This document shows positions 1 through 64,000 of a DNA stretch of 64,000 bases, piece after piece. The DNA comes from Devosia sp. Root436 (GTDB lineage: Bacteria > Pseudomonadota > Alphaproteobacteria > Rhizobiales > Devosiaceae). The DNA lies in the NCBI RefSeq assembly GCF_001426345.1, contig NZ_LMEM01000001.1:582264-646263 (forward strand), read 5' to 3'. Position 1 is the first letter of the stretch. Each line of letters opens with the position of its first letter. Position numbers and translations under genes: made by a program. Below the pieces are notes generated by a model. The model had not been told where the DNA came from. It ran no database searches and saw only the letters and a list, made by a program, of their open reading frames with translations.

Positions 1-1
1 C

Positions 2-55
2 GTGAGCTATCCTGACAATTTCAGATCCGACCGCAAGACTCCCTGGACGCATTGA
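2..55 (+). CDS. possible 3' end of an upstream gene
   Basis: Frame 2 is open from the window edge to a TGA at 53-55 and encodes 17 residues ending in KTPWTH. Frames 1 and 3 are closed within the first 15 bases. The family cannot be recognised from so short a tail, and this may not be coding. Confidence 0.2.
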   Translation: MSYPDNFRSDRKTPWTH

Positions 56-127
56 CGCCCGCTTCCGGCAAAGAATCCGTAATGCGCTGCAAGTGATTGT
101 GGCGCATTTGCTTTTTGGGAGATGCGC

Positions 128-871
128 ATGGACACCGCCCTGCTGATCATACTAGCCGGTGCCGCCGCTGCCGGATTTGCGCAGGGGGTGTCCGGCTTTG
201 CGTTTTCGCTGGTGGCTTTATCGGTATGGGCCTGGGCGGTGGAGCCGCAGCTGGCGGCGCCGATGTCGGTGTTTGGCGCATTGGTGGGTCAGCTTGTCGC
301 CCTGCCCTGGGTGTGGCGCGGCTTCGAGCTGCGCAAGCTGCTGCCGCTGGTGGTGGGCGGGCTGATCGGCGTGCCGCTGGGTGCGGTGCTGCTGCAGTGG
401 CTGGATCCGACGCTGTTCCGCTTTGCCCTGGGCGTGTTCCTGCTCATCTATTGCCCGCTGATGCTGCTGCTGCCGGCCGATTTCAGTTGGCCACATGGCG
501 GGCGCATCGCCGATGGCGTCGCGGGCTTTGCCGGCGGGGTGTTGGGCGGGTTGGCCGGAATTTCCGGGCCGGTACCGACGCTGTGGACCACCTTGCGCGG
601 CTGGGACAAGGACACGCAGCGCGGTGTGCTGCAGGCCTTCAACATCGCCATGCATGTGGCAACGCTGACGGCTTACACGCTGTCGGGCTCGATCACCGGT
701 GAGGCGCTGGTGATGTTCGCCTGGATCACCCCGGCGCTTTCTATTCCGGCGGTGCTGGGCGTATTGCTGTTCCGACGGCTGGCAACGCGGACCTTCCGCC
801 GGCTGATCCTGCTGCTGCTCCTGGTGTCGGGTGCGACGCTGGTCTGGGGTAGTGTTGCCGCCTGGCTCTAG
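128..871 (+). CDS. TauE/SafE (sulfite exporter) family membrane protein
   Basis: A 247-residue, almost wholly hydrophobic protein with about eight membrane segments and the Gly-rich repeat pattern of the TauE/SafE (former DUF81) family, e.g. GFAQGVSGFAF near the N-terminus and its counterpart GGVLGGLAGISGP in the second half. Members move small organic or sulfur-containing anions such as sulfite, sulfoacetate or taurine-derived compounds across the inner membrane. The substrate here cannot be read from sequence. Two in-frame ATGs lie at 122 and 128. The GGGAG at 117-121 touches the first but is six bases from the second, so 128 is chosen. No co-transcribed partner is evident: the next gene starts 53 bp downstream and is unrelated. 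Confidence 0.85.
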   Translation: MDTALLIILAGAAAAGFAQGVSGFAFSLVALSVWAWAVEPQLAAPMSVFGALVGQLVALPWVWRGFELRKLLPLVVGGLIGVPLGAVLLQWLDPTLFRFALGVFLLIYCPLMLLLPADFSWPHGGRIADGVAGFAGGVLGGLAGISGPVPTLWTTLRGWDKDTQRGVLQAFNIAMHVATLTAYTLSGSITGEALVMFAWITPALSIPAVLGVLLFRRLATRTFRRLILLLLLVSGATLVWGSVAAWL

Positions 872-924
872 CCTTTGACAGCGAACACCCTATCTTTGGA
901 GCGGCCGACACCGAGGAATCGCCG

Positions 925-1794
925 ATGAAGCTGCCCGCTCGCTGCCTGCTCCCCGCCCTTGCCGCCCTTGGCCTCACCACCCTGCCCGCACTGGCCGAGC
1001 CGGCAATGTGGGAGATACGCGACAATGACAGTGCCATATGGCTGTTCGGCTCTTTCCATATACTGCCCGCAGGGACCGCATGGCGCAGCGACTTGTTCGA
1101 CACCATCCTTGCTCACGCCGAAACGGTGGTGCTCGAGACCGATATCCGTCCGGCGGCGGCAGCGCAGGTGGGTGCGGAGGCCTATGTGCGCGGCATCTAT
1201 GTCGACGGCACCATGCTGACCGACGTGCTGGGCGAGACGGTGGAGGCGCAGTTGCGCGCCAAGGCCGCCGACATCAACATGCCTGTGGGCATGGTGCAGG
1301 CCATGCGGCCGTGGCTGGCGGCCAATACGATCACCGTGCAGGCCATGGCCGGCAAGGGCCTCGCCACCGACGGTGTCGAGCTTCAGTTGCTGGCCGACCT
1401 AGCCGGCGAGCGGCTGGGCTTTCTCGAAACGGGCGAACAGCAGCTCGACGTGCTCGCGGGCGCGCCGGATGACGAACAGATCGCCATGCTGGTGGCGACG
1501 CTGGAGCAATTGGACACACTGCCCAAGCTGATGGACAAGATGCTGGCAAGCTGGCTCGGCGGTACGCCGGATCGGCTGACCGACGTGTTCCTGACCGGCA
1601 TGGGCGGCTTCGAAGAGGCGTTCCTGGAGCGGCTGATCTATGCGCGCAACCGCAACTGGATGCCGCCACTGGAAGCCATGCTGGCCGACAACAGCGAGAA
1701 CCTGGTGATTGTGGGCGCCGCGCATCTGGTGGGCGATGGCAGCGTGCTCGATCTGCTGGACAATGCGGGGTATGAGGTCAGGCGGATTCAGTAG
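925..1794 (+). CDS. TraB/GumN family protein, secreted
   Basis: A 289-residue protein with a clear signal peptide (charged start, then a Leu/Ala core ending in ALAEP near residue 25). The family motif GSFHILPAG at about residues 46-54 matches the GxxH signature of TraB/GumN proteins. A second conserved block, VIVGAAHLVGDGSV, lies near the C-terminus, with VVLETDI between them. Plant, bacterial and archaeal TraB/PrgY/GumN relatives are thought to be metal-dependent proteases or peptide-pheromone inhibitors, but bacterial members are largely uncharacterised. It probably acts in the periplasm. A GAGG eight bases before the ATG supports the start. The gene looks monocistronic, with a hairpin just after the stop. 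Confidence 0.8.
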   Translation: MKLPARCLLPALAALGLTTLPALAEPAMWEIRDNDSAIWLFGSFHILPAGTAWRSDLFDTILAHAETVVLETDIRPAAAAQVGAEAYVRGIYVDGTMLTDVLGETVEAQLRAKAADINMPVGMVQAMRPWLAANTITVQAMAGKGLATDGVELQLLADLAGERLGFLETGEQQLDVLAGAPDDEQIAMLVATLEQLDTLPKLMDKMLASWLGGTPDRLTDVFLTGMGGFEEAFLERLIYARNRNWMPPLEAMLADNSENLVIVGAAHLVGDGSVLDLLDNAGYEVRRIQ

Positions 1795-1801
1795 GTTACC
1801 G

Positions 1802-1825
1802 AACCTCTCCCCGAATTGAGAGGTT
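1802..1825 (+). terminator. hairpin after the TraB/GumN gene
   Basis: An 8-bp perfect stem (AACCTCTC with GAGAGGTT) and an 8-base loop start seven bases after the stop codon. There is no long T-run, so termination efficiency is uncertain. Confidence 0.45.
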
Positions 1826-1869
1826 GGTCTGTCTTCGAGGGCCTTTCCCAGGCACCTCACACGGTAAAG

Positions 1870-1917
1870 GCCCCCTCACCCGGCCTTCGGCCGACCTCTC
1901 CCCCGAAGGGAGAGGTG
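1870..1917. repeat. short copy of the CCCTCACCC intergenic repeat, also a terminator-like hairpin
   Basis: This is a truncated member of the repeat seen at 16.6, 20.2 and 27.1 kb: CCCCCTCACCCGG, then a small CGGCC/GGCCG hairpin, then a 9-bp hairpin at 1894-1916 (ACCTCTCCC with GGGAGAGGT). It lies between convergent genes and ends seven bases from the stop of the minus-strand gene, so it could end transcription from both sides. Confidence 0.55.
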
Positions 1918-1923
1918 AAGAGC

Positions 1924-3075
1924 TCACACCTCGCTGAGCCGCGTCCACTTGCCATCGTTCTTGCTCGACTGCACCGAGGCGGTGATGAACTGCATGCCTT
2001 CGACGCCGTCGGCCAGGGTGGGCAGCAGGCCTTCATAGGCGGCGCCGTCGCCGCGGATGATGGCGGCGAACTGGCTGTAGAGCGTGGCGAAGGCTTCCAG
2101 ATACCCTTCGGGGTGGCCGGAGGGGATGCGGACATTCATGGTTGAGGCGGCATTGCCGGAAATGGCGCCGCCGCGCGTGAAAAGCTGCTTGGGTTTGCCG
2201 AATTCGGTGAACCACATGTAGTTGGGATTGTCCTGGCGCCATTCGAGACCGCCCTTGTCGCCGTAGACACGGAGCTGCAGGCCGTTTTCGTTGCCGACGG
2301 CGACCTGGCTGGCCCAGAGCATGCCCCTGGCGCCGCCTTCGAAGCGCAGCAGGATGTGGACATTGTCGTCGAGCTGGCGGCCCGGCACGAAGCTGGTGAG
2401 ATCGGCCGAGACAGAATCGGTCTTGAGGCCGGTGACGAAGCGGGCGAGGTTATAGGCATGGGTGCCGATATCGCCGATGGCCCCGCCGGCGCCGGAGCGG
2501 GCTGGATCGGTGCGCCAGGAGGCCTGCTTGTTGTCTGCGTCGGCGGCTTCGGTGAGCCAATCCTGCGGATATTCCACCTGGATGACGCGAATCTTCCCGA
2601 GGCGGCCAGATTCGACCATTTCGCGGGCCTGCCGGATCAGGGGGAAGCCGGTGTAGTTGTGGGTCAGCAGGAAGCGGGCGCCATTGGCGGGCTTGATCGC
2701 TGCAAGCTTGCGGGCATCTTCCAATGTGCTGGTGATCGGCTTGTCGCAAATCACGTGAATGCCGGCTTCGAGGAAGGCCTTGGCCGGACCATAGTGCATG
2801 TGGTTGGGCGTGACGATCGACACGGCCTGGATGCCATCGGGGCGGGCCGCTTCGGCGCGGGCCATGTCCTCGTAGGAGGTGTAGATGCGGTCTTCGGCCA
2901 GGCCGATATTGCGACCGGATTCCTTGGCCACGTCGGGGCGCGACGACAGGGCGCCGGCCACCAGGTCGTAGTCCCCGTCGATGCGGGACGCGACGCGGTG
3001 AACGTAGCCTATGAAGGCTCCGGTGCCGCCGCCGACCATGCCCAGGCGAATGCGCTTTGCGCCGTTTTCAGCCAT
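1924..3075 (-). CDS. Gfo/Idh/MocA family oxidoreductase
   Basis: A 383-residue NAD(P)-dependent sugar dehydrogenase-type protein. The Rossmann glycine motif GGGTGAFIG is at residues 15-23. CDKP at 110-113 replaces the usual EKP of the cofactor/active-site loop, keeping the key Lys-Pro. An AAGGAGGC ribosome site lies just before the ATG. It is the last gene of the minus-strand sugar cluster, 43 bp after the TIM-barrel gene. Paired Gfo/Idh dehydrogenases and TIM-barrel isomerases are the usual layout for inositol or 3-keto-sugar catabolism, so it probably oxidises the imported sugar or a derivative. The exact substrate is unknown. Confidence 0.85.
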   Translation of the reverse strand: MAENGAKRIRLGMVGGGTGAFIGYVHRVASRIDGDYDLVAGALSSRPDVAKESGRNIGLAEDRIYTSYEDMARAEAARPDGIQAVSIVTPNHMHYGPAKAFLEAGIHVICDKPITSTLEDARKLAAIKPANGARFLLTHNYTGFPLIRQAREMVESGRLGKIRVIQVEYPQDWLTEAADADNKQASWRTDPARSGAGGAIGDIGTHAYNLARFVTGLKTDSVSADLTSFVPGRQLDDNVHILLRFEGGARGMLWASQVAVGNENGLQLRVYGDKGGLEWRQDNPNYMWFTEFGKPKQLFTRGGAISGNAASTMNVRIPSGHPEGYLEAFATLYSQFAAIIRGDGAAYEGLLPTLADGVEGMQFITASVQSSKNDGKWTRLSEV

Positions 3076-3118
3076 TGATGCCTCCTTGAACTGCTGTGTT
3101 ACGCCGCTGCGTTAAAGG

Positions 3119-4174
3119 CTAGCTCAGCCCCAGGATCTTCCGATTTGCCGCGGCGTCCGTGCCCGACGAGGCGAAGTCGTCGAAGGCGTGTTCGGTGACG
3201 CGGATGATGTGGTTCTTGATGAATTCGGCGCCTTCGCGCGCACCGTCCTCGGGATGCTTGATGGCACATTCCCATTCGAGCACGGCCCAACCGGCAAAGT
3301 CGTATTGCGCCATCTTGGAGAAGATCGAGGCGAAATCGACCTGGCCGTCGCCCAGCGAGCGGAAGCGCCCTGCCCGGTTGATCCAGCTCTGGTATCCGCC
3401 ATAGACGCCCTGGCGGCCGGTCGGATTGAACTCGGCGTCCTTGACATGGAACATCTTGATCCGCTCGTGGTAGATGTCGATGTAGTCGAGATAATCGAGC
3501 TGCTGCAGCACGAAGTGGCTGGGATCGTAGAGCAGATTGGCGCGCGGGTGGTTCTTCACCCGATCGAGGAACATCTCGTAGGTGACGCCGTCATGCAGGT
3601 CCTCGCCGGGATGAATCTCGTAGCAGACGTCGACGCCGTTTTCGTCGAAGGCATTGAGGATGGGGGTCCAGCGGCGGGCCAGTTCGTCGAAGGCCTCTTC
3701 GACGAGGCCTGCCGGGCGCTGCGGGAACGGATAGAGGAACGGCCAGGCCAGTGCGCCCGAGAAGGTCGCGTGTTCGGTGAGGCCCAGATTCTTCGATGCC
3801 TTTGCCGCCCAGTTGAGCTGCTGCACCGCCCATTCCTGGCGGGCCTTGGGGTTGCCGTGGACCGATGCCGGGGCGAAGCCATCGAGCATGGTGTCATAGA
3901 CCGGGTGAGCGGCGACGAGCTGGCCCTGCAGGTGGGTCGACAGCTCGGTTATGGCAATGCCATGTTTGGCGGCGGTGCCGGCCAGTTCATCGGCATAGGT
4001 CTTGGAGGTGGCGGCTTTTTCCAGGTCGATCAGGCTGCCGACCCAGGTCGGGATCTGCACGCCCTTGTAGCCGTAATTGGCGGCCCAGCTGCAGATGGCG
4101 TCGAAGGAATTGAACGGCGCCGCGTCGCCCGCGAACTGCGCCAGAAAAATAGCCGGCCCCTTGATGGTGCGCAT
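3119..4174 (-). CDS. sugar phosphate isomerase/epimerase-like TIM-barrel protein
   Basis: A 351-residue xylose-isomerase-like (AP endonuclease 2 fold) protein. Candidate metal ligands are in order: the Glu of YEIHPGE, the Asp/His of YDPSHF, the His and Asp of FHVKDAE and the Glu of LEWEC near the C-terminus. The open frame runs 44 codons further upstream, but that part translates the MVSLSNH-type intergenic repeat. The start at 4174 has AGGGAGA seven bases away and fits the family start (MRTIKGPAIF). Such proteins isomerise, epimerise or act as lyases on keto-sugars made by Gfo/Idh enzymes, and it sits between two of those here. Confidence 0.85.
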   Translation of the reverse strand: MRTIKGPAIFLAQFAGDAAPFNSFDAICSWAANYGYKGVQIPTWVGSLIDLEKAATSKTYADELAGTAAKHGIAITELSTHLQGQLVAAHPVYDTMLDGFAPASVHGNPKARQEWAVQQLNWAAKASKNLGLTEHATFSGALAWPFLYPFPQRPAGLVEEAFDELARRWTPILNAFDENGVDVCYEIHPGEDLHDGVTYEMFLDRVKNHPRANLLYDPSHFVLQQLDYLDYIDIYHERIKMFHVKDAEFNPTGRQGVYGGYQSWINRAGRFRSLGDGQVDFASIFSKMAQYDFAGWAVLEWECAIKHPEDGAREGAEFIKNHIIRVTEHAFDDFASSGTDAAANRKILGLS

Positions 4175-4230
4175 ATCGTTTCTCCCTATTGGCGCCTGGC
4201 GCCTCAGCTTGTACCGCTTGAAACAGCAGA

Positions 4231-4352
4231 CCTCACCCTGAGCTTGTCGAAGGGCGAGGTCGTGGCACCATCCGGGCACGACCTTGTGGTTCGACAGGCT
4301 CACCACGAGGTCTACTTTGGATCACATTGTTCGACAGGCCCATAGGCCTGTC
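4231..4352. repeat. imperfect inverted repeat (GTTCGACAGGCTCACC type) plus hairpin
   Basis: Two arms, 4231-4264 and 4279-4310, form an imperfect inverted repeat whose core reads TGAGCTTGTCGAA / TTCGACAGGCTCA. A separate 8-bp hairpin follows (GACAGGCC, loop CATA, GGCCTGTC) at 4333-4352, 18 bases after the stop of the minus-strand dehydrogenase gene. The element splits the sugar operon into two transcript segments. One half-copy recurs at 18294-18319. Confidence 0.6.
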
Positions 4353-4370
4353 AATGAGGTACGCACCTCA

Positions 4371-5510
4371 TTACTTCAGCAGGGCCTGGGCTTCTGCCGG
4401 GGTGAGTGCCTTGGGGCGCTCGCAGGTGGTCGACAGCGTCAGCACCTGGCCGCTTTCACCGGCCTTGAGCAGGCTGGTCATCACGTCCACGGCATGCAGC
4501 GCCACATCGAGGCCACAGCGGGCAGTGTAGCCGCCGTCGATGGACGCCATCATGTCGGCAAGGCCGGCCGCGCGATAGTTGGCGCGCGGATGTTCCTTGT
4601 CGAGGTCCTGGTTGGCCTTGCCGAAGGGGTGATCCCACGGGGTGACCTTGCTGCGCTCGCCGGCAATGTTGGCCGTGACCAGATCGCCGCCGAAGAAGTT
4701 CGGATCGGGCACGAAGATGGAGCCATCGGTGCCGTACAGCTCGATATTGTGGTGGCCATGCGCCGCCACGTCCCAGCTCGCACCCATAGTGATGATGGCG
4801 CCGGAGACGAATTCGAGCACGCCATGAATGGTGGTGGGGGTGCCGACCTTGACGAAAGTGCCCTTATAGGGGCCTTCGGCGGTCACTTCGCGCTCAGTGC
4901 GGGCCATGTTGGTGAAGGCCGACAGGCGCTTGACCGGGCCCAGCAGGTGGATCAGGTCGGTGACGTAATAGGGGCCGAGATCGAGGATGGGGCCTGCGCC
5001 GGGCTGGAAGAAAAAGTCCGGATTGGGATGCCAGTGTTCCATGCCGCGGCTCATGACGTGGGTGGTGCCGCTCATGATCTTGCCGAGCTTGCCGCTGTCG
5101 ATGATGTCGCGGGCCTGCTGGTGCGCGCCGCCGAGGAAGGTATCGGGGGCCGAGCCGACCTTGAGGCCACGGTCATCGGCGGCCTTTTTCAGCGCCATAC
5201 CCTCTTCGAGGCTGAGCACGAAGGGCTTTTCGGAATAGGCATGCTTGCCTGCCGAGACGATATCCATCGACACCGCATAGTGGGTGGCCGGGATCGTCAG
5301 GTTCACGATAACGTCGATTTCGCTGTTCTTGAGCAACTCGTCGGGCGTCTGCGCCTTGACGCCGAATTCCTCGGCGCGCTTCTGCGCGGCGGCCGGCAGG
5401 ATATCGGCGACGGCGCGCACCTCGAGCCCCTTGAACAGGGGCGCGAGGCGCAGATAGGCGCTGGAGATGTTGCCGGCACCCATGATGCCGACGCCAAAAG
5501 TCTTGGCCAT
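4371..5510 (-). CDS. Gfo/Idh/MocA family oxidoreductase
   Basis: A 379-residue dehydrogenase with the Rossmann motif GIMGAGNIS at residues 8-16 and a canonical EKP at 94-96. A GTG five codons upstream gives a longer frame, but GGAAG eight bases before the ATG at 5510 supports the shorter one. That GGAAG lies inside the last codons of the upstream isomerase gene, whose stop is only five bases away, so the two are co-transcribed. It is likely to oxidise or reduce a cyclic polyol or keto-sugar made by its neighbours; the substrate is not identifiable. Confidence 0.85.
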   Translation of the reverse strand: MAKTFGVGIMGAGNISSAYLRLAPLFKGLEVRAVADILPAAAQKRAEEFGVKAQTPDELLKNSEIDVIVNLTIPATHYAVSMDIVSAGKHAYSEKPFVLSLEEGMALKKAADDRGLKVGSAPDTFLGGAHQQARDIIDSGKLGKIMSGTTHVMSRGMEHWHPNPDFFFQPGAGPILDLGPYYVTDLIHLLGPVKRLSAFTNMARTEREVTAEGPYKGTFVKVGTPTTIHGVLEFVSGAIITMGASWDVAAHGHHNIELYGTDGSIFVPDPNFFGGDLVTANIAGERSKVTPWDHPFGKANQDLDKEHPRANYRAAGLADMMASIDGGYTARCGLDVALHAVDVMTSLLKAGESGQVLTLSTTCERPKALTPAEAQALLK

Positions 5511-5515
5511 TTGGA

Positions 5516-6265
5516 TTACTTCCACTTCTTTGCAGCGGCGATGGAGCGCGTTGCGAAGCGCACCGCATCGGAGGGCTTGTCATGCTCGGCGACGAAATAC
5601 TGCGCCTTGGTCTTGGCCTCGACCTTGCCGATCAGGTTGTCCCAATCGAGCACGCCATGGCCGACATCGGCCCAGCCGTCTTCATCGAGGTTCTGCCCGG
5701 CTGGGGCGATATCCTTGACGTGGACGGCGGTGATGCGGCTGCCATAGCGGTCGAACCAGGCGATCGGGTCGGCCTTGCCGCGCACCACCCAGGCCACGTC
5801 GCATTCCCATTCGATATTGGGCGCGGTTTCGAGGATGATTTCCATCGGCGTGCGACCGGAGCTGGTCGCCTTGAATTCGAAATCGTGGTTGTGCCAGCCG
5901 AAGCCGTAGCCTTCCCTGGTATAGGTCTCGGCGGCCTTGGCCAGCGTTTCGGCCAGTTCGAGCCACTTGGACTCGTCCTCGCTGCGACCCTCGGGCCCGA
6001 TATGGGGGACGATGATCTTCTTCATGCCGAGGGTTTCGGCGGTCTTGAGCGTGGTGGACACGTCGGCGACCTGCGCCGGGCCGAAATGGCCGGTCGGCAT
6101 GGTGAGGCCGTTCTTCTTGAGGTTGGCGGCAAGGCCGGCGGCATCGGCATAGAGCCCGCCGAAGCCTTCGGTCTGGGTGTATCCGAGCGAACCCAGGGTG
6201 ACGAGGAAATCGGCGAGCGAGGGAACATTGCGGGCGCTGTAGAGCTGGAATGACAGTTCGGTCAT
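5516..6265 (-). CDS. sugar phosphate isomerase/epimerase-like TIM-barrel protein
   Basis: A 249-residue protein of the xylose-isomerase-like TIM-barrel superfamily. Likely metal-site segments are GWHNHDFEF, WECDVAWV, VHVKD and the C-terminal AEHDKP. The start at 6265 (MTELSFQLYSA) has AGAGG five to six bases upstream; the longer frame of 34 extra residues has no support. It lies 190 bp after the ABC ATPase gene and directly before a Gfo/Idh gene. Role inferred from context: epimerisation or isomerisation of a sugar intermediate in the cytoplasm. Confidence 0.85.
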   Translation of the reverse strand: MTELSFQLYSARNVPSLADFLVTLGSLGYTQTEGFGGLYADAAGLAANLKKNGLTMPTGHFGPAQVADVSTTLKTAETLGMKKIIVPHIGPEGRSEDESKWLELAETLAKAAETYTREGYGFGWHNHDFEFKATSSGRTPMEIILETAPNIEWECDVAWVVRGKADPIAWFDRYGSRITAVHVKDIAPAGQNLDEDGWADVGHGVLDWDNLIGKVEAKTKAQYFVAEHDKPSDAVRFATRSIAAAKKWK

Positions 6266-6416
6266 CGTGGCCTCTTTTGGAACGTTAGAATGGACAGGTG
6301 GCATCGGATTGGCGATGCACGGGGTAGCCTTGTTCAGGGATGTTGTCGCGCCTGCCGGACAGGCCAATCACCGCAAAAGTAATATCTGGCCGGGAGGCGG
6401 CGGCGGACAGGAGCGG

Positions 6417-6432
6417 GGCGCCCGGAGGCGCC
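6417..6432. other. hairpin in the gap between ATPase and isomerase genes
   Basis: The 190-bp gap 6266-6455 has no gene. Its one clear structure is a perfect 6-bp stem (GGCGCC, loop CGGA, GGCGCC) 23 bp past the ATPase stop. Without a T-run it may slow rather than end transcription. Confidence 0.35.
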
Positions 6433-6455
6433 GCCGCAGCTTGACGAAGCCGATG

Positions 6456-7538
<1,083 letters not shown>

Positions 7539-7543
7539 TGAGA

Positions 7544-8473
7544 TTATCCCTTCACGGCGCCGGCGGCGACGCCGCGAACAAACAGCTTGCCGGACACAAA
7601 GTAGATGATCAGGGGTACCAGACCCGTCAGCACGGTCGCAGCCATGTTGACGTTGTATTCCGGCGTACCCTGAGCCGAATTGACGATGTTGTTGAGCTGG
7701 ACGGTCATCGGCAGGTTCTTCGTCCCGGCGAAGACCACGCCGAACAGGAAGTCGTTCCAGATGCCGGTAACCTGCAGGATCAGCGCCACCACGAAGATCG
7801 GCAGCGACATGGGCAGCATGATCTCGAAGAAGATGCGCCAGAACCCTGCCCCATCGACGCGCGCGGCCTTGAACAGCTCCTGCGGCAGCGAGCCGAAATA
7901 GTTGCGGAACAGCAGCGTCAGGATCGGCATGCCGAAGATGGTGTGGACAATGATGACGGCCTGCAGGGTGCCGAAAATACCCATTTCACGGGTGATCATC
8001 ACCAGAGGATAGAGGAACACCTGGTAGGGGATGAACGAGCCGAAGATGAGGATGGCGAAGAAGAGTTCCGAGCCCTTGAAGCGCCAATTGATCAGCGCAT
8101 AGCCGTTTACCGCCGCAATGAAGATCGAAACGATGGTGCTGGGAATGGTGATCTTGACCGAATTCCAGAAACCGGGCGCCAGACCCTCGCAGGTAAGGCC
8201 GGTGCAGGCGCTGGTCCATGCCTTGATCCAGGCGTCGAAATTAATCTGGTTGGGGAGGGCGAAAATGTTGCCGAAACGGATTTCCGGCATCGTCTTGAAC
8301 GACGTCACCACCATCACATAGAGCGGAAACAGGAAGTAGAGGGTGAAGAAAACCAGCACCGAATAGATGATGATCTTGGTGGGGGTGAAGAACGGCTTGG
8401 GCCGGGGTCCACGCGGCTCGACGCCGACGGCAGTATCCGGTGCGGAGCCGGCCATGGTTGCGGTCTGGCTCAT
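7544..8473 (-). CDS. sugar ABC transporter permease, MalG-type
   Basis: A 309-residue inner-membrane protein with six predicted membrane segments and the EAA loop ELFKAARVDGAGFWRIFFEIMLP, which docks the ATPase. A long periplasmic stretch after the first segment holds two Cys (TSACTGLTCEG), possibly disulfide-linked. It overlaps the preceding permease gene by the four bases ATGA. Style and order resemble glucose/mannose importers of the GtsABC type in Pseudomonas, but the substrate is inference. Confidence 0.93.
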   Translation of the reverse strand: MSQTATMAGSAPDTAVGVEPRGPRPKPFFTPTKIIIYSVLVFFTLYFLFPLYVMVVTSFKTMPEIRFGNIFALPNQINFDAWIKAWTSACTGLTCEGLAPGFWNSVKITIPSTIVSIFIAAVNGYALINWRFKGSELFFAILIFGSFIPYQVFLYPLVMITREMGIFGTLQAVIIVHTIFGMPILTLLFRNYFGSLPQELFKAARVDGAGFWRIFFEIMLPMSLPIFVVALILQVTGIWNDFLFGVVFAGTKNLPMTVQLNNIVNSAQGTPEYNVNMAATVLTGLVPLIIYFVSGKLFVRGVAAGAVKG

Positions 8474-9411
8474 GACTGACGTCCCTTTCCGCCAAATTCG
8501 AGATAGGCCCAGGGGATCATGATGATGACGACAGTCAACAGCATCATGCTCGCCGCGGCCAGGCCCTGGCCGATATTGCCGCCCGAGAACATGTAGTTGT
8601 AGACGTATTTGGCGGGCACTTCCGAGGAGATGCCGGGACCGCCATTGGTCAGCGCCACGACGAGGTCATAGAGGCGGACGATGCCGGAGCCGATCAGCAC
8701 CACGGCAGTCACCAGCACGCCGCGCATCATGGGCAGCACGATCGAGATATAGGTACGCCAGGTGGGGATGCCGTCAACGCGGGCGGCTTTCCAAATCTCG
8801 TCGTCGACGCCGCGCAGGCCGGCAAGCATGAGCACCATGCAGAAGCCGACGCCCTGCCACAACCCGGCGATCAACAGCGCAAACAGCACCATGCGCGGAT
8901 TGGCGATCCAGTCGAAGCTGAAGCCGGTCCAGCCCAGATTGCGGATCGTGGTCTGCAGGCCCAGCGTGGGGTTCATGATCCACTGCCAGACAAGACCCGT
9001 CACGATGAAGCTGAGGGCGAAGGGATAGAGCATGATGGTGCGGAAGGCGCTTTCAAAGCGAATCTTCTGATCCATCAGCACGGCAAGCAGGAAGCCCAGG
9101 ACCAGCGTGAACACCAGCGACATCGCGCCGTAGCTGATCAGGTTGGTGACCGAGACGTTCCAGCGCGAGGTGCCGAAAAGGCGTTCATACTGCTCGAAGC
9201 CGACGAACTTGCCGGTCGGCAGGAGCTTCGAGTTAGTGAATGAATAATAGATGGTCCAGACAGTGCAGCCGACAAAGACGATCAGCACGGTGGCGATCAT
9301 CGGCAGAGCCGCAATCTTGGCGGGCAGGTTGTGAACGAAGGTTTTTCGAAGGAAGCCGCGCTGACCGGATATTCCGGCGCCCTCTACCCTCTGAACGGCT
9401 GTATCCGCCAT
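8470..9411 (-). CDS. sugar ABC transporter permease, MalF-type
   Basis: A 313-residue membrane protein with about six membrane segments and the EAA motif EIWKAARVDGIPTWRTYISIVLP. The frame extends 13 codons upstream, but GGAG six bases before the ATG at 9411 (MADTAVQ) fixes the start. N-terminal half resembles GtsB-type glucose permeases (YYSFTNSKLLPTGKFVGFEQY). It pairs with the MalG-type permease it overlaps. Confidence 0.93.
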   Translation of the reverse strand: MADTAVQRVEGAGISGQRGFLRKTFVHNLPAKIAALPMIATVLIVFVGCTVWTIYYSFTNSKLLPTGKFVGFEQYERLFGTSRWNVSVTNLISYGAMSLVFTLVLGFLLAVLMDQKIRFESAFRTIMLYPFALSFIVTGLVWQWIMNPTLGLQTTIRNLGWTGFSFDWIANPRMVLFALLIAGLWQGVGFCMVLMLAGLRGVDDEIWKAARVDGIPTWRTYISIVLPMMRGVLVTAVVLIGSGIVRLYDLVVALTNGGPGISSEVPAKYVYNYMFSGGNIGQGLAAASMMLLTVVIIMIPWAYLEFGGKGRQS

Positions 9412-9429
9412 CAGTCTCTCCATAAGAAA

Positions 9430-9460
9430 GTGGTCGACCTTGCCAATCAAGGCCGACCAC
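9430..9460 (-). other. intercistronic hairpin between binding-protein and permease genes
   Basis: A 13-bp stem with one G-U/A-C position (GTGGTCGACCTTG with CAAGGCCGACCAC) and a 5-base loop, 45 bp after the stop of the binding-protein gene. Such hairpins shield the 3' end of the binding-protein mRNA and cut read-through into permease genes. Confidence 0.6.
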
Positions 9461-9505
9461 CGCTTTCAACGATGAGAACTCAATCCCATCCAAGTCGCCG
9501 GAGGA

Positions 9506-10747
9506 TTACTCCGCCGACTCGATGATCGAAGCGTAGCGCTCGATGTAGTCATCGACGGTGATGCTGTCGTCGTCGAGGAACTCGGTGTTGAGATCCTGCA
9601 TCTGCTGCTGGGTATCGCTGGAGAGTGCGAAGTCGCCAGAAGGCAGCAGACCGTTGTCGAGCAGCTTCAATGCCTTGGCCATGCAAGCATTGGCACCCGA
9701 CAGGTCGATGTCGGTGCGGATCGGCATGGAGCCCTTCTTCAGGTTGAAGGCGAGCTGGGCTTCAGGCGAGATCAGGATCTTGGCCAGATCGGTCTGGGCC
9801 TGGATCACTGCCGGGTCGGTGCCTTCAGGCAGGACCGGGAAGTAGAACGAGTCGCCGCCGCCGGTCAGCTGATCGCCGAGGCCGAGAGCCGGGAGACATT
9901 CATAGTCCACGCCGGGAACGCCGCCGGCCACCTGCAGGTCACCCTGCAACCAGTCGCCGTGGATATTGCCGGCAGCAGTGCCTTCGAGCAGCTGATTGCC
10001 GACGTCACCGAAGGACGGGACCATCATGTCAGGCGAGATCACGCTGCGCAGGTGGTCGAGAGCCTCGGCAACCTTGCGGAATTCGGGGCCACGAACAGCG
10101 TCGGCGCTCTTGTCGCGGTTGATGGCGAGGACGAGGTCCGAACCACCCAGACCCGACATCAGCACGCCCGGGATACCCGAGAACGGCCAGCCGGTGGCCA
10201 GGCCGAACGGCAGGATGCCGGCTTCTTCGAGAGCAGGCCAGGAGGCGACATACTCATTCCAGTCCTTGGGAACCGGCTGACCGATCGTCTCATAGGCCTT
10301 GGTGGAGAGCCACAGCCAATCCCACGAGTGGATGTTGACCGGGAAGCAGTAGATCTTGCCGTCGTAGGTGCACGGAGCAAGCAGCGACTGATCGACGTAG
10401 AAGTCGAGGCCGCCCATTTCTTCGACGATCGGCGTCAGGTCGCGGATCAGGCCAGCCTGGATCAGCTCCTCGGCGTCACGGCCGGTATTCATCTGGGTCG
10501 CACCCATCGGGTCACCGCCGATGATACGGCTGATGATGACGGGGTTGGCACCAGTGCCCGAGCCAGCAAGGGCGCTATCCACCCAATGATTGCCGGTCTG
10601 CTCTTCGAACACGCGAGCAAATTCGGCCACGGCGGCGGCTTCACCAGCCGACGTCCACCAGTGCGTCACTTCGAGGTCTGCCGCCATGACAGCAGTCGAC
10701 CCGAGCAAAGCGGTCGCCATAGCGGCAACCACTGCAAACTTCTTCAT
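9506..10747 (-). CDS. sugar ABC transporter substrate-binding protein (family 1)
   Basis: A 413-residue periplasmic protein. The signal peptide MKKFAVVAAMATALLG ends in VMAADLE at about residue 22. The start LEVTHWWTSAGEAAAV and the IIGGDPMGATQ block are typical of glucose/mannose-type binding proteins (GtsA-like). Three Cys (APCTYDGKIYC and NACMAKA) leave room for one disulfide. GGAGG seven bases before the ATG at 10747 fixes the start; an in-frame TTG further upstream is part of that ribosome site. It is the first gene of the sugar operon, directly behind the LacI operators. Confidence 0.93.
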   Translation of the reverse strand: MKKFAVVAAMATALLGSTAVMAADLEVTHWWTSAGEAAAVAEFARVFEEQTGNHWVDSALAGSGTGANPVIISRIIGGDPMGATQMNTGRDAEELIQAGLIRDLTPIVEEMGGLDFYVDQSLLAPCTYDGKIYCFPVNIHSWDWLWLSTKAYETIGQPVPKDWNEYVASWPALEEAGILPFGLATGWPFSGIPGVLMSGLGGSDLVLAINRDKSADAVRGPEFRKVAEALDHLRSVISPDMMVPSFGDVGNQLLEGTAAGNIHGDWLQGDLQVAGGVPGVDYECLPALGLGDQLTGGGDSFYFPVLPEGTDPAVIQAQTDLAKILISPEAQLAFNLKKGSMPIRTDIDLSGANACMAKALKLLDNGLLPSGDFALSSDTQQQMQDLNTEFLDDDSITVDDYIERYASIIESAE

Positions 10748-10842
10748 AGAATGTCCTCCCAACGATCACTTGGAGCGAAGCGCTCCCGCGAAGCTGCCAG
10801 CCGCAAGGTTGCCTTCTTGCGAAGCATCCCGTGCTGGCGGCG

Positions 10843-10856
10843 TGTAATCGATTGCA
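10843..10856. promoter_or_regulatory. LacI-family operator, near-perfect palindrome
   Basis: TGTAATCGATTGCA, one mismatch from a perfect palindrome with the CG centre typical of LacI-family operators. It lies 96 bp before the binding-protein gene start and 35 bp from a second, perfect site. Confidence 0.65.
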
Positions 10857-10877
10857 TCGTTCGGCTCCCGAAACCTC

Positions 10878-10891
10878 TGCAATCGATTGCA
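10878..10891. promoter_or_regulatory. LacI-family operator, perfect palindrome
   Basis: TGCAATCGATTGCA is a perfect 14-bp palindrome in the divergent region between the LacI gene and the sugar operon. Centre-to-centre distance to the companion site is 35 bp, so two dimers or a tetramer could bind on nearby faces. Repression of the operon and of lacI itself is inferred. Confidence 0.7.
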
Positions 10892-10908
10892 TTAGTTTCG
10901 TACACGCC

Positions 10909-10937
10909 TTGCGCACCTGTCAATACCGATTTAGACA
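10909..10937 (+). promoter_or_regulatory. candidate promoter of the LacI gene
   Basis: TTGCGC and TAGACA are separated by 17 bases, 39 bp before the LacI start and just right of the operator pair. It is a visual match only. Confidence 0.3.
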
Positions 10938-10975
10938 GTTTGGGTTACTGACAGCGAGAGGGGGCGCTGCCAGGC

Positions 10976-12052
10976 ATGACTCTGGTAAAGAAAACGCCGA
11001 CAATTCAAGACGTTGCGCGTTTCGCAAATGTGTCCACGGCGACTGTGAGCCGCGCCCTTTCTAGCCCGGAACGGGTAAGCGAGCAGACCCGTGCGCGTAT
11101 TTCCGAGGCCGTTCGCGTCACCGGCTACACACCCAACCAGTCGGCCCGCTCGCTGCGCCAGCGAACCGCCCGGACGATCCTCGTCGCCCTGCCCGATATC
11201 GGCAATTCGTTCTTCTCGGTCATCCTCGATGCGGTGGAGCGAGAGGCGGCGTCCCGCGGCTATGGCGTGCTGGTGGCCAATCGTTTCCCGCGCATGGATT
11301 CGGGCCTGCGCATGCGGGACTACTTCCTCTCCAACCGCGTCGACGGCCTGCTGCTGCTCGATGGCTCGGTGGACCTCGAACAACTGATGATGCTGACCGG
11401 CGACCCGACGCCCGTCCCGCTGATCGTGGCCTGTGAGGAAATCCCCAACGCGCCCTTCCATACGGTCAAGACCGACAATGGCTACGCCGCCGAACGGGCC
11501 ACGCGCCATCTCATCGACCTCGGCCATCGCCGAATCGGCCATATCAGGGGACCCGACGGCAATGTGCTGACCGCCGAGCGGGAACAGGGCTATGCCCGCG
11601 CTATGCAGGCGGCGGGCCTGCCCATATGCCCGGAGTGGGTGCTGGCCGGCGGGTTCGAGATGGAGGCCGGTCGCGCCGCGGCTGGGCGTTTCATCAGCAT
11701 TGCCGACCGGCCGACGGCGATTTTCGCGGCCAATGACGAAAGCGCCGTGGGCTTTATCTCCGGCCTGCGCCAGCATGGGCTGGACTGCCCGGACGACGTG
11801 TCGGTGGTGGGGTTCGACGACCTGGTGCTGGCGGCGCATATCTGGCCGCCGCTCACCACCATGCGCCAGCCCCGCGCGGCGCTGGGGCGGATCGCCGCCG
11901 GGGCACTGATCGACCTGATCGAGGGTGAGCGCCGCAGCCGGGTGCCGATGCATATGGTGCTGAGCTCGGAAATGATCGTGCGCGGCACCACCGCTCGCCC
12001 CCCTGCCCCCACCGCACCGGCGTCGCTATCGCCGGCCCTGGTTGTGCGTTAG
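10976..12052 (+). CDS. LacI-family transcriptional regulator
   Basis: A 358-residue regulator. The helix-turn-helix TIQDVARFANVSTATVSRAL spans residues 9-28 and the hinge helix NQSARSLR 54-61. The remainder is a periplasmic-binding-protein-like effector domain, with conserved IFAANDESAVG and VVGFDD blocks near the C-terminus. It is transcribed away from the sugar ABC operon across a 228-bp region holding two palindromic operators, so it is the likely local repressor, released by the imported sugar or a catabolite. The tail ends in a short Pro/Ala-rich stretch. Confidence 0.93.
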   Translation: MTLVKKTPTIQDVARFANVSTATVSRALSSPERVSEQTRARISEAVRVTGYTPNQSARSLRQRTARTILVALPDIGNSFFSVILDAVEREAASRGYGVLVANRFPRMDSGLRMRDYFLSNRVDGLLLLDGSVDLEQLMMLTGDPTPVPLIVACEEIPNAPFHTVKTDNGYAAERATRHLIDLGHRRIGHIRGPDGNVLTAEREQGYARAMQAAGLPICPEWVLAGGFEMEAGRAAAGRFISIADRPTAIFAANDESAVGFISGLRQHGLDCPDDVSVVGFDDLVLAAHIWPPLTTMRQPRAALGRIAAGALIDLIEGERRSRVPMHMVLSSEMIVRGTTARPPAPTAPASLSPALVVR

Positions 12053-12108
12053 CCTCGCACAAGGGCATTTCCTTTACGCGAAAATGCGTTAAATGGGGCC
12101 AATGCGCT

Positions 12109-12185
12109 GGTCCCGTAGCTCAGCTGGATAGAGCAGCAGCCTTCTAAGCTGTTGGTCGGAGGTTCGAGTCCTCCCGGGATCGCCA
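12109..12185 (+). tRNA. tRNA-Arg(TCT)
   Basis: A 77-base cloverleaf. The acceptor GGTCCCG pairs with CGGGATC, the D-stem is GCTC/GAGC, and the anticodon loop CTTCTAA reads AGA codons. The T-arm is GGAGGTTCGAGTCCTCC, followed by discriminator G and an encoded CCA. Confidence 0.95.
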
Positions 12186-12290
12186 GTTTCCTTACAAATG
12201 TAGCTTATGGGTAGAGACACGGGTAACGGCGTCGCGTGGCGGCAGCCGGGCCTTAAGATTTCGGCAAGGGCGGCATCGGTAGCTGATGGT

Positions 12291-12572
12291 ATGCGCGACC
12301 TGTCCAAACTCCATGCCGGAAAATCGGCCCTGCTGCTCGAACGCAGGATGGCCCCACGCCGGAACACGAGTATCGAAGCCCTGATCAGCTTCGGCAAAAC
12401 CAGCCTGCCCTGTATCATCCGTAACGTCTCCGATACCGGTGCGAAGCTGGAAGTCGCCAAGGTGGCGGGTATTCCGGACGTGTTCCTGCTGCATGCGCCG
12501 GGGCATCGGCCGCAGACCTGCCGCGTCGCCTGGCGGGCGCTGAGGGAGTTGGGCGTGGAATACCGGGACTAG
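12291..12572 (+). CDS. PilZ-domain-like protein
   Basis: A 93-residue protein matching a short PilZ domain: RRMAPRR supplies the RxxxR-like c-di-GMP contact, NVSDTGAKLEV the (D/N)xSxxG motif, and the tail CRVAWRALRELGVEY is the usual closing strand. PilZ proteins bind cyclic di-GMP and regulate motility or polysaccharide output. The open frame starts at 12207, but the first 28 residues look unstructured and no ribosome site is strong at either ATG, so the start is uncertain. Its last four bases overlap the convergent ArsR gene. Confidence 0.65.
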   Translation: MRDLSKLHAGKSALLLERRMAPRRNTSIEALISFGKTSLPCIIRNVSDTGAKLEVAKVAGIPDVFLLHAPGHRPQTCRVAWRALRELGVEYRD

Positions 12573-12958
12573 AAATCAAAGCCCATCTGCGAGGCGGCTT
12601 TTTCGCGGGCCGGCTTCGGGGGTCCCATTATGGGTGGAGCCGACGCGGCGACCAGGGCCGGCTTTGCTGCCGGCCCCGGCTCGCTTACGGGCTTATCGGC
12701 CGCCGCCATCGTATCGAGCCAGTCCAGCACCGGCTTGAGGCGACCGGCATGGAGCGCATAGCGGTTTTCCCGCCCTGATTTCTTTTCGCTGATGAGCTTG
12801 GCCTGCTTGAGCACCCGCAGATGGCGCGAGATGGCGGGGCGGCTGATATCGAAATGGCTCGTGAGCACATGCACCGGCTGGGGGCCGGCATGCAGAATTT
12901 CGATGATGCGGCAACGGGTTGGGTCGGCCAGGGCGACAAGGAGGGGGAGCGGGGGCAT
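12569..12958 (-). CDS. ArsR-family winged-helix regulator with Pro/Ala-rich tail
   Basis: A 129-residue protein. Residues 2-80 form an ArsR winged helix (ALADPTRCRIIEIL, then recognition helix SRPAISRHLRVLKQA and wing KSGRENRYAL). The ELCVCDL metal motif of true ArsR/SmtB sensors is absent and only one Cys remains, so metal sensing is unlikely. A 45-residue Pro/Ala-rich C-terminal tail has no recognisable fold. The frame reaches a TTG at 13012, but that would put the 16-bp palindrome at 12990-13005 inside the gene; the ATG at 12958 leaves it 31 bp upstream. Confidence 0.8.
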   Translation of the reverse strand: MPPLPLLVALADPTRCRIIEILHAGPQPVHVLTSHFDISRPAISRHLRVLKQAKLISEKKSGRENRYALHAGRLKPVLDWLDTMAAADKPVSEPGPAAKPALVAASAPPIMGPPKPAREKAASQMGFDF

Positions 12959-12989
12959 GCGTGTTCCAGAGCGGTTCACCGATGCAGTA

Positions 12990-13005
12990 GTAACGCTAGC
13001 GTTAC
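12990..13005. promoter_or_regulatory. perfect 16-bp palindrome before the ArsR gene
   Basis: GTAACGCTAGCGTTAC is fully self-complementary and lies 32-47 bp before the chosen ArsR start. It is a strong candidate for an autoregulatory operator, and it also sits 140 bp ahead of the divergent hemolysin-III gene. Confidence 0.55.
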
Positions 13006-13144
13006 CCGTCAAGCGCGCGCCTTGCCGGGCAACGGGTTATTCACCAGATGCGTTGAGTGAGGCTTTACAATGCCGCACGATGACCGCTTTGGCGCAATAA
13101 TCTGGTCACTTCCCTGCGGCAAGGTCGGCGACAAGGAGACATAA

Positions 13145-13828
13145 GTGCAAAAGCCAGTGGCAAGATATTCATGGTGGAGCCGCGAGCAGCGGCCGTTCAC
13201 CCTTGCCGAAGTGGTGGTGGACGGCGTGGTACATGTGCTGGGGCTGATCGTCGCCATCGTGGCCGGCTCGGTGCTGCTGGCCTATGCCGTTCTGGAGACG
13301 GCGCCGGAGATCGCCCCTGCCCTGGTGGTCTATGTCGGCTCGCTGGTGGCGGTGCTCGGGGTGTCGCTGGCCTATAATCTGTGGCCGGTATCGCCGATCA
13401 AGAAGCTGCTGGCCCGCTTCGACCAGGCGGCCATATTCCTGTTCATCGCCGGCTCCTATACGCCCTTCCTGGCCGTCATCGGCGGCACCACGACGGGCGT
13501 CTTGATGACCACCTTCGTCTGGGGCGCTTCGCTGATCGGGGTGGCGCTCAAGCTGATCGTGCCGGAGCGGTTCGGACGGCTCGCCATCGTGCTCTACCTG
13601 GCGATCGGCTGGAGCGGCGTCCTGGTGTTCCAGTCACTGGCGCAGACGCTGCCCGTCAGCACGATGTGGCTGCTGCTGGCAGGCGGGATCACCTATTCGC
13701 TGGGGATCGTTTTCCACCTGTGGGAAAAGCTCAAGTTCCAGAACGCGCTGTGGCATGTCTTCGTGGTTGCCGGGGCCAGCCTGCATCTCTGGGCGGTGAT
13801 CGACTGCATGGTCATCCACCGGCTGTAG
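13145..13828 (+). CDS. hemolysin III family (YqfA/AdipoR-like) membrane protein
   Basis: A 227-residue protein with seven predicted membrane segments. Family-specific polar residues are visible: VVDGVVHVLG near the N-terminus, DQAAIFLFIAGSYTPF in the middle and FHLWEKLKFQNALWHVFVVAGASLH at the end, carrying the His residues that bind zinc in the PAQR superfamily. The bacterial role is unclear (membrane homeostasis or hydrolase has been proposed). It starts with GTG, supported by AGGAG six bases upstream. It is convergent with the DUF192 gene, with one base between stops. Confidence 0.88.
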   Translation: MQKPVARYSWWSREQRPFTLAEVVVDGVVHVLGLIVAIVAGSVLLAYAVLETAPEIAPALVVYVGSLVAVLGVSLAYNLWPVSPIKKLLARFDQAAIFLFIAGSYTPFLAVIGGTTTGVLMTTFVWGASLIGVALKLIVPERFGRLAIVLYLAIGWSGVLVFQSLAQTLPVSTMWLLLAGGITYSLGIVFHLWEKLKFQNALWHVFVVAGASLHLWAVIDCMVIHRL

Positions 13829-13829
13829 G

Positions 13830-14312
13830 TCAGTTGGCCGGTTTCGTCACCCGGTCGTGTTCCATCGTATCGCCGGGCTTCAGCCCGATTTCCTCCGAGC
13901 GGCCGCCCGGAATTTCCAGCACGAACTGCACCGGCACTTCGGAGGGAATGGAGGTGATATCGTGTGGACGGGCGTTGACATGGATGGTTTTCACCACCCC
14001 GTCGGCCCCGACAAACACCATGTCGAGCGGAATGAAGGTGTTGCGCATCCAGAACGACACCGGGCGTTCTTCCTTGAAGTCGAACAGCATGCCGGCATCG
14101 TCGGCCAGCTCGGTGCGATACATCAGCCCCTGCGCGCGGCTTTCGGGCGTATCCACCACTTCCACGTTGAAACTATAGTCGCCGGTCGAGGAATGCAGCA
14201 CCAGCTTGCCCTCGTCGCTGCAGGCCGCCAGCGGCAGCGCCACGGCGCCGATGGCTATCACCACGGCGGCACGGCGCAGCACCGGGGCAAGGCGTTGGGC
14301 AAACATCATCAT
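13830..14312 (-). CDS. DUF192 lipoprotein
   Basis: A 160-residue protein with a lipoprotein signal: the hydrophobic stretch AAVVIAIGAVALP ends in the lipobox LAAC, with the lipidated Cys at about residue 31. The rest is one DUF192 domain, recognised by RAQGLMYRTEL, GMLFDF, SFWMRNTFIPLDMVFV and VLEIPGG. The function of the domain is unknown. Three consecutive ATGs start the frame; the first (14312) lies eight bases from an AGGA. The gene starts 11 bp after the cold-shock gene and is probably co-transcribed with it. Confidence 0.87.
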   Translation of the reverse strand: MMMFAQRLAPVLRRAAVVIAIGAVALPLAACSDEGKLVLHSSTGDYSFNVEVVDTPESRAQGLMYRTELADDAGMLFDFKEERPVSFWMRNTFIPLDMVFVGADGVVKTIHVNARPHDITSIPSEVPVQFVLEIPGGRSEEIGLKPGDTMEHDRVTKPAN

Positions 14313-14322
14313 GGCGGATTTC

Positions 14323-14943
14323 CTAGTGGGAGGACGGTGCGTCGCCCCAACCATCGGGCCGGATTTCGGCGACCATAAGGCCCTTGGGTCCATTGCCGTA
14401 GCGCACCAGCACATACTGGCCGGGACGCAGCTCGGTAATGCCGAAGCGGCGCAGGGTTTCCATATGGACGAAAATGTCGGGCGTGCCCTCGCCGGCCGAA
14501 AGGAAGCCGAAGCCGCGGATGCGGTTGAACCACTTCACTTCAAGCCGAACCATGCCCGAGGTCGGTTCCACGACGACATGAGTGCGCGGCGCCGGCATCT
14601 GGGCCGGATGGCGAGCGGTCGATTCGTCCATCGAGACGATGCGGAAAGCCTGCAGTCCGCCGGGGCGATTGAGCGCTTCGACGACGATACGGGCGCCTTC
14701 ATAGGCCGTCTGGTAGCCGTCGCGGCGCAGGCAGGTCACATGCAGCAGCACATCGGGCATGCCATTGTCGGGCACGATGAAACCGAAGCCCTTGCCGGCA
14801 TCGAACCACTTGATGGCGCCGGACACTTCGATCGTGGCGTCCTGGCCGCCATCCTGGGACAGCGCGTCAGTATGGGCAGCCGATCCTGTCTCGCCGGACA
14901 GGTTCGCGCCCTCTTCGCCATCGCCAGTAAACTTGGCCCCCAT
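14323..14943 (-). CDS. double cold-shock-domain protein
   Basis: A 206-residue protein with two cold-shock domains in tandem. The first starts at SGAIKWFDAGKGFGFIVPD (about residues 41-59) and has the second RNA-binding motif as VLLHVTCL. The second starts at LEVKWFNRIRGFGFLSAGEG with IFVHMETL. Twin-CSD proteins of this layout are typical of alphaproteobacteria and bind single-stranded RNA or DNA as chaperones. The N-terminal 38 residues are acidic and probably disordered. The ATG at 14943 is preferred over a TTG three codons earlier; the ribosome site is poor for both. Confidence 0.9.
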   Translation of the reverse strand: MGAKFTGDGEEGANLSGETGSAAHTDALSQDGGQDATIEVSGAIKWFDAGKGFGFIVPDNGMPDVLLHVTCLRRDGYQTAYEGARIVVEALNRPGGLQAFRIVSMDESTARHPAQMPAPRTHVVVEPTSGMVRLEVKWFNRIRGFGFLSAGEGTPDIFVHMETLRRFGITELRPGQYVLVRYGNGPKGLMVAEIRPDGWGDAPSSH

Positions 14944-15117
14944 GCTCCCCAAGCCCTTCGTACTCGCCTCGCCGTCGCGAGGTACTCCACAAGACAGGGG
15001 GACACTCTGTCCGATTCAAAGGCAATTGTTAAGACTCTGTTTGGAATTGCACCGGTTGCAGCGCGGACGCGCGCTTGCTAGGCCATCTGCAACGATTTCG
15101 CCAAGGAGAAGCGCGCC

Positions 15118-15534
15118 ATGAAGTACCTGCACACCATGGTCCGGGTGACCAATGTCGAGGACAGCCTGCGGTTCTATTGCGAGGGGTTGGGGCTGGAGGA
15201 GGTGCGGCGGAGCGAGAATGAGAAGGGTCGTTATACGCTGATTTTCCTGCGCGCGCCCGGCGATGCCGGGGGTGAGGTGGAGCTGACCTATAACTGGGAT
15301 CCCGAAGAGTATACCGGCGGGCGCAATTTTGGGCACCTGGCCTATCGCACACAGGATATCTACAAGCTCTGCCAGCACCTTAGCGACATGGGCATCACCA
15401 TCAACCGGCCGCCGCGCGATGGGCACATGGCCTTCGTGCGCTCGCCGGACGGGATTTCGGTGGAGCTGATCCAGGACGGTTCGCTGCCGCCGCAGGAGCC
15501 GTGGCTGTCGATGCCAAACACCGGCAAGTGGTAG
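15118..15534 (+). CDS. gloA: lactoylglutathione lyase (glyoxalase I)
   Basis: A 138-residue VOC-fold enzyme that converts the methylglyoxal-glutathione hemithioacetal to S-lactoylglutathione in the cytoplasm. Expected metal ligands are present: His5 (YLHTMVRV), the Glu of VELTYNW, the His of FGHLAYRT and the Glu of SVELIQD. Length and the ENEKGRYTLIFL and GGRNFGHLAY blocks match bacterial GloA. AAGGAG ten bases before the ATG supports the start. It is followed by a strong dyad and is probably monocistronic. Confidence 0.9.
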   Translation: MKYLHTMVRVTNVEDSLRFYCEGLGLEEVRRSENEKGRYTLIFLRAPGDAGGEVELTYNWDPEEYTGGRNFGHLAYRTQDIYKLCQHLSDMGITINRPPRDGHMAFVRSPDGISVELIQDGSLPPQEPWLSMPNTGKW

Positions 15535-15558
15535 GAATTGGCTAGCAGACTGTTAGCA

Positions 15559-15596
15559 TTTCGCTAACCGTCACGCTTAGCCGGCGGTTAGCGAAA
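15559..15596 (+). terminator. 12-bp perfect stem after gloA
   Basis: TTTCGCTAACCG and CGGTTAGCGAAA pair perfectly around a 14-base loop, 24 bp after the gloA stop. A T-rich stretch (TATTTTA) follows about ten bases later. A terminator is likely, but a regulatory dyad for the next gene cannot be excluded. Confidence 0.5.
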
Positions 15597-15674
15597 AGAC
15601 TCGTATTTTAGCGACTTCACAGAATGGACCATTGCCTGTTGCGCCCGCGCAACAGGCGGTTTCCGGAAGTCGCC

Positions 15675-16151
15675 ATGCTGACCAAGACCCGCTCCATCGC
15701 CGCCTTGATGGTTACCGCCCTCACGTTAGCGGCCTGTGCCCCCATGGCCATGTTCGCCAGCTCGAGCGGTGCGGGCTATGCCGGCAAACGCAGCGACTGG
15801 GGCACCTTCGTTTCCAGCCGCGAGGTCAATGCGCTTTGCATCGCCCCCAAGCTGCGCTTCCTGATCTGGGAATTCGAGGGCCATTTCGGCCGCAAGGTCA
15901 TCATGAATTCAGGCTATCGCGACGGCCAGCATAACAGCGCGGCGGGCGGAGCGGACAATTCCTATCACACCAAATGCATGGCGGCCGATTTTTACATTCC
16001 GGGCGTCGACAAGGGCCAGCTCATCGCCTTTGCCATGCAGACCGGCAGCGTGGGGGGCCTGGGCTGCTATCCGGGCAAATCGTTCATCCATGTGGACGTG
16101 CGCGACCGTCCGCGTGGCTACAGCCGGCCGGTGACCTTCTCGGGCTGTTAA
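15675..16151 (+). CDS. YcbK/DUF882-like peptidase M15 lipoprotein
   Basis: A 158-residue protein. It starts with a lipoprotein signal ending in LTLAAC (Cys about residue 21). The catalytic core shows the M15-type zinc pattern: SGYRDGQHN, SYHTKCMAADFYI (His and Asp ligands) and the C-terminal FIHVDVR (third His). Relatives are murein D,D- or L,D-carboxypeptidases that trim peptidoglycan. GGAAG five bases before the ATG fixes this start; the longer frame would place the hydrophobic signal too far in. It acts in the cell envelope. Confidence 0.83.
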   Translation: MLTKTRSIAALMVTALTLAACAPMAMFASSSGAGYAGKRSDWGTFVSSREVNALCIAPKLRFLIWEFEGHFGRKVIMNSGYRDGQHNSAAGGADNSYHTKCMAADFYIPGVDKGQLIAFAMQTGSVGGLGCYPGKSFIHVDVRDRPRGYSRPVTFSGC

Positions 16152-16223
16152 AAAAATCGGCTTTGGGCGCACAGGGGGTTGCACATCGGACATCCCCCAA
16201 CTATACGGTCCACCAGCGCTCAG

Positions 16224-16298
16224 GCGCCCTTCGTCTATCGGTTAGGACGGCACCCTTTCACGGTGCAGAGAGGGGTTCGACTCCCCTAGGGCGTACCA
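16224..16298 (+). tRNA. tRNA-Glu(TTC)
   Basis: A 75-base cloverleaf. The acceptor GCGCCCT pairs with AGGGCGT, the anticodon stem is GCACC/GGTGC with loop CTTTCAC (anticodon TTC), the T-arm is AGGGGTTCGACTCCCCT, and CCA is encoded. It lies 50 bp before the second tRNA-Glu. Confidence 0.95.
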
Positions 16299-16348
16299 TT
16301 CCTTCTTGATGTGGAATGGCCTATATTGAGCCGGAAGTTCCTAGGTCC

Positions 16349-16423
16349 GCGGCCATCGTCTATCGGTTAGGACGGCACCCTCTCACGGTGCAGAGCGGGG
16401 TTCGATTCCCCGTGGCCGTACCA
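16349..16423 (+). tRNA. tRNA-Glu(CTC)
   Basis: A 75-base cloverleaf. The acceptor GCGGCCA pairs with TGGCCGT, and the anticodon loop CTCTCAC gives anticodon CTC for GAG codons. The D-arm and anticodon stem are identical to the TTC gene just upstream, pointing to a local duplication. CCA is encoded. Confidence 0.95.
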
Positions 16424-16620
16424 GGAACCCTTCCTTGCAGCATTTGAGCTTGTGGTGGCGCCAACCATCATGACGGTATGCGCTATCCGGGGCCATTGGG
16501 GCCCGGAGCGAAGGGGCCTCCTAGCAATACCATCCTAACACCTCCCCTTCGATGCGAAACGGTACTTGGGTCGACCCGTTCGCCCCCGCACGGCCTGAGA
16601 TCTGACCGTCTCGCATACGC

Positions 16621-16764
16621 CCTTCCCTTCTCCCTTGCGAGATACGGTGCCCGAAGGGCGAATGATCCGGAGCGTCGAAGCATGGGCGAGCGCAAACCCC
16701 TCACCCAGTTCTTCCGCTGAACGCGGAAGAACCACCCTCTCCCTCAAGGGGCGAGGGTGGCTCC
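16621..16764. repeat. composite CCCTCACCC intergenic repeat, copy at 16.6 kb
   Basis: This is the only structure in the geneless stretch 16424-16900. Shared blocks with the copies at 20.2 and 27.1 kb are GGTGCCCGAAGGGCG, CCCCTCACCC, a hairpin TTCCGCTGAACGCGGAA, CCACCCTCTCCCTC and GGGGCGAGGGTGGCTCC. The short frames that cross it change length freely between copies and are not genes. A weak CCGG stem followed by five T (minus strand, 16891-16909) overlaps the end of the following minus-strand gene. Confidence 0.65.
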
Positions 16765-16900
16765 ACTTTTGGGGCACAGCCGAGTTCCAAATCTAATTCA
16801 GATGGCGCACTAGCCCCTGCCCTGGTTCCACGGGCTCACCAGTAGGTCTCCCGGGTGGCGTGGTGGGCCTGGGGCAAACGGAAAGCGCAGAAAAACCCGG

Positions 16901-18136
16901 TCAGGCCGGCTTGCGATATTTGTAGATGCCGACGTCGATGGAGCCTTCGGTGAAGCCGGCTTCGCAATAGGAGAGGTAATAGACCCACTTGCGCTTGAAC
17001 TCTTCATCATAGCCGAGCGGGGCGATCATCGGCCAGCGTTCGAGGAAGCGCTCGCGCCAGAGTTTCAGCGTCTTGGCGTAGCTGAGGCGGAAGGTCTCGA
17101 CGTTTTCCAGCACCAGATTGTACCTGTCGCCGAAATCCTTCATCACCGTCTTGGTGAGCAGCATGCCGCCGGGGAAGATGTAGCGCTGGATGAAGTCCGG
17201 CCCGCTGCGGTAGCCCTCGAAATCGGCCTCGTTGATGGTGATGGCCTGGATGGCGGCAGTGCCGCCAGGCTTGAGGCGATCATGCACGGTCTGGAAATAG
17301 CTGGGCCAGTTGTCCTCGCCCACCGCCTCGATCATCTCGATGGAGCCTATATGGTCGAACTGGCCTTCGGTATGGCGATAATCCTCGAAGACCAGGGTGG
17401 CGAACTTGTCGAGGCCCTGGCGAGCCAGGCGTTCGAGGCCGAATTTGAGCTGTTCGGCCGACAGGGTAATGCCGCGCAGATGGGCCTTGTAGTCGCGGGC
17501 AACGGTTTCAGCGAAGCCACCCCAGCCGCAGCCGATCTCGAGGACCGACGAGCCCTCGGTGACGCCGGCCATGTCGGCGACGCGGCGGTATTTGGCGAGT
17601 TGGGCTTCCTCGAGGCTTTGGTCGCCGGAGGTGAATACCGCCGAGGAATAGGTCATCGAAGGGTCGAGCCACTGGCCGTAAAAGTCATTGCCGAGATCGT
17701 AGTGCTCAGCGATGTTCTTCCTGGAGCCTTCCAGTGTGTTGCGGCGCGACAGGTGATAATGCAGGTCAGTCGCGGCACGGCGGAAGAAGCCGGGATTGGC
17801 ATGCTCGAACATGTCGCGATTCTGCAGGAAGAAGCGGAACAAGGCCGTGAGGTCATCGGACTCGATATCGCCCGCCATATAGGCCGAAGCGAAGCCGACC
17901 GTGCCGCGCTGCATTGCCTCGCTCAGGACGCGGAAATTGTTGAGCCGCAGGGTGGCGTGTTCGCCGGTCGACGGATTGCCGACGGTGCGGGTGCGACCAT
18001 TGGGAAAGATGACGGTGAGGGCGCCATAGCGTGGCTTGCCAATCAGGGCAACGCCGATGCGTTCGACTGCCCAGGAAGCAAAACTGGTCCACGGCGTGGC
18101 GCCGGTATTGGTATTCTCTACGACGGACTTGGTCAT
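16901..18136 (-). CDS. cfa: cyclopropane-fatty-acyl-phospholipid synthase
   Basis: A 411-residue enzyme that transfers a methylene group from S-adenosylmethionine to unsaturated acyl chains of membrane phospholipids. The SAM motif VLEIGCGWGGFAE lies near residue 200. Other family marks are AEHYDLGNDFY and the YSSAVF block before it, and EMIEAVGEDNWPSYF and QAITI after it. The N-terminal 150 residues are the usual CFA lipid-binding domain. The length is normal. It is a single gene, and the ribosome site is weak. Confidence 0.93.
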   Translation of the reverse strand: MTKSVVENTNTGATPWTSFASWAVERIGVALIGKPRYGALTVIFPNGRTRTVGNPSTGEHATLRLNNFRVLSEAMQRGTVGFASAYMAGDIESDDLTALFRFFLQNRDMFEHANPGFFRRAATDLHYHLSRRNTLEGSRKNIAEHYDLGNDFYGQWLDPSMTYSSAVFTSGDQSLEEAQLAKYRRVADMAGVTEGSSVLEIGCGWGGFAETVARDYKAHLRGITLSAEQLKFGLERLARQGLDKFATLVFEDYRHTEGQFDHIGSIEMIEAVGEDNWPSYFQTVHDRLKPGGTAAIQAITINEADFEGYRSGPDFIQRYIFPGGMLLTKTVMKDFGDRYNLVLENVETFRLSYAKTLKLWRERFLERWPMIAPLGYDEEFKRKWVYYLSYCEAGFTEGSIDVGIYKYRKPA

Positions 18137-18293
18137 TGGGCCGCTTTGTCCAAATTTACTAAACCTGGCGGCGACGCTTGAGCTGCCGCCTTAATGTAAG
18201 CGTTGGCGGCATGGGCCCGCTCTGAAAACCGTGTTTCGGGCCATGCCTCCCGACAGTTTAGCCGCCGTAAGAGGATATGCAAGCAGCAGTTTT

Positions 18294-18319
18294 CGTGGTT
18301 CGACAGGCTCACCATGAGG
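18294..18319. repeat. half-copy of the GTTCGACAGGCTCACC repeat
   Basis: CGTGGTTCGACAGGCTCACC followed by ATGAGG, identical in core to one arm of the element at 4.3 kb. It lies in the 200-bp gap between cfa and recJ. Confidence 0.5.
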
Positions 18320-18335
18320 TGTCCGGTGGGAACGG

Positions 18336-20126
18336 TCAGCCCTTGGGCCGGGCCAGGTCGGTGAGCCGGAGCTGCACCTGCTCGCGGCCCTGATAGTGAT
18401 CGATGGAGAGCGCGCCGGCAAAATGGAAGGCCGAGTCGCCATCGCGCAGCAGGGCATCGCCGATGGCGGTGCTGGCGGCGCGGAAAGCGATGGCCTTTAG
18501 GCGGGCACCGTCTTCGGAGGTGAGGGTGAAGCTGACATGGCCGCCCTTGCCGACGACCTGGGCGAATTTGGCGCGGTGTGCGGGAAAGGCAAAAAGCGGG
18601 CCGGGATTGCCCGCGCCGTAGGGCCCTGCCCGCTCCAGATCATGCACCAGATCGAGGCTGGCGCCGCGGGCGGTGAGGGCCGCGTCGATGGAGAGCGCCG
18701 TAGCGGCACGGGCGGCGGTGACATCGACGGACAGCGTTTCGACGAGGAAGGAGCGGAAGGGGCCGAGCTGGCCCGGCCTGATGGTGACGCCGGCCGCCAT
18801 GGCGTGACCGCCACCCTTGGCGATGAGGCCGCGCTCGACAGCCTCGATGACGGCGCGACCGAGATCGACACCGGGCATGGAGCGGCCCGAGCCGGTGCCG
18901 GTGCCGTCGGGCCCCAGGGCAATGGCGAAGGTGGGGCGCTCGAAGCGCTCGCGCAGGCGGGCGGCGATGAGGCCGACGACGCCGGGATGCCAATTGGCGG
19001 AGGCGAGAACGAGGACCGGCGGCCCCTCCCCATTGCCGATTTCCATTTCGGCCACGGCCGCGGCTTCCTCCACCGCCTCGACCTCGATGCGCTGGCGCTC
19101 GGAATTGAGCTCGTCGAGGCGGGCGGCGAGGGCGAGAGCGTGGTGTTCGTCTTCCACGGTGAGCAGCTCGGTGCCCATGGCGGCATTGCCGATGCGGCCG
19201 CCGGCATTGATGCGCGGGCCGATGATGAAGCCGAGATGGTAGGGATTGAGCGGGCCACTGAGGCGGGCGGCCAATGCGAGGGCGGCAATGCCCTTGTTGT
19301 CGCCACGGCGGGCGACCTCCAACCCACGCACCACGAAGGCGCGGTTGAGGCCGGTGAGCGGGACGACATCGCAGACGGTGGCCAGGGCCACGAGATCGAG
19401 CAGTTTCAGCAGGTCCGGCAGGCCGGTATCGCCGCGATTGCGCAGGGCGCGGTTGACGGCGACCAGCACCATGAAGGTGACGCCGGCGGCGCAGAGGTAG
19501 CCGAGGCCGGAAATGTCGTCGGGACGGTTGGGATTGACCAGAGCGGTGGCGTCGGGGAGGTCGTGGTCGCTGAGGTGGTGGTCGATAACCAGCACATCGG
19601 CGCCCCGGCCGCGCGCATGGGCGATGGGGCCGTCGCTGGTGGTGCCGCAATCGAGGGTGATGACGAGGGTGGCGCCGGCGTCGATCAGCTTGTCCATGGC
19701 CGCGATATTGGGGCCGTAGCCTTCAAAAATGCGGTCGGGGATGTGGACCTGCGGCTCGATGCCGAAATGGCGCAGGTAGCGGGCCATGAGGGCGCAGGAA
19801 CAGGCGCCGTCGACGTCGTAGTCGCCGAACAGGGCGATGGCTTCGTTGTCGGCGATGGCTTTGGCCAGGCGGTCGGCGAGGGTATCCATGGCGGTGAGCG
19901 TGGACGGGTCGGGCATCAGACCGCGGATGGTGGGCTCAAGGTAGGCCGCCGCCTCGTCCAGCCCAACGCCGCGGGCGGCAATGATGCGGGCGAGAATTTC
20001 GGAAATGCCCGCGCGCTGGGCAATGGCGGTGGCCGTGCGGGTGGTGGTGGTGTCCAGCCGGTCGGTCCAGGCGCGGCCGGTGACCGAGCGGGTGACGTCA
20101 AGGAAGGGGCGCGGCGCGTCGAGCAT
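18336..20126 (-). CDS. recJ: single-stranded-DNA-specific exonuclease RecJ
   Basis: A 596-residue DHH-superfamily 5'-3' exonuclease used in recombination and repair. Motif I DYDVDG is at residues 102-107, the DHH triad at 182-184, a GGRIGNAAMG segment in the middle and the DHHA1 motif GGGHAMAAG near residue 480. The open frame runs 81 codons further upstream, but that part translates two intergenic repeats. MLDAPRPFLDVT is the natural family start, though no clear ribosome site precedes it. It is followed at its 5' side by glpX in the same direction, a common order in this order of bacteria. Confidence 0.95.
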   Translation of the reverse strand: MLDAPRPFLDVTRSVTGRAWTDRLDTTTTRTATAIAQRAGISEILARIIAARGVGLDEAAAYLEPTIRGLMPDPSTLTAMDTLADRLAKAIADNEAIALFGDYDVDGACSCALMARYLRHFGIEPQVHIPDRIFEGYGPNIAAMDKLIDAGATLVITLDCGTTSDGPIAHARGRGADVLVIDHHLSDHDLPDATALVNPNRPDDISGLGYLCAAGVTFMVLVAVNRALRNRGDTGLPDLLKLLDLVALATVCDVVPLTGLNRAFVVRGLEVARRGDNKGIAALALAARLSGPLNPYHLGFIIGPRINAGGRIGNAAMGTELLTVEDEHHALALAARLDELNSERQRIEVEAVEEAAAVAEMEIGNGEGPPVLVLASANWHPGVVGLIAARLRERFERPTFAIALGPDGTGTGSGRSMPGVDLGRAVIEAVERGLIAKGGGHAMAAGVTIRPGQLGPFRSFLVETLSVDVTAARAATALSIDAALTARGASLDLVHDLERAGPYGAGNPGPLFAFPAHRAKFAQVVGKGGHVSFTLTSEDGARLKAIAFRAASTAIGDALLRDGDSAFHFAGALSIDHYQGREQVQLRLTDLARPKG

Positions 20127-20163
20127 GGGGGAGAGGTAGGCGATTTGAGGGGCGCGGTCGAGG

Positions 20164-20319
20164 TCCCTTTCTCCCTCCTTGAGGGAGAAGGTGCCCGAAG
20201 GGCGGATGAGGGGTCCTGCGCTATCCACAACCATCAAAACATGGGATGGCGCAGAACCCCTCACCCGGTTTTCCGCTGAACGCGGAAAACCACCCTCTCC
20301 CTCAAGGGGCGAGGGGTTA
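20164..20319. repeat. composite CCCTCACCC intergenic repeat, copy at 20.2 kb
   Basis: It contains nested hairpins: TCTCCCTC/GAGGGAGA at the left, TTTTCCGC/GCGGAAAA in the middle and the CCCTCAAGGGGCGAGG end. Blocks and order match the copies at 16.6 and 27.1 kb. It lies between recJ and the larger inverted repeat. Confidence 0.65.
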
Positions 20320-20453
20320 GTGCCACGCCCTCGTGGTTCGAGGCTCGCGAAGAGCTCGCACCTCACCATGAGGGCTGCTGGGAACTCGATGTATCATCAG
20401 CCCTCATGGTGAGGTGCGCTTCTTCAGCGCCTCGAACCACGAGGGCGTGGCAC
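20320..20453. repeat. 130-bp long inverted repeat, copy 1
   Basis: Arms begin and end GTGCCACGCCCTCGTGGTTC / GAACCACGAGGGCGTGGCAC and continue to CACCTCACCATGAGGGCTG / CAGCCCTCATGGTGAGGTG around a 20-base loop. The inner part is near-perfect and a few unpaired bases lie mid-arm. It ends on the last base of the glpX stop codon. Confidence 0.8.
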
Positions 20454-21439
20454 TATCTCGCGTGCTGCGCCTTGATCCAGCGGACGGTCTGGCTCCAAGA
20501 GCGCATGACGATGGTTGAGGTTTCGACCGAGCGGCGGCGGAGGCGGATGCCTTCGAGCAGGGTGCCGTCGGTGACGCCGGTGGCGGCGACGAGGACGTCG
20601 CCGGCGGCCAGTTCGGTGACGTCGTAGATGCGGTTGGGGTCGGTGATGCCCATGGTGACGGCGCGTTCGCGCTTGGACGAGGTGTCGAGGATGAGCTTGC
20701 CCTGCATCTGGCCGCCAATGCAGCGCAAGGCGGCGGCGGCTAAAACGCCTTCGGGGGCGCCGCCGGAGCCGAGATAGATGTCGATGCCGGTATCCTCGGT
20801 GTTGACCGCGTGGATGACGCCGGCAATGTCGCCATCGCTGATGAGCTTGACGGCGACGCCGGTGGTGCGCAGTTCCTCGATGAGGGCGGCATGGCGCGGG
20901 CGATCGAGCACGATGGCGGTGATTTCGCTGAGCGGTACGCCCTTGGCTTTGGCGAGCGCCTTGACGTTTTCGGTGGCGGTCCAGTCGATATGGACAGTGC
21001 CGGGGGCGTATTCGGCGCCGATGGCGATCTTGTGCATATAGACGTTGCGGGCGACGTTGAGCAGGCCCCCGCGTTCGGCCATGGCCAGCACGACGATGGA
21101 ATCGGGCTGGTTCTTGGCGCAGAGGGTGACGCCTTCGAGCGGATCGACGGCGATATCGACTTCAGGCCCCTGCCCGGCCCCGACGGACTGGCCGATAAAC
21201 AGAGTATCGACCTCGCCGGCTTCGCCCTCGCCGATGACGATGCGGCCGGAAATGGCGACGCGGTCGAGCTCGGCCTTCATGGCGAGAACGGCGGCTTCGT
21301 CGGCCGCCTGCTCATTGCCCTTGCCGCGCCATTCGGCGGCGGCGATGGCGGCGCGCTCGGTGACGCGTACCAGTTCCAGCGTCAGGCTGCGATGCAGATT
21401 GGCGGGGCTCTTTTCGTCCCCGGCCTTGCTCAGTCTCAT
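20453..21439 (-). CDS. glpX: class II fructose-1,6-bisphosphatase
   Basis: A 328-residue GlpX-type phosphatase that removes the 1-phosphate of fructose 1,6-bisphosphate in gluconeogenesis and, in many alphaproteobacteria, the pentose cycle. Visible metal/substrate motifs are GRIVIGEGE, the DPLEG box in VDIAVDPLEG, LDRPRH, ISDGDIAG and IYLGSGGAPEG. GGAGG four bases before the ATG at 21439 selects this start over a frame 11 codons longer. It lies between hom and recJ on the same strand. Confidence 0.95.
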   Translation of the reverse strand: MRLSKAGDEKSPANLHRSLTLELVRVTERAAIAAAEWRGKGNEQAADEAAVLAMKAELDRVAISGRIVIGEGEAGEVDTLFIGQSVGAGQGPEVDIAVDPLEGVTLCAKNQPDSIVVLAMAERGGLLNVARNVYMHKIAIGAEYAPGTVHIDWTATENVKALAKAKGVPLSEITAIVLDRPRHAALIEELRTTGVAVKLISDGDIAGVIHAVNTEDTGIDIYLGSGGAPEGVLAAAALRCIGGQMQGKLILDTSSKRERAVTMGITDPNRIYDVTELAAGDVLVAATGVTDGTLLEGIRLRRRSVETSTIVMRSWSQTVRWIKAQHAR

Positions 21440-21493
21440 ACTTCCTCCCCCAAGACTCGCCAGGGACCGCAACCGGTCGGCAGCATCACCGCG

Positions 21494-21568
21494 TCATTCC
21501 CGCGAAGGCGGGAGTCCCGGTTTCCTTGCGCATGGCAAAGGGAGATTCCCGCTTTCGCGGGAATGACC
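21494..21568. repeat. ATTCCCGC hairpin repeat, copy 1
   Basis: Outer arms GTCATTCCCGCGAA and TTCGCGGGAATGAC are perfectly complementary; inner GCGGGA segments form nested stems. It sits between hom and glpX and may act as a terminator for hom. Confidence 0.7.
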
Positions 21569-21595
21569 CGTTGGAAAACAGCAATCAGCCAGGCG

Positions 21596-23104
21596 CTACA
21601 GCGTCTCTATGCGGATCAACTGCGGTTCACCGACGATAAACCCGTCCTCGGCGATCTGTGCAAGCGATTCACGCACGGCCGATTCCAAAGTCTGTTGCGT
21701 GATCATCACCACCGTCCGAGTGGGCGAGCCATCCGGCGCGACGGCTTTAGCGCCCAAATCGGACCGCTGGATGACACTATCGATGGAAATGCCGCGCTCG
21801 CCCATGCGGGTCGCAATAGCGGCCAGGGCGCCGGGCACATCCTTGGCATTGAGGCGGATATAGTAGCCGCCATCGTGGGCGCGCATCGGCGCCTGCTTAT
21901 AGGGCAGCAATTCGTCGCTGGGCACGCCGAGCGGGGGAACGCGGGTGCCGCGGGCGATATCGAGGATATCCGACAGCACCGAGGAGGCCGTGGGCGGGCC
22001 GCCGGCGCCGGGCCCGGCCAGCAGCAGTTCGTGGACATGGTCGGTTTCGAGCGCCACGGCATTCATCACGCCATCGACGCCGGCAATGGCCGAACCCTTG
22101 GGCACGAAGGTCGGATGGACGCGCTGCTCGATGCCCTGATCGGTGCGCTGGGCAATGCCGAGCAGCTTGATCTTGTAGCCGAGCTCGGCGGCGACCTTGA
22201 TGTCGTGCTGGGTAATGCGGGAAATGCCTTCCACGCGGATTTCGTCGGGCGCGATCTCGTAGCCGAAGCAGAGCGTGGCGAGGATCGAGAGCTTGTGGGC
22301 GGTGTCGAAACCTTCGACGTCGAAGGTGGGATCGGCTTCGGCATAGCCGAGCGCCTGCGCATCCTTGAGGCAATCGGCGAAACTGATGTCCTCATTGCCC
22401 ATGCGGGTGAGGATATAGTTGCAGGTGCCGTTCATGATGCCGAAGACCTTGGCGATGCGGGCCGAGCCCAGGCCCTCGCGCAGGGTCTTGATGACGGGGA
22501 TGCCACCGGCCACGGCGGCCTCGAAGCCGAGCTGGGCGCCGGATTCCTCGGCCAGGCGGGCGAGCGTGACGCCATGCTTGGCGAGCAAAGCCTTGTTGGC
22601 GGTGACGACGGGGCGGCCGATTTCGAGCGCGGCCTTGACCGCGGCGAAAGCCGGGCCGTCTTCGCCGCCGATGAGTTCGACGAAAAGGTCGATGCCGTCG
22701 GACTTGGCCAGGGCTACCGGATCGTCGAACCAGTCGAGCCCGGAAATATCAATGCCGCGGTCGCGGGAACGCGAGCGCGCGGCAACGGCCGTCACCACCA
22801 GTTGGCGGCCAAGTTTTCGGGTCAGCTCGGCGCCGTCCTTCTGCAGGATGCGGACCAGGGTGGCGCCGACATTGCCCAGGCCCGCGACGCCGATGCGCAG
22901 GGGCGCCAGGCCCTCGCCCTCGCCGAAATCGGCCATGGCCTTGAGGATGCGGGCGCGGGTATCGGAGCGCGGCTCGCGGCCCTCGCGCAGGTCGAAGACG
23001 AAGAGCGGATCGCCCGCGACAGTGCGGCCGAACCGTGTCGGCGTCCAGCCACGGGCGGAGATGAAGGTTTCGACGGCTTGGCGGAAGGAAGCGATATCAC
23101 TCAT
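21596..23104 (-). CDS. hom: homoserine dehydrogenase with N-terminal HTH-like extension
   Basis: A 502-residue protein. Residues 70-502 are a normal homoserine dehydrogenase: NAD(P) motif GVAGLGNVG near residue 72, catalytic region with NKALLAKHG, GIMNGTCNYILT and GYAEADPTFDVEG, and a C-terminal ACT domain (VPGALAAIATRMGERGISI) for threonine feedback. It reduces aspartate semialdehyde to homoserine. Unusually, about 68 extra residues precede it. They resemble a small alphaproteobacterial helix-turn-helix-like protein (FRQAVETFISARGWTPTRFG then VFDLREGREP). The HSD part has no start codon of its own at the usual place. A dyad lies 14 bp before the ATG. Confidence 0.92.
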   Translation of the reverse strand: MSDIASFRQAVETFISARGWTPTRFGRTVAGDPLFVFDLREGREPRSDTRARILKAMADFGEGEGLAPLRIGVAGLGNVGATLVRILQKDGAELTRKLGRQLVVTAVAARSRSRDRGIDISGLDWFDDPVALAKSDGIDLFVELIGGEDGPAFAAVKAALEIGRPVVTANKALLAKHGVTLARLAEESGAQLGFEAAVAGGIPVIKTLREGLGSARIAKVFGIMNGTCNYILTRMGNEDISFADCLKDAQALGYAEADPTFDVEGFDTAHKLSILATLCFGYEIAPDEIRVEGISRITQHDIKVAAELGYKIKLLGIAQRTDQGIEQRVHPTFVPKGSAIAGVDGVMNAVALETDHVHELLLAGPGAGGPPTASSVLSDILDIARGTRVPPLGVPSDELLPYKQAPMRAHDGGYYIRLNAKDVPGALAAIATRMGERGISIDSVIQRSDLGAKAVAPDGSPTRTVVMITQQTLESAVRESLAQIAEDGFIVGEPQLIRIETL

Positions 23105-23117
23105 GGTGGCGCCATCT

Positions 23118-23131
23118 GCATAGGAATATGC
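23118..23131. promoter_or_regulatory. 14-bp dyad upstream of hom
   Basis: GCATA-GGAA-TATGC lies 14-27 bp before the hom start, overlapping TAGG...CCTA. It might bind a regulator; the evidence is symmetry and position only. Confidence 0.3.
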
Positions 23132-23479
23132 CTAGCCGTCAATAGGAGTTTGGTGGGAAAGTCAGCGGCCTGTGTGGGTTGCGGGGCCTCCGCCACGGCG
23201 AGGTCGTCCCGGCCTTGAGGCAACCCGGGATGTCACAACAGCCGCGAGATCGTCACGCCACCACCTCGCTGCCGCGGCGCGGTTTGGGGTTGGGCCCCGG
23301 CTCAAGGCCGGGTGACGCCGCGGGTGTGGGACGGGAGTGCCTGCCCTTGCTACTTCCCAGCCGCCTTAGCGCGTCGGCGATCAGCTTGATGTATGGGGAA
23401 ACCCCCATTTGATCGAGAGAGCGGCAGGCGGGGGACCGATTTGATCAGTTGGGCGCCCACGACATGGGCGCCCTCTCCC
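23132..23479. other. geneless stretch between aminotransferase and hom genes, with hairpins
   Basis: No credible gene on either strand. It holds several short GC-rich dyads (GGCCCCGGCTCAAGGCCGGG and similar) and one clean hairpin at 23451-23473: GGGCGCCC, loop ACGACAT, GGGCGCCC. The latter lies seven bases after the aminotransferase stop and may terminate that gene, though no T-run follows. Confidence 0.5.
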
Positions 23480-24706
23480 TCAAGAGGCGCCCGACCCGAC
23501 CAGCGGGACGACGTTGCCGGCGCCGGTCTTGGAGCCCAGCAGCTTCTTGATGTTGCGGGCGGCCTGGCGGATGCGCTGTTCGTTTTCGACGAAGGCGAGG
23601 CGGATATACTGGTCGCCATATTCGCCGAAGCCGACGCCGGGGGCAACGCCGACGCCGGTTTCCTTGATGAGGAGCTTGGCGAATTCGAGCGAGCCGAGAT
23701 GGGCGAACTGGGCGGGAATCGGGGCCCAGGCAAACATGGTGGCCTTGGGCACCGGAATATCCCAGCCGGAGCGACCGAAGCTCTCCACCATGACGTCGCG
23801 GCGGTATTTGTAAATCTTGCGGACCTCGTCGATCACGTCGTCGCTGCCATTGAGGGCGGCGGCGGCGGCGACCTGGATCGGGGTGAAGGCGCCGTAATCG
23901 AGGTAGGATTTGACGCGGGCCAGAGCGGCAATCAGGCGCTCGTTGCCGACGGCGAAGCCGACGCGCCAGCCGGGCATGGAATAGGTCTTGGACATGGAGG
24001 TGAATTCCACCGAGATATCCATGGCGCCGGGCACCTGCAGCACGGATGGCGGCGGGTCATTCTCGTCGAAATAAATCTCGGAATAGGCGAGATCGGAGAG
24101 GATGAAGATGTCGTGCTCGCGGCAGTACTTGACCACCTCGGTATAAAAATCGAGCGAGGCCGTGTAGGCGGTCGGGTTGGCCGGGTAGTTCAGCACCAAA
24201 GCGATGGGCTTGGGGATGGAGTGGCGCACGGCCCGATCGAGCGAGCGCATGAAATCTTCGTTCGGATCGGCCGGCATGGAGCGGACGACGCCGCCAGACA
24301 TGATGAAGCCGAAGGAATGGATGGGATAGGTCGGATTGGGCACCAGCACCACGTCGCCGGGGGCGGTGATGGCCGAGGCCATGTTGGCGAAGCCTTCCTT
24401 GGAGCCGAGGGTCGCGACGACCTGGGTATCGGGATTGAGCTTCACGCCGAAGCGGCGGCCATAGTAGCTGGCCTGGGCCTTGCGCAGGCCAGGAATGCCG
24501 CGGGAGGTGGAATAGCGGTGGGTGCGGCCGTCCTTGACCGTTTCCTGCAGCTTTTCGACGATGTGCTGGGGCGTCGGCATATCGGGATTGCCCATGCCCA
24601 GATCGATGACGTCGACGCCTTCGGCGCGGGCCTTGGCCTTGAGCGGATCGATATGGGCAAAGACGTATGGGGGAAGACGGCGGATTTTGTGGAAGTCGTC
24701 GCTCAT
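23480..24706 (-). CDS. class I/II aminotransferase, AlaC / LL-diaminopimelate aminotransferase type
   Basis: A 408-residue PLP enzyme. The Schiff-base Lys lies in SMSKTYSMPGWRVGF; cofactor contacts include LNYPANPT (Asn), LSDLAYSEIYF (Asp and Tyr) and the C-terminal YIRLAFVEN (substrate-carboxylate Arg). The start block HIDPLKAKARAEGVDVIDLGMGNPDMPTP is typical of the AlaC/DapL-like group that makes alanine or acts in lysine or aspartate-family metabolism. It precedes hom on the same strand, fitting an amino-acid role. Exact specificity is not decidable by eye. Confidence 0.9.
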   Translation of the reverse strand: MSDDFHKIRRLPPYVFAHIDPLKAKARAEGVDVIDLGMGNPDMPTPQHIVEKLQETVKDGRTHRYSTSRGIPGLRKAQASYYGRRFGVKLNPDTQVVATLGSKEGFANMASAITAPGDVVLVPNPTYPIHSFGFIMSGGVVRSMPADPNEDFMRSLDRAVRHSIPKPIALVLNYPANPTAYTASLDFYTEVVKYCREHDIFILSDLAYSEIYFDENDPPPSVLQVPGAMDISVEFTSMSKTYSMPGWRVGFAVGNERLIAALARVKSYLDYGAFTPIQVAAAAALNGSDDVIDEVRKIYKYRRDVMVESFGRSGWDIPVPKATMFAWAPIPAQFAHLGSLEFAKLLIKETGVGVAPGVGFGEYGDQYIRLAFVENEQRIRQAARNIKKLLGSKTGAGNVVPLVGSGAS

Positions 24707-24847
24707 GATTTCCTCGGCGGTCCTCAGGGGACCTGAACTGGCCGCGACGCGCTCGGAGCGCCACGCCTCTCATTGAGGCCGTGATTATCGCGGAATTATG
24801 GTTGTGAACGGGTTAAGTGACCCCTGGCAGGGCCGGTCTCGTGTTCG

Positions 24848-24884
24848 GCTCTTCCCGGCCCCAGCAAGGCCATGCGGGAAGAGC
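24848..24884 (-). terminator. hairpin after the small peptide frame
   Basis: A 10-bp perfect stem GCTCTTCCCG / CGGGAAGAGC with a 17-base loop; the stem begins at the last base of the stop codon of the 31-residue frame. Confidence 0.4.
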
Positions 24885-24979
24885 TAGCGGGCGTTTGCCG
24901 CCGCCACTGAGGCGAGCACAGCCACTGCACTTGCGGCGAGCGAGGCTCCAACCTTAGCAACAGTGTACAGCGACCGCAT
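24884..24979 (-). CDS. possible 31-residue hydrophobic peptide
   Basis: A small frame in an otherwise empty 350-bp gap. It has AAGGG eight bases before the ATG, a basic start (MRSLYTVAKVG), then an Ala/Val/Leu-rich stretch (ASLAASAVAVLASVAAANA) long enough for one membrane span or a signal-like segment, then Arg and stop. A 10-bp hairpin starts at the stop codon. No family is recognised. Codon choice is GC-rich as in the neighbours. It could be a small membrane peptide or a chance frame. Confidence 0.4.
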   Translation of the reverse strand: MRSLYTVAKVGASLAASAVAVLASVAAANAR

Positions 24980-25117
24980 GTCCCTTGCCCTTCAGATGCG
25001 ATTTTTGTAAGGAAATCAGCATCGACAGGCCGTTCATAAATCCTCCACGGGGTATTGTAAATGGTCCGGGGGGTGCCAACCTTCGGCTCCAGACGGTCAT
25101 ATGGTGAGGTTAAGACT

Positions 25118-26437
25118 TTGAAGCGCATTGCCCTTGTCACGATCGGCACGCAAGGCGACGTTCAACCCTATCTGGCCCTCGCTATCTCTCTCAGGGAGCG
25201 CGGCTACTCAGTCGTCCTTGGTGCCTCGGAAGAATTCCAGGGCATGGTGGAGAGCTATGGAATCGAGTTCCACACGCTCGGACCGTCGATCCAGTCGTTC
25301 CTGACGCAGCAGCGATTCGAAAATGCGATGAGCCAGTCCATGCTCATCAACGGCCCCTCCCTGCTGCGGCAGGGGCAGCAGATCGTCGATACGGCAGCGC
25401 GCCATGCCTGGCATATGTGCCAGGGCGCCGACATGCTGATCCTCAACATGAATACCAGCTTCGGCATCGACATTGCCGAGGCGCTGCATATTCCGGCGAT
25501 CATGGTGGCGTTGCAGCCGCTGAACTCGACCAGCGAATTCCCGCTCTGCATCTACTATGGCGCCGATTTCGGGCCGGCCTTCAACAAGCTGACCTATACG
25601 GCGATGACGGTGCAGCAGATCTATTACAACCTGCCGCGCAACAAGCTGCGGCGCGAGCTGATGGGGCTCGATGCGCGCAAGAAGGGCGGCTTCTTCCGCA
25701 ATACCGACGGCACGTCGCTGACGACGCTCTATGCCTATTCGCCGATCGTCTCGCCGCGCCCGCGCGACTGGCCCAAAAGCGCGCTGGTCACCGGCTATTG
25801 GCAATTGCATGACCGAACCGACTGGCAGCCCTCGGCCGAGTTCCAGCAATTTCTCTCCGAGGGCGAGGCGCCGGTCTATATCGGCTTCGGCTCGATGCCG
25901 TTCGGGGCGGAGCGCAATACCAAGATCCTCAAGGAAGCGGTGGCCATGTGGGGCGGCCGGGCCGTGGTGGCGCGCGGTTGGGGCGGCATCAATCCGCAGG
26001 ACCTGCCCGAGACGATCTTCGCCATTGAAAAGGCGCCGCACGACAAGCTGTTCAAATATGTGTCGGCGGTAGTGCATCACGGCGGCGCGGGCACGACGTC
26101 GGCGGGGCTGCATCTGGGCCGGCCGACCTTCGTGGTGCCGCAGACGGTGGACCAGCCCTATTGGGGGCGCCGCGTCTATGAGCTGGGCTGCGGACCCAAG
26201 CCGGTGCGGCTGCGCAAGCTGACCTCGGAAATCCTGGCCGGGGCACTGGCGGACCTTTCCACCAACGCGGACTATCGCCGCAACGCCGCCGATATTGCCG
26301 AGAAGCTGCATGGCGAGGACGGGGCGGAAAAGGCGATCAAGGTGATCGAGCGGGTGATGGCGAACTATGTGCCGCGCATGCCCAAGGCGAAGAAGCCGCG
26401 CAAGGTCAAGAAACCGGCGCTGAAGCTGGTGGGGTAG
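25118..26437 (+). CDS. GT1-family glycosyltransferase (UDP-glycosyltransferase/MGT-like)
   Basis: A 439-residue two-domain glycosyltransferase. The N-terminal acceptor domain opens with VTIGTQGDVQPYLALA, a sterol- or macrolide-type glucosyltransferase start. The C-terminal donor domain holds YIGFGSMPFG and the nucleotide-sugar loop VVHHGGAGTTSAGLHLGRPTFVVPQTVDQPYWG. The C-terminus is strongly basic (KAKKPRKVKK). A TTG at 25118 with GAGG eight bases upstream gives the family start; an ATG at 25061 would add 19 atypical residues, so the start is uncertain. Acceptor (lipid, sterol-like or secondary metabolite) unknown. Confidence 0.85.
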   Translation: MKRIALVTIGTQGDVQPYLALAISLRERGYSVVLGASEEFQGMVESYGIEFHTLGPSIQSFLTQQRFENAMSQSMLINGPSLLRQGQQIVDTAARHAWHMCQGADMLILNMNTSFGIDIAEALHIPAIMVALQPLNSTSEFPLCIYYGADFGPAFNKLTYTAMTVQQIYYNLPRNKLRRELMGLDARKKGGFFRNTDGTSLTTLYAYSPIVSPRPRDWPKSALVTGYWQLHDRTDWQPSAEFQQFLSEGEAPVYIGFGSMPFGAERNTKILKEAVAMWGGRAVVARGWGGINPQDLPETIFAIEKAPHDKLFKYVSAVVHHGGAGTTSAGLHLGRPTFVVPQTVDQPYWGRRVYELGCGPKPVRLRKLTSEILAGALADLSTNADYRRNAADIAEKLHGEDGAEKAIKVIERVMANYVPRMPKAKKPRKVKKPALKLVG

Positions 26438-26568
26438 TGCCACGCCCTCGTGGGTTCGAGGGTCGCTACGCTCCCGCCTCACCATGAGGTCTACTGGGAC
26501 ACCGAGCTAACAGTAGCTCTCATGGTGAGGTGCGAGTTCTTCGCGAGCCTCGAACCACGAGGGCGTGT
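26437..26568. repeat. 130-bp long inverted repeat, copy 2
   Basis: It begins on the last base of the glycosyltransferase stop codon with GTGCCACGCCCTCGTGGG and ends CGAACCACGAGGGCGTG, eight bases before the stop of the convergent VOC gene. It is more diverged mid-arm than copies 1 and 3. The position fits a bidirectional terminator. Confidence 0.75.
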
Positions 26569-26576
26569 CTCCAGTC

Positions 26577-26933
26577 CTATTGCTTGTCGCAGACCACTTC
26601 GAGATTGTTGCCGTCAGGATCGATGATGAAGGCCGCATAGTAAGTCGGCGTGTAGTCGCGCAGGCCTGGTGCGCCGTTGTCCTTGCCGCCATTGGCGAGG
26701 GCGGCGGCGTGGAAGTCATCTACTGCCTCGCGATCATCGATCTTGAAGGCCAGGTGGACGTTGGAACTGCCCTTGTCGTCGGCTCCGATCCAGAAATCGG
26801 GGTAGTCCCGGCCGATGCCGGCGGTGCCGGGAAATTCCATCATCACTTTGTAGCCGAGAGGCGCCAGGGCGGCCTTGTAGAAGGCGATCAGAGTGTCGAA
26901 TTGCGTGGTGCGAAGGCCGATATGGTCCAGCAT
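26577..26933 (-). CDS. VOC family protein (glyoxalase/bleomycin-resistance fold)
   Basis: A 118-residue single-domain VOC protein. Likely metal residues: His4 (LDHIGLRT), the His of SNVHLAFKI and the Glu of NNLEVVCD. AGGAG seven bases before the ATG at 26933 supports this start; the longer frame of 33 extra residues translates intergenic DNA. Family members are lyases, isomerases or resistance proteins; the substrate is unknown. Confidence 0.85.
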   Translation of the reverse strand: MLDHIGLRTTQFDTLIAFYKAALAPLGYKVMMEFPGTAGIGRDYPDFWIGADDKGSSNVHLAFKIDDREAVDDFHAAALANGGKDNGAPGLRDYTPTYYAAFIIDPDGNNLEVVCDKQ

Positions 26934-27071
26934 TGGATATCTCCTGAGGTATCGCCATGTCGTGCCACAGGCTGCTGACAGGGTGTGGCATGAGCGTTGA
27001 CGCCTGGCCGGAGACAGGTGCTGGCGCGCCATCCAAAGCAGTCGAACACCCCCAGCAACACCCGCCGGAGT

Positions 27072-27264
27072 CCCCTTCTGCCCTCATGGGAGAAGGCGCT
27101 CCCCCGGGTCGCGTCGCGCCCGAGGGCAGGCTCCGGACGGATGAGGGGGCGCCGCGTTATCAATTGGCAATGAAGCATGGGATGGCGCAGCCCCCTCACC
27201 CGGCAATTTCCTCTGAACGAGGAAATTAGCCCCCCCTCTTCCACGAGGGACGAGGGGTGGCTCC
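27072..27264. repeat. composite CCCTCACCC intergenic repeat, copy at 27.1 kb
   Basis: The longest copy in the window. It shares CCCCTCACCCGG, the hairpin AATTTCCTCTGAACGAGGAAATT (TTTCCTC/GAGGAAA), CCCCCTCTTCCACGAGGG and GAGGGGTGGCTCCACT with the copies at 16.6 and 20.2 kb, and GCATGGGATGGCGCAG with the 20.2-kb copy. The geneless stretch 26934-27356 otherwise holds only the symporter terminator. Confidence 0.65.
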
Positions 27265-27308
27265 ACTGCAGACAGGAGGATGTTCACTCGTCGAGCCGCG
27301 GGCAAACA

Positions 27309-27334
27309 AAAGGGGAGGTGAAAACCTCCCCTTT
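27309..27334 (-). terminator. intrinsic terminator of the symporter gene
   Basis: An 11-bp perfect stem (AAAGGGGAGGT with ACCTCCCCTTT) around a 4-base loop, 22 bp after the stop. On the transcript it is followed by a T-rich tract (TTTTGTTTG). Confidence 0.85.
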
Positions 27335-27356
27335 CATCCTGGCTATGTGCCCTGCC

Positions 27357-28730
27357 CTATTCGGCCGGGACAGCGTCTGCGATATCGAGCGAGTCGATGC
27401 TTTCGCCGGCGTCGTAGACGGACTGGTCGAGAATGCCCTGGCGCTTGGCGACGATGGTCGGGACCAGCGCCTGGCCGGCGACGTTGACCGCGGTGCGGCC
27501 CATATCGAGGATGGGATCGACGGCGAGCAGCAGGCCGACGCCTTCGAGGGGCAGGCCGAGGGTGGAGAGGGTCAGCGTCAGCATGACGGTGGCGCCGGTG
27601 AGGCCCGCGGTGGCGGACGAACCGATGACCGACACGAAGACGATCAGCAGGTAGTGCTCGATGCCGAGCGGCACACCGAAGAACTGCGCCACGAAGATGG
27701 CCGAGATCGCCGGATAGATGGCGGCGCAGCCATCCATCTTGGTGGTGGCGCCGAGCGGCACGGCGAAGGCGGCATATTCACGCGGCACGCCCAGGTTCTT
27801 CTCCGTGATGCGCTCGGTGACCGGCAGGGTGCCGATGGAGCTCCGCGACACGAAGGCGAGCTGGATGGCCGGCCAGGCGCTCTGGAAGTAGCGGATGGGG
27901 TTGAGCCCATGGGCCTGCAGCAGCACCGGATAGACCACGAAGAGCACGAGGGCGAGGCCGATATAGATGGCTGCCGAGTACCAGCCGAGCTGAGCCAAGG
28001 CATCCCAGCCATAGACGGCCACGGCATTGCCGAGCAGGCCGATGGTGCCGATGGGCGTGAGACGGATGACCCACCACAGGATCTTGTGGACGATCTTGAG
28101 GAAGGAGCGGTTGAAGGCCAGGAAGGTGTCGGCGGCCGGGCCGACCTTGAGGGCGGCAACACCGACGACGATGGAAACCACCAGGATCTGCAGCACGTTG
28201 AAGTTGAGGCTGGTGGTGGCGCCGCTGTCGGAGACGCGGGTCGAGGCCTGCAGGCCCAGGATATTGGACGGGATCAGGCCCTTGAGGAAGTCGAGCCACG
28301 AACCGCTGGAAGACGGGGCGCGGGCTGCGGTTTCCGCAACGGCGGTATTGAGGCCCGGCTGGATGATGAGGCCGAGCGCAATGCCGATGGCCACGGCGAT
28401 CAGCGCGGTGATGGCGAACCACAGCAGGGTCTGCCAGACCAGCTTGGCCGCGTTCTGGAGTTCACGGAGATTGGCGATGGACGCCACGATGGCGGTGAAG
28501 ACCAGCACCGGCACCAGCGCGCGCAGCAGCGACACGAAGGCCGAACCGACGGTGGACAGGGTCTGGACCAGCCAGTTGGCGCCGCCGGCAGCGTCGGGGC
28601 CCATCTGGCGGGCGATGTAGCCAAGGATAAGGCCGATGACCATCGCGGCCAGGACCTGGAAGCCGAATGAGCGATAAAGCGGTTTTGGCGCGCGCGGAGT
28701 CCGGGCGGCTGAGACAGTGGTGGGTGACAT
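27357..28730 (-). CDS. dicarboxylate/amino acid:cation (DAACS/SLC1) symporter
   Basis: A 457-residue inner-membrane transporter of the GltP/DctA fold with about eight helices and two re-entrant loops. Family blocks are SRSSIGTLPVT (HP1), PLGATTKMDGCAA (helix 7), SVIGSSATAGLTGA (HP2) and DPILDMGRTAVNVAG (helix 8). The usual NMDGT of helix 7 is KMDGC, and the GCAAIYPA that follows recalls cystine transporters, so a sulfur amino acid is as possible as a dicarboxylate. AGGT six bases before the ATG at 28730 sets the start. It has its own terminator. Confidence 0.88.
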   Translation of the reverse strand: MSPTTVSAARTPRAPKPLYRSFGFQVLAAMVIGLILGYIARQMGPDAAGGANWLVQTLSTVGSAFVSLLRALVPVLVFTAIVASIANLRELQNAAKLVWQTLLWFAITALIAVAIGIALGLIIQPGLNTAVAETAARAPSSSGSWLDFLKGLIPSNILGLQASTRVSDSGATTSLNFNVLQILVVSIVVGVAALKVGPAADTFLAFNRSFLKIVHKILWWVIRLTPIGTIGLLGNAVAVYGWDALAQLGWYSAAIYIGLALVLFVVYPVLLQAHGLNPIRYFQSAWPAIQLAFVSRSSIGTLPVTERITEKNLGVPREYAAFAVPLGATTKMDGCAAIYPAISAIFVAQFFGVPLGIEHYLLIVFVSVIGSSATAGLTGATVMLTLTLSTLGLPLEGVGLLLAVDPILDMGRTAVNVAGQALVPTIVAKRQGILDQSVYDAGESIDSLDIADAVPAE

Positions 28731-28909
28731 GTTTTGACCTGCAATGAGCCAAGGCGCCCGCCCAACAATTGGGCTGCACGCCTCGAAATTAAGCACGATT
28801 CTACCCGTTTGAACGATAATTCGCTGCGCAAGGCTTTTCGATTCCGCGCCGCATCGGAAAAATTTCTGCCGGGACGAAACCATTCGCGGCAATGACAATG
28901 CTGATCGTG

Positions 28910-29545
28910 TCAGCGGCGGTCGAAAAGCAGCGTGGCGAATCCGGCGATGACGGCGGGGAGCAACAGGGCCGCGGCGAAGGACATCGTGAGCAAAGCGAGG
29001 CCCATATCGAGCCAGGCCAGCGCCAGCAGAAGCAGCCCCGCCAGGCCATAGGCAAGGCCGGCGGCCCGGTGGACGATGCGCCAGGCGTGGTCGTTCCGCA
29101 CCGGCCAGGGCATGCGCAGGCCGGCATAGGTATGGCGTTCGGCCTCGAACAGAATGACGCCAAGCAGGAGCAGGGCTACGCCCAGGGCGTAGGCGGTCAC
29201 TCGGATGAAATCGAGATCGGAACCGATGCCTGACAGCAGCAGGCCGAGCTGGGTGGAGGCGACCACGCCCATCAGCGTGGTCAAGGCCGGATCGAGAATG
29301 TGCTGGGATTTGGCGTAGTGGTTCTTGGTCAGCAGGCGGCCGAGGGTGAAGAAGGCGGCCATGAGCCCGAGCTGAACGACCGGGGCCACGAAAATGGCCT
29401 CGCGTGGCCAGAGCCAGTCGGCCGCATTGCCGGACCAGTGGGCGGAGAAGATGAAATCGGCGGGAATCCTGATAGCGCCGACGCCAGACATGGCCAGCGT
29501 CACGGTCAACAGCAGCAGGTGGAAGCGGGTGACGAGGATTTGCAT
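28910..29545 (-). CDS. SdpI-like multi-pass membrane protein
   Basis: A 211-residue protein with about six hydrophobic segments. The block ADFIFSAHWSGNAADW near residue 30 resembles the DUF1648 start of SdpI-type immunity proteins, and GLRMPWPVRNDHAWRIVHRAAG matches the SdpI (YhfL) signature G(I/L)RTPW...W...HR. SdpI in Bacillus is an immunity protein and signal transducer; proteobacterial members are uncharacterised. No ribosome site is clear. It lies upstream of no partner and ends 180 bp before the symporter start. Confidence 0.75.
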   Translation of the reverse strand: MQILVTRFHLLLLTVTLAMSGVGAIRIPADFIFSAHWSGNAADWLWPREAIFVAPVVQLGLMAAFFTLGRLLTKNHYAKSQHILDPALTTLMGVVASTQLGLLLSGIGSDLDFIRVTAYALGVALLLLGVILFEAERHTYAGLRMPWPVRNDHAWRIVHRAAGLAYGLAGLLLLALAWLDMGLALLTMSFAAALLLPAVIAGFATLLFDRR

Positions 29546-29562
29546 GGCGTTGGTCTCACGGC

Positions 29563-29629
29563 GTCATTCCCGCGAAAGCGGGAATCCCCCTCGCCCTGTA
29601 AGGGAGATTCCCGCTTTCGCGGGAATGAC
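29563..29629. repeat. ATTCCCGC hairpin repeat, copy 2
   Basis: Outer arms GTCATTCCCGCGAAAGCGGG and CCCGCTTTCGCGGGAATGAC are perfect complements, with inner GCGAAAGC self-complementarity. Same family as 21494-21568. It lies between the SdpI-like gene start and the ribosomal-protein operon end. Confidence 0.75.
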
Positions 29630-29661
29630 GCGGTGGATGTAGGAGGCGCGCGACAAAAGAA

Positions 29662-29683
29662 AAGGGCCGGTTTCCCGGCCCTT
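29662..29683 (-). terminator. intrinsic terminator of rplM-rpsI
   Basis: A 9-bp stem (AAGGGCCGG, GAAA loop on the transcript, CCGGCCCTT) starts 19 bp after the rpsI stop and is followed by TTCTTTTGTC on the minus strand. Confidence 0.88.
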
Positions 29684-29701
29684 GCATTGATGATCCGAAG
29701 C

Positions 29702-30184
29702 TTAGCGCTTGGAGAACTGGAAGGAACGACGGGCCTTGGCCTTGCCGTACTTCTTGCGTTCGACGACGCGGCTGTCGCGGGTCAGGAAGCCACCCTTCTT
29801 GAGCACCGGGCGCAAAGCCGGCTCGAAGAAGTTCAGCGCCTTGGAGATGCCGTGACGGACGGCACCGGCCTGACCGGACAGACCGCCACCGGCGACGGTG
29901 ACGACGACGTCATACTGGTCGGTACGTTCGGTGGCGACGATCGGCTGCTTGACGATAAGCTGCAGAACGGGACGGGCGAAGTAGGTGGCAAATTCGCGGC
30001 CGTTGACGGTCACGGTGCCCTTGCCCGGCTTGATCCAGACGCGGGCGACGGCGTTCTTGCGCTTGCCGGTGGCATAGGCGCGGCCCTGGGCGTCGAGCTT
30101 CTGCTCGTGCACCGGAGCGGTGTTGACGGCCGGAGCGACAGTGGTGGTGCCCAGGTCTTCGAGGGAGTTGATGGTTTCGGCCAT
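29702..30184 (-). CDS. rpsI: 30S ribosomal protein S9
   Basis: A 160-residue S9. Residues 30-160 match the conserved core ([57 protein letters not shown] with the invariant SKR end that contacts P-site tRNA). The first 30 residues are a longer, acidic N-terminal extension usual in alphaproteobacteria. It lies one base after rplM. Confidence 0.98.
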
Positions 30185-30185
30185 A

Positions 30186-30650
30186 TTACTTCACCCGCGC
30201 ATTCTTGGAGTTCATCGCAGCAACGTCCAGCTTGGCCGGGTTCTGCGCTTCGTGGGGATGCTCGGCGCCCGAGTAGACGCGGAGATTCTTGAGCTGGGCG
30301 CGGGTCAGCGGACCGCCCGGCATCATGCGGCGGACGGCGTTTTCGAGCACGCGCTCGGGAAAACGGCCTTCCAGGAGCTGACGGGCCGTCCGGTCCTTGA
30401 TGCCGCCGGGGAAGCCGGTGTGCCAATAGAACTTGTGCTGGTCCAGCTTGCGGCCGGTGAGCTTCACCTTGTCGGCATTGATGACGACGATGTTGTCGCC
30501 CATGTCCATATGGGGGGTGAAGGTGGGCTTGTGCTTGCCGCGCAGGCGCGAGGCAATGATCGAAGCGACGCGACCCACGACGAGGCCATCGGCGTCGATC
30601 AGGATCCACTTCTTTTCGATCTCGCTCGGTTTTGCCGAGTAAGTGCTCAT
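30186..30650 (-). CDS. rplM: 50S ribosomal protein L13
   Basis: A 154-residue L13 with the conserved start [19 protein letters not shown], the core [16 protein letters not shown] and [16 protein letters not shown], and the HTGFPGGIK and [18 protein letters not shown] blocks. It is the first gene of the rplM-rpsI operon. Confidence 0.98.
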
Positions 30651-30719
30651 GCTAGAATTCCCTAGATTTCCTGGGGCTTGCAGCCTTCATCCGAGGATAA
30701 AAGCGGCCCGTTCGGGGCT

Positions 30720-30748
30720 CCACTAGAGCAGGATTCGCCGCAGGTCAA
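30720..30748 (-). promoter_or_regulatory. candidate sigma-70 promoter of rplM-rpsI
   Basis: On the minus strand CTTGACC (minus-35 TTGACC) and TAGTGG (minus-10) are separated by 17 bases, 70 bp before rplM. CTTGAC is the preferred minus-35 in this class. Confidence 0.55.
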
Positions 30749-30784
30749 GCGCCTTAAAAATAAGGTTATATTTCAAAGGCTTAT

Positions 30785-30810
30785 GGATGCGGTATTATCT
30801 TACCGCATCC
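30785..30810 (-). terminator. hairpin over the ctaA stop codon
   Basis: A 10-bp perfect stem GGATGCGGTA / TACCGCATCC with a 6-base loop. The ctaA TAA lies at the left stem/loop border on the transcript. Only a weak T-tract follows. Confidence 0.55.
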
Positions 30811-31876
30811 CCAGCGAATGTGTCTTGGTGAGGTCGGCGAGGTAGGCGCAGACGCTCGAGGCGAGGACGAAGGCCAGGCCCTGGTGGCTGACGGCCAGGT
30901 CGATCTGCACCATGGAGAGGAGCGTCGAGATGCCCAATCCCACCTGGACCAGCACCAGCACGGCGATCAGCACCAGCCAGCGATGCACGCCCCCCAGCCC
31001 TGCCCGGCGCGCCTGCAGGATCAGCAGCACGGCGGTCATTGCGGCGATGGCATAGGCCAGCATGCGGTGATTGAACTGCACGGTCAGGCCATGCTCGAAC
31101 ACGCTGCGCCAGCCCGGTTCATAAGCGCCCAAACCGTCGGGGATGAACTTGCCCTCCATCAGCGGCCAGGTGTTGTAGCCCATGCCGGCGTCGATGCCTG
31201 CCACGAAGCCGCCGGCGGCGATCTGGATCACCAGCAGGACGAGCAGCAGGGCGATGGAGACTATGTTGAAGCGGGTGACCCTGCCCTCGGTCGGTTGCGG
31301 CCGCATGCGGCGGGCGACCCAGACTAGCGCCAGCAGCAGCAACAGGGCGGCGGTCAGGTGCGTGGCGAGGCGGTATTGCGACACCGATGTCAGTTCGGTG
31401 AGGCCCGAAGAGACCATCCACCAGCCCAGGAAGCCCTGGAAGCCGCCGAGCAGGAACAGACAGGCCAGCGGCACGGCCATGTCGCGGGTCAGGCGCTTTT
31501 GCAGCAGGAAGACCACGAAGGGAATGGCGAAGGCGAAGCCGATCATGCGGCCGAGGAAGCGGTGGATCCACTCCCACCAGAAAATGCCCTTGAAGTCCTC
31601 CAGGGTCATCCAGTGATTGTAGACGTCATATTGCGGGATCAGCTTGTAGCCGGCGAATTCGGCCAGCCAGTCGGCTTCGCTGAGCGGCGGAATGATGCCG
31701 GAAATCGGCCGCCATGTGGTGATGGAGAGGCCCGACCCGGTCAGCCTGGTCATGCCGCCGACCATGACCATGCACAGCACCATGAGAGCGATGGCATAGA
31801 GCCAGATGCGCACCGGGCGCAGGCGGTCCCCGGCAATGATGGTCTGGCTCAGTGCGGCATTTTGGACGGCTGTCAC
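30800..31876 (-). CDS. ctaA: heme A synthase (COX15/CtaA)
   Basis: A 358-residue, eight-helix membrane enzyme that oxidises the C8 methyl of heme O to make heme A for aa3-type oxidases. The four expected His ligands are visible: EWIHRFLGR, ATHLTAA, QFNHRMLAY and VSHQGLA. MVGGMTRLTGSGLSITTWRP is the classic N-terminal block. The open frame is 97 codons longer, but GTG at 31876 with GGGA eight bases upstream fits the family start. It is divergent from the DUF2842 gene. Confidence 0.92.
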   Translation of the reverse strand: MTAVQNAALSQTIIAGDRLRPVRIWLYAIALMVLCMVMVGGMTRLTGSGLSITTWRPISGIIPPLSEADWLAEFAGYKLIPQYDVYNHWMTLEDFKGIFWWEWIHRFLGRMIGFAFAIPFVVFLLQKRLTRDMAVPLACLFLLGGFQGFLGWWMVSSGLTELTSVSQYRLATHLTAALLLLLALVWVARRMRPQPTEGRVTRFNIVSIALLLVLLVIQIAAGGFVAGIDAGMGYNTWPLMEGKFIPDGLGAYEPGWRSVFEHGLTVQFNHRMLAYAIAAMTAVLLILQARRAGLGGVHRWLVLIAVLVLVQVGLGISTLLSMVQIDLAVSHQGLAFVLASSVCAYLADLTKTHSLGMR

Positions 31877-31945
31877 GGCGGTTTCCCGGTGTCGGTGGAT
31901 GCGCGGGAGTGGTATGCCCGGCGAGACCTCCCTGCAATAGGCGCG

Positions 31946-32161
31946 ATGCCGCACATGACCCAGCGTAACCGCAAAGCACTCGGCATCCTGCTGATCCTCG
32001 GCTCGATCGTGGCGTGGCTGTCGATTTTTACATCGGTCTACCTGGCGTTTCCGCCCGGCCTGCCGATCTGGGTGCTGATGCCCTATTTCATCGTGGCAGG
32101 GATGGGGTGGCTGTTTCCGGCGATGGGGATCATCCGGTGGATGGCCAAGCCGGATGCCTAG
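31946..32161 (+). CDS. DUF2842 small membrane protein
   Basis: A 71-residue protein with two membrane segments (LGILLILGSIVAWLSIF and PYFIVAGMGWLFPAMGII) joined by VYLAFPPGLPIWVLM, a typical DUF2842 layout; the tail is IRWMAKPDA. The family is restricted largely to alphaproteobacteria and is often found beside ctaA, so a link to cytochrome oxidase assembly is possible but unproven. An ATG three codons later is an alternative start. The stop runs straight into inverted repeat copy 3. Confidence 0.8.
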   Translation: MPHMTQRNRKALGILLILGSIVAWLSIFTSVYLAFPPGLPIWVLMPYFIVAGMGWLFPAMGIIRWMAKPDA

Positions 32162-32294
32162 GGGCACGCCCTCGTGGTTCGAGGCTCGCGAAGAGCTCGC
32201 ACCTCACCATGAGGGCTACTTCCAACTCGGTGTATCAACAGCCCTCATGGTGAGGTGCGCTTCTTCAGCGCCTCGAACCACGAGGGCGTGGCAC
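32161..32294. repeat. 130-bp long inverted repeat, copy 3
   Basis: Nearly identical to copy 1: GGCACGCCCTCGTGGTTCGAG at the left, CACCTCACCATGAGGGCT / AGCCCTCATGGTGAGGTG inside and CGAACCACGAGGGCGTGGCAC at the right. It fills the whole space between two convergent stop codons, starting on the last base of one and ending three bases before the other. Confidence 0.8.
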
Positions 32295-32297
32295 GTT

Positions 32298-33338
32298 TTA
32301 TCCAGTCAGCTTACCCATAGCCGAGAAGATCGCCCCCGTAGCAAAAACATCGACATAGCGGCGAGATTGAAAGTAACCATTTAGGGATACACGCGGCAGA
32401 GCGTGCGGCGCGGTGGCGTGGTGGGCATAGAGGCCGCCGGGGCGGGTGGTGACGGCGGATTTGAAGCCGATTTCGCGGGCGAGGTCGAATTCGCGCCGGC
32501 CGGCGGAAAGCGGGCCGCCGAGCGGATAGGAGAAATGCGCCGGGCGCTGGCCGAACTGGGCGAGGAGAATATCGGCGGACTGGGCCATTTCGTTGCGCGC
32601 CTGCTCGACGGGCAGCTTGGCCAGTTCATAGTGATGCACGGTGTGGGCGCCGATGGTGCAGAGCGGGTCGCCGGCAAACAGGCGCAATTCATGCCAGTCC
32701 ATGATCAGGTCGCGGCATTGCCGGTCGAGATCGTAGCCATAGGCGGTGGCGAAGCTGCGGACCAGCTTGACGCGGTCGGCCTCGGGCATCTTGCGCATCT
32801 GCCAGTAAAGCGCGTCGAACGTCTCGTTCTTCCGTGCGGTGGTGCTGGTATCGACGTAGTCGGTTTCTCCACCCGAGGCCATGGCGATGGCCTCCTGCCG
32901 GGAGATGATATCCTCGATGGCCTGCCACCAGAGCTCGCCGACGCCATCGACCAGGGCCGTGGGCACGTAGAGCGTGAACGGGGCCCCCTGACGGCGCAGC
33001 ACGGGCAGAGCGTGGCGCAGATTGTCCTTGTAGGCATCGTCGAAGGTCAACACCACGAAGCGGCGGCCTGCCGTGGGCGCGGCGAGACGTTCGAGCGCTT
33101 CGTCGAGGCCGACGATATCGATATCGAGATCGCGGACCCGCTCGATGACATATTCGAGGAAGTCCGGCCGCACCTGCAGGATCGCATTGGGCGAGAAATC
33201 GGCGGGTTCCTCAGGCAGCACGCGATGCAGGGTAAAAATCACCCCGCGCGACGATGACAGCGCCCTGATCAGGCCGGGTAGCCGCGACAGCCACAGGGCC
33301 TCGAACATGGCGCGGATGGCCGCATATCTGGCTGACAT
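32298..33338 (-). CDS. polysaccharide deacetylase (NodB-type, CE4)
   Basis: A 346-residue protein with the CE4 motifs: VVLTFDDAYKDN (catalytic and metal Asp), HTVHH (metal His pair) and FSYPLGG. These enzymes remove N- or O-acetyl groups from polysaccharides or are pseudo-enzymes in export. A 60-residue insertion after LYVPTAL is unusual for small NodB domains but common in EPS clusters. GGAG five bases before the ATG at 33338 sets the start. It lies 12 bp after the chain-length gene, so it is probably co-transcribed and modifies the exopolysaccharide. Confidence 0.88.
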   Translation of the reverse strand: MSARYAAIRAMFEALWLSRLPGLIRALSSSRGVIFTLHRVLPEEPADFSPNAILQVRPDFLEYVIERVRDLDIDIVGLDEALERLAAPTAGRRFVVLTFDDAYKDNLRHALPVLRRQGAPFTLYVPTALVDGVGELWWQAIEDIISRQEAIAMASGGETDYVDTSTTARKNETFDALYWQMRKMPEADRVKLVRSFATAYGYDLDRQCRDLIMDWHELRLFAGDPLCTIGAHTVHHYELAKLPVEQARNEMAQSADILLAQFGQRPAHFSYPLGGPLSAGRREFDLAREIGFKSAVTTRPGGLYAHHATAPHALPRVSLNGYFQSRRYVDVFATGAIFSAMGKLTG

Positions 33339-33350
33339 CACGTCTCCGGA

Positions 33351-35687
33351 TCAGGCCGCAACGCGGCTGGGTGCGGCCGTAACCTCGCAACGATCAAAGC
33401 CCGCCGCCAGCAATTGCTCGCGCATCCCGGCGACGGCGGCGAGATCGTCGTCATCGCCGGCCACGAGCACCAGGCGGCCATCCAGGTCGTCGAACATCGG
33501 CAGGGTGGAGCCCTTGCCGACGCGGCCGGTCATCAGCACCACCACTTCGTAGATGTCGCCCAAGGCCTCGATCAGGGTCAGAGGCTTGGTGGAGCTGGTA
33601 TCGATGATACGCCCCTGCCCCCACGACACTTCGGCAAAGCTGTTATCGGCGGATTTCTGCACCACGTCGCCGAAGCTGGCGGTATCGAGGCTGAGGTCGG
33701 ACAGGCCCGGCTCGTCGCCGGGCTGGACGCTGCCGGCATCGACCAGGGCCACGCTGAGACCACGCGCCAAGGCGCCGGCGACCAGCTCCTCGGCCAAGGC
33801 GGCGCAATCGGCATTGCTGCGATGCGCGGCCAGGATCAGCAGATGGGTCCGGCCCAGCACGAGGTCGGAGGAGAGATCGGACAGGGCGACCAGGCTCGGA
33901 AGCTCGGGGGCCGGTGGCTCTGGATACAGCGCCTCCGGCTGTGGAGCCGGCTCGGCGGGTGGCACGGCTGGACGCTCGGGCACGAATTCGGCCGCCGGCA
34001 CCGGCTGGCTGACATAGGTCGCATCCGTCAGTGCCTGGATGAAGCGCTCCACGTTGGAGCCTGCCGATTCTGCATCGGCCTCCGGACCTTCGGCAATCGC
34101 CTCGTCCATGATGGCGGGCGCTTCTTCGGGGCCGGGCTCCTGTTCGGGCTCGGGCTCGAAGGCCGCTTCGGCCAGCGGCGCCATGGCGGTGAGGGGCTCG
34201 GGCTCTTCCCAGCGCTGCTCTGGCTCGAGTTCGGCCTCGATGAAGGGCACCTCGTCCAGTTCATCCTGGAGCCGTTCCGGCTCCTGGGCGGGCACGATGG
34301 CGCGGCCGGACATCAGTTCGCCGAAGATGATGATGCCGAGCTGGGTCGCCAGCGCCACCATGCCGACGGCCAGCAGGATGAGCTGGGTCTTGGGCGAGGC
34401 GGGCGACACGGATGGCGCGGCGACGCTGACGACGCGGACATCGGGCAAGGCGGAATTGGATTCGGTACGCGACATGGCTTCGCTGTAGCGCTGCAGGTAG
34501 CCTTCGAGCAGGTCGCGCTGCGCCTTGGCTTCGCGTTCGAGGCCATCGAGGGTGACGGTGTCCTGGGTGGCGGTGGAGGCCGAGGATTTTGCATTGGTGA
34601 GGTCGGCCCGCAGCGACACTTCCAGGTCGGCCTCGATCTGCGCCTCGGCTTCGAGCGCATTGGCGACGCGGCGGCCTTCGAGGGTGATCTGGTTGTTTAA
34701 CTCGGCAATCTGGGCCGTGAGCGCCAGGATGGTTGGGTGATTGCTGAGCAAGGTGGCCGACCGCTGGGCCTTTTCGCCCTGCAGGCGCGCCTTTTCCTGG
34801 CTGAGCTGCTGGATGACCACCGACTCGCGGACATCGGCCACGCCGTCGATGGGTTGGCCCTGCTCGATCATGCCGCGGATGAGGGCGGCGCGGGACAAAG
34901 CGGTATTCTTGCGCTCCTGCGCCGCGCTGATCTGGGTGGCGATGGTGGAGAGCTGCTGATCGGCAAGGCTGGTATTGTTGGAGCCGATGAAGAGGTCGTT
35001 ATCGACCTTGAAATTGGCGACGGCAGTCTCGGCCGCGGTGACCGAGACACGCAGCTTGGCGATTTCGTCGGCCAGCCAGCTGGACGCTTCGGCGGTATCG
35101 GACAGCGACAGCTCGGCACGGCGCGCTACATGGGCATTGGCGACGGCATTGGCGATGTCGGCCGCCAGTTGGGGGCTGGTGGAGCGCACCAGCACCGAAA
35201 TGATGCGCGAATCGCGCTCCTGAATCACCGTCAGGCGATCGTAGAGATTGTTGAGCACAACCTCGTCGACGCTGACCGGCGTCGACCGGCGGCCGAGCAG
35301 TTGCGAGACGATGGCGAAGGGCGAAAAGCCGCCACCGCCGGCGCCGTTGAATTCGGGCACCGAGCGCAGGTCCAGCTTGTCGATGACCGGCAGCAGCGTA
35401 TCGCGCGACTTGATGAGCTCGATCTGGCTGGACACCACGCTGGCATCGCTGCCCGATGGGCTGGGCACCTGCTCGTTGGAGGCGCGGAAATAGATGTTGC
35501 TGCGCGGCTCGACCAGGATGGAAGCCGACGATTCATAGAGGCGCGGCATGAACATGACGATCACGAAGGTCACGGCCAGCAGCCCCGCCGTGACAATGGC
35601 CACGCGCGACAGCCGCTTCACCACGGCACCAAGCACCGCGCCAACATCGATCCGAGCGTCGCGCGCCATCTGCGACTCAAACGCCAT
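33351..35687 (-). CDS. GumC/ExoP-type chain-length protein with degenerate kinase domain
   Basis: A 778-residue inner-membrane co-polymerase. Residues 1-110 hold the first membrane segment (VAIVTAGLLAVTFVIVMFMP) and the Wzz domain; about 170-420 are coiled coil; the second segment (LILLAVGMVALATQLGIIIF) is near 440. A long acidic, Pro-rich linker follows. The last 180 residues align by eye with the cytoplasmic BY-kinase domain, but the Walker A P-loop (GEGKS/T) is replaced by AAHRSNADCAAL and no Tyr cluster ends the protein, so ATP binding is unlikely. GAGG seven bases before the second ATG decides the start. Confidence 0.88.
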   Translation of the reverse strand: MAFESQMARDARIDVGAVLGAVVKRLSRVAIVTAGLLAVTFVIVMFMPRLYESSASILVEPRSNIYFRASNEQVPSPSGSDASVVSSQIELIKSRDTLLPVIDKLDLRSVPEFNGAGGGGFSPFAIVSQLLGRRSTPVSVDEVVLNNLYDRLTVIQERDSRIISVLVRSTSPQLAADIANAVANAHVARRAELSLSDTAEASSWLADEIAKLRVSVTAAETAVANFKVDNDLFIGSNNTSLADQQLSTIATQISAAQERKNTALSRAALIRGMIEQGQPIDGVADVRESVVIQQLSQEKARLQGEKAQRSATLLSNHPTILALTAQIAELNNQITLEGRRVANALEAEAQIEADLEVSLRADLTNAKSSASTATQDTVTLDGLEREAKAQRDLLEGYLQRYSEAMSRTESNSALPDVRVVSVAAPSVSPASPKTQLILLAVGMVALATQLGIIIFGELMSGRAIVPAQEPERLQDELDEVPFIEAELEPEQRWEEPEPLTAMAPLAEAAFEPEPEQEPGPEEAPAIMDEAIAEGPEADAESAGSNVERFIQALTDATYVSQPVPAAEFVPERPAVPPAEPAPQPEALYPEPPAPELPSLVALSDLSSDLVLGRTHLLILAAHRSNADCAALAEELVAGALARGLSVALVDAGSVQPGDEPGLSDLSLDTASFGDVVQKSADNSFAEVSWGQGRIIDTSSTKPLTLIEALGDIYEVVVLMTGRVGKGSTLPMFDDLDGRLVLVAGDDDDLAAVAGMREQLLAAGFDRCEVTAAPSRVAA

Positions 35688-35839
35688 TGCCATCCCTCGT
35701 CCTATGGGCCGATTTATCGCTTCGACGTGGTAATCAATCCGTTAACCCAGGTGCAGATCGCAAGAATACGGTGTTCACGGAAGGACTTTGTTAACCACGA
35801 TAGCGCGACATTGGCGCAGCTGAATTGCCCGGGATTCTC

Positions 35840-36391
35840 ATGCGCTGGCTGCCCATTCTCACGATCGCGCTGATGCTGCCACTGGCGGCCTGCGCCACCA
35901 CGCGCCCGGCGACATACCTGGTCGAGACCAAGGGGCCGTACCAGCTCGATACCGGCGACGCGGTGCGGGTCACGGTCTACGGTGACGAGGAATTGAGCGA
36001 CACCTATCGGATCGACGACAGCGGCGCGATCGCGTTTCCGCTGGTCGGACCGGTGCAGGTGCGCGGCGTCACCACCAATGTTGCCGCCGGGCGGCTCGCC
36101 GCGGCGCTGGCCAATGGCTATATGCGCAACCCCGACGTGGCCGTGGAAGTGGCGGAATACCGGCCGTTCTTCATCCAGGGCGAAGTCAAGAATGCCGGGC
36201 AGTTCCAATATGTCTACGGCATGACCGTAAGGGCCGCCATCAGCACGTCGGGCGGGTTCTCCGACACCGCCGACCGCGGCCGTGCCGTGGTCTACCGCCG
36301 GCAGGGCGACCAGATGGTCAAAGGCACAGTGGACCTCGACTTCCCAATCTATCCGGGCGATACCGTCGTTATTCTCGAACGCTGGTTCTAG
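35840..36391 (+). CDS. polysaccharide export outer-membrane lipoprotein (Wza/GumB/ExoF family)
   Basis: A 183-residue protein with a lipoprotein signal ending in LAAC (Cys about residue 18). It has one Poly_export domain (YQLDTGDAVRVTVYGDEELS, DDSGAIAFPLVGPVQVRG) and one SLBB-like segment (FFIQGEVKNAGQFQYVYGMTVRAAISTSGGF). It forms the outer-membrane export channel. It is shorter than Wza, in line with GumB-type proteins. GGGA five bases before the ATG supports this start. It diverges from the chain-length gene across a 152-bp region that must hold both promoters; none stands out. Confidence 0.9.
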   Translation: MRWLPILTIALMLPLAACATTRPATYLVETKGPYQLDTGDAVRVTVYGDEELSDTYRIDDSGAIAFPLVGPVQVRGVTTNVAAGRLAAALANGYMRNPDVAVEVAEYRPFFIQGEVKNAGQFQYVYGMTVRAAISTSGGFSDTADRGRAVVYRRQGDQMVKGTVDLDFPIYPGDTVVILERWF

Positions 36392-36404
36392 CAGGAGCAG
36401 ATCG

Positions 36405-37535
36405 ATGGCCGGGGGCAAGCTGCGCATCCTGCAGGTCATGCGCGCGCCGGTCGGGGGACTGTTCCGGCATGTCGCGGACCTGACCCGGGCGCTGGCGGCC
36501 AATGGCCACGCGGTGGGCCTCGTGGTCGACAGCCTGGCCAATGACGCGCAGACCGAAGGCAAGCTGGCCGAACTGTTGCCGCATGCCAGCCTCGGCATTC
36601 ATCGCTTTGCCATGCCGCGCGTGCTGGGTGGCGGCGATCTCCGGACGCCCTTTGCCGTCCGCAGGCTGGCCCGCAGGCTCAATATCGACGTGATGCACGG
36701 GCATGGCGCCAAGGGCGGCTTTTATGCGCGCCTGGCGCTGCTGGGCGGCGGCAATGCCGTGGCGCTCTATACGCCGCATGGCGGCGTGCTGCATTTTTCC
36801 AAGGCTTCGGCATCGGGCCGGCTGTTTCACCGGCTGGAGCGGGCGCTGATGGCCCGGACGGGGGCGATCATCTTCGAAAGCGCCTATGCGCAGGCGACCT
36901 ATTCTGCGCTGGTCGGCGAGCCCACCTGCCCCGCCGAAGTCATCCACAACGGGCTGGCGCCCGAGGAATTCGTGCCGGTGCCACCGGCGGCGGAGGCGGC
37001 CGATTTCGTATTCGTCGGCGAATTGCGCGACCTCAAGGGCATTCACGTCCTGGCCGATGCCCTGGCGGTCGTGAAACGCGCCGATGGCAAGCCGGCGACA
37101 TTGGTCATGGCGGGCGACGGGCCCAGCCGGGCGGAACTGAAGGAACAGGTCGCGCGGCTGGGGCTGAGCAAGCGCGTGACCATGCTCGGCGCGCAACCGG
37201 CGCGGCCGACTTTTGCCAGAGGCCGGGTGGCGGTAGTGCCGTCGCTGGCCGAGTCCCTGCCCTATGTGGTGCTCGAAGCCGCCGCGGCCCGGTTGCCGGT
37301 GATTTCGACCCGTGTCGGCGGTATTCCCGAAATTTTCGGCCCAACCGCAGCGAGCCTGGTGCCGCCCGGCGATGCCGCCGCGCTCGGCGCTGCGATGCAG
37401 CAGGCGATCGACGACCCGGCGGCCGCGCAGGCGGAGATGGCCGAGCGCCTGGCCCATATCGAAAGCCGCTTTTCGCTGGCGACGATGACCGATGGCATTG
37501 AAGCGCTCTATCGGGCCGTATTGGCGCGAGCTTGA
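36405..37535 (+). CDS. GT4-family glycosyltransferase
   Basis: A 376-residue GT-B transferase. The N-terminal start is LRILQVMRAPVGGLFRHVADL; the C-terminal donor domain holds FVFVGELRDLKGIHVLADAL, VMAGDGPSR and the EX7E motif in ESLPYVVLEAAA, followed by VGGIPEIF. It adds a sugar from a nucleotide donor to the growing lipid-linked repeat unit on the cytoplasmic side. AGGAG seven bases before the ATG, 13 bp after the export lipoprotein stop, marks co-transcription; the longer frame is spurious. Confidence 0.9.
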   Translation: MAGGKLRILQVMRAPVGGLFRHVADLTRALAANGHAVGLVVDSLANDAQTEGKLAELLPHASLGIHRFAMPRVLGGGDLRTPFAVRRLARRLNIDVMHGHGAKGGFYARLALLGGGNAVALYTPHGGVLHFSKASASGRLFHRLERALMARTGAIIFESAYAQATYSALVGEPTCPAEVIHNGLAPEEFVPVPPAAEAADFVFVGELRDLKGIHVLADALAVVKRADGKPATLVMAGDGPSRAELKEQVARLGLSKRVTMLGAQPARPTFARGRVAVVPSLAESLPYVVLEAAAARLPVISTRVGGIPEIFGPTAASLVPPGDAAALGAAMQQAIDDPAAAQAEMAERLAHIESRFSLATMTDGIEALYRAVLARA

Positions 37536-37548
37536 AGCTTCGGCTTCA
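37533..37548 (+). other. TTCG-tetraloop hairpin on the GT4 stop codon
   Basis: TGAAGC-TTCG-GCTTCA begins with the TGA stop itself. A UUCG-loop stem of 6 bp is stable but has no T-run after it, so it may only protect the upstream 3' end. Confidence 0.35.
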
Positions 37549-37607
37549 TCTGAAATAAACCCCTTCCGGCGACAATACCGGTGAGATTTTCGTTCCGGTA
37601 GCGTCCC

Positions 37608-39131
37608 ATGTATCGAGTTGATCCCAAGCAGGCCGTGCTGGAGCACGTGTCCAAGCAGAGCGCGGCAGACGAAAAGGAGCGGCGGCTTTCCGACCAGGCA
37701 GAGGCCATTATCGCCGCACCGGCGGAGCGCAGCATTTCAGGCGCGGTGGTGGTGGGGCTGGCCCAGGTGGCCGAAGCCGTGCTGCTGGCGGCGCTGGGTT
37801 ACGGCATCTACGAATATTACGTCGAGCTGGGCCAGCCGGCCTTTTATATCCCGGTCATCCTGGCCGCGTGCCTGCTGGCCAATGTGCTGTTCAACGCCGC
37901 ACGAGCCCACCGCATCGCGGCCTACCGGACCGTGTTCAACCAAATCGGCCGGGTGCTGATCGGCTGGACGCTGGTCATGACGGTGCTGACGGTCGGCATC
38001 TTCTTCTTCAAGGCCGCAGACCTGTTTTCCCGCGTCTGGCTGGTCAGCTGGTATCTCGGCGGCGCCGTATTGCTGGTTGCCTTCCGCATCGGCCTGCGTG
38101 CGCTGGTGCAAAACTGGACGGCGGCGGGACGGCTGCGCCGCCGCACCGTGATCGTGGGCGGCGGCAAGGATGCCGAGACGCTGATCGAGCAAATCAAGGC
38201 CGGCGCCAGCAACGACATCCTGCTGCTGGGCCTGTTCGACGACCGTATCGACGACCGGTCGCCCGACATCGTCGCGGGCTATGCCAAGCTGGGCAAGGTG
38301 GCCGATCTCATCGAATTCGCCCGGCGGACCCAGGTCGACCTGGTGATGGTGTCGATGCCGCTATCGGCCGAAAAGCGCGTGCTGGACATGCTGACCCAGC
38401 TCTGGGTGCTGCCGGTGGACATCCGCCTGTCGGCCCATATGAGCAAGCTCAAATTCACCGACAAGGCCTATTCCTATGTCGGCGATATCGCCGTGTTCGA
38501 CATGGCCGACCGGCCGATCTCGGACTGGAACCTGGTCTTCAAATGGGTGTTCGACAAGGTGGTGGCGCTGACGGCGCTGATCCTGCTGTCACCGGTGATG
38601 GTGGCCGCAGCCATCGCGGTCAAGCTCGAGAGCAAGGGGCCGGTGTTCTTCATGCAGAACCGGCACGGCTTCAACAACGAGCTGATCAAGATCTACAAGT
38701 TCCGCTCGATGCGGACCGACATGCTCGATGCCGGAGCGGCCAAGCTGGTGACCAAGGGCGACCCGCGCGTGACGCGCGTCGGCAAGTTCATCCGCAAGAC
38801 CTCCATCGACGAGTTGCCGCAGTTGTTCAACGTGCTCAAGGGCGAGCTGTCCATCGTCGGCCCCCGCCCCCATGCACTGCAGGCCAAGGCGGAAAACCAG
38901 CTCTATTACGAAGCCGTGGAAGGCTATTTTGCACGCCACCGGGTGAAGCCGGGCATGACGGGCTGGGCCCAGATCAATGGCTGGCGCGGGGAAACCGACA
39001 CGATCGACAAGATCATGCAGCGGGTGAACCACGACCTCTATTACATCGAGCACTGGTCGCTCCTGTTCGACCTCTACATCGTGGCGATGACGCCGGTGTC
39101 GCTCGTTGCCAAGAACGAGAATGCCTATTGA
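37608..39131 (+). CDS. polyprenyl-phosphate hexose-1-phosphate transferase (undecaprenyl-phosphate glucose phosphotransferase type)
   Basis: A 507-residue initiating enzyme. Four membrane segments precede a CoA-binding-like middle domain (RTVIVGGGKDAETLIEQIKAG). The conserved catalytic domain follows: membrane-dipping VFDKVVALTALILLSP, KIYKFRSMRTDM, SIDELPQLFNVLKGELSIVGPRPHA and VKPGMTGWAQINGWRGET. It transfers a hexose-1-phosphate from a UDP-sugar to undecaprenyl phosphate, the first step of repeat-unit assembly. The fifth, C-terminal hydrophobic segment is present. It starts 72 bp after the GT4 gene and overlaps the next gene. Confidence 0.93.
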   Translation: MYRVDPKQAVLEHVSKQSAADEKERRLSDQAEAIIAAPAERSISGAVVVGLAQVAEAVLLAALGYGIYEYYVELGQPAFYIPVILAACLLANVLFNAARAHRIAAYRTVFNQIGRVLIGWTLVMTVLTVGIFFFKAADLFSRVWLVSWYLGGAVLLVAFRIGLRALVQNWTAAGRLRRRTVIVGGGKDAETLIEQIKAGASNDILLLGLFDDRIDDRSPDIVAGYAKLGKVADLIEFARRTQVDLVMVSMPLSAEKRVLDMLTQLWVLPVDIRLSAHMSKLKFTDKAYSYVGDIAVFDMADRPISDWNLVFKWVFDKVVALTALILLSPVMVAAAIAVKLESKGPVFFMQNRHGFNNELIKIYKFRSMRTDMLDAGAAKLVTKGDPRVTRVGKFIRKTSIDELPQLFNVLKGELSIVGPRPHALQAKAENQLYYEAVEGYFARHRVKPGMTGWAQINGWRGETDTIDKIMQRVNHDLYYIEHWSLLFDLYIVAMTPVSLVAKNENAY

Positions 39132-40411
39132 GCGCAGCGGGGACCCTTGATGGCAATCAGGAGGCCGGGGCCCGTGGACTCGGCCTTGCCGTCATCCGCC
39201 TGCGCGCCATGCGCCTGCTTGATGTCATGGTCGGGGGATGGATTTTCACCGGCGGGCTGGTGCTGTTCGAACCCTCGCCGTACGAACTGACCTTTCTCAT
39301 CGTGCTGCCGCTGGCCTTCGTTGCCGGCCTCGGGCTCTACCGGTCGACCTTCGGGCTGCTTGCCCTGCTCCTGGCCTTCGTTCCCTTCGCGCTGATTGCG
39401 TGTTTCCAGGTGCGCTACACGCCGATCGGCAATGCGCTGATCTTTTCCATCGTCACCATCTTCCTGCTGCTGACCAGCTATTTCGTCGCCAATTACGTGG
39501 CGGAAGCCACCGAGCGGCGGATGCGGATCGTCATGAATGCCTATACCGCCATCGCGGTGATCTCGGCGTTGGTGGGTACGCTGGCCTATCTCGGCATCAT
39601 GCCGGGCGCCGACATCTTCCTGCGCTACGGCCGGGCCAAGGCCGCATTCAACGATCCCAATGTCTTCGGCCCGTTCCTGGTGCTGCCGGCCATGTATGCG
39701 CTGCAGCGCGTGCTGCTGGCTTCGGGGCGCACCGCCATCGTCGCCAGCGTCATCTACATGGTGCTGTTCGTGGGCGTATTCGTCAGCTTCTCGCGCGCGG
39801 CCTGGGGGCATTTTGCGCTGTCGTCGCTGATCGTGCTGGTGCTGTGCTTCTGGCTGGAGGCGGCGGCCCGCGACAAGGTGCGTATCATGATCATGTCGCT
39901 GGTCGGTGCGGCGATGCTTGTCGTGGCGCTGGCGGGGCTGCTCAGCATTCCCCAGGTGGCCGACCTGTTCGAGACGCGCGCCGCCGGGCAGAATTACGAT
40001 TCAGGGGAAACCGGGCGCTTCGGCCGCCAAGGCTATGCGTTCGAACTGGCGCTGGATCATCCCCTGGGCCTTGGCCCCAGCGAGTTCCACAACCTGCGTA
40101 TCATCGAGGAGCCGCACAACGTCTATGTCACGGTGCTGCATGTCTATGGCTGGGGCGGCGGGGCGCTTTACTACCTGCTGATCATCCTGACCCTGTGGCG
40201 TGGCATCGGCGCGCTCGCCCGCCCTTCCCCCTACAGGCTGATGATGATCCCGCTGGTGGCGACCTTTGCCATGCTGGTGGGGGAATCGGCGATCATCGAC
40301 TCCGACCACTGGCGCCACTGGTATCTGCTGGTCGGGCTGATCTGGGGCATAGCCAGCGCCATCGGCAATGACGACCGCCGCGGGGCGCCGCGAGAGCAGA
40401 TGCTGGTCTGA
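39128..40411 (+). CDS. O-antigen ligase/polymerase-like membrane protein (Wzy/WaaL superfamily)
   Basis: A 427-residue protein with about ten membrane segments. The conserved periplasmic region AAFNDPNVFGPFLVLPAM, SFSRAAWG and the HPLGLGPSEFHNL plus EPHNVYVTVLHVYGWGG segment are typical of Wzy_C/O-antigen ligase proteins that polymerise or ligate lipid-linked sugars. The start is uncertain: a TTG at 39128 overlaps the preceding TGA and suits translational coupling; the first ATG (39209) has no ribosome site and would remove 27 residues before the first helix. Confidence 0.88.
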   Translation: MSAAGTLDGNQEAGARGLGLAVIRLRAMRLLDVMVGGWIFTGGLVLFEPSPYELTFLIVLPLAFVAGLGLYRSTFGLLALLLAFVPFALIACFQVRYTPIGNALIFSIVTIFLLLTSYFVANYVAEATERRMRIVMNAYTAIAVISALVGTLAYLGIMPGADIFLRYGRAKAAFNDPNVFGPFLVLPAMYALQRVLLASGRTAIVASVIYMVLFVGVFVSFSRAAWGHFALSSLIVLVLCFWLEAAARDKVRIMIMSLVGAAMLVVALAGLLSIPQVADLFETRAAGQNYDSGETGRFGRQGYAFELALDHPLGLGPSEFHNLRIIEEPHNVYVTVLHVYGWGGGALYYLLIILTLWRGIGALARPSPYRLMMIPLVATFAMLVGESAIIDSDHWRHWYLLVGLIWGIASAIGNDDRRGAPREQMLV

Positions 40412-40416
40412 CTGTT

Positions 40417-41388
40417 CTATGGCCAGATGGCGCCGCGCAGGTAGCGCTCGGCCAGTTGCGCCGTACCATCGGCGAAGCCGCGCATATGCTGCTGGGCCAG
40501 CCGGGTTTCGGCGTGCGAGCCGATCCAGGCCAATAGCGCCATGCGTCGCAGCATCACCATGGCGTCGATCGCCGCCAGATCGTCGGCGCCGAGCTGGCGC
40601 ACCGACTGATAGCCCTTCAGCCATGCCGCCTTGAGCGCGGGAACAGCCGGACTGGTTTCGTGGAAGGAGATGGCCGCGGCAAAATCGTAGGTGAACCAGC
40701 AGAATCCGCAATCGTCGAAGTCGATCAGCGAGACCTTGCTGTCATCGACCAGCACGTTGCCCAGGCGCATATCGGCATGGATCAGCCCGTAGCGCTCGGG
40801 ACTGGTGCCATAGGCGGCCAGGCGCAGCCAGAGCGCCGAATCCAGCCGGTCGAGGATGGGCCGGTTGTATTCGTTGACGCCCGGCGCCATGCGCCAGTCG
40901 CCCCAGGGGCCGTCGGAATCGAGAATGGTCGCCGCCTGCCAGACCTGCCGGTCGAAACCGGGCGGGCGCTGCCAGCCGGTCACGTGATTGTGCATGGTGG
41001 CGGCATAGGCACCAAGTGTCACGAACAGGTCGCCCAGATTGCTGTCGGGTTGCGGCTCGCTGCCGGCAATATGGCGGAACAGCACGGCCATCCGCTCGCC
41101 GCGCGGGGTCTGGAAGCTCTGCAGCAAGCTCCCGTCGCGGCCGGGAACCGGCTCGGGGATGGCGAGCGAGGTGTCACGGCGCAGGGCCATCAGCCAGGCC
41201 AATTCGCTCTCGATGGAGCCCCGCGACTGATAGCCGGCGCGATGCACGCGCAGCGTGAAGCTACCCTGTGCCGGCGTATCGAGCTGGAAGGTCTCGTTCT
41301 CGGAGTGGTTGATGAGCCGGGCGGAACCGCCCTCTACCTCGGCCCAGGCCGACAGTGCGGGCTCTACTTCACGCGCCATCAGTGGCAT
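40417..41388 (-). CDS. aminoglycoside-phosphotransferase-fold kinase (APH/choline kinase family)
   Basis: A 323-residue protein with the APH catalytic loop IHADMRLGNVLVD (HxDxxxxN) and the metal-binding LIDFDDCGF, in the usual spacing. The N-terminal ATP-binding part has NETFQLDT and FTLRVHR. Members phosphorylate small alcohols (homoserine, choline, sugars) or protein Ser/Thr; the N-terminal style recalls Stk/SrkA-like kinases. GGAG eight bases before the ATG at 41388 sets the start. It is convergent with the EPS cluster and not obviously part of it. Confidence 0.83.
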   Translation of the reverse strand: MPLMAREVEPALSAWAEVEGGSARLINHSENETFQLDTPAQGSFTLRVHRAGYQSRGSIESELAWLMALRRDTSLAIPEPVPGRDGSLLQSFQTPRGERMAVLFRHIAGSEPQPDSNLGDLFVTLGAYAATMHNHVTGWQRPPGFDRQVWQAATILDSDGPWGDWRMAPGVNEYNRPILDRLDSALWLRLAAYGTSPERYGLIHADMRLGNVLVDDSKVSLIDFDDCGFCWFTYDFAAAISFHETSPAVPALKAAWLKGYQSVRQLGADDLAAIDAMVMLRRMALLAWIGSHAETRLAQQHMRGFADGTAQLAERYLRGAIWP

Positions 41389-41457
41389 CGGCAAGACTCC
41401 AGACCGGCAACGCGGCGCCGATGCCGGCCTCGGCGCAACGAATACGAGAGTGAGAAA

Positions 41458-41534
41458 TGGTCGGAGCGGCCGGATTTGAACCGACGACCCTTTGTCCCCC
41501 AGACAAATGCGCTACCAGGCTGCGCTACGCCCCG
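41458..41534 (-). tRNA. tRNA-Pro(GGG)
   Basis: Read on the minus strand: the acceptor CGGGGCG pairs with CGCTCCG (one G-U), followed by D-arm AGCGCAGCCTGGTAGCGC, anticodon stem TTTGT/ACAAA with loop CTGGGGG (anticodon GGG), T-arm GTCGGTTCAAATCCGGC and encoded CCA. Confidence 0.95.
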
Positions 41535-41734
41535 ACTGCGCGGACAGATAGAGATTCCGGGCGTTTAGCGCAACCCTGTTTTTGGCGGGTGTGAACAAAC
41601 AAGAACAAGCCGAAACAGGATGGTGCTGGGACAAATGACCCGTGGTTTCGTGGTCTTCAACCGCGTATTTCGGTCGAGAGCCGTTGCGCATGCCTATCGG
41701 CTCACCGCCGAAAGGCATCGCCATGGAACCACGG

Positions 41735-43267
41735 TCAAGGCGCGTGGCACAGATCGGCTATGCCGACGATTCCGGCGTCGCCGCCCAATGCCGCCGGTCT
41801 GATCGCCGGACGGAGACGGTCGGGCTGCATTGACAGCCGGGTGATCAGGCGGTCACGAAATTGCGGCAGCATGCCGATACCGCCGCCCAGCACCACGACC
41901 TCCGGATCGATCAATCTTTGCAAGTCACCCAGGGCCACGGCGAGATCCTCGACCGCTTCATCGAGCAGCGCCTCGGCCCATGGCAGGCCGCTTTCGACCG
42001 CAGCAAAAACCTCATGCGTGGTTGAGGCATGCCCAAGAGCGGAGGCGGAAGCGGCGATGCCGAAACCGGAAGCGCGTGTCTCGAGACGCTCCGCGCCTCG
42101 TGCGCCCAAGGTCTGGCCAAGGCTGCCGGCGAGGCCATTGGCGCCCTGCAGCAGCCTGCCCTGCAGGACGATCCCGCCCCCTATCCCCGACGACACGGTG
42201 ATAAATACCATGTCCTGCGCGCGACCGGCCCCGTGGCGATATTCGCCCCAGGCCGCGGCCTGCGCGTCGTTCACGGCGATGGCCGGTACGCCGAACAAAG
42301 CCGTCAGCCGCTGGACCAGCGGCGTACGATCGGGAATGGCCAGCGTGCGCGGATTGAGCGCCGACCAATGACCGTCCTGTACCACACCTGTCACCGCGGC
42401 GCCGACGGCGGCGTAGCGCCCCTGCCAGCCGGTGGCGAGCGCGCCTATCGTGGCGAACCAGGCATCCGTGCCGACGCCCAGCGGCGTCGGTATCGTCTGC
42501 CGGTCGAGAATTTTCCCGTTGCGGACCAGCGCCGCCAGCGTCTTGGTGCCGCCGACATCGAGCGCCAGCACGGTGGCCTCGCTCCTGCTGACCGCATCGT
42601 CCACGGCGCCGCGGAACCATGCGGTTACATGCTCGGTGCGGGTGATGGCCGAGCCGACGCAGACGGCAGAGGCGCCGGCCGCGATGGCCGAGGCTGCCGC
42701 CGCAGGCGTGTTGTAGCGCCCTTCGGCCACAACCACGCCTCCAAGACGGCGACAGGCCGCCACGAAATCGAGGTCGGGCGCGTCGGGAACGGGGCCACCG
42801 GTATAGCCGGACATGGTGGTGCCCAGAATGTCGAAACCGAGCTGTTTGGCGAGCTTTGCTTCCGCTTCCGTTGCCAGGTCGGCCATGGCCAGGCACCCGG
42901 CGGCGTGAATGGCAGCCAGCAGTTCGGCCACCGGCACCGGGCGGGGCCGGTCGGTGCCGTCGATGGCGATGACGGTCGCTCCCGCTGCGGCCAACGCCTC
43001 GACGTCGCCGACGAACGGAGTGATGCGCACCGGGCTATCGGGAAGGTCGCGCTTGACGATGCCGATGATCGGCAGGTCGCAGGCCCCGGCTACCGCGGCC
43101 ACATTGTCCGCTCCTTCAATGCGCAGGGCGCGCGCGCCGCCATTGCGGGCGGCCTGGGCGAAGGCGACGATGGCGGAGATGGTGTCGAGCGGCCCGTCAT
43201 CGACCGGCTGACAGGAAACGATCAGGCCACCCTGGAGGTCGGTCAGGAATTGGGCATTGTGCGGCAC
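41735..43267 (-). CDS. fused N-acylmannosamine-6-phosphate 2-epimerase / ROK kinase (NanE-NanK)
   Basis: A 510-residue bifunctional protein. Residues 1-228 are NanE-like, with catalytic candidates Lys72 in GIVKRDLPDSPV and Glu182 in VVAEGRYNTP. Residues 232-510 are a ROK kinase: ATP loop DVGGTKT at 237-243 and catalytic Asp334 in AVNDAQAAA. The ROK zinc site is missing: NanK's GLAGHIGH is GLAGSLGQ (379-385) and the CGCGxxGC loop is deleted, although the Glu of LETRASG remains. It would phosphorylate and epimerise N-acylmannosamine to GlcNAc-6-P. GTG start with AAGGA nine bases upstream. Last gene of the operon. Confidence 0.9.
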   Translation of the reverse strand: MPHNAQFLTDLQGGLIVSCQPVDDGPLDTISAIVAFAQAARNGGARALRIEGADNVAAVAGACDLPIIGIVKRDLPDSPVRITPFVGDVEALAAAGATVIAIDGTDRPRPVPVAELLAAIHAAGCLAMADLATEAEAKLAKQLGFDILGTTMSGYTGGPVPDAPDLDFVAACRRLGGVVVAEGRYNTPAAAASAIAAGASAVCVGSAITRTEHVTAWFRGAVDDAVSRSEATVLALDVGGTKTLAALVRNGKILDRQTIPTPLGVGTDAWFATIGALATGWQGRYAAVGAAVTGVVQDGHWSALNPRTLAIPDRTPLVQRLTALFGVPAIAVNDAQAAAWGEYRHGAGRAQDMVFITVSSGIGGGIVLQGRLLQGANGLAGSLGQTLGARGAERLETRASGFGIAASASALGHASTTHEVFAAVESGLPWAEALLDEAVEDLAVALGDLQRLIDPEVVVLGGGIGMLPQFRDRLITRLSMQPDRLRPAIRPAALGGDAGIVGIADLCHAP

Positions 43268-43287
43268 GGATCGCTGTCCTTCAGGCG

Positions 43288-44255
<968 letters not shown>

Positions 44256-44256
<1 letters not shown>

Positions 44257-45263
44257 CAGAGTTCCTGCCAGCGGATGCAGCGGCTTTTCTGCACCGGCGT
44301 CGTCTCGACCAATGCCGGCATGGCGGCGCTGCAGGCCGCGATAGCGTAATCACAGCGATTGGCGAAGGCGCAGCCCTTGGGCAGGTTGCGTAGCGAGGGC
44401 ACATTGCCGCGAATGGTGGGCAGGGGCGTGCCGGCACGCTTGAGCTCGACTGCCTGGCCCAGCCTGGGGACCGATCGCAGCAGGCCCTTGGTATAGGGGT
44501 GCCGCGGATGGGCGAACACTTCCGCCACCGGACCCGACTCGACGATGCGGCCTGCATACATCACCACGACACGATCGGCGATTTCGGCCACGACACCCAG
44601 ATTATGGGTGACGAACAGGATGCCCATGCCGCGCTCGCGCTGCAGCTTCTGCAACAGGTCCAGAATCTGCGCCTGGATGGTGACGTCGAGCGCCGTGGTC
44701 GGCTCGTCGGCAATCAGCATGCGCGGATCGCAGGCCAGCGCCATGGCGATGGTAACGCGCTGGCGCATGCCGCCCGAAAGCTCGTGCGGATATTGCTGGG
44801 CCCGGCGGGCGGGGTCAGGAATGCCGACATCGGCTAAAAGGCGCACGGCATCGGCAGCGGCCTCACGATGCGACTTGCCCAGATGTATACGGATCGGTTC
44901 GGCGATCTGCTCACCCACCGTATATACGGGGTTGAGGCTGGTCATGGGTTCCTGGAAAACCATGCCGATGTCATTGCCCCGGATCTGGCGCAGGGTTTCG
45001 TCGGACACGGCGGCAAGGTCGACGACCTCGCCGCTCTTGCGCGACAGCATGACCCTGCCCGCAGCAATACGACCCACGCGCTTTGGCAGCAGGCCCATCA
45101 CCGAGAGGCTCGTTACCGATTTCCCCGACCCGGACTCGCCGACCAGCGCCACGGTCTCACCCGCGGCGATGGTCAGTTCCATGTCCTCGACGGCGGCAAT
45201 GTCGGCGCCGCCGATCCGGAACACGGTGCGTAGGCCAGCAATGTCGAGGATCGGGACACCCAT
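44256..45263 (-). CDS. Dpp/Opp-type ABC transporter ATPase (DppD-like)
   Basis: A 335-residue ATPase with Walker [10 protein letters not shown] (note Val in place of the usual Thr/Ser second residue), Q-loop [13 protein letters not shown], signature [15 protein letters not shown], Walker B LIADEP and the C-terminal block [12 protein letters not shown] with [15 protein letters not shown]. It forms a heterodimer with the DppF-like subunit. It starts two bases after the lyase gene stop. Confidence 0.95.
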
Positions 45264-45265
45264 GG

Positions 45266-46183
45266 TCAGCCGAGCAGTCCGACGGCCTTGAGCACGGCGT
45301 CGACCTTGACCGTTTCCTCGTCATTGAGGTGGCGCTGCGGGCGCGCCATGGTGTTGGTGGCAATGATGCCAAGCTGACGCATCGCGGTCTTGAAGGCGCC
45401 GACACCGGCCGAACCGGCACTGGTGCGGGCCGTGGAAATCCAGACGATCTCGAACAGCTTGCACAGCCGTTCCTGCTCGGCCCGCGCACCGACGAAATCG
45501 CCTGCCTGCACCAGGTTCCACAATTTGACATAGCCATGCGGATCGACATTGGCTAGGCCGGGCACGACGCCATGGGCGCCCATGGCCAGCACGCTGTCGA
45601 CGACGATTTCCGAGCCGGTCATGCCGAAGAAATTGGTATCGTCCTGCATGTCGGCCAGCACGTAGCGCAGGTTGCCGTCGTCGCCGCTGGAATCCTTGAG
45701 GCCCGCGATGGCCCCTTCCCTGGCCAGCGTCACGGTCGTCTTGCGCTCGAGCTTCAGCCCGACGCAGACGGGAATGTCATAGGCGATGACCGGCAGGTCC
45801 ACCGCATCCTTGATGTAGCGGAAGTGGTCGACGGTCTCGGCCTGGTTGGTCCGCGTATAGAAGGGCGCGGTAACCACCACGGCGTCGGCGCCGGCGGCCT
45901 TGGCGATGCGGGAATGCTGGATGACCCGGTCCGTGGTGGGGTCGATCGTGCCGACCAGTACCGGGACGCGGCCATTGGTGACCTTGATGGCGTGTTCGAC
46001 GATGGCCTGGCGGGTCTGCGAGTCGTGGAACACCACTTCGCTGGTCGAGCCGAGCACGAAGAGGCCGTGGACGCCGGCATCGATCAGATTTTCGAGAACG
46101 CGGGTGAAGGACGCATAGTCCACGGTGAAATCGGCGTTGAGTGGCGTTACGACGGGAGGGACGACGCCGGTAAACAGGGGCAT
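45266..46183 (-). CDS. DapA/NanA-family aldolase (N-acetylneuraminate lyase or related)
   Basis: A 305-residue class I aldolase of the dihydrodipicolinate synthase/N-acetylneuraminate lyase family. The Schiff-base lysine is Lys163 (AGLKDSSGD), the catalytic Tyr is Tyr135 (IAYDIP), and the substrate-carboxylate loop is GSTSEVVF at 45-52. Encoded between transporter permease and ATPase genes and in one operon with a NanE-NanK fusion, it is much more likely to split a 2-keto sugar acid into pyruvate and an N-acylated hexosamine than to make lysine. Whether the substrate is Neu5Ac itself is undecided. Confidence 0.88.
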
Positions 46184-46201
46184 TTTCAGAAAACCTTCAG
46201 G

Positions 46202-47086
46202 TCAGTTGAGAGCGGAGCGAGGGTCGAACGCATCGCGCAGGCCGTCGCCGATGAAGTTGATGGCAAGCACGGTCAGCACCAGGGCCGCGCCGGGGAACAT
46301 CCATTGCCAGGGATATTGCTCGAGAACGACGGTGGAGCGCGCCAGGTTGAGCATGTTGCCCCAACTGGCCTCGGGCGGCGCGATGCCCAGCCCGAGGAAG
46401 GACAGGCCCGCCTCGAGCAGGATGGCATTGGCAACCTGCAAAGTGGCGTAGACCACCAGGATGTCGATGCAATTGGGCAGGCCATGCTTGAACAGCAGAT
46501 GGGGTACGCTGGCGCCCATGCCGCGTGCGGCCACGACGAAATCGCGCTCGCGCAGTTCGAGCAGGCGGGCACGGACCATGCGCGACAGGGTCGGCCAGGA
46601 CAGCAACGAGATCACCAGGATCGTCGGCATGATGCCGGTACCGGCAATGGAGGCCAGCACCAGCAGGAAGATTACCGGCGGCAGGGTCATGGCGAGGTCG
46701 ACGAGCCGCATGAGCGAGGCATCGACCACACGCCCGCCAAAGCTGGCAAAGGCGCCGACGAGGAAGCCGATGACGATGGAAATTGCCACCGAGACCACGG
46801 CCACGATCAGCGAAACCCGGCCGCCTTGCAGCAGCCGCGCCATCACGTCACGGCCGACGCCATCGCTGCCCATCCAGTGTTCGGGCGACGGCCCCTTGTT
46901 GAGGGCGCGCAGGTCGATGGCATTGGGCCCCAGCCCCCACCACCAGTCATAGGTGACGATGGCGACAAGAATGGGCACGAAGATCGCCAGCCCGACCAGG
47001 GCCGCGCGGTTGCCGAAGAAGCGCTCGATGGAACGGCGGGTCGGACCCTTGGTTCGCTCGATGGTGGCGGTCGCTGCATCACTCAT
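46202..47086 (-). CDS. Dpp-type ABC transporter permease (DppC/SatC-like)
   Basis: A 294-residue permease. A cytoplasmic N-terminus leads to a first membrane span ([18 protein letters not shown]). The OppC start [28 protein letters not shown] is clear, and the EAA loop is [22 protein letters not shown]. It starts one base after the partner permease gene. Together with that permease it forms the channel of an importer of the SatABCD/Dpp class. Confidence 0.94.
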
Positions 47087-47087
47087 G

Positions 47088-48047
47088 TCAGGCCACCTGG
47101 ATGCGCGGGTCGACCGCGGCGTAAGTGATGTCGGTCAGCAGGTTCACCGCGATCACGCAGGCGCCGACGATCAGCGTGGCGCACATGATGACGGGGTAGT
47201 CGCGCGTGTTGACTGCATTGACCAGCAGCAGACCCATGCCCGGCCAGTTGAAGACGCTTTCAAGGAAGATGGCGCCGCCAACGGCGATGCCGATGGTCGA
47301 ACCGATCAGGGTGACCACGGGCAGCAGGGCATTGCGCGTGGCGTGCTTGATGATGACCCAGAATTCGCGGACGCCCTTGGCGCGGGCCGTGCGGACATAG
47401 TCCTGGTTCAGCACTTCGAGCAGCGAGGAGCGCATGTAGCGCATGATGAGCGCAGCGTGGCCGATGGACAGCAGGAAGGCCGGCAGGATGAGGTGGGACA
47501 ACAGGTCGGCCACGGAAAATGGCGCGCCCGGCGTCAGCATGCCGCCCGATGGGGCCCAGCGCAGTTGCACCGAGAAGAAGTAGAGGCCGAGCAGCGCCGT
47601 CAGGAAGGCGGGGCTCGATATGCCGATGGACGAGGTGACCGAAAGGGCGACGTCGGTCACCGAATTGCGGCGCACGGCGCTGATGATGCCGGCGGCGATG
47701 CCCAGCACGATGGCGAGCAGCATGCCCGTGCCCATCAGCAGGACCGTCGGCCCGATGCGTTCGAGCACCAGCGGCAGCACGGATACCCCGGCGCGCTGGG
47801 TGGAGAAGCCGAAATCGCCAGATATGGCGGCCCGCAGCCAGCCGAAATATTGCACCGGCAGCGGCTGGTCCAGGCCGAGCCGGGCGCGGAGCGCGGCAAG
47901 CTCATCCATCGAGAGCGGCGCGGCGGGATTGATATAGGCGTCGATCGCATCACCCGGCGCCAGGCGCAGCAGCACGAAGACAAGGACGCTGAGGGCAATC
48001 AGCATCAACAGTCCAATGCCGATACGGCGTGCGATGTAGGTCAACAT
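47088..48047 (-). CDS. Dpp-type ABC transporter permease (DppB/SatB-like)
   Basis: A 319-residue permease with the OppB-type start [44 protein letters not shown] and the EAA loop [23 protein letters not shown] 56-codon upstream extension translates the intercistronic hairpin region and is rejected. Six membrane segments are expected. It is separated from the binding-protein gene by 70 bp that hold a strong hairpin. Confidence 0.94.
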
Positions 48048-48071
48048 GGCCAGGTCCGGTGTGAATGGGTA

Positions 48072-48096
48072 GGCGGCGCGGATCGACCGCGCCGCC
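48072..48096 (-). other. intercistronic hairpin after the binding-protein gene
   Basis: A 10-bp perfect GC stem (GGCGGCGCGG with CCGCGCCGCC), loop ATCGA, midway between the binding-protein stop and the permease start. Expected to stabilise the upstream mRNA part. Confidence 0.65.
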
Positions 48097-48117
48097 GAGC
48101 GCAGGGGAGAACCGCGC

Positions 48118-49704
48118 TTACTTGATGTCCCAGAGTTCGGGATGGGCGGCGAAGGGGCCACCGGCCGGCGCCGGCGTCCAGACGAAGTCGACCAGGTTGG
48201 CGGATGCCACGCCATAGCGGTTAGCGACCCACATCGTGGCCCAGGGCAGATCCTCGTTCATCACCTTGCAGACGTCCTGCCAGCGGGCGTCGACCTGGCT
48301 GGCATCGGTCTCGCCGATGGCGGCGTCGAACGCGGCACTGAGATCGTCGAACTCGATGCGCATGATGTTGGCACCGGCCGGCGGCAGCTGCGACTTGTTG
48401 AGGCCGACATTGATACCCGCCGGATTGGGCCCGTTCTGCAGGCCCGCGTAGATCAGCGGGAATTCGTTCCAGTCCGGATTGTTCTCCTGGTAGACGGTGC
48501 CGTTATAGGTCGGCACGTCGACGACGCGCGGCACGACATTGACGCCAACCTGGGCCAGCATGGCCTGTACCGCAGCCATGACATTGGCGGCCTGGGGCGA
48601 GCCATAATAGGTCAGCCAGGTGATCGGCTTGTCGCCGTTGATGTCGGCCCAGCCGGCTTCGTCGAGCAGCGCCTTGGCCTTTTCCGGATCATAGGCGTAG
48701 TCGTTGAGGCCCTCGGGCACCAGATGCGGCGCGACATAGCCGCAATTGGCGAGCTTGGCAGCGCCGCCATAAAGGCTCTCGACGATCGCGGCGCGGTCGA
48801 TGGCATACATGAAGGCCTGGCGGACGCGAACGTCCTTCCACAAATCGACCTTCTGGTTGAAGCCGATATAGTTGACCACATAGGAGTCGCCTTCGATGAC
48901 CGTGAAGGCCTCGTTGCCGGCAAAGGTCGCTGCATCTTCCGGCTCGACATAGGTGAACTGGATTTCACCGGCGCGAAGCGCGGCCACGGCGGCAGCCGGG
49001 TTCTCGAAATAGCGGTTGATCAGCCGGTCAACCTTGGGCGCACCGCGACGGTAGTCCTCGTCGGCGGCCAGTTCGACATACTGGTCGGTGACATATTTGG
49101 TGAACTTGAACGGGCCGGTGCCGATGGGGGTGGTCGACCACCAGGTGCTGGTGGCGATGCTCTCGGGCGCGATCGAAGCCAGCGCATGCTCGGGCAGGAT
49201 CATGACCTGCGCCAGCACCGACAACAGGCCGCCATCGGCCTCCGAAAGCGTTACGACGACCGTGCGGTCATCGGGCGCCTCGACATTGGCTATCTTGCCC
49301 AGGCGGCCCGTAAAGACACTGCCCGAAGCTGCATTGCGGATAAGATCGAGGGTGAACTTGACGTCGGCGGAGGTGAAGGCCTCGCCGTCATGCCAGGTCT
49401 CTTCCGCCAGGTTGAACGTATAGGTCAACATGTCGTCGCTGACGGTATAATCGGTGGCGAGATCGCCCTCGATGGCACTCAGCTCGGCATTGTAGATCAC
49501 CAGCGGCTCGAAATAGGTGTTGAGCCAGGTAAAGCCACCAGTCGCGGCGAGCGGGTTGAAGTTCTTGGGGAACCCGCCCGGGCCGACGTCGAAGCCGCCG
49601 GTAATGGTCTTTACGTCCTGCGCGAAGGCGGGCGTGGTGAGCGCGGTTGCACCAAGCAGCAGGCCACCGATGGCCAGAGCTTGTGTGATAGTCCTGATAT
49701 GCAT
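48118..49704 (-). CDS. ABC transporter substrate-binding protein, family 5 (Dpp/SatA-like)
   Basis: A 528-residue periplasmic protein. The signal peptide ends in TPAFAQD near residue 30. SBP family 5 marks are [55 protein letters not shown] and [19 protein letters not shown] six bases before the ATG at 49704 selects this start over a 52-codon longer frame. Family 5 proteins usually bind peptides, but SatA of the Haemophilus ducreyi sialic acid transporter belongs here too, which fits the neighbouring lyase and NanE-NanK. Confidence 0.93.
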
Positions 49705-49724
49705 GGTTTTCCTCCCCGGAAAGA

Positions 49725-50450
49725 TCAGGCTTTGGATGGTTCGGTGCGGTTCCTGGCAATAACCTGCTGGATTCCGCGGTAGTGATCGTCCAGGCGCTTG
49801 CGCGCCTGCTCTACGTCCTTGCGGGCAACCGCTTCGACGATTTCGTGATGGTCCCGCCACGTATCGAGCGGTTCGGGATTATCGAGATTGTTGAAATTGG
49901 AAGCCTTGTTGAAGGCCGTCCAAAAGATGTCGATCAACGCGCTCAACATGTGATTGTTCTGGCAGCGGAACAGGAGCTGGTGGAAGCGCTGGTCTTCCTC
50001 GGCGAAGCTCTCCTGCCGTTCCGCCCGCACCTTCATGCGCGCCGTGACATCGCGCAAAGCGGCCAGGTCCGCCTCGCTGATCATGGCGATGGTCTTGCCG
50101 ATCAGCCCGGTTTCAAGGACGCGGCGGATTTCGCGCAATTCCTCGACGTCGCGCAGCGAGTCCTGCAGGCCATAGGCCAGGTTGTCGAGCAGCGGCTTGA
50201 ACGAGAATTCCTTGACGAAGACGCCGATGCCGCGCCGCGTCTCGAGGATACCCAGGGATTCCAGCGCCTTGATTGCCTCGCGCATGGAATTGCGCCCGAC
50301 GCCCAGCTGCTGGGCCAGGAAAGTCTCGGGCGGCAGCGGGTCGCCGGCCTTGAGCTGGTTGGCCTCGATATAATCTTTGAGGCTCTCCTGCACGGTGACG
50401 TGGAGGAGAGGGGCCCGGCTCAACGGCGTCATCGATTTCAAATTCGACAT
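49725..50450 (-). CDS. GntR-family (FadR subfamily) regulator
   Basis: A 241-residue regulator. The winged helix covers about residues 14-82 (LPPETFLAQQLGVGRNSMREAIKALESLGILETRRGIGVFV). The rest is an all-helical FCD domain with its metal/effector residues in RFHQLLF and DHHEIVEAVARKD. AGGA five bases before the ATG supports the start. It is the first gene of the sialic-acid-like operon, 20 bp before the binding-protein gene, and faces the divergent oxidoreductases, so it probably represses both. NanR regulators belong to the same family. Confidence 0.93.
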   Translation of the reverse strand: MSNLKSMTPLSRAPLLHVTVQESLKDYIEANQLKAGDPLPPETFLAQQLGVGRNSMREAIKALESLGILETRRGIGVFVKEFSFKPLLDNLAYGLQDSLRDVEELREIRRVLETGLIGKTIAMISEADLAALRDVTARMKVRAERQESFAEEDQRFHQLLFRCQNNHMLSALIDIFWTAFNKASNFNNLDNPEPLDTWRDHHEIVEAVARKDVEQARKRLDDHYRGIQQVIARNRTEPSKA

Positions 50451-50510
50451 CGTGGTCCTCGTTTATCTGTTCCAGCTTTTTGGGCGGCACAGATCGACAC
50501 CGTCAACGCT

Positions 50511-50525
50511 TGTTGTATAGCAACA
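50511..50525. promoter_or_regulatory. candidate GntR operator
   Basis: TGTTG-TATAG-CAACA, a 15-bp inverted repeat centred in the 118-bp divergent region; the inner TTGTATA resembles half-sites of FadR-type regulators. It would overlap any promoter for either direction. Confidence 0.5.
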
Positions 50526-50568
50526 TATGGGATATCCTGCAAGTCGATATTGGATAGGTAACCAAAAC

Positions 50569-51540
50569 ATGAAGATCGCGTTGTTCGGAACCAGCCATTG
50601 GCACGCGGAAATGCACCTGGATGCGGTGCGCGCGGCCGGGGCGACAGTGGTTGGCGTGTGGGACGAAGACCCGGCCCACGCGGCCGGATTTGCAGACAAG
50701 CATGGGTTGCCGTTCGTAGTGAGCATCACCGACGGACTGGCGCTGTCACCCGACCTCATCGTGCTGATGGGGCACCCATCCACCCTGCCCGGCCGCGCGC
50801 GGTCGCTGATCGAGACCGGTATTCCCCTGATTCTGGAAAAGCCCGCCGCCAGCAACACAGCCGCTATCGCGGAACTGACAAAACTTGCGAGGGAACGCGG
50901 CACTTTTGTCGGCGTGCCGCTGCCCAACCGCTTCGGGCCGATTTTCGGCGCTTACAGTAAGTTGCAGGAAACCGGCCGCGCCGGCCGGCTGGCCCATGCC
51001 AGCTTCCGGCTGGTGAATGGCCCGCCGGAACGCTATCGCCAGGACGCCGTCGGCTGGCTGCTCGACCCCGCCATTGGCGGCGGCGGCGCGCTGCGCAATC
51101 TGGGCATTCACGGCGTCGATGCCGTGCTGAGCCTGGCGCAGGGACCGGTCACCCTGGTCTCGGCCAATATCGCCAACCGCATCCATAGCGAGGCGGTGGA
51201 CGACCACGCCCTGCTGGTGCTGAGTGACGCAGTTGGCACGCTGTTCACGGTCGAGGCCGGCTACACCTATGCCTCGATGGCGCCGGGCGGCGAATTCGAA
51301 TGGCGCATGGTGACGGCAAACGCCACGCTGCTGGATCGCGGCGACAGCGCCAGTTGCGTCACGCTCGATGATGCACGCACACAAACACTGCCGCCCGAGC
51401 CGACAGCCACGCGCTATCGCCTGTTCATGGCCGACACGCTTCAGCGCCTGCGCGACGGCCGTGCGCCGGCAATCACCCTGGATGACTATCTCGCGGCGAT
51501 GACCCTCATCGATGCCGCATATGCAAAGGCAAGATCATGA
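50569..51540 (+). CDS. Gfo/Idh/MocA family oxidoreductase
   Basis: A 323-residue dehydrogenase-like protein. The N-terminal fold starts IALFGTSHWHAEMHL; here the Rossmann glycine cluster GxGxxG is degraded to GTSHWH, so cofactor binding may be weak or altered. LEKPAAS at about 95-101 keeps the EKP motif. The start at 50569 fits the family; the longer frame has no support. Its last four bases overlap the next oxidoreductase gene (ATGA), so the two are translated together. Confidence 0.85.
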   Translation: MKIALFGTSHWHAEMHLDAVRAAGATVVGVWDEDPAHAAGFADKHGLPFVVSITDGLALSPDLIVLMGHPSTLPGRARSLIETGIPLILEKPAASNTAAIAELTKLARERGTFVGVPLPNRFGPIFGAYSKLQETGRAGRLAHASFRLVNGPPERYRQDAVGWLLDPAIGGGGALRNLGIHGVDAVLSLAQGPVTLVSANIANRIHSEAVDDHALLVLSDAVGTLFTVEAGYTYASMAPGGEFEWRMVTANATLLDRGDSASCVTLDDARTQTLPPEPTATRYRLFMADTLQRLRDGRAPAITLDDYLAAMTLIDAAYAKARS

Positions 51541-52529
51541 TTGGAATTGGTATCATCGGGGCCGGACATTTCGGCGCGGTACATGCGAAGGCGATGGCGG
51601 AAGTCGACGGCGTGCAGCTCGTCGCCAGTTGCCGGGAAGACCGGGCGGCCGCCGAGCAGTTCGCGCAAGAGCATGGCGGCAGCGCCTATTCCGACTGGCG
51701 TGCGCTCCTCGCCGACCCAAAAGTCGATGCCGTCGTCATCGCCACGCCGCATCACCTGCATGAGGAAATCGCCATCGGCGCGGCCGAGGCCGGCAAGCAT
51801 ATCCTCCTGGAAAAGCCGATGGCACCGACCACGCGAGCCTGCGACGCCATCAATGCTGCCGTCGCCAGGGCGGGTGTCCACCTGATGGTCGGTCATGTGA
51901 TGCATTTCGCCCTGCCCTGCCTCAAGGCCAAGGCCATTCTCGACTCCGGCGTGATCGGCAGGCCGGTGCTGGGGTCGAGCTGGATGATCAAGCTGTGGAT
52001 GGAGAGCAATCGCCGCGACTGGCACAAGAATACCGCCTCGGGCGGCGGCATGCTGATGACGGCCGGCATCCATGCGCTGGACCGGCTGGTCTGGCTGATG
52101 GGGCAGGATGTGGTGGGCGTCAATGCCCTGGCCGGCACCTTCTTTCATGAGCAGCAGGCCGATGACAGCGCGCTGATCGGCCTGCGCTTCGCCAATGGCG
52201 GCATCGGCCAGGTGCAAAGCGTCGGCTATCGCAATGGCGCGGTCGGCTTTGCCATGGACCTGGTCTGCGAAAGCGGCACTTTGCGTATCGACTTCGACCA
52301 TGGTGTTTCGATCGGTCGCGATGCCGTCTGGACGCCGGTGCCGGATTCGATCGAGCCCGACTGGATGCACCACGCCGTGGCGCGCGAATGGCGCGCGATG
52401 CGCGATGCCATAGCCGGGACTGCGCCGGTGGCGGTCAGCGGCGCCTATGCCCGCCAGATTGTCGGAATCATCGAAGCGGTGCATCAGGCCAATAGCGAAA
52501 AAAGGGAAATCGCGGTCCGCCATGTCTAG
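51537..52529 (+). CDS. Gfo/Idh/MocA family oxidoreductase
   Basis: A 330-residue enzyme with a good Rossmann motif GIIGAGHFGAVHA (residues 5-17) and LLEKPMAP near 95-102. The HH in TPHHLHEE and GIHALDRLVWLMG (His/Asp) match active-site positions of the family. Known Gfo/Idh/MocA members in sialic acid loci (YjhC and NanOx) act through transient NAD-dependent oxidation on dehydrated or anhydro-sialic acids, so a similar role is plausible. That is inference from context. Confidence 0.87.
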   Translation: MIGIGIIGAGHFGAVHAKAMAEVDGVQLVASCREDRAAAEQFAQEHGGSAYSDWRALLADPKVDAVVIATPHHLHEEIAIGAAEAGKHILLEKPMAPTTRACDAINAAVARAGVHLMVGHVMHFALPCLKAKAILDSGVIGRPVLGSSWMIKLWMESNRRDWHKNTASGGGMLMTAGIHALDRLVWLMGQDVVGVNALAGTFFHEQQADDSALIGLRFANGGIGQVQSVGYRNGAVGFAMDLVCESGTLRIDFDHGVSIGRDAVWTPVPDSIEPDWMHHAVAREWRAMRDAIAGTAPVAVSGAYARQIVGIIEAVHQANSEKREIAVRHV

Positions 52530-53274
52530 CCAATCGACCGAACAACTCATCCAGGCCTATATCGCCGCCCATCGCGACCCGGCCAGGCCGGTACCGGCCG
52601 CCATCTTGCAGGCGCTCGACGCCGCCGGCGCCATGGCCGTGCAGGGTGAAGTGCTACGGCAATTGGGCGAGACCGCAGCAGTGGCAAAGGTCGCGGCACC
52701 CGCCGGGAGCCCGGCCCTGGCCGCGCCGATCATCGACAGCTGGGTGACCAGAAGCGGTGGCACGCTGCAACTGCATGGCCGCAACCTGATGGGCCTCGAA
52801 ATGGAGATCGCCGCCGTTCTCAAAAGCGATCTCAGCCCGGAAATCGCGCGCCAGGGCAAGGCGGCCGTGCTCGGGGCAATCGATCATTTCATCGTCGGCA
52901 TCGAACTGATCGGCACGCGCATCGACCAGCACAAGCAGGCCGGCCCATTCGGTCCGCTCTCCGATTTCATGATAACGGCCGGCTATGTGACGGGCCTGCA
53001 GGCCATCTCCACCCTGCCCGAAGTGGATGGCCTGCCGATCACGCTGGAAACCGCTGCCGGCGCCACTCACCTCGGACCGGCCAAACACCCCTTCGGCGGC
53101 GTACTCGAGCCCATCATCGCCTATGCCTGCGCCCCCTTTGACCATTTCGGCGGCCTGCGCGCCGGCATGGCCATCACCACCGGCTCGCTCTGCGCCCTGA
53201 TCGAAGTGCCGCCAACCGGCACAGTAACGTTGCGGCTGGGTGATTTTGAGCCGGTGTCAGTGATATTGTCCTGA
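52522..53274 (+). CDS. 2-keto-4-pentenoate hydratase-like / FAH-superfamily protein
   Basis: A 250-residue protein of the MhpD/FAH fold. The metal-binding Glu residues are visible in GLEMEIAAVLKSDL and IVGIELIGTRI; SDFMITAGYVTG and GGVLEPIIAYA correspond to later core blocks. The usual GYKVGLT loop is altered to AAVAKVA. Members hydrate, decarboxylate or hydrolyse 2-keto acids. Its ATG lies inside the end of the upstream oxidoreductase gene (8-base overlap), so the three genes form a tight unit divergent from the lyase operon. Substrate unknown; an unsaturated 2-keto sugar acid would fit. Confidence 0.75.
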   Translation: MSSQSTEQLIQAYIAAHRDPARPVPAAILQALDAAGAMAVQGEVLRQLGETAAVAKVAAPAGSPALAAPIIDSWVTRSGGTLQLHGRNLMGLEMEIAAVLKSDLSPEIARQGKAAVLGAIDHFIVGIELIGTRIDQHKQAGPFGPLSDFMITAGYVTGLQAISTLPEVDGLPITLETAAGATHLGPAKHPFGGVLEPIIAYACAPFDHFGGLRAGMAITTGSLCALIEVPPTGTVTLRLGDFEPVSVILS

Positions 53275-53301
53275 AGCACACTGCGGCAGGCGCGCAGGCA
53301 A

Positions 53302-54300
53302 TCAGGTCGTAAGCCAATCCAGGTCAGCCACCGCTTCGGCGATCGAGCTGTCGAAGCACCGTTGCATGAGCAGCTGCGTCTCGGTGCCCGAGAGAACTTC
53401 GGGGAAGGAGAGATAGAACTTGGTCCTGGCGTCGATCCCGTCAACCGGGCGCCAGGTCATGTTTTCCGAGGATTTGCAGATGATGGAGGCCATGAGCGCA
53501 TTGTTGAACGACAGGGCATTCAGCACCTCCGTCATTCGGATGGAGAAATTGGCGAAGGGTGACTGCAAGGCCGTGCGGCAGTTGAGGCGGTGGCGGCTAA
53601 AGAGGTCGCGGTAATACTGGTAATAAGGATCGCGGCGCGATGGCCAGATAACGTCGTGGCCATTGATCTGGCCGAGTTCGATGCGCGTGTTTTTGGCCAG
53701 GGGGTGGTCGGCCCGCAGGATGCAGACCTGGGGCACCTCGCATTGCAGCAGGTTGACGATATTGGCGTGCTGCAGCGGGCGGGTATGGAAGGCAAAGTCC
53801 ACATGACCTTCGGCCACCGCATTGGTCATCTCGTCGACCGGCTGCGAGGTAACCGAGAAACTGCCCGTAGGATGGTGGCGATGTACCTCGCCGATCACCA
53901 GGGGCAGGATTTCACTGACCAGCGACATGGTGGCCGAGATGCGGATCTGCGACAGCAGCTTGTCGGCGCGGGGCTTGAGATGCATCTCGATGCGATCGAT
54001 GAGCGCCAGCAGGTCGCGCGCATCGTCATGCAGCGCCTCGGCGCGCTGAGTGGGGAAGATGGCGCCGTTGCGCCGCACGAACAGTGCCACGCCCACCGAC
54101 TTTTCGAGATTGCTGATCAGTTGGCTCATGGCGGGCTGGGACATGTTGAGCTGGCGCGCCGCAGCCGAAATCGAGCCGGTCATGATGACGGCGGAAAAGG
54201 CCTCGATATATTTCAGGCGTCGTATAGTGCGCGGTGGAGCCTGCACCATTACCTGCTCCGCGACGGATGGACCGGATGCGCCCTGTTCGCCAGCGGTCAT
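53302..54300 (-). CDS. LysR-family transcriptional regulator
   Basis: A 332-residue regulator. The helix-turn-helix SISAAARQLNMSQPAMSQLISNLE spans residues about 43-66; the effector domain starts near 100 (LSQIRISATMSLVSEILPLVI). The ATG at 54300 overlaps the stop of the ATPase gene as ATGA, so it is translated from the transporter mRNA; about 28 residues precede the HTH helix zone more than usual. The alternative start at 54249 would trim them. It probably senses the imported compound and controls the divergent promoters at 60.5 kb. Confidence 0.88.
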   Translation of the reverse strand: MTAGEQGASGPSVAEQVMVQAPPRTIRRLKYIEAFSAVIMTGSISAAARQLNMSQPAMSQLISNLEKSVGVALFVRRNGAIFPTQRAEALHDDARDLLALIDRIEMHLKPRADKLLSQIRISATMSLVSEILPLVIGEVHRHHPTGSFSVTSQPVDEMTNAVAEGHVDFAFHTRPLQHANIVNLLQCEVPQVCILRADHPLAKNTRIELGQINGHDVIWPSRRDPYYQYYRDLFSRHRLNCRTALQSPFANFSIRMTEVLNALSFNNALMASIICKSSENMTWRPVDGIDARTKFYLSFPEVLSGTETQLLMQRCFDSSIAEAVADLDWLTT

Positions 54301-55967
54301 GACGCAGCGGCACTGCGCAAGAAACGCGGCATGGCAGAGAGCAACTGGCGCGTATAGGGGTCGGCCGGCTCGGTCAAGACCTGTTCGGCCGGGCCTTCCT
54401 CGACGATCCTGCCGGCTCTCATGACGATGACGCTGTCGCACATCTGGCGCACCACCGCCAGGTCATGGCTGACAAAGACCAGAGTCAGGCCCAGGCTGTC
54501 CTGCAATTCCTTCATGAGATTGAGGATTTCGGCCTGCACCGTCACATCGAGCGCCGAGGTCGGCTCGTCGCAGAAGATCAGTCCGGGGCGATAGGCCAGC
54601 GCGCGCGCAATGCCGATGCGCTGCCGCTCGCCGCCGGAAAAGGCATGCGGCATCTTGGTGGCGGCGGCCCGCGGCAGCCCCACGACTTCGAGCAGATCCT
54701 CGGCAAGCCTTTGCGCATGCTTGCGGGGAACAAGGCCAGCGGCGCGGATGCCATAGGTGATATTGGTGCCCGCATCCATGCGCGGATTGAGGGAGGCATA
54801 GGGATCCTGGAAAATGCATTGCAGCTTGCGCGACAATGCCTGCCTGTTCTCCTGGCCGATCGGATGCCCGTCGAGCGCGATGATGGCCCCAGGATCGGGG
54901 TGGACAAGGCCCAGGATTGCCCGGCCGATGGTGGATTTGCCTGAACCCGATTCCCCGACAATGCCGAAGGTCTCGCCGCGCCGCACCGCGAAGCCAACAC
55001 TGTCGAGCGCCTTGAAGCCCGCCCCGCCCTTCTCGCCGGTAAAAGTCTTGGAAAGGTTGCTGATGGCGAGCATGGTATCCCCATGCGCCAGGGCCACCGT
55101 GCCCGCACGCAGATAATCGATGCCGCGCTGGCGACCGGGTGTCTCCTCGAAGGCATCGAGCACGTCGAACCGTGCGCGGCGCTGCTCGACGCTGGGAATG
55201 GCGGCCATCAGCTCCTGGGTGTAGCGCTCCTGGGGTGCCGTGATGATCTGCATGGTCGGGCCGCGCTCGACCAGTTGGCCGCGCAGCAGCACATAGACCT
55301 CGTCGCACATCTGGGAGACGACACCCATGTCGTGGGTGATGAGGACGATGGCGATGTTTTCCTGCGCAGCCAGGCGCTTGAGCGTGCCCAGCACCGCCTT
55401 CTGCACTGTAACGTCCAGCGCCGTCGTCGGCTCGTCGGCGATGATGAGATCGGGCTGGGCGGCAATGGCGATGGCAAAGACGATGCGCTGGCAGAGCCCG
55501 CCCGAGAGCTGGTGGGGATATTTGGTCAGCCGCTCCTCGGGATGGCTGACTTCAGCCCCGGTGAGCAGTTCCACCGCATAGCTGCGCGCCGCCGTGCCGC
55601 GCTTGTCGGTATGGGTCTCGATGGTCTCGATCAACTGCTCGCCAATGGAGAGCACCGGGTTCAGCGCCGTCATCGGATTCTGGTAGATATAGCCGACACG
55701 CTTGCCGCGAATGGCGCCGAACTGGCGTTCGGAGAAGCCGGCAATATCCTCGCCTTCGAGCAGGATGCGGCCGCCGCTGATGCGGGCATTTTCGCCCAGC
55801 AGCCCGAGGACCGCTTTGCCGATGGTGGATTTGCCGGCCCCGCTCTGCCCGACAATGCCGGCGATGCGGCCGCGCTCGAGGGTCAGCGAAAAATCCTTGA
55901 TGGCTTCGAGCTCACGTCCATCCGCCAGTTCATAGGCGATGGAGAGCCTGTCGATGGTGAGCAGCAT
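54297..55967 (-). CDS. fused double ABC ATPase of a Dpp-type transporter (DppD-DppF fusion)
   Basis: A 556-residue protein carrying both ATPase domains of an oligopeptide-type importer. Domain 1: Walker A GQSGAGKST at 40-48, Q-loop YIYQNPMTALNPV, signature LSGGLCQRI (a Cys where MR or QR is usual), Walker B LIIADEP. Domain 2: Walker [11 protein letters not shown]-loop CIFQDPYASLNPRM, signature [15 protein letters not shown], Walker B LIFCDEP. The YejF/GsiA-type single-chain layout is known. AGGGG before the ATG at 55967; four bases after the permease stop. Confidence 0.95.
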   Translation of the reverse strand: MLLTIDRLSIAYELADGRELEAIKDFSLTLERGRIAGIVGQSGAGKSTIGKAVLGLLGENARISGGRILLEGEDIAGFSERQFGAIRGKRVGYIYQNPMTALNPVLSIGEQLIETIETHTDKRGTAARSYAVELLTGAEVSHPEERLTKYPHQLSGGLCQRIVFAIAIAAQPDLIIADEPTTALDVTVQKAVLGTLKRLAAQENIAIVLITHDMGVVSQMCDEVYVLLRGQLVERGPTMQIITAPQERYTQELMAAIPSVEQRRARFDVLDAFEETPGRQRGIDYLRAGTVALAHGDTMLAISNLSKTFTGEKGGAGFKALDSVGFAVRRGETFGIVGESGSGKSTIGRAILGLVHPDPGAIIALDGHPIGQENRQALSRKLQCIFQDPYASLNPRMDAGTNITYGIRAAGLVPRKHAQRLAEDLLEVVGLPRAAATKMPHAFSGGERQRIGIARALAYRPGLIFCDEPTSALDVTVQAEILNLMKELQDSLGLTLVFVSHDLAVVRQMCDSVIVMRAGRIVEEGPAEQVLTEPADPYTRQLLSAMPRFLRSAAAS

Positions 55968-55971
55968 CGCT

Positions 55972-56874
55972 TTAACCCCTGGCCTGGAGATAGGGATTGG
56001 CGTGGTCGCGCAGCCGATCGGCCACGACATTGATGGAAAGCACCATCAGCACCAGCACCAGGCCCGGCACGACACTGATCCACCAGCGGCCCGAAAGCAG
56101 GTAGTCGTTGCCATTGGAGATCAGCAGGCCAAGCGAAGGCTCGGTGATCGGCACGCCGACGCCGAGGAAGGAGAGCGTAGCCTCCGCGACGATGGCGCCC
56201 GAGATTGCCATGGGCATGAGCACCAGAACCGGCGAAATGGCATTGGGCAACAGAAAGTGGAACATGATGCGCAGGTCGCCGAGGCCACCGATGCGCGCGG
56301 CGGCGATGTAGTCCTTCTTCATCTCCGAGAGGCCAACCGCGCGTACCATGCGCGCATTCTGCGCCCAGATGCCGATGGCCAGCGCCAGGATCACCTTGTC
56401 GACGCCCGAGCCGAAGACGGCGAGAAGCATCAGCGCCAGCAGCACGCCGGGAAAACTGACGGTCAGGTCGACGGCCCGCATGATGACCGCATCGACCCAG
56501 CCGCCGCGCATCACCGCAACCAGGCCCAGCACGACGCCCACGACCATGCCGATGCTCACCGCCACGATGGCGACGAGCAGCGAGGTGCGCATGCCGTAGA
56601 GCACAGCCGAGAGAATGTCGCGACCCACCGCATCGGTGCCGAGCAGGCTCACGCTGCCATCCATCATTTCGCTCATGGGTGGCAGGAGGCCGTTCATGAT
56701 ATCGAGCTGGCCCTGGTCGAACGGATTTTGCGGCGCGATCAGCGGCGCCAGGATGGCGGCGAGCGTGAAGACGCAGATACCAACGAGCCCGGCAATGGCA
56801 GCGGGATAGTGCCGGAACGGCACCAGGAACGGGTCGATGCGGGAGGGTCCGGACAGGCGTTTGATGGCGCTCAT
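55972..56874 (-). CDS. Dpp-type ABC transporter permease (DppC-like)
   Basis: A 300-residue permease with the OppC start segment (LLPPMSEMMDGSVSLLGTDAVGRDILS) and EAA loop IAAARIGGLGDLRIMFHFLLPN. It overlaps the upstream permease gene by ATGA. Six membrane spans are expected. Confidence 0.94.
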   Translation of the reverse strand: MSAIKRLSGPSRIDPFLVPFRHYPAAIAGLVGICVFTLAAILAPLIAPQNPFDQGQLDIMNGLLPPMSEMMDGSVSLLGTDAVGRDILSAVLYGMRTSLLVAIVAVSIGMVVGVVLGLVAVMRGGWVDAVIMRAVDLTVSFPGVLLALMLLAVFGSGVDKVILALAIGIWAQNARMVRAVGLSEMKKDYIAAARIGGLGDLRIMFHFLLPNAISPVLVLMPMAISGAIVAEATLSFLGVGVPITEPSLGLLISNGNDYLLSGRWWISVVPGLVLVLMVLSINVVADRLRDHANPYLQARG

Positions 56875-57836
56875 GAATAGCGGATCCGGGGATCGAGAAC
56901 GGCGTAGATGATGTCGGCCGCGAGATTGATCAACACGAACATCAGGGTGATGAGGATCATGTAGGCGACGACCACCGGCCGATCTGACCGATAGATGGAG
57001 TCGAGCAGCAGCTTGCCGATGCCCGGCCAGGAGAACACCGTTTCGGTGACGGTCGAGAAGGCGATGAGCGTGCCCAGTTCCAGCGCCGTTATGGTGACAA
57101 TGGGAATGAGGATGTTGCGCAGCAGATGCCTGCCGATAAGGCGGCGCGGCGCAATGCCCTTGGCGCGCGCGAACATCATATAGTCCTGATACATGACTTC
57201 CTGCGTGCCCGAGCGGGCGAGCCGCGTCTGCATGCAGATCAATGCCACCGCGAGGTTGGCCGCCGGCAGCAGCATGTAGCGCAGGCCTTCGGCATTGAAC
57301 AACGAGAGCTGCAGGCCGAGAAAGTCCGTCGTCGGGCCACGCCCGGTCGCCGGCAGCACGCGCAGCCAGACGGCGAAGACCAGAATGAAGAGCAAGGCCT
57401 GCCAGAAATTGGGAATGGAATAGCCGATCGTGGTGATCATGCTGATCAGCCTGGTTGCCGGCTTCCTGCGATTGAGGCCGGAGAAAATGCCCATGGGAAT
57501 GCCGAAGGCGAGCCCCAGCACCATGGCGAGAAACACCACTTCGAGCGTTGCCGGCAGCCGTTCGAAGATGAGGTCGAGCACGGGGCGGCCATAGACGAAG
57601 GAGGTGCCGAAATCGCCTTGCACGATATTGGCGAGGAAGGTCAGGTATTGCACCGGAAGCGGCTGGTCGAGCCCATAGGCGGCGGCCAGAGCCGCGCGGT
57701 CGGCGGCCGTTGCGTCCTCGCCCGCCATCACCGCCACCGGATCACTGACGACATACATGCCCACGAAGACGAGCAGCGACATGATGACGAGCAGGATGGC
57801 GCTCTGACCCAGTCGACGCAAAACGAAGTTTATCAT
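56871..57836 (-). CDS. Dpp-type ABC transporter permease (DppB-like)
   Basis: A 321-residue permease: MINFVLRRLGQSAILLVIMSLLVF start, [30 protein letters not shown] and the EAA loop MFARAKGIAPRRLIGRHLLRN. The ribosome site is weak, consistent with its position 97 bp after the binding-protein gene behind a hairpin. Confidence 0.94.
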   Translation of the reverse strand: MINFVLRRLGQSAILLVIMSLLVFVGMYVVSDPVAVMAGEDATAADRAALAAAYGLDQPLPVQYLTFLANIVQGDFGTSFVYGRPVLDLIFERLPATLEVVFLAMVLGLAFGIPMGIFSGLNRRKPATRLISMITTIGYSIPNFWQALLFILVFAVWLRVLPATGRGPTTDFLGLQLSLFNAEGLRYMLLPAANLAVALICMQTRLARSGTQEVMYQDYMMFARAKGIAPRRLIGRHLLRNILIPIVTITALELGTLIAFSTVTETVFSWPGIGKLLLDSIYRSDRPVVVAYMILITLMFVLINLAADIIYAVLDPRIRYS

Positions 57837-57889
57837 GGCAAGGACAATCCGGCGGTCGGCTGAAGCAGTGCCGTTATCATGAGGCGAAA

Positions 57890-57913
57890 GTCCGTGGCCG
57901 GGCGGCCACGGAC
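57890..57913 (-). other. intercistronic hairpin after the binding-protein gene
   Basis: A 10-bp perfect stem (GTCCGTGGCC with GGCCACGGAC) and a 4-base loop, 20 bp after the binding-protein stop; same position relative to its gene as the hairpins at 9430 and 48072. Confidence 0.65.
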
Positions 57914-57933
57914 GGGTTTGGCAGCTCTGGCAG

Positions 57934-59532
57934 TCAGTTCGACTTCACCATCATGGCGACGGTGCGGCCTTCGGCACCCCCGACCAGTTGCAGGCCGGCA
58001 CGATGCGCCCAGAGTTCGTGATTATAGTAGAGCGGAATACCCGGCAGGTCGGCAACGGCTTGCGCCATGGCCTGGGCCACCAGCTCATTGGAGCGGGCAG
58101 GATCGACTTCCACGGCCCAGGCCTGCATGGCGTCTTCAAAGACCGGGTTGTCGTAGCTCGAATAGTTGGCAGCGCCGAGGCCAAGATCGTCATTGCGCTG
58201 GGCGAAGGCGCCCGAAATCAGCTGGGCAGCGCCTTGCGGGTGACCCCAGCCATACATGAACACACCCATCTGACCCTCGGTACGGCGGGTCTGGAACACC
58301 GACCAGGGCTCGGTGCGCAGGATCACCTTGACCCCGAGACGGGTCCAGTACTGGGTGATGGCCTGGGCCACGAGCTGACCATTGGTATAGCGATCGGCCG
58401 GCACATTGAGCTCAAGCTCGAAGCCATCGGCATAGCCGGCTTCGGCGAGAAGCGCCTTGGCCGCGTCGAGATCGGTGGCCAGGTCAGGCATTTTCGGCGC
58501 GCCGGGCATGTAGCTGGGGGCGAACTGGTTGGCGACCGTCGCATTGCCGGCAAAGAGGCGCTCGGTGATGGCCTGGCGATCAATCGCCATGGAAAGGGCC
58601 TGGCGCACCCGCACATCTGCGAGCGGCGCCGAGCCATCGGCCGCGGTGACACCGGCGGCGCCGTCGGCATTGGTATCGAGGACGATGAAGATCGTCTGCA
58701 GGCCCGGCACGGTGCTGTAGGCGAAATTGGGATCGCGCTCGATCACCTGCAGGTCCTCGGCGCTGGGACGCTCGACCACGTCATAGTCGCCGGCCAGCAG
58801 TCCCGCGATACGCGCGCCATTGTTGGGCACCGAGCGGATCTCGACGCGGTCCCATTCGGGCAGTTCACCCCAGTAATTGTCGTTGCGCAGCAGATTGGCG
58901 TCGCCGGTCGCCTGGAAGCTTTCATAGATGTAGGGGCCGGTGCCGATGGCGGCCGAGCCGGTATCGAAATCGGCCTGGCTCGGATAGGAATCCACGATGC
59001 CGCAATCGCCGTCGCGATCAAAGGTGATGTCGCCCGCGATCCCTGCCGCCTCGGCCGAGAGAATCTTGAGGAATTTCAGCTTCTGGGTGATTATCGGATA
59101 GGGCGCGGTGGTCTCGAAGCGCACGGTGTGATCGTCGATCGCGACCACATCGGTCACCGGGCCCAGTGCCGAGGTCACCACGTTGGCGCGGCCATCGACC
59201 CGATACATCATCCGGCACATGCTGTAGACGACGTCGCGGGCCGTGAAGGGCGCGCCGCTCGAAAAGTTCACGCCCTCGCGCAAGTTGAAGACAATGGCAT
59301 TGTCGCTTTCCCAGGCCCAGCCGGTGGCGAGCAGCGGGGTGTCGTCAAGGCCAACCAGCATTTCGAACACATGCTCGCTGAGCGAGCCGGTCTGGGTGTC
59401 GCTATAGGGATAGGGGTCGGCACTGACCGGTGCGGTGCCATAGGCCATGCGCAGCGTTTCCGCGTTGGCGGTGCCGGCGGCAAAGGCACTGCATGAGGCG
59501 AGCAATAGCGCGGCGAGGAATGACTTACCCAT
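57934..59532 (-). CDS. ABC transporter substrate-binding protein, family 5
   Basis: A 532-residue periplasmic protein. The signal peptide MGKSFLAALLLASCSAFA ends near TANAETL (a Cys at residue 14 is not in a convincing lipobox). Family 5 marks are FNLREGVNFSSGAPFTARDVVYSM, IGTGPYIYESF and VRQALSMAIDRQAI. GGAG eight bases before the ATG at 59532 sets the start, which overlaps the end of the amidohydrolase gene by eight bases. Ligand probably a peptide-like or gamma-glutamyl compound, from its gene company. Confidence 0.92.
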   Translation of the reverse strand: MGKSFLAALLLASCSAFAAGTANAETLRMAYGTAPVSADPYPYSDTQTGSLSEHVFEMLVGLDDTPLLATGWAWESDNAIVFNLREGVNFSSGAPFTARDVVYSMCRMMYRVDGRANVVTSALGPVTDVVAIDDHTVRFETTAPYPIITQKLKFLKILSAEAAGIAGDITFDRDGDCGIVDSYPSQADFDTGSAAIGTGPYIYESFQATGDANLLRNDNYWGELPEWDRVEIRSVPNNGARIAGLLAGDYDVVERPSAEDLQVIERDPNFAYSTVPGLQTIFIVLDTNADGAAGVTAADGSAPLADVRVRQALSMAIDRQAITERLFAGNATVANQFAPSYMPGAPKMPDLATDLDAAKALLAEAGYADGFELELNVPADRYTNGQLVAQAITQYWTRLGVKVILRTEPWSVFQTRRTEGQMGVFMYGWGHPQGAAQLISGAFAQRNDDLGLGAANYSSYDNPVFEDAMQAWAVEVDPARSNELVAQAMAQAVADLPGIPLYYNHELWAHRAGLQLVGGAEGRTVAMMVKSN

Positions 59533-60457
59533 TGGTGTTCTCCATTTCTTCGTGTTCCCTGTCCCCGTTGTTCCTGCGGCTTTGCTGCCGCGCACTAACG
59601 AACTGCCTGAACTCGGAGAGTATGTCCGAACAGTCCTCCCTGACCGCGTCGAAGCGGTCGTTCCTCAAGCGCGTCTCCTCATCCATGTAGAGGTCGCGAC
59701 GCAACTCAATCTGCAAAAGGTGCTGGTCGATTTCCGGCCAGCCATAGCGCAGCGTGATCTCCCCGCCGGCAAAACGCCGATTGAGACCCACGTCATAGCC
59801 GCGCCGCTCGAAGCACTCGACGAGCCTTGCCGCCAGGGCCGGGTCGCAGGATTCGCCGCGGCGCGTGCCGATATCGACCTCCGGCCGGGCCCGTCCGCCC
59901 TGGGCCGTGGTGTCGAATTTCATCATCGAATGGCAGTCGAGCACCACCACCGCGCCATGTTTGCGGCGCGTGGTTTCGACCATGCCGGTCAGCGCCTGGT
60001 GATAGATCACATGGCAGGTGGCCAGGCGCTTCTTGGCCTCGGCATGGCTGAGCTTGCGATCATAGAGCGCGGTCTCCTTGGCCTGCGACCAGAACAGCGT
60101 CGTGCCGTCGCGCAAACCCGTCGGCTGCATGCGGCCATACCAGAGCTCGGGCTCTTCGAGCATGGCGCCATCGATGTCGTGCTGGTGGCGATTGACGTCG
60201 ATATAAGCCCGCGGAAAATTGGCGCGGATCGAGCTCAAGCCAAGCGCGGCCCCACCGGAGAAGAGCTCATCGACATATTTGTCAGATGGATAGTCCACCA
60301 CGTTGAAGGGCAGGCTCGCGTCATAGCCGAAGTCTTCCGGATAGGTCGATCCGCTATGGGGAAAGGATAGCAACAGGGGCACTTCGGCCTCCGCTCGCCA
60401 GTCTACCGTGATGTTGGGGTCGGCGGGCAAACTCCCCGCGTCAGCCATGAAATCCAA
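59525..60457 (-). CDS. N-formylglutamate amidohydrolase family protein
   Basis: A 310-residue FGase-family protein. SFPHSGSTYP (31-40), FPRAYIDVNR, the metal block VVVLDCHSMM and GGEITLRYG match N-formylglutamate deformylase (HutG type), which yields glutamate and formate. No other histidine-degradation gene is near, so the substrate may be another N-acyl or gamma-linked glutamate derivative. A TTG at 60457 with GGAG seven bases upstream is better supported than the ATG three codons later, whose spacing is too long. First gene of the transporter operon. Confidence 0.87.
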   Translation of the reverse strand: MDFMADAGSLPADPNITVDWRAEAEVPLLLSFPHSGSTYPEDFGYDASLPFNVVDYPSDKYVDELFSGGAALGLSSIRANFPRAYIDVNRHQHDIDGAMLEEPELWYGRMQPTGLRDGTTLFWSQAKETALYDRKLSHAEAKKRLATCHVIYHQALTGMVETTRRKHGAVVVLDCHSMMKFDTTAQGGRARPEVDIGTRRGESCDPALAARLVECFERRGYDVGLNRRFAGGEITLRYGWPEIDQHLLQIELRRDLYMDEETRLRNDRFDAVREDCSDILSEFRQFVSARQQSRRNNGDREHEEMENTNG

Positions 60458-60554
60458 TTGTCTGCTCCGGTCACAAGCCGTTGGGTCTGCAATCGGGCGG
60501 GACGCTAGCGCCTCTGCTGCGGCAGCAAAACCATATTGCGCTGCCCACTATTTC

Positions 60555-60571
60555 CATAAGGCTGGATTATG
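60555..60571. promoter_or_regulatory. candidate LysR-type binding site
   Basis: CATAA-N7-TTATG, a 17-bp interrupted dyad of the LysR kind, in the 236-bp region between the amidohydrolase and amidotransferase genes. A further CATAA follows at about 60600. Confidence 0.35.
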
Positions 60572-60693
60572 CACTTGCCGGCTCGCTTGGCAGGAATGTC
60601 CATAACAAAACTCAATACACGCTTCCGCTTTGGCAATGGCGTGGATCGGGGGGCCGAAGAGCACTAAGAAGGGGCAGATACAGGAATTGCACC

Positions 60694-61359
60694 ATGACAT
60701 CCCGCCCGCTCATCATCGTCTCCGTCGGCGCCGCCACCGATCCCCTGCCCTATGTTCGGGCGGTCGAGACGGCCGGCGGCGAGGCACTGACGATGGTACC
60801 CAATGGCGAAATCCAGGCCTTGCCTGAACAAGCGGCCGGCGTGATTTTCTGCGGCGGCGCCGCCGTCCATCCCGCCCGCTTCGGCCAGGCGCTCGACCCC
60901 AGCATAAGGAAGGCGGTCGATGAAGACCGCGACGCGATGGAATGGGCGCTTATGGATGGGGCGCTGCAGCGAAGCCTTCCCATCCTCGGCATCTGTCGCG
61001 GCTTCCAGATGATCAATGTCTATTTTGGTGGCACGCTGACGCAGAATCTGGCGGCGGAGCACTGGAAAGACAATCATCGCCCCGACGCTCCCCGGAACCA
61101 TCTCGCCCATCCCGTCGTGGCCGGAGGGGGAACGCTCGGGCGAGCCTTCGGTGAGGCGCCCTTTATGGTGAACAGCATTCACCGGCAGGGCATAAAAACG
61201 CTCGCTCCGGAATTAACCGCCACCGTGAAGTCTGAAGACGGGTTGGTTGAGGGCTATGAGTCGGCCGATCACAATATTCTTGCAGTGCAATGGCATCCCG
61301 AAGAACTGTCGCACCAGCCAGCCCAGCAGGCGCTTTTCTCGTTTTGGGAAAACTTCTAG
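60694..61359 (+). CDS. gamma-glutamyl-gamma-aminobutyrate hydrolase-like class I amidotransferase (peptidase C26)
   Basis: A 221-residue glutamine-amidotransferase-fold hydrolase. Nucleophile Cys101 is in GICRGFQM, with His201 and Glu203 in QWHPEE, and the oxyanion region FCGGAAVHP near 52-60. PuuD-like members cleave gamma-glutamyl-GABA in putrescine breakdown. AGGA eight bases before the ATG at 60694 selects this start over a 71-codon longer frame. It is divergent from the amidohydrolase-transporter operon, so both probably serve one gamma-glutamyl or N-acylglutamate scavenging route. Confidence 0.87.
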   Translation: MTSRPLIIVSVGAATDPLPYVRAVETAGGEALTMVPNGEIQALPEQAAGVIFCGGAAVHPARFGQALDPSIRKAVDEDRDAMEWALMDGALQRSLPILGICRGFQMINVYFGGTLTQNLAAEHWKDNHRPDAPRNHLAHPVVAGGGTLGRAFGEAPFMVNSIHRQGIKTLAPELTATVKSEDGLVEGYESADHNILAVQWHPEELSHQPAQQALFSFWENF

Positions 61360-61531
61360 GTGCGAGACAGGGCTTTTGCGGCGACCCATTTTTCGGGAGT
61401 ATGGGACAAAGAGGAATGCCCGCAGGAAAGCAGCCGTGATAGCGGGCGCCCTTCGGTGCGGATATTTGAGCTCCCAGGGGTAAACTTGGCTTAACCGGGC
61501 GTCTTTAAGGAGGGCGTGGAAAGGGGCCCTT

Positions 61532-61996
61532 ATGCGAAAAATTTTGGTTTTGTTGTTTCTGGCCACCACACCGGCTGCAGCTTTTGACATTGATCTTTCC
61601 CCCGCCGATATGCGCACGCACCTCGGCACCCGCACGGCTTTCGACCTTGCGATAGGAGAATCATCCTATATCTATTTCCCGGGTTTTTGCGTAAACGACA
61701 ACAAACTCATGGCTCACGGCTTGCTGGCCTTGAGCGACGAGCCTGTCGCGATCGCAACCATGCAGTATCGCTTCACGCGAATTTCCGATTCAGCTTTCGA
61801 CGTAACGGCCAAACCCGCCCCGTCCAGCGAACAGACCATCGAGCATTGGCTGGCCAGCAGCTTTCTGGCTGCGTCGATGCGGCCTTGCGAGCTTGTCGTC
61901 GGCGACACCCAATACCTGGTCGAGATCGCCGCGATAAATGGCGAAACGAGTCTTCGAGACCTTCTGGCGCAAGCGCCGGCCCCTGCTGCCAACTAG
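61532..61996 (+). CDS. secreted hypothetical protein
   Basis: A 154-residue protein of unknown family. A signal peptide (MRKILVLLFLATTPAAAFD) is followed by a mixed sequence with two Cys (GFCVNDN and MRPCELV), which could form a disulfide in the periplasm, and a tail of Ala/Pro. AAAGGGG five bases before the ATG is a strong ribosome site. No catalytic motif is visible. The upstream 172 bp and its slightly lower GC give no partner. Confidence 0.7.
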   Translation: MRKILVLLFLATTPAAAFDIDLSPADMRTHLGTRTAFDLAIGESSYIYFPGFCVNDNKLMAHGLLALSDEPVAIATMQYRFTRISDSAFDVTAKPAPSSEQTIEHWLASSFLAASMRPCELVVGDTQYLVEIAAINGETSLRDLLAQAPAPAAN

Positions 61997-62029
61997 GAGG
62001 GGCCGCGACCGCCCGCTGGCTTGCTTGTG

Positions 62030-62467
62030 CTAGCCGCGCCGGGCGAGCATGGCCAGCATGGCGGAGACCGCCGTGGCATAGCCCTCTGCGCCCAGGCCGG
62101 CCATGACCGCGTCGGCGCGCATCGAGACGTAGGAGCGGTGGTAGATCGGCTCGCGGCGGTGGATGTTGGAAATGTGAAACTCGATCACCGGCCCCTCGAA
62201 CATCTTGAGGGCATCGAGCAGCGCCAGCGAAGTGAAGGTGAAGGCGGCGGGATTGATGATGATCCCGGCGCCCTCGTCTATGGCCTCGTGCACGAGGTCG
62301 ATCAGCTTTTCCTCGCTGTTGGTCTGGTGGAATACAATGGACCGCTCGCCGCTGGCGGCGCGGCAGATCTGTTCCACCTGCGCCAGTGTCGTGGTGCCGT
62401 ATATGGCAGGCTCCCGCTTGCCCAGCCGGTTGAGGTTGGGGCCGTTGAGGACGTAGATCGGTCTCAT
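62030..62467 (-). CDS. type II 3-dehydroquinate dehydratase-like protein (AroQ family)
   Basis: A 145-residue flavodoxin-like protein. Catalytic residues Arg18 and Tyr23 (KREPAIYG), Asn72, Glu96 and His98 (IEFHIS) are kept. Two substrate-binding positions differ from classic AroQ: the TH(T/S) His is Phe78 (AFTFTS), and the Arg of RHHS is Tyr109 (IYHRS). AroQ interconverts 3-dehydroquinate and 3-dehydroshikimate. The ATG overlaps the dctM stop as ATGA, so it is translated with a TRAP transporter, suggesting a catabolic, not biosynthetic, role. Confidence 0.85.
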
Positions 62468-63774
62468 AGGCCCACACCGCCATAACCGAACATCCTGGGC
62501 AGCCACAGCACCACTTCGGGCACGAAGGTAAAGAGCATCAGCGCCGCGATCAGCCCCAGGAGGAAAGGCAGGACGTCGGCGACGATGTCCTTCATCGGCG
62601 CGCCCGATATGCGCGTCATGATGAAGAGCAGCAGGCCATAGGGCGGCGTCACCAGCCCCAGCATGATGTTGACCACCACGACGACGCCGAAATGCACCAT
62701 GTCGATGCCCAGCGCCTGTGCGGTGGGGATCAGCACCGGCACGATGACCAGCAGGATCGTGGTGCCTTCGAGCAGGCAGCCCAGGATCAGCAGCAGGATA
62801 TTGACCGCGATCAGGAAGGTGATCGGGTTGAGGTCCCAGGCGAGCAGAACGGCGCTGAGGCTATGGGGGATGTTCTCGACGGTGACGACATAGTTGAAGA
62901 CCAATGCGCCAGCGATCAGCATGCCGATGGACGCGGTGGTCTTGGCTGATGTCAGCAGGGCCGCATAGAGATCAGGGAACTTGACGCTGCGATAAACGAC
63001 GATGGAGACGACCAGGGCATAGAAGGCGGCGACAGCGGCCGCTTCGGTCGGCGTGGTGATGCCGCCATAGATGCCGTACATCAGCACGATCGGCATGAAG
63101 AGCACCGGCAGGGCCTGCCAGGTCATCTTCGGCAACTGGCGCAGGGGCACCGGCTTTTCGACCGGGAAGTTCCTGGTGCGGGCGGTGACGGCAACCTGGA
63201 TCATCATGGCACCCGCCATCAGCAGGCCGGGAATGACGCCGGCCAGGAACAGGTAGCCGATGGAGGCATCGGCGATCAGTGCGTAGAGCACCATGGGGAT
63301 GGAGGGCGGAATGATCGGTCCGATGACGGCGGTGACGGCGGTCAGCGCCGCGGCATAGCTGGGCGTATATTTGCCGTCCTGCGTCATCATGTGCTGCATC
63401 ATCTTGCCCGAGCCGGCGGCATCGGCGATGGCCGAGCCACTCATGCCGGCAAAGACGATGGATTGCAGGATATTGACCTGGGCCAGCCCGCCGCGGAAGC
63501 GGCCGACGACCGCGTCGCACCAGCGCAGCAGGCGCTCGGACAGGGTACCCGAATTCATGATTTCGGCAGCGAGGATGAACAGTGGCACGGCCAGCATGAT
63601 GTAGTTGGAATACATGCCGTTGAGGAACTGCTCGGCTACGATGCCCATGTCCTGCCCGCGCATCAGCAGGTAGAGCACGGAGGCGCAGATCATGGAGAGG
63701 CCCATGGGCAGGCCGAACACCGACAGCACGATGATCAGGCCGAGGGCGAGGGTGAAAGCGGTGGAGAGGATCAT
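62464..63774 (-). CDS. dctM: TRAP transporter large permease (DctM)
   Basis: A 436-residue membrane protein with about twelve hydrophobic segments. Family blocks are [45 protein letters not shown] and [11 protein letters not shown]. It drives sodium-coupled uptake of organic acids with DctQ and a periplasmic DctP (outside the window). It overlaps both dctQ upstream and the AroQ-like gene downstream by ATGA. Confidence 0.95.
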
Positions 63775-64000
63775 ATGCCCGAGCTCGCCCTGGTGGGATC
63801 GGACGCCTCGGGGCCCCTGCCCCAGATGGCCTGGTAGCCGAGCCAGAACTGGCGGACGATCGTTGCCACCGCGAAGATGGCGTAGATGGAATAGAGCCAG
63901 TCGAACCGGATCTTGAGATAGGCCGTCTTCTCGACCTTCATGAAGGTCACATAGTCGATGACCGCCGGCAGCGAGAGGGCGAAGAAGAAGATGAGGGTGG
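63771..64000 (-). CDS. dctQ: TRAP transporter small permease (DctQ), 3' part
   Basis: The last 76 codons of DctQ, cut by the window end. The visible part has two membrane segments (LIFFFALSLPAVIDYVTF and the IYAIFAVATIVRQFW stretch) and the FDWLYSIYAIF block usual near the C-terminus. The tail [17 protein letters not shown] is polar. Its TGA overlaps the dctM ATG. Confidence 0.88.
   Translation of the reverse strand, partial: TLIFFFALSLPAVIDYVTFMKVEKTAYLKIRFDWLYSIYAIFAVATIVRQFWLGYQAIWGRGPEASDPTRASSGI

Follow-up and report, generated by a model that had tools for sequence, protein, structure and literature searches.

Why does the single homoserine dehydrogenase gene in the genome of Devosia sp. 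Root436, hom, encode a protein whose first sixty-odd residues do not belong to any homoserine dehydrogenase fold, and what might they do there? The question goes back to a preliminary description of a window of 64,000 nucleotides (the whole stretch of DNA that was analysed), which had been made from the sequence alone. It took the first 68 residues of Hom for a small helix-turn-helix (HTH)-like protein that normally stands alone, placed the start of the normal homoserine dehydrogenase (HSD) fold at about residue 70 in a frame open throughout, saw a dyad upstream and considered a regulatory module on a threonine-controlled enzyme.

The reading frame begins with ATG and is open over its whole length, as had been stated. 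Behind the extension lies a full PRK06349-type homoserine dehydrogenase, with NAD-binding, catalytic and ACT domains all present (Pfam, NCBIfam). The NCBIfam model PRK06349 Hom (NF004976) matches with 522 bits and covers only residues 68-501, and in the AlphaFold2 (AF2) model of full-length Hom (mean pLDDT 89.6) the ordinary NAD-binding fold begins at residue 66, so the proposed fold start also held. Judged by its sequence and predicted structure, Hom is a DNA-binding-type domain joined to a metabolic enzyme; that the latter is active is inferred from its being the only Hom in the genome. The features are collected in Table 1.

Table 1. Features of the hom locus of Devosia sp. Root436 (positions in the window)
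Feature	Position	Strand	Basis
hom, HTH-homoserine dehydrogenase fusion, 502 aa	21596..23104	minus	ORF; PRK06349 Hom at residues 68-501; single Hom in genome
Homoserine dehydrogenase part, residues 67-502, including C-terminal ACT domain (about residues 412-500)	21599..22906	minus	Pfam PF03447, PF00742, PF01842; AF2
N-terminal HTH domain (predicted), Cro-like, residues 1-60	22925..23104	minus	AF2, PDB neighbours, family-wide conservation
Putative recognition helix FVFDLR, residues 35-40	22985..23002	minus	AF2 helix; helix class tracks operator class
Nearly invariant promoter/operator block, genus Devosia	23113..23148	minus	43 sequences anchored on TTGAC
Operator-like palindrome TAGG-CATATT-CCTA	23121..23134	minus	Conservation at extended hom genes; single copy with TTGAC context
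-35-like box TTGACG	23137..23142	minus	Conserved in block, kept where palindrome decayed; promoter function inferred
Additional upstream half-site CCTA	23143..23146	minus	Part of nearly invariant block; role inferred

Residues 1-60 are predicted to form an HTH domain of the lambda-repressor/XRE type, which supports the HTH-like character first proposed. AlphaFold2 places four helices in them (residues 4-18, 22-30, 35-40 and 47-59), and the domain modelled by itself reaches a pLDDT of 91.7. A comparison with HTH families had been suggested for this segment: residues 1-69 match no family in Pfam, NCBIfam or PHROGs, the curated HTH models (Pfam HTH_3, HTH_26 and others) give no family at a useful E-value for the Devosia domain, the best Pfam HTH score over the whole domain set (HTH_26, E = 0.18) is unconvincing, and a sequence search of the PDB with the domain returned no match. 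Its structural neighbours in the PDB are HipB antitoxins, restriction-controller C proteins, P22 c2, ClgR, SinR and POU domains. Taken singly, no structural score carries much weight (the best Foldseek E-value, 0.25, is weak; Z reaches 7.5 at most); the fold was assigned because the neighbour list is consistent, XRE/POU throughout, and not because of any single score.

The extension could be an artefact or a commonplace. A Hom match was found in 119 of 119 good-quality Devosiaceae genomes, nearly all alignments beginning at residue 1 or 2, and the matches in this family that begin elsewhere are fragments or come from four domain-less MAGs. In nearly all Devosiaceae genomes searched the N-terminal region is in frame with Hom, for example in species of Devosia, Pelagibacterium and Arsenicitalea; residues 1-60 are conserved at the protein level over 15 genera, and the summed pN/pS is 0.20 for the domain versus 0.15 for the HSD part, from which we conclude that the domain is under purifying selection. 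The domain is absent from Hom in 12 outgroup families, and with Hom from other families of the order the match begins only near residue 67. A read error or chance ORF is ruled out by the family-wide conservation, and a helical cap shared by many homoserine dehydrogenases by the lack of the extension in the other families of the order. Neither finding that would have refuted the preliminary description, absence of the extension from relatives or its presence as a cap in many HSDs, was thus obtained; a survey of Hom across Devosiaceae and a check for read errors, both recommended there, gave a family-wide extension and no sign of such errors.

In a tree of the HSD part the Devosiaceae are grouped with full support, and the presence or absence of the domain requires three changes on it. 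The simplest reading of this tree is one gain and about two losses. The four MAGs, all of genus g28 (L060-L063), have a Hom without the HTH domain and represent natural losses of the putative regulator; no separate ORF for a split-off domain was seen in their upstream translations.

Upstream of hom the claim of a dyad held only in part. GCATA-GGAA-TATGC exists, but its arms vary from species to species; what is conserved is a palindrome offset from it by a few bases, TAGG-N6-CCTA. When 43 Devosia sequences were anchored on TTGAC, the nearly invariant block ahead of the hom start codon read CTCCTATTGACGGCTAGGCATATTCCTATGCAGATG (23148 down to 23113, minus strand), and the roughly 35 bases upstream of it showed no conservation. 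The palindrome sits three bases past the TTGAC -35 box, i.e. between this box and the start codon, and the centres of its two half-sites are separated by one turn of the helix (10 bp), which is the geometry of 434-type repressors. Since the -10 element of the hom promoter is indistinct, the exact placement of the site relative to the polymerase is only inferred. No strong Shine-Dalgarno sequence precedes Met1.

Of the 66 hom genes with the extension, 59 are preceded by the exact palindrome (shuffles predict 0.06) and the others have near matches or an altered spacing; it precedes none of 12 outgroup hom genes. The Root436 genome (3.9 Mb) contains three exact copies, one of them at hom; a wider regulon was considered and rejected, as the other two lack the TTGAC context. 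Of 61 Devosia genomes, 59 have the site with this context (TTGACN3TAGGN6CCTA) exactly once, and in each of them it lies at hom, no more than about 20 bp from the hom match. The other two are G018, with a spacer shortened by one base, and a genome of 55% completeness that yielded no Hom. In the four domain-less MAGs TTGAC is kept in 4/4 and the palindrome broken in 4/4, which is what one would expect of a site that serves the domain.

Where did the domain come from? Among the genomes sampled, profile searches detected it in Alphaproteobacteria alone, with the exception of a phage of Synechococcus; many of its members are standalone proteins of 65-95 aa. That the domain normally stands alone had been surmised, and its close relatives do, mostly as Cro-like phage proteins: the nearest kin of the Devosia domain are such proteins with 57-61% identity (L101, L209, L210). 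One of them, encoded in genome G261 (L101, L310), is 58% identical to the Root436 domain and adjoins an S24 repressor, with integrase-like and replication-type genes close by (the integrase read from its translation). In IMG/VR two contigs match the Devosia domain at 57-61%, and L101 is matched at 46-74% by a further nineteen; a relative of S24 lies adjacent on the opposite strand in 20 of these 21 contigs. The phage Cro-like genes are themselves preceded by TAGG-N6-CCTA, exact at 18 of 22 loci. The domain tree, built on 62 columns, is weakly resolved; in it the Hom domains fall into a single cluster amid the phage Cro-like proteins (support 86/80 and 91/86). The Devosia domain itself is fused to Hom and has no repressor neighbour, the layout of a standalone gene divergent from CI/S24 being seen only in relatives. 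It descends, we conclude, from phage Cro-like regulators rather than being one.

Hom is not the only enzyme to carry the domain. About ten genomes from one genus of another family (family f22, genus g75; L102, L104, L106, L108, L200 and L201) encode CysD, subunit 2 of sulfate adenylyltransferase, with the HTH domain at its N-terminus. Upstream of these genes at least 7 of the 8 palindrome bases are present in 10/10 and all 8 in 6 (0.00 exact expected), and TAGG-N6-CCTA often lies directly at the start codon. In the weakly resolved domain tree the CysD domains cluster separately from the Hom domains, and at least two captures therefore look independent.

Other fusions are less well supported than those to Hom and CysD. 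The domain precedes CoaBC (L103), a class II fumarase (L140) and AMP nucleosidase (L162) in one genome each, with gene models from that genome only; upstream of the CoaBC fusion there is a 7/8 match to the palindrome. A recurrent partner (L168-L182, L187, L197-L199, L204 and L205; many in 5.5-8.8 Mb genomes of genus g50) has the motif FRFFDNRQKYL...FDAGVGDGT and no match to a Pfam or NCBIfam family; from the motif only, it looks methyltransferase-like. For most of these fusions no clear operator-like site was found, and the rule that domain and site go together is therefore not universal. Some of them have widely spaced GTGGGCAG...CTGCCCAC arms upstream. Tandem domain pairs in one protein were also observed (L144, L149, L152, L158, L159 and L161), and in several tandem-copy proteins the frame runs on into a second HTH-like segment, excisionase/MerR-like by eye.

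A subfamily with the recognition helix DGK..VxRLR has a different palindrome of the same geometry, TGGG-N6-CCCA; of 12 standalone genes 11 have it, with 0.08 expected, and none has a TAGG site. Among 57 representatives D, N, Q or E at residue 38 goes with A in the site, and R or S with G, almost without exception. The count includes only cases with a strict palindrome, and sequences that are related do not count as separate evidence. A one-residue recognition code had to be rejected in view of L210 (VFQLR with TCGG) and L116 (VRQLR with both TGGG and CCCT); site class follows recognition-helix class, an association that holds at the level of classes only. One standalone member of the TGGG type, from a Devosia (L186, G013), is itself preceded by two TGGG-N6-CCCA sites.

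We propose that Hom of Devosiaceae is very probably an autogenous repressor, in the broad sense a trigger enzyme, whose domain and site were captured from a phage. An in-frame fusion in the ancestor of the family would have put a phage Cro-like domain ahead of Hom, and most simply the promoter and operator of the Cro-like gene would have come along with it as one cassette. The oligomeric enzyme would then present its HTH domains to TAGG-N6-CCTA and, bound between the -35 box and the start codon, block RNA polymerase. Transcription of hom would drop as the protein builds up, and the level of Hom would be held by Hom itself. The computational results themselves cover the fusion with its one origin and its distribution, the predicted fold, the kinship with phage proteins, the conserved single-copy site and its decay after loss of the domain, and the agreement of site class with helix class; DNA binding, repression rather than activation, and dimerisation through the enzyme are inferred. 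Against the proposal stand the lack of any experiment, the weak Foldseek E-values, the absence of a convincing Pfam HTH match, the indistinct -10 element, the want of a clear site at most FRFFDNRQKYL fusions and the poor resolution of the domain tree.

The most serious rival is a metabolite-gated trigger enzyme, in which threonine, a substrate or a cofactor bound to the HSD/ACT part would switch the HTH domain between a DNA-bound and a free state and hom transcription would follow the demand on the pathway, with a logic like that of PutA or BirA. This remains possible: the ACT domain is present at the C-terminus, and nearly all Devosiaceae encode HTH domain and enzyme as a single chain. There is, however, no evidence of ligand dependence, and the domain is also found on CysD, CoaBC and fumarase, which belong to unrelated pathways, in matches without an ACT domain; sensing of the enzyme level fits better. 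Tuning of DNA binding by threonine via the ACT domain is speculation. The regulatory module considered at the outset is in keeping with the conserved upstream palindrome, but a threonine-controlled DNA switch goes beyond the evidence. The domain might instead activate transcription, or bring Hom to DNA for some other function, and repressing the hom promoter would then not be its chief effect. Activation and repression cannot be distinguished from sequence; we nevertheless consider this unlikely in view of the Cro-like relatives and the position of the site, a protein bound between a -35 box and a start codon usually excluding the polymerase.

Conservation of the domain alone would also be compatible with a module that now serves only folding, oligomerisation or stability, the DNA block being merely a strong promoter. 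This is very improbable, as the palindrome tracks the presence and absence of the domain, recurs ahead of unrelated genes that share it, and changes with the recognition-helix class. Finally, the start could be misannotated and translation begin at Met57, near the usual start of Hom, with residues 1-56 an untranslated leader, a reading to which the lack of a strong Shine-Dalgarno sequence before Met1 lends some support. It is all but excluded by the conservation of residues 1-60 in 15 genera, their summed pN/pS of 0.20, and the homology to independent standalone genes. An additional short form of Hom from internal initiation may exist.

Autogenous repression by Hom would have precedents of a kind, since PutA, BirA and NadR are enzymes that control genes through a fused DNA-binding domain. 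PutA (proline dehydrogenase/P5C dehydrogenase) has, like Hom, its DNA-binding domain at the N-terminus and represses its own promoter. It differs in being another enzyme with a ribbon-helix-helix domain and in its established gating by proline and redox state, nothing comparable being shown for Hom. BirA (biotin ligase) and NadR (NMN adenylyltransferase) join an HTH to an enzyme within a single chain that acts on operators, as proposed here for Hom, but their HTH domains are of other families and they regulate operons by a metabolite signal, whereas the Hom site occurs once per genome, at its own gene. In BzdR an XRE HTH is fused to a shikimate-kinase-like domain, and the protein has been discussed as an HTH-enzyme hybrid (PMC3602430). 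It is described there as an enzyme-derived transcriptional regulator, whereas Hom is still the only homoserine dehydrogenase of the cell. The epoxidase HppE (hydroxypropylphosphonic acid epoxidase) is, like Hom, an enzyme with an XRE-like HTH-type domain (Z about 6 in a structural comparison); it is an unrelated cupin enzyme and, to our knowledge, does not regulate itself. Closest are the Cro-like proteins that phages encode next to S24 repressors (L101 and the IMG/VR contigs), which share the domain family and mostly the palindrome, yet are standalone proteins of phage immunity regions without an enzyme part. No description of the Hom architecture was found in the literature searched; most subscription papers were outside that search, and absence is not proven.

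Self-controlling enzymes with a fused DNA-binding domain are thus known, and Hom appears to be a new case of this kind. Broader and less certain is the claim that capture of phage regulators has been repeated. In this bolder reading, towards which we lean with reservation, cassettes from phage immunity regions (promoter, operator and Cro-like repressor) were captured again and again in frame before unrelated biosynthetic genes of Alphaproteobacteria, making each enzyme a repressor that senses its own concentration; the cases would be Hom and CysD, with CoaBC, fumarase and AMP nucleosidase as weaker candidates. Few self-repressing enzymes are known, and how they came about is largely guesswork. 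In this case living genomes show the likely donor (phage Cro-like genes), one in-frame capture, family-wide retention and the reversal, with domain lost and operator decayed. CysD as a clear second, independent case, together with several possible ones, suggests a general route, and phage-cassette capture, if true, would be a portable one by which enzymes gain autoregulation. A small HTH family without a Pfam entry thereby gains a probable function.

Elsewhere in the window, paired palindromic repeats CATTCCCGCGAAAGCGGGAAT lie between genes at 21495-21565, downstream of hom, and at 29565-29627; they are far above chance and REP-like.
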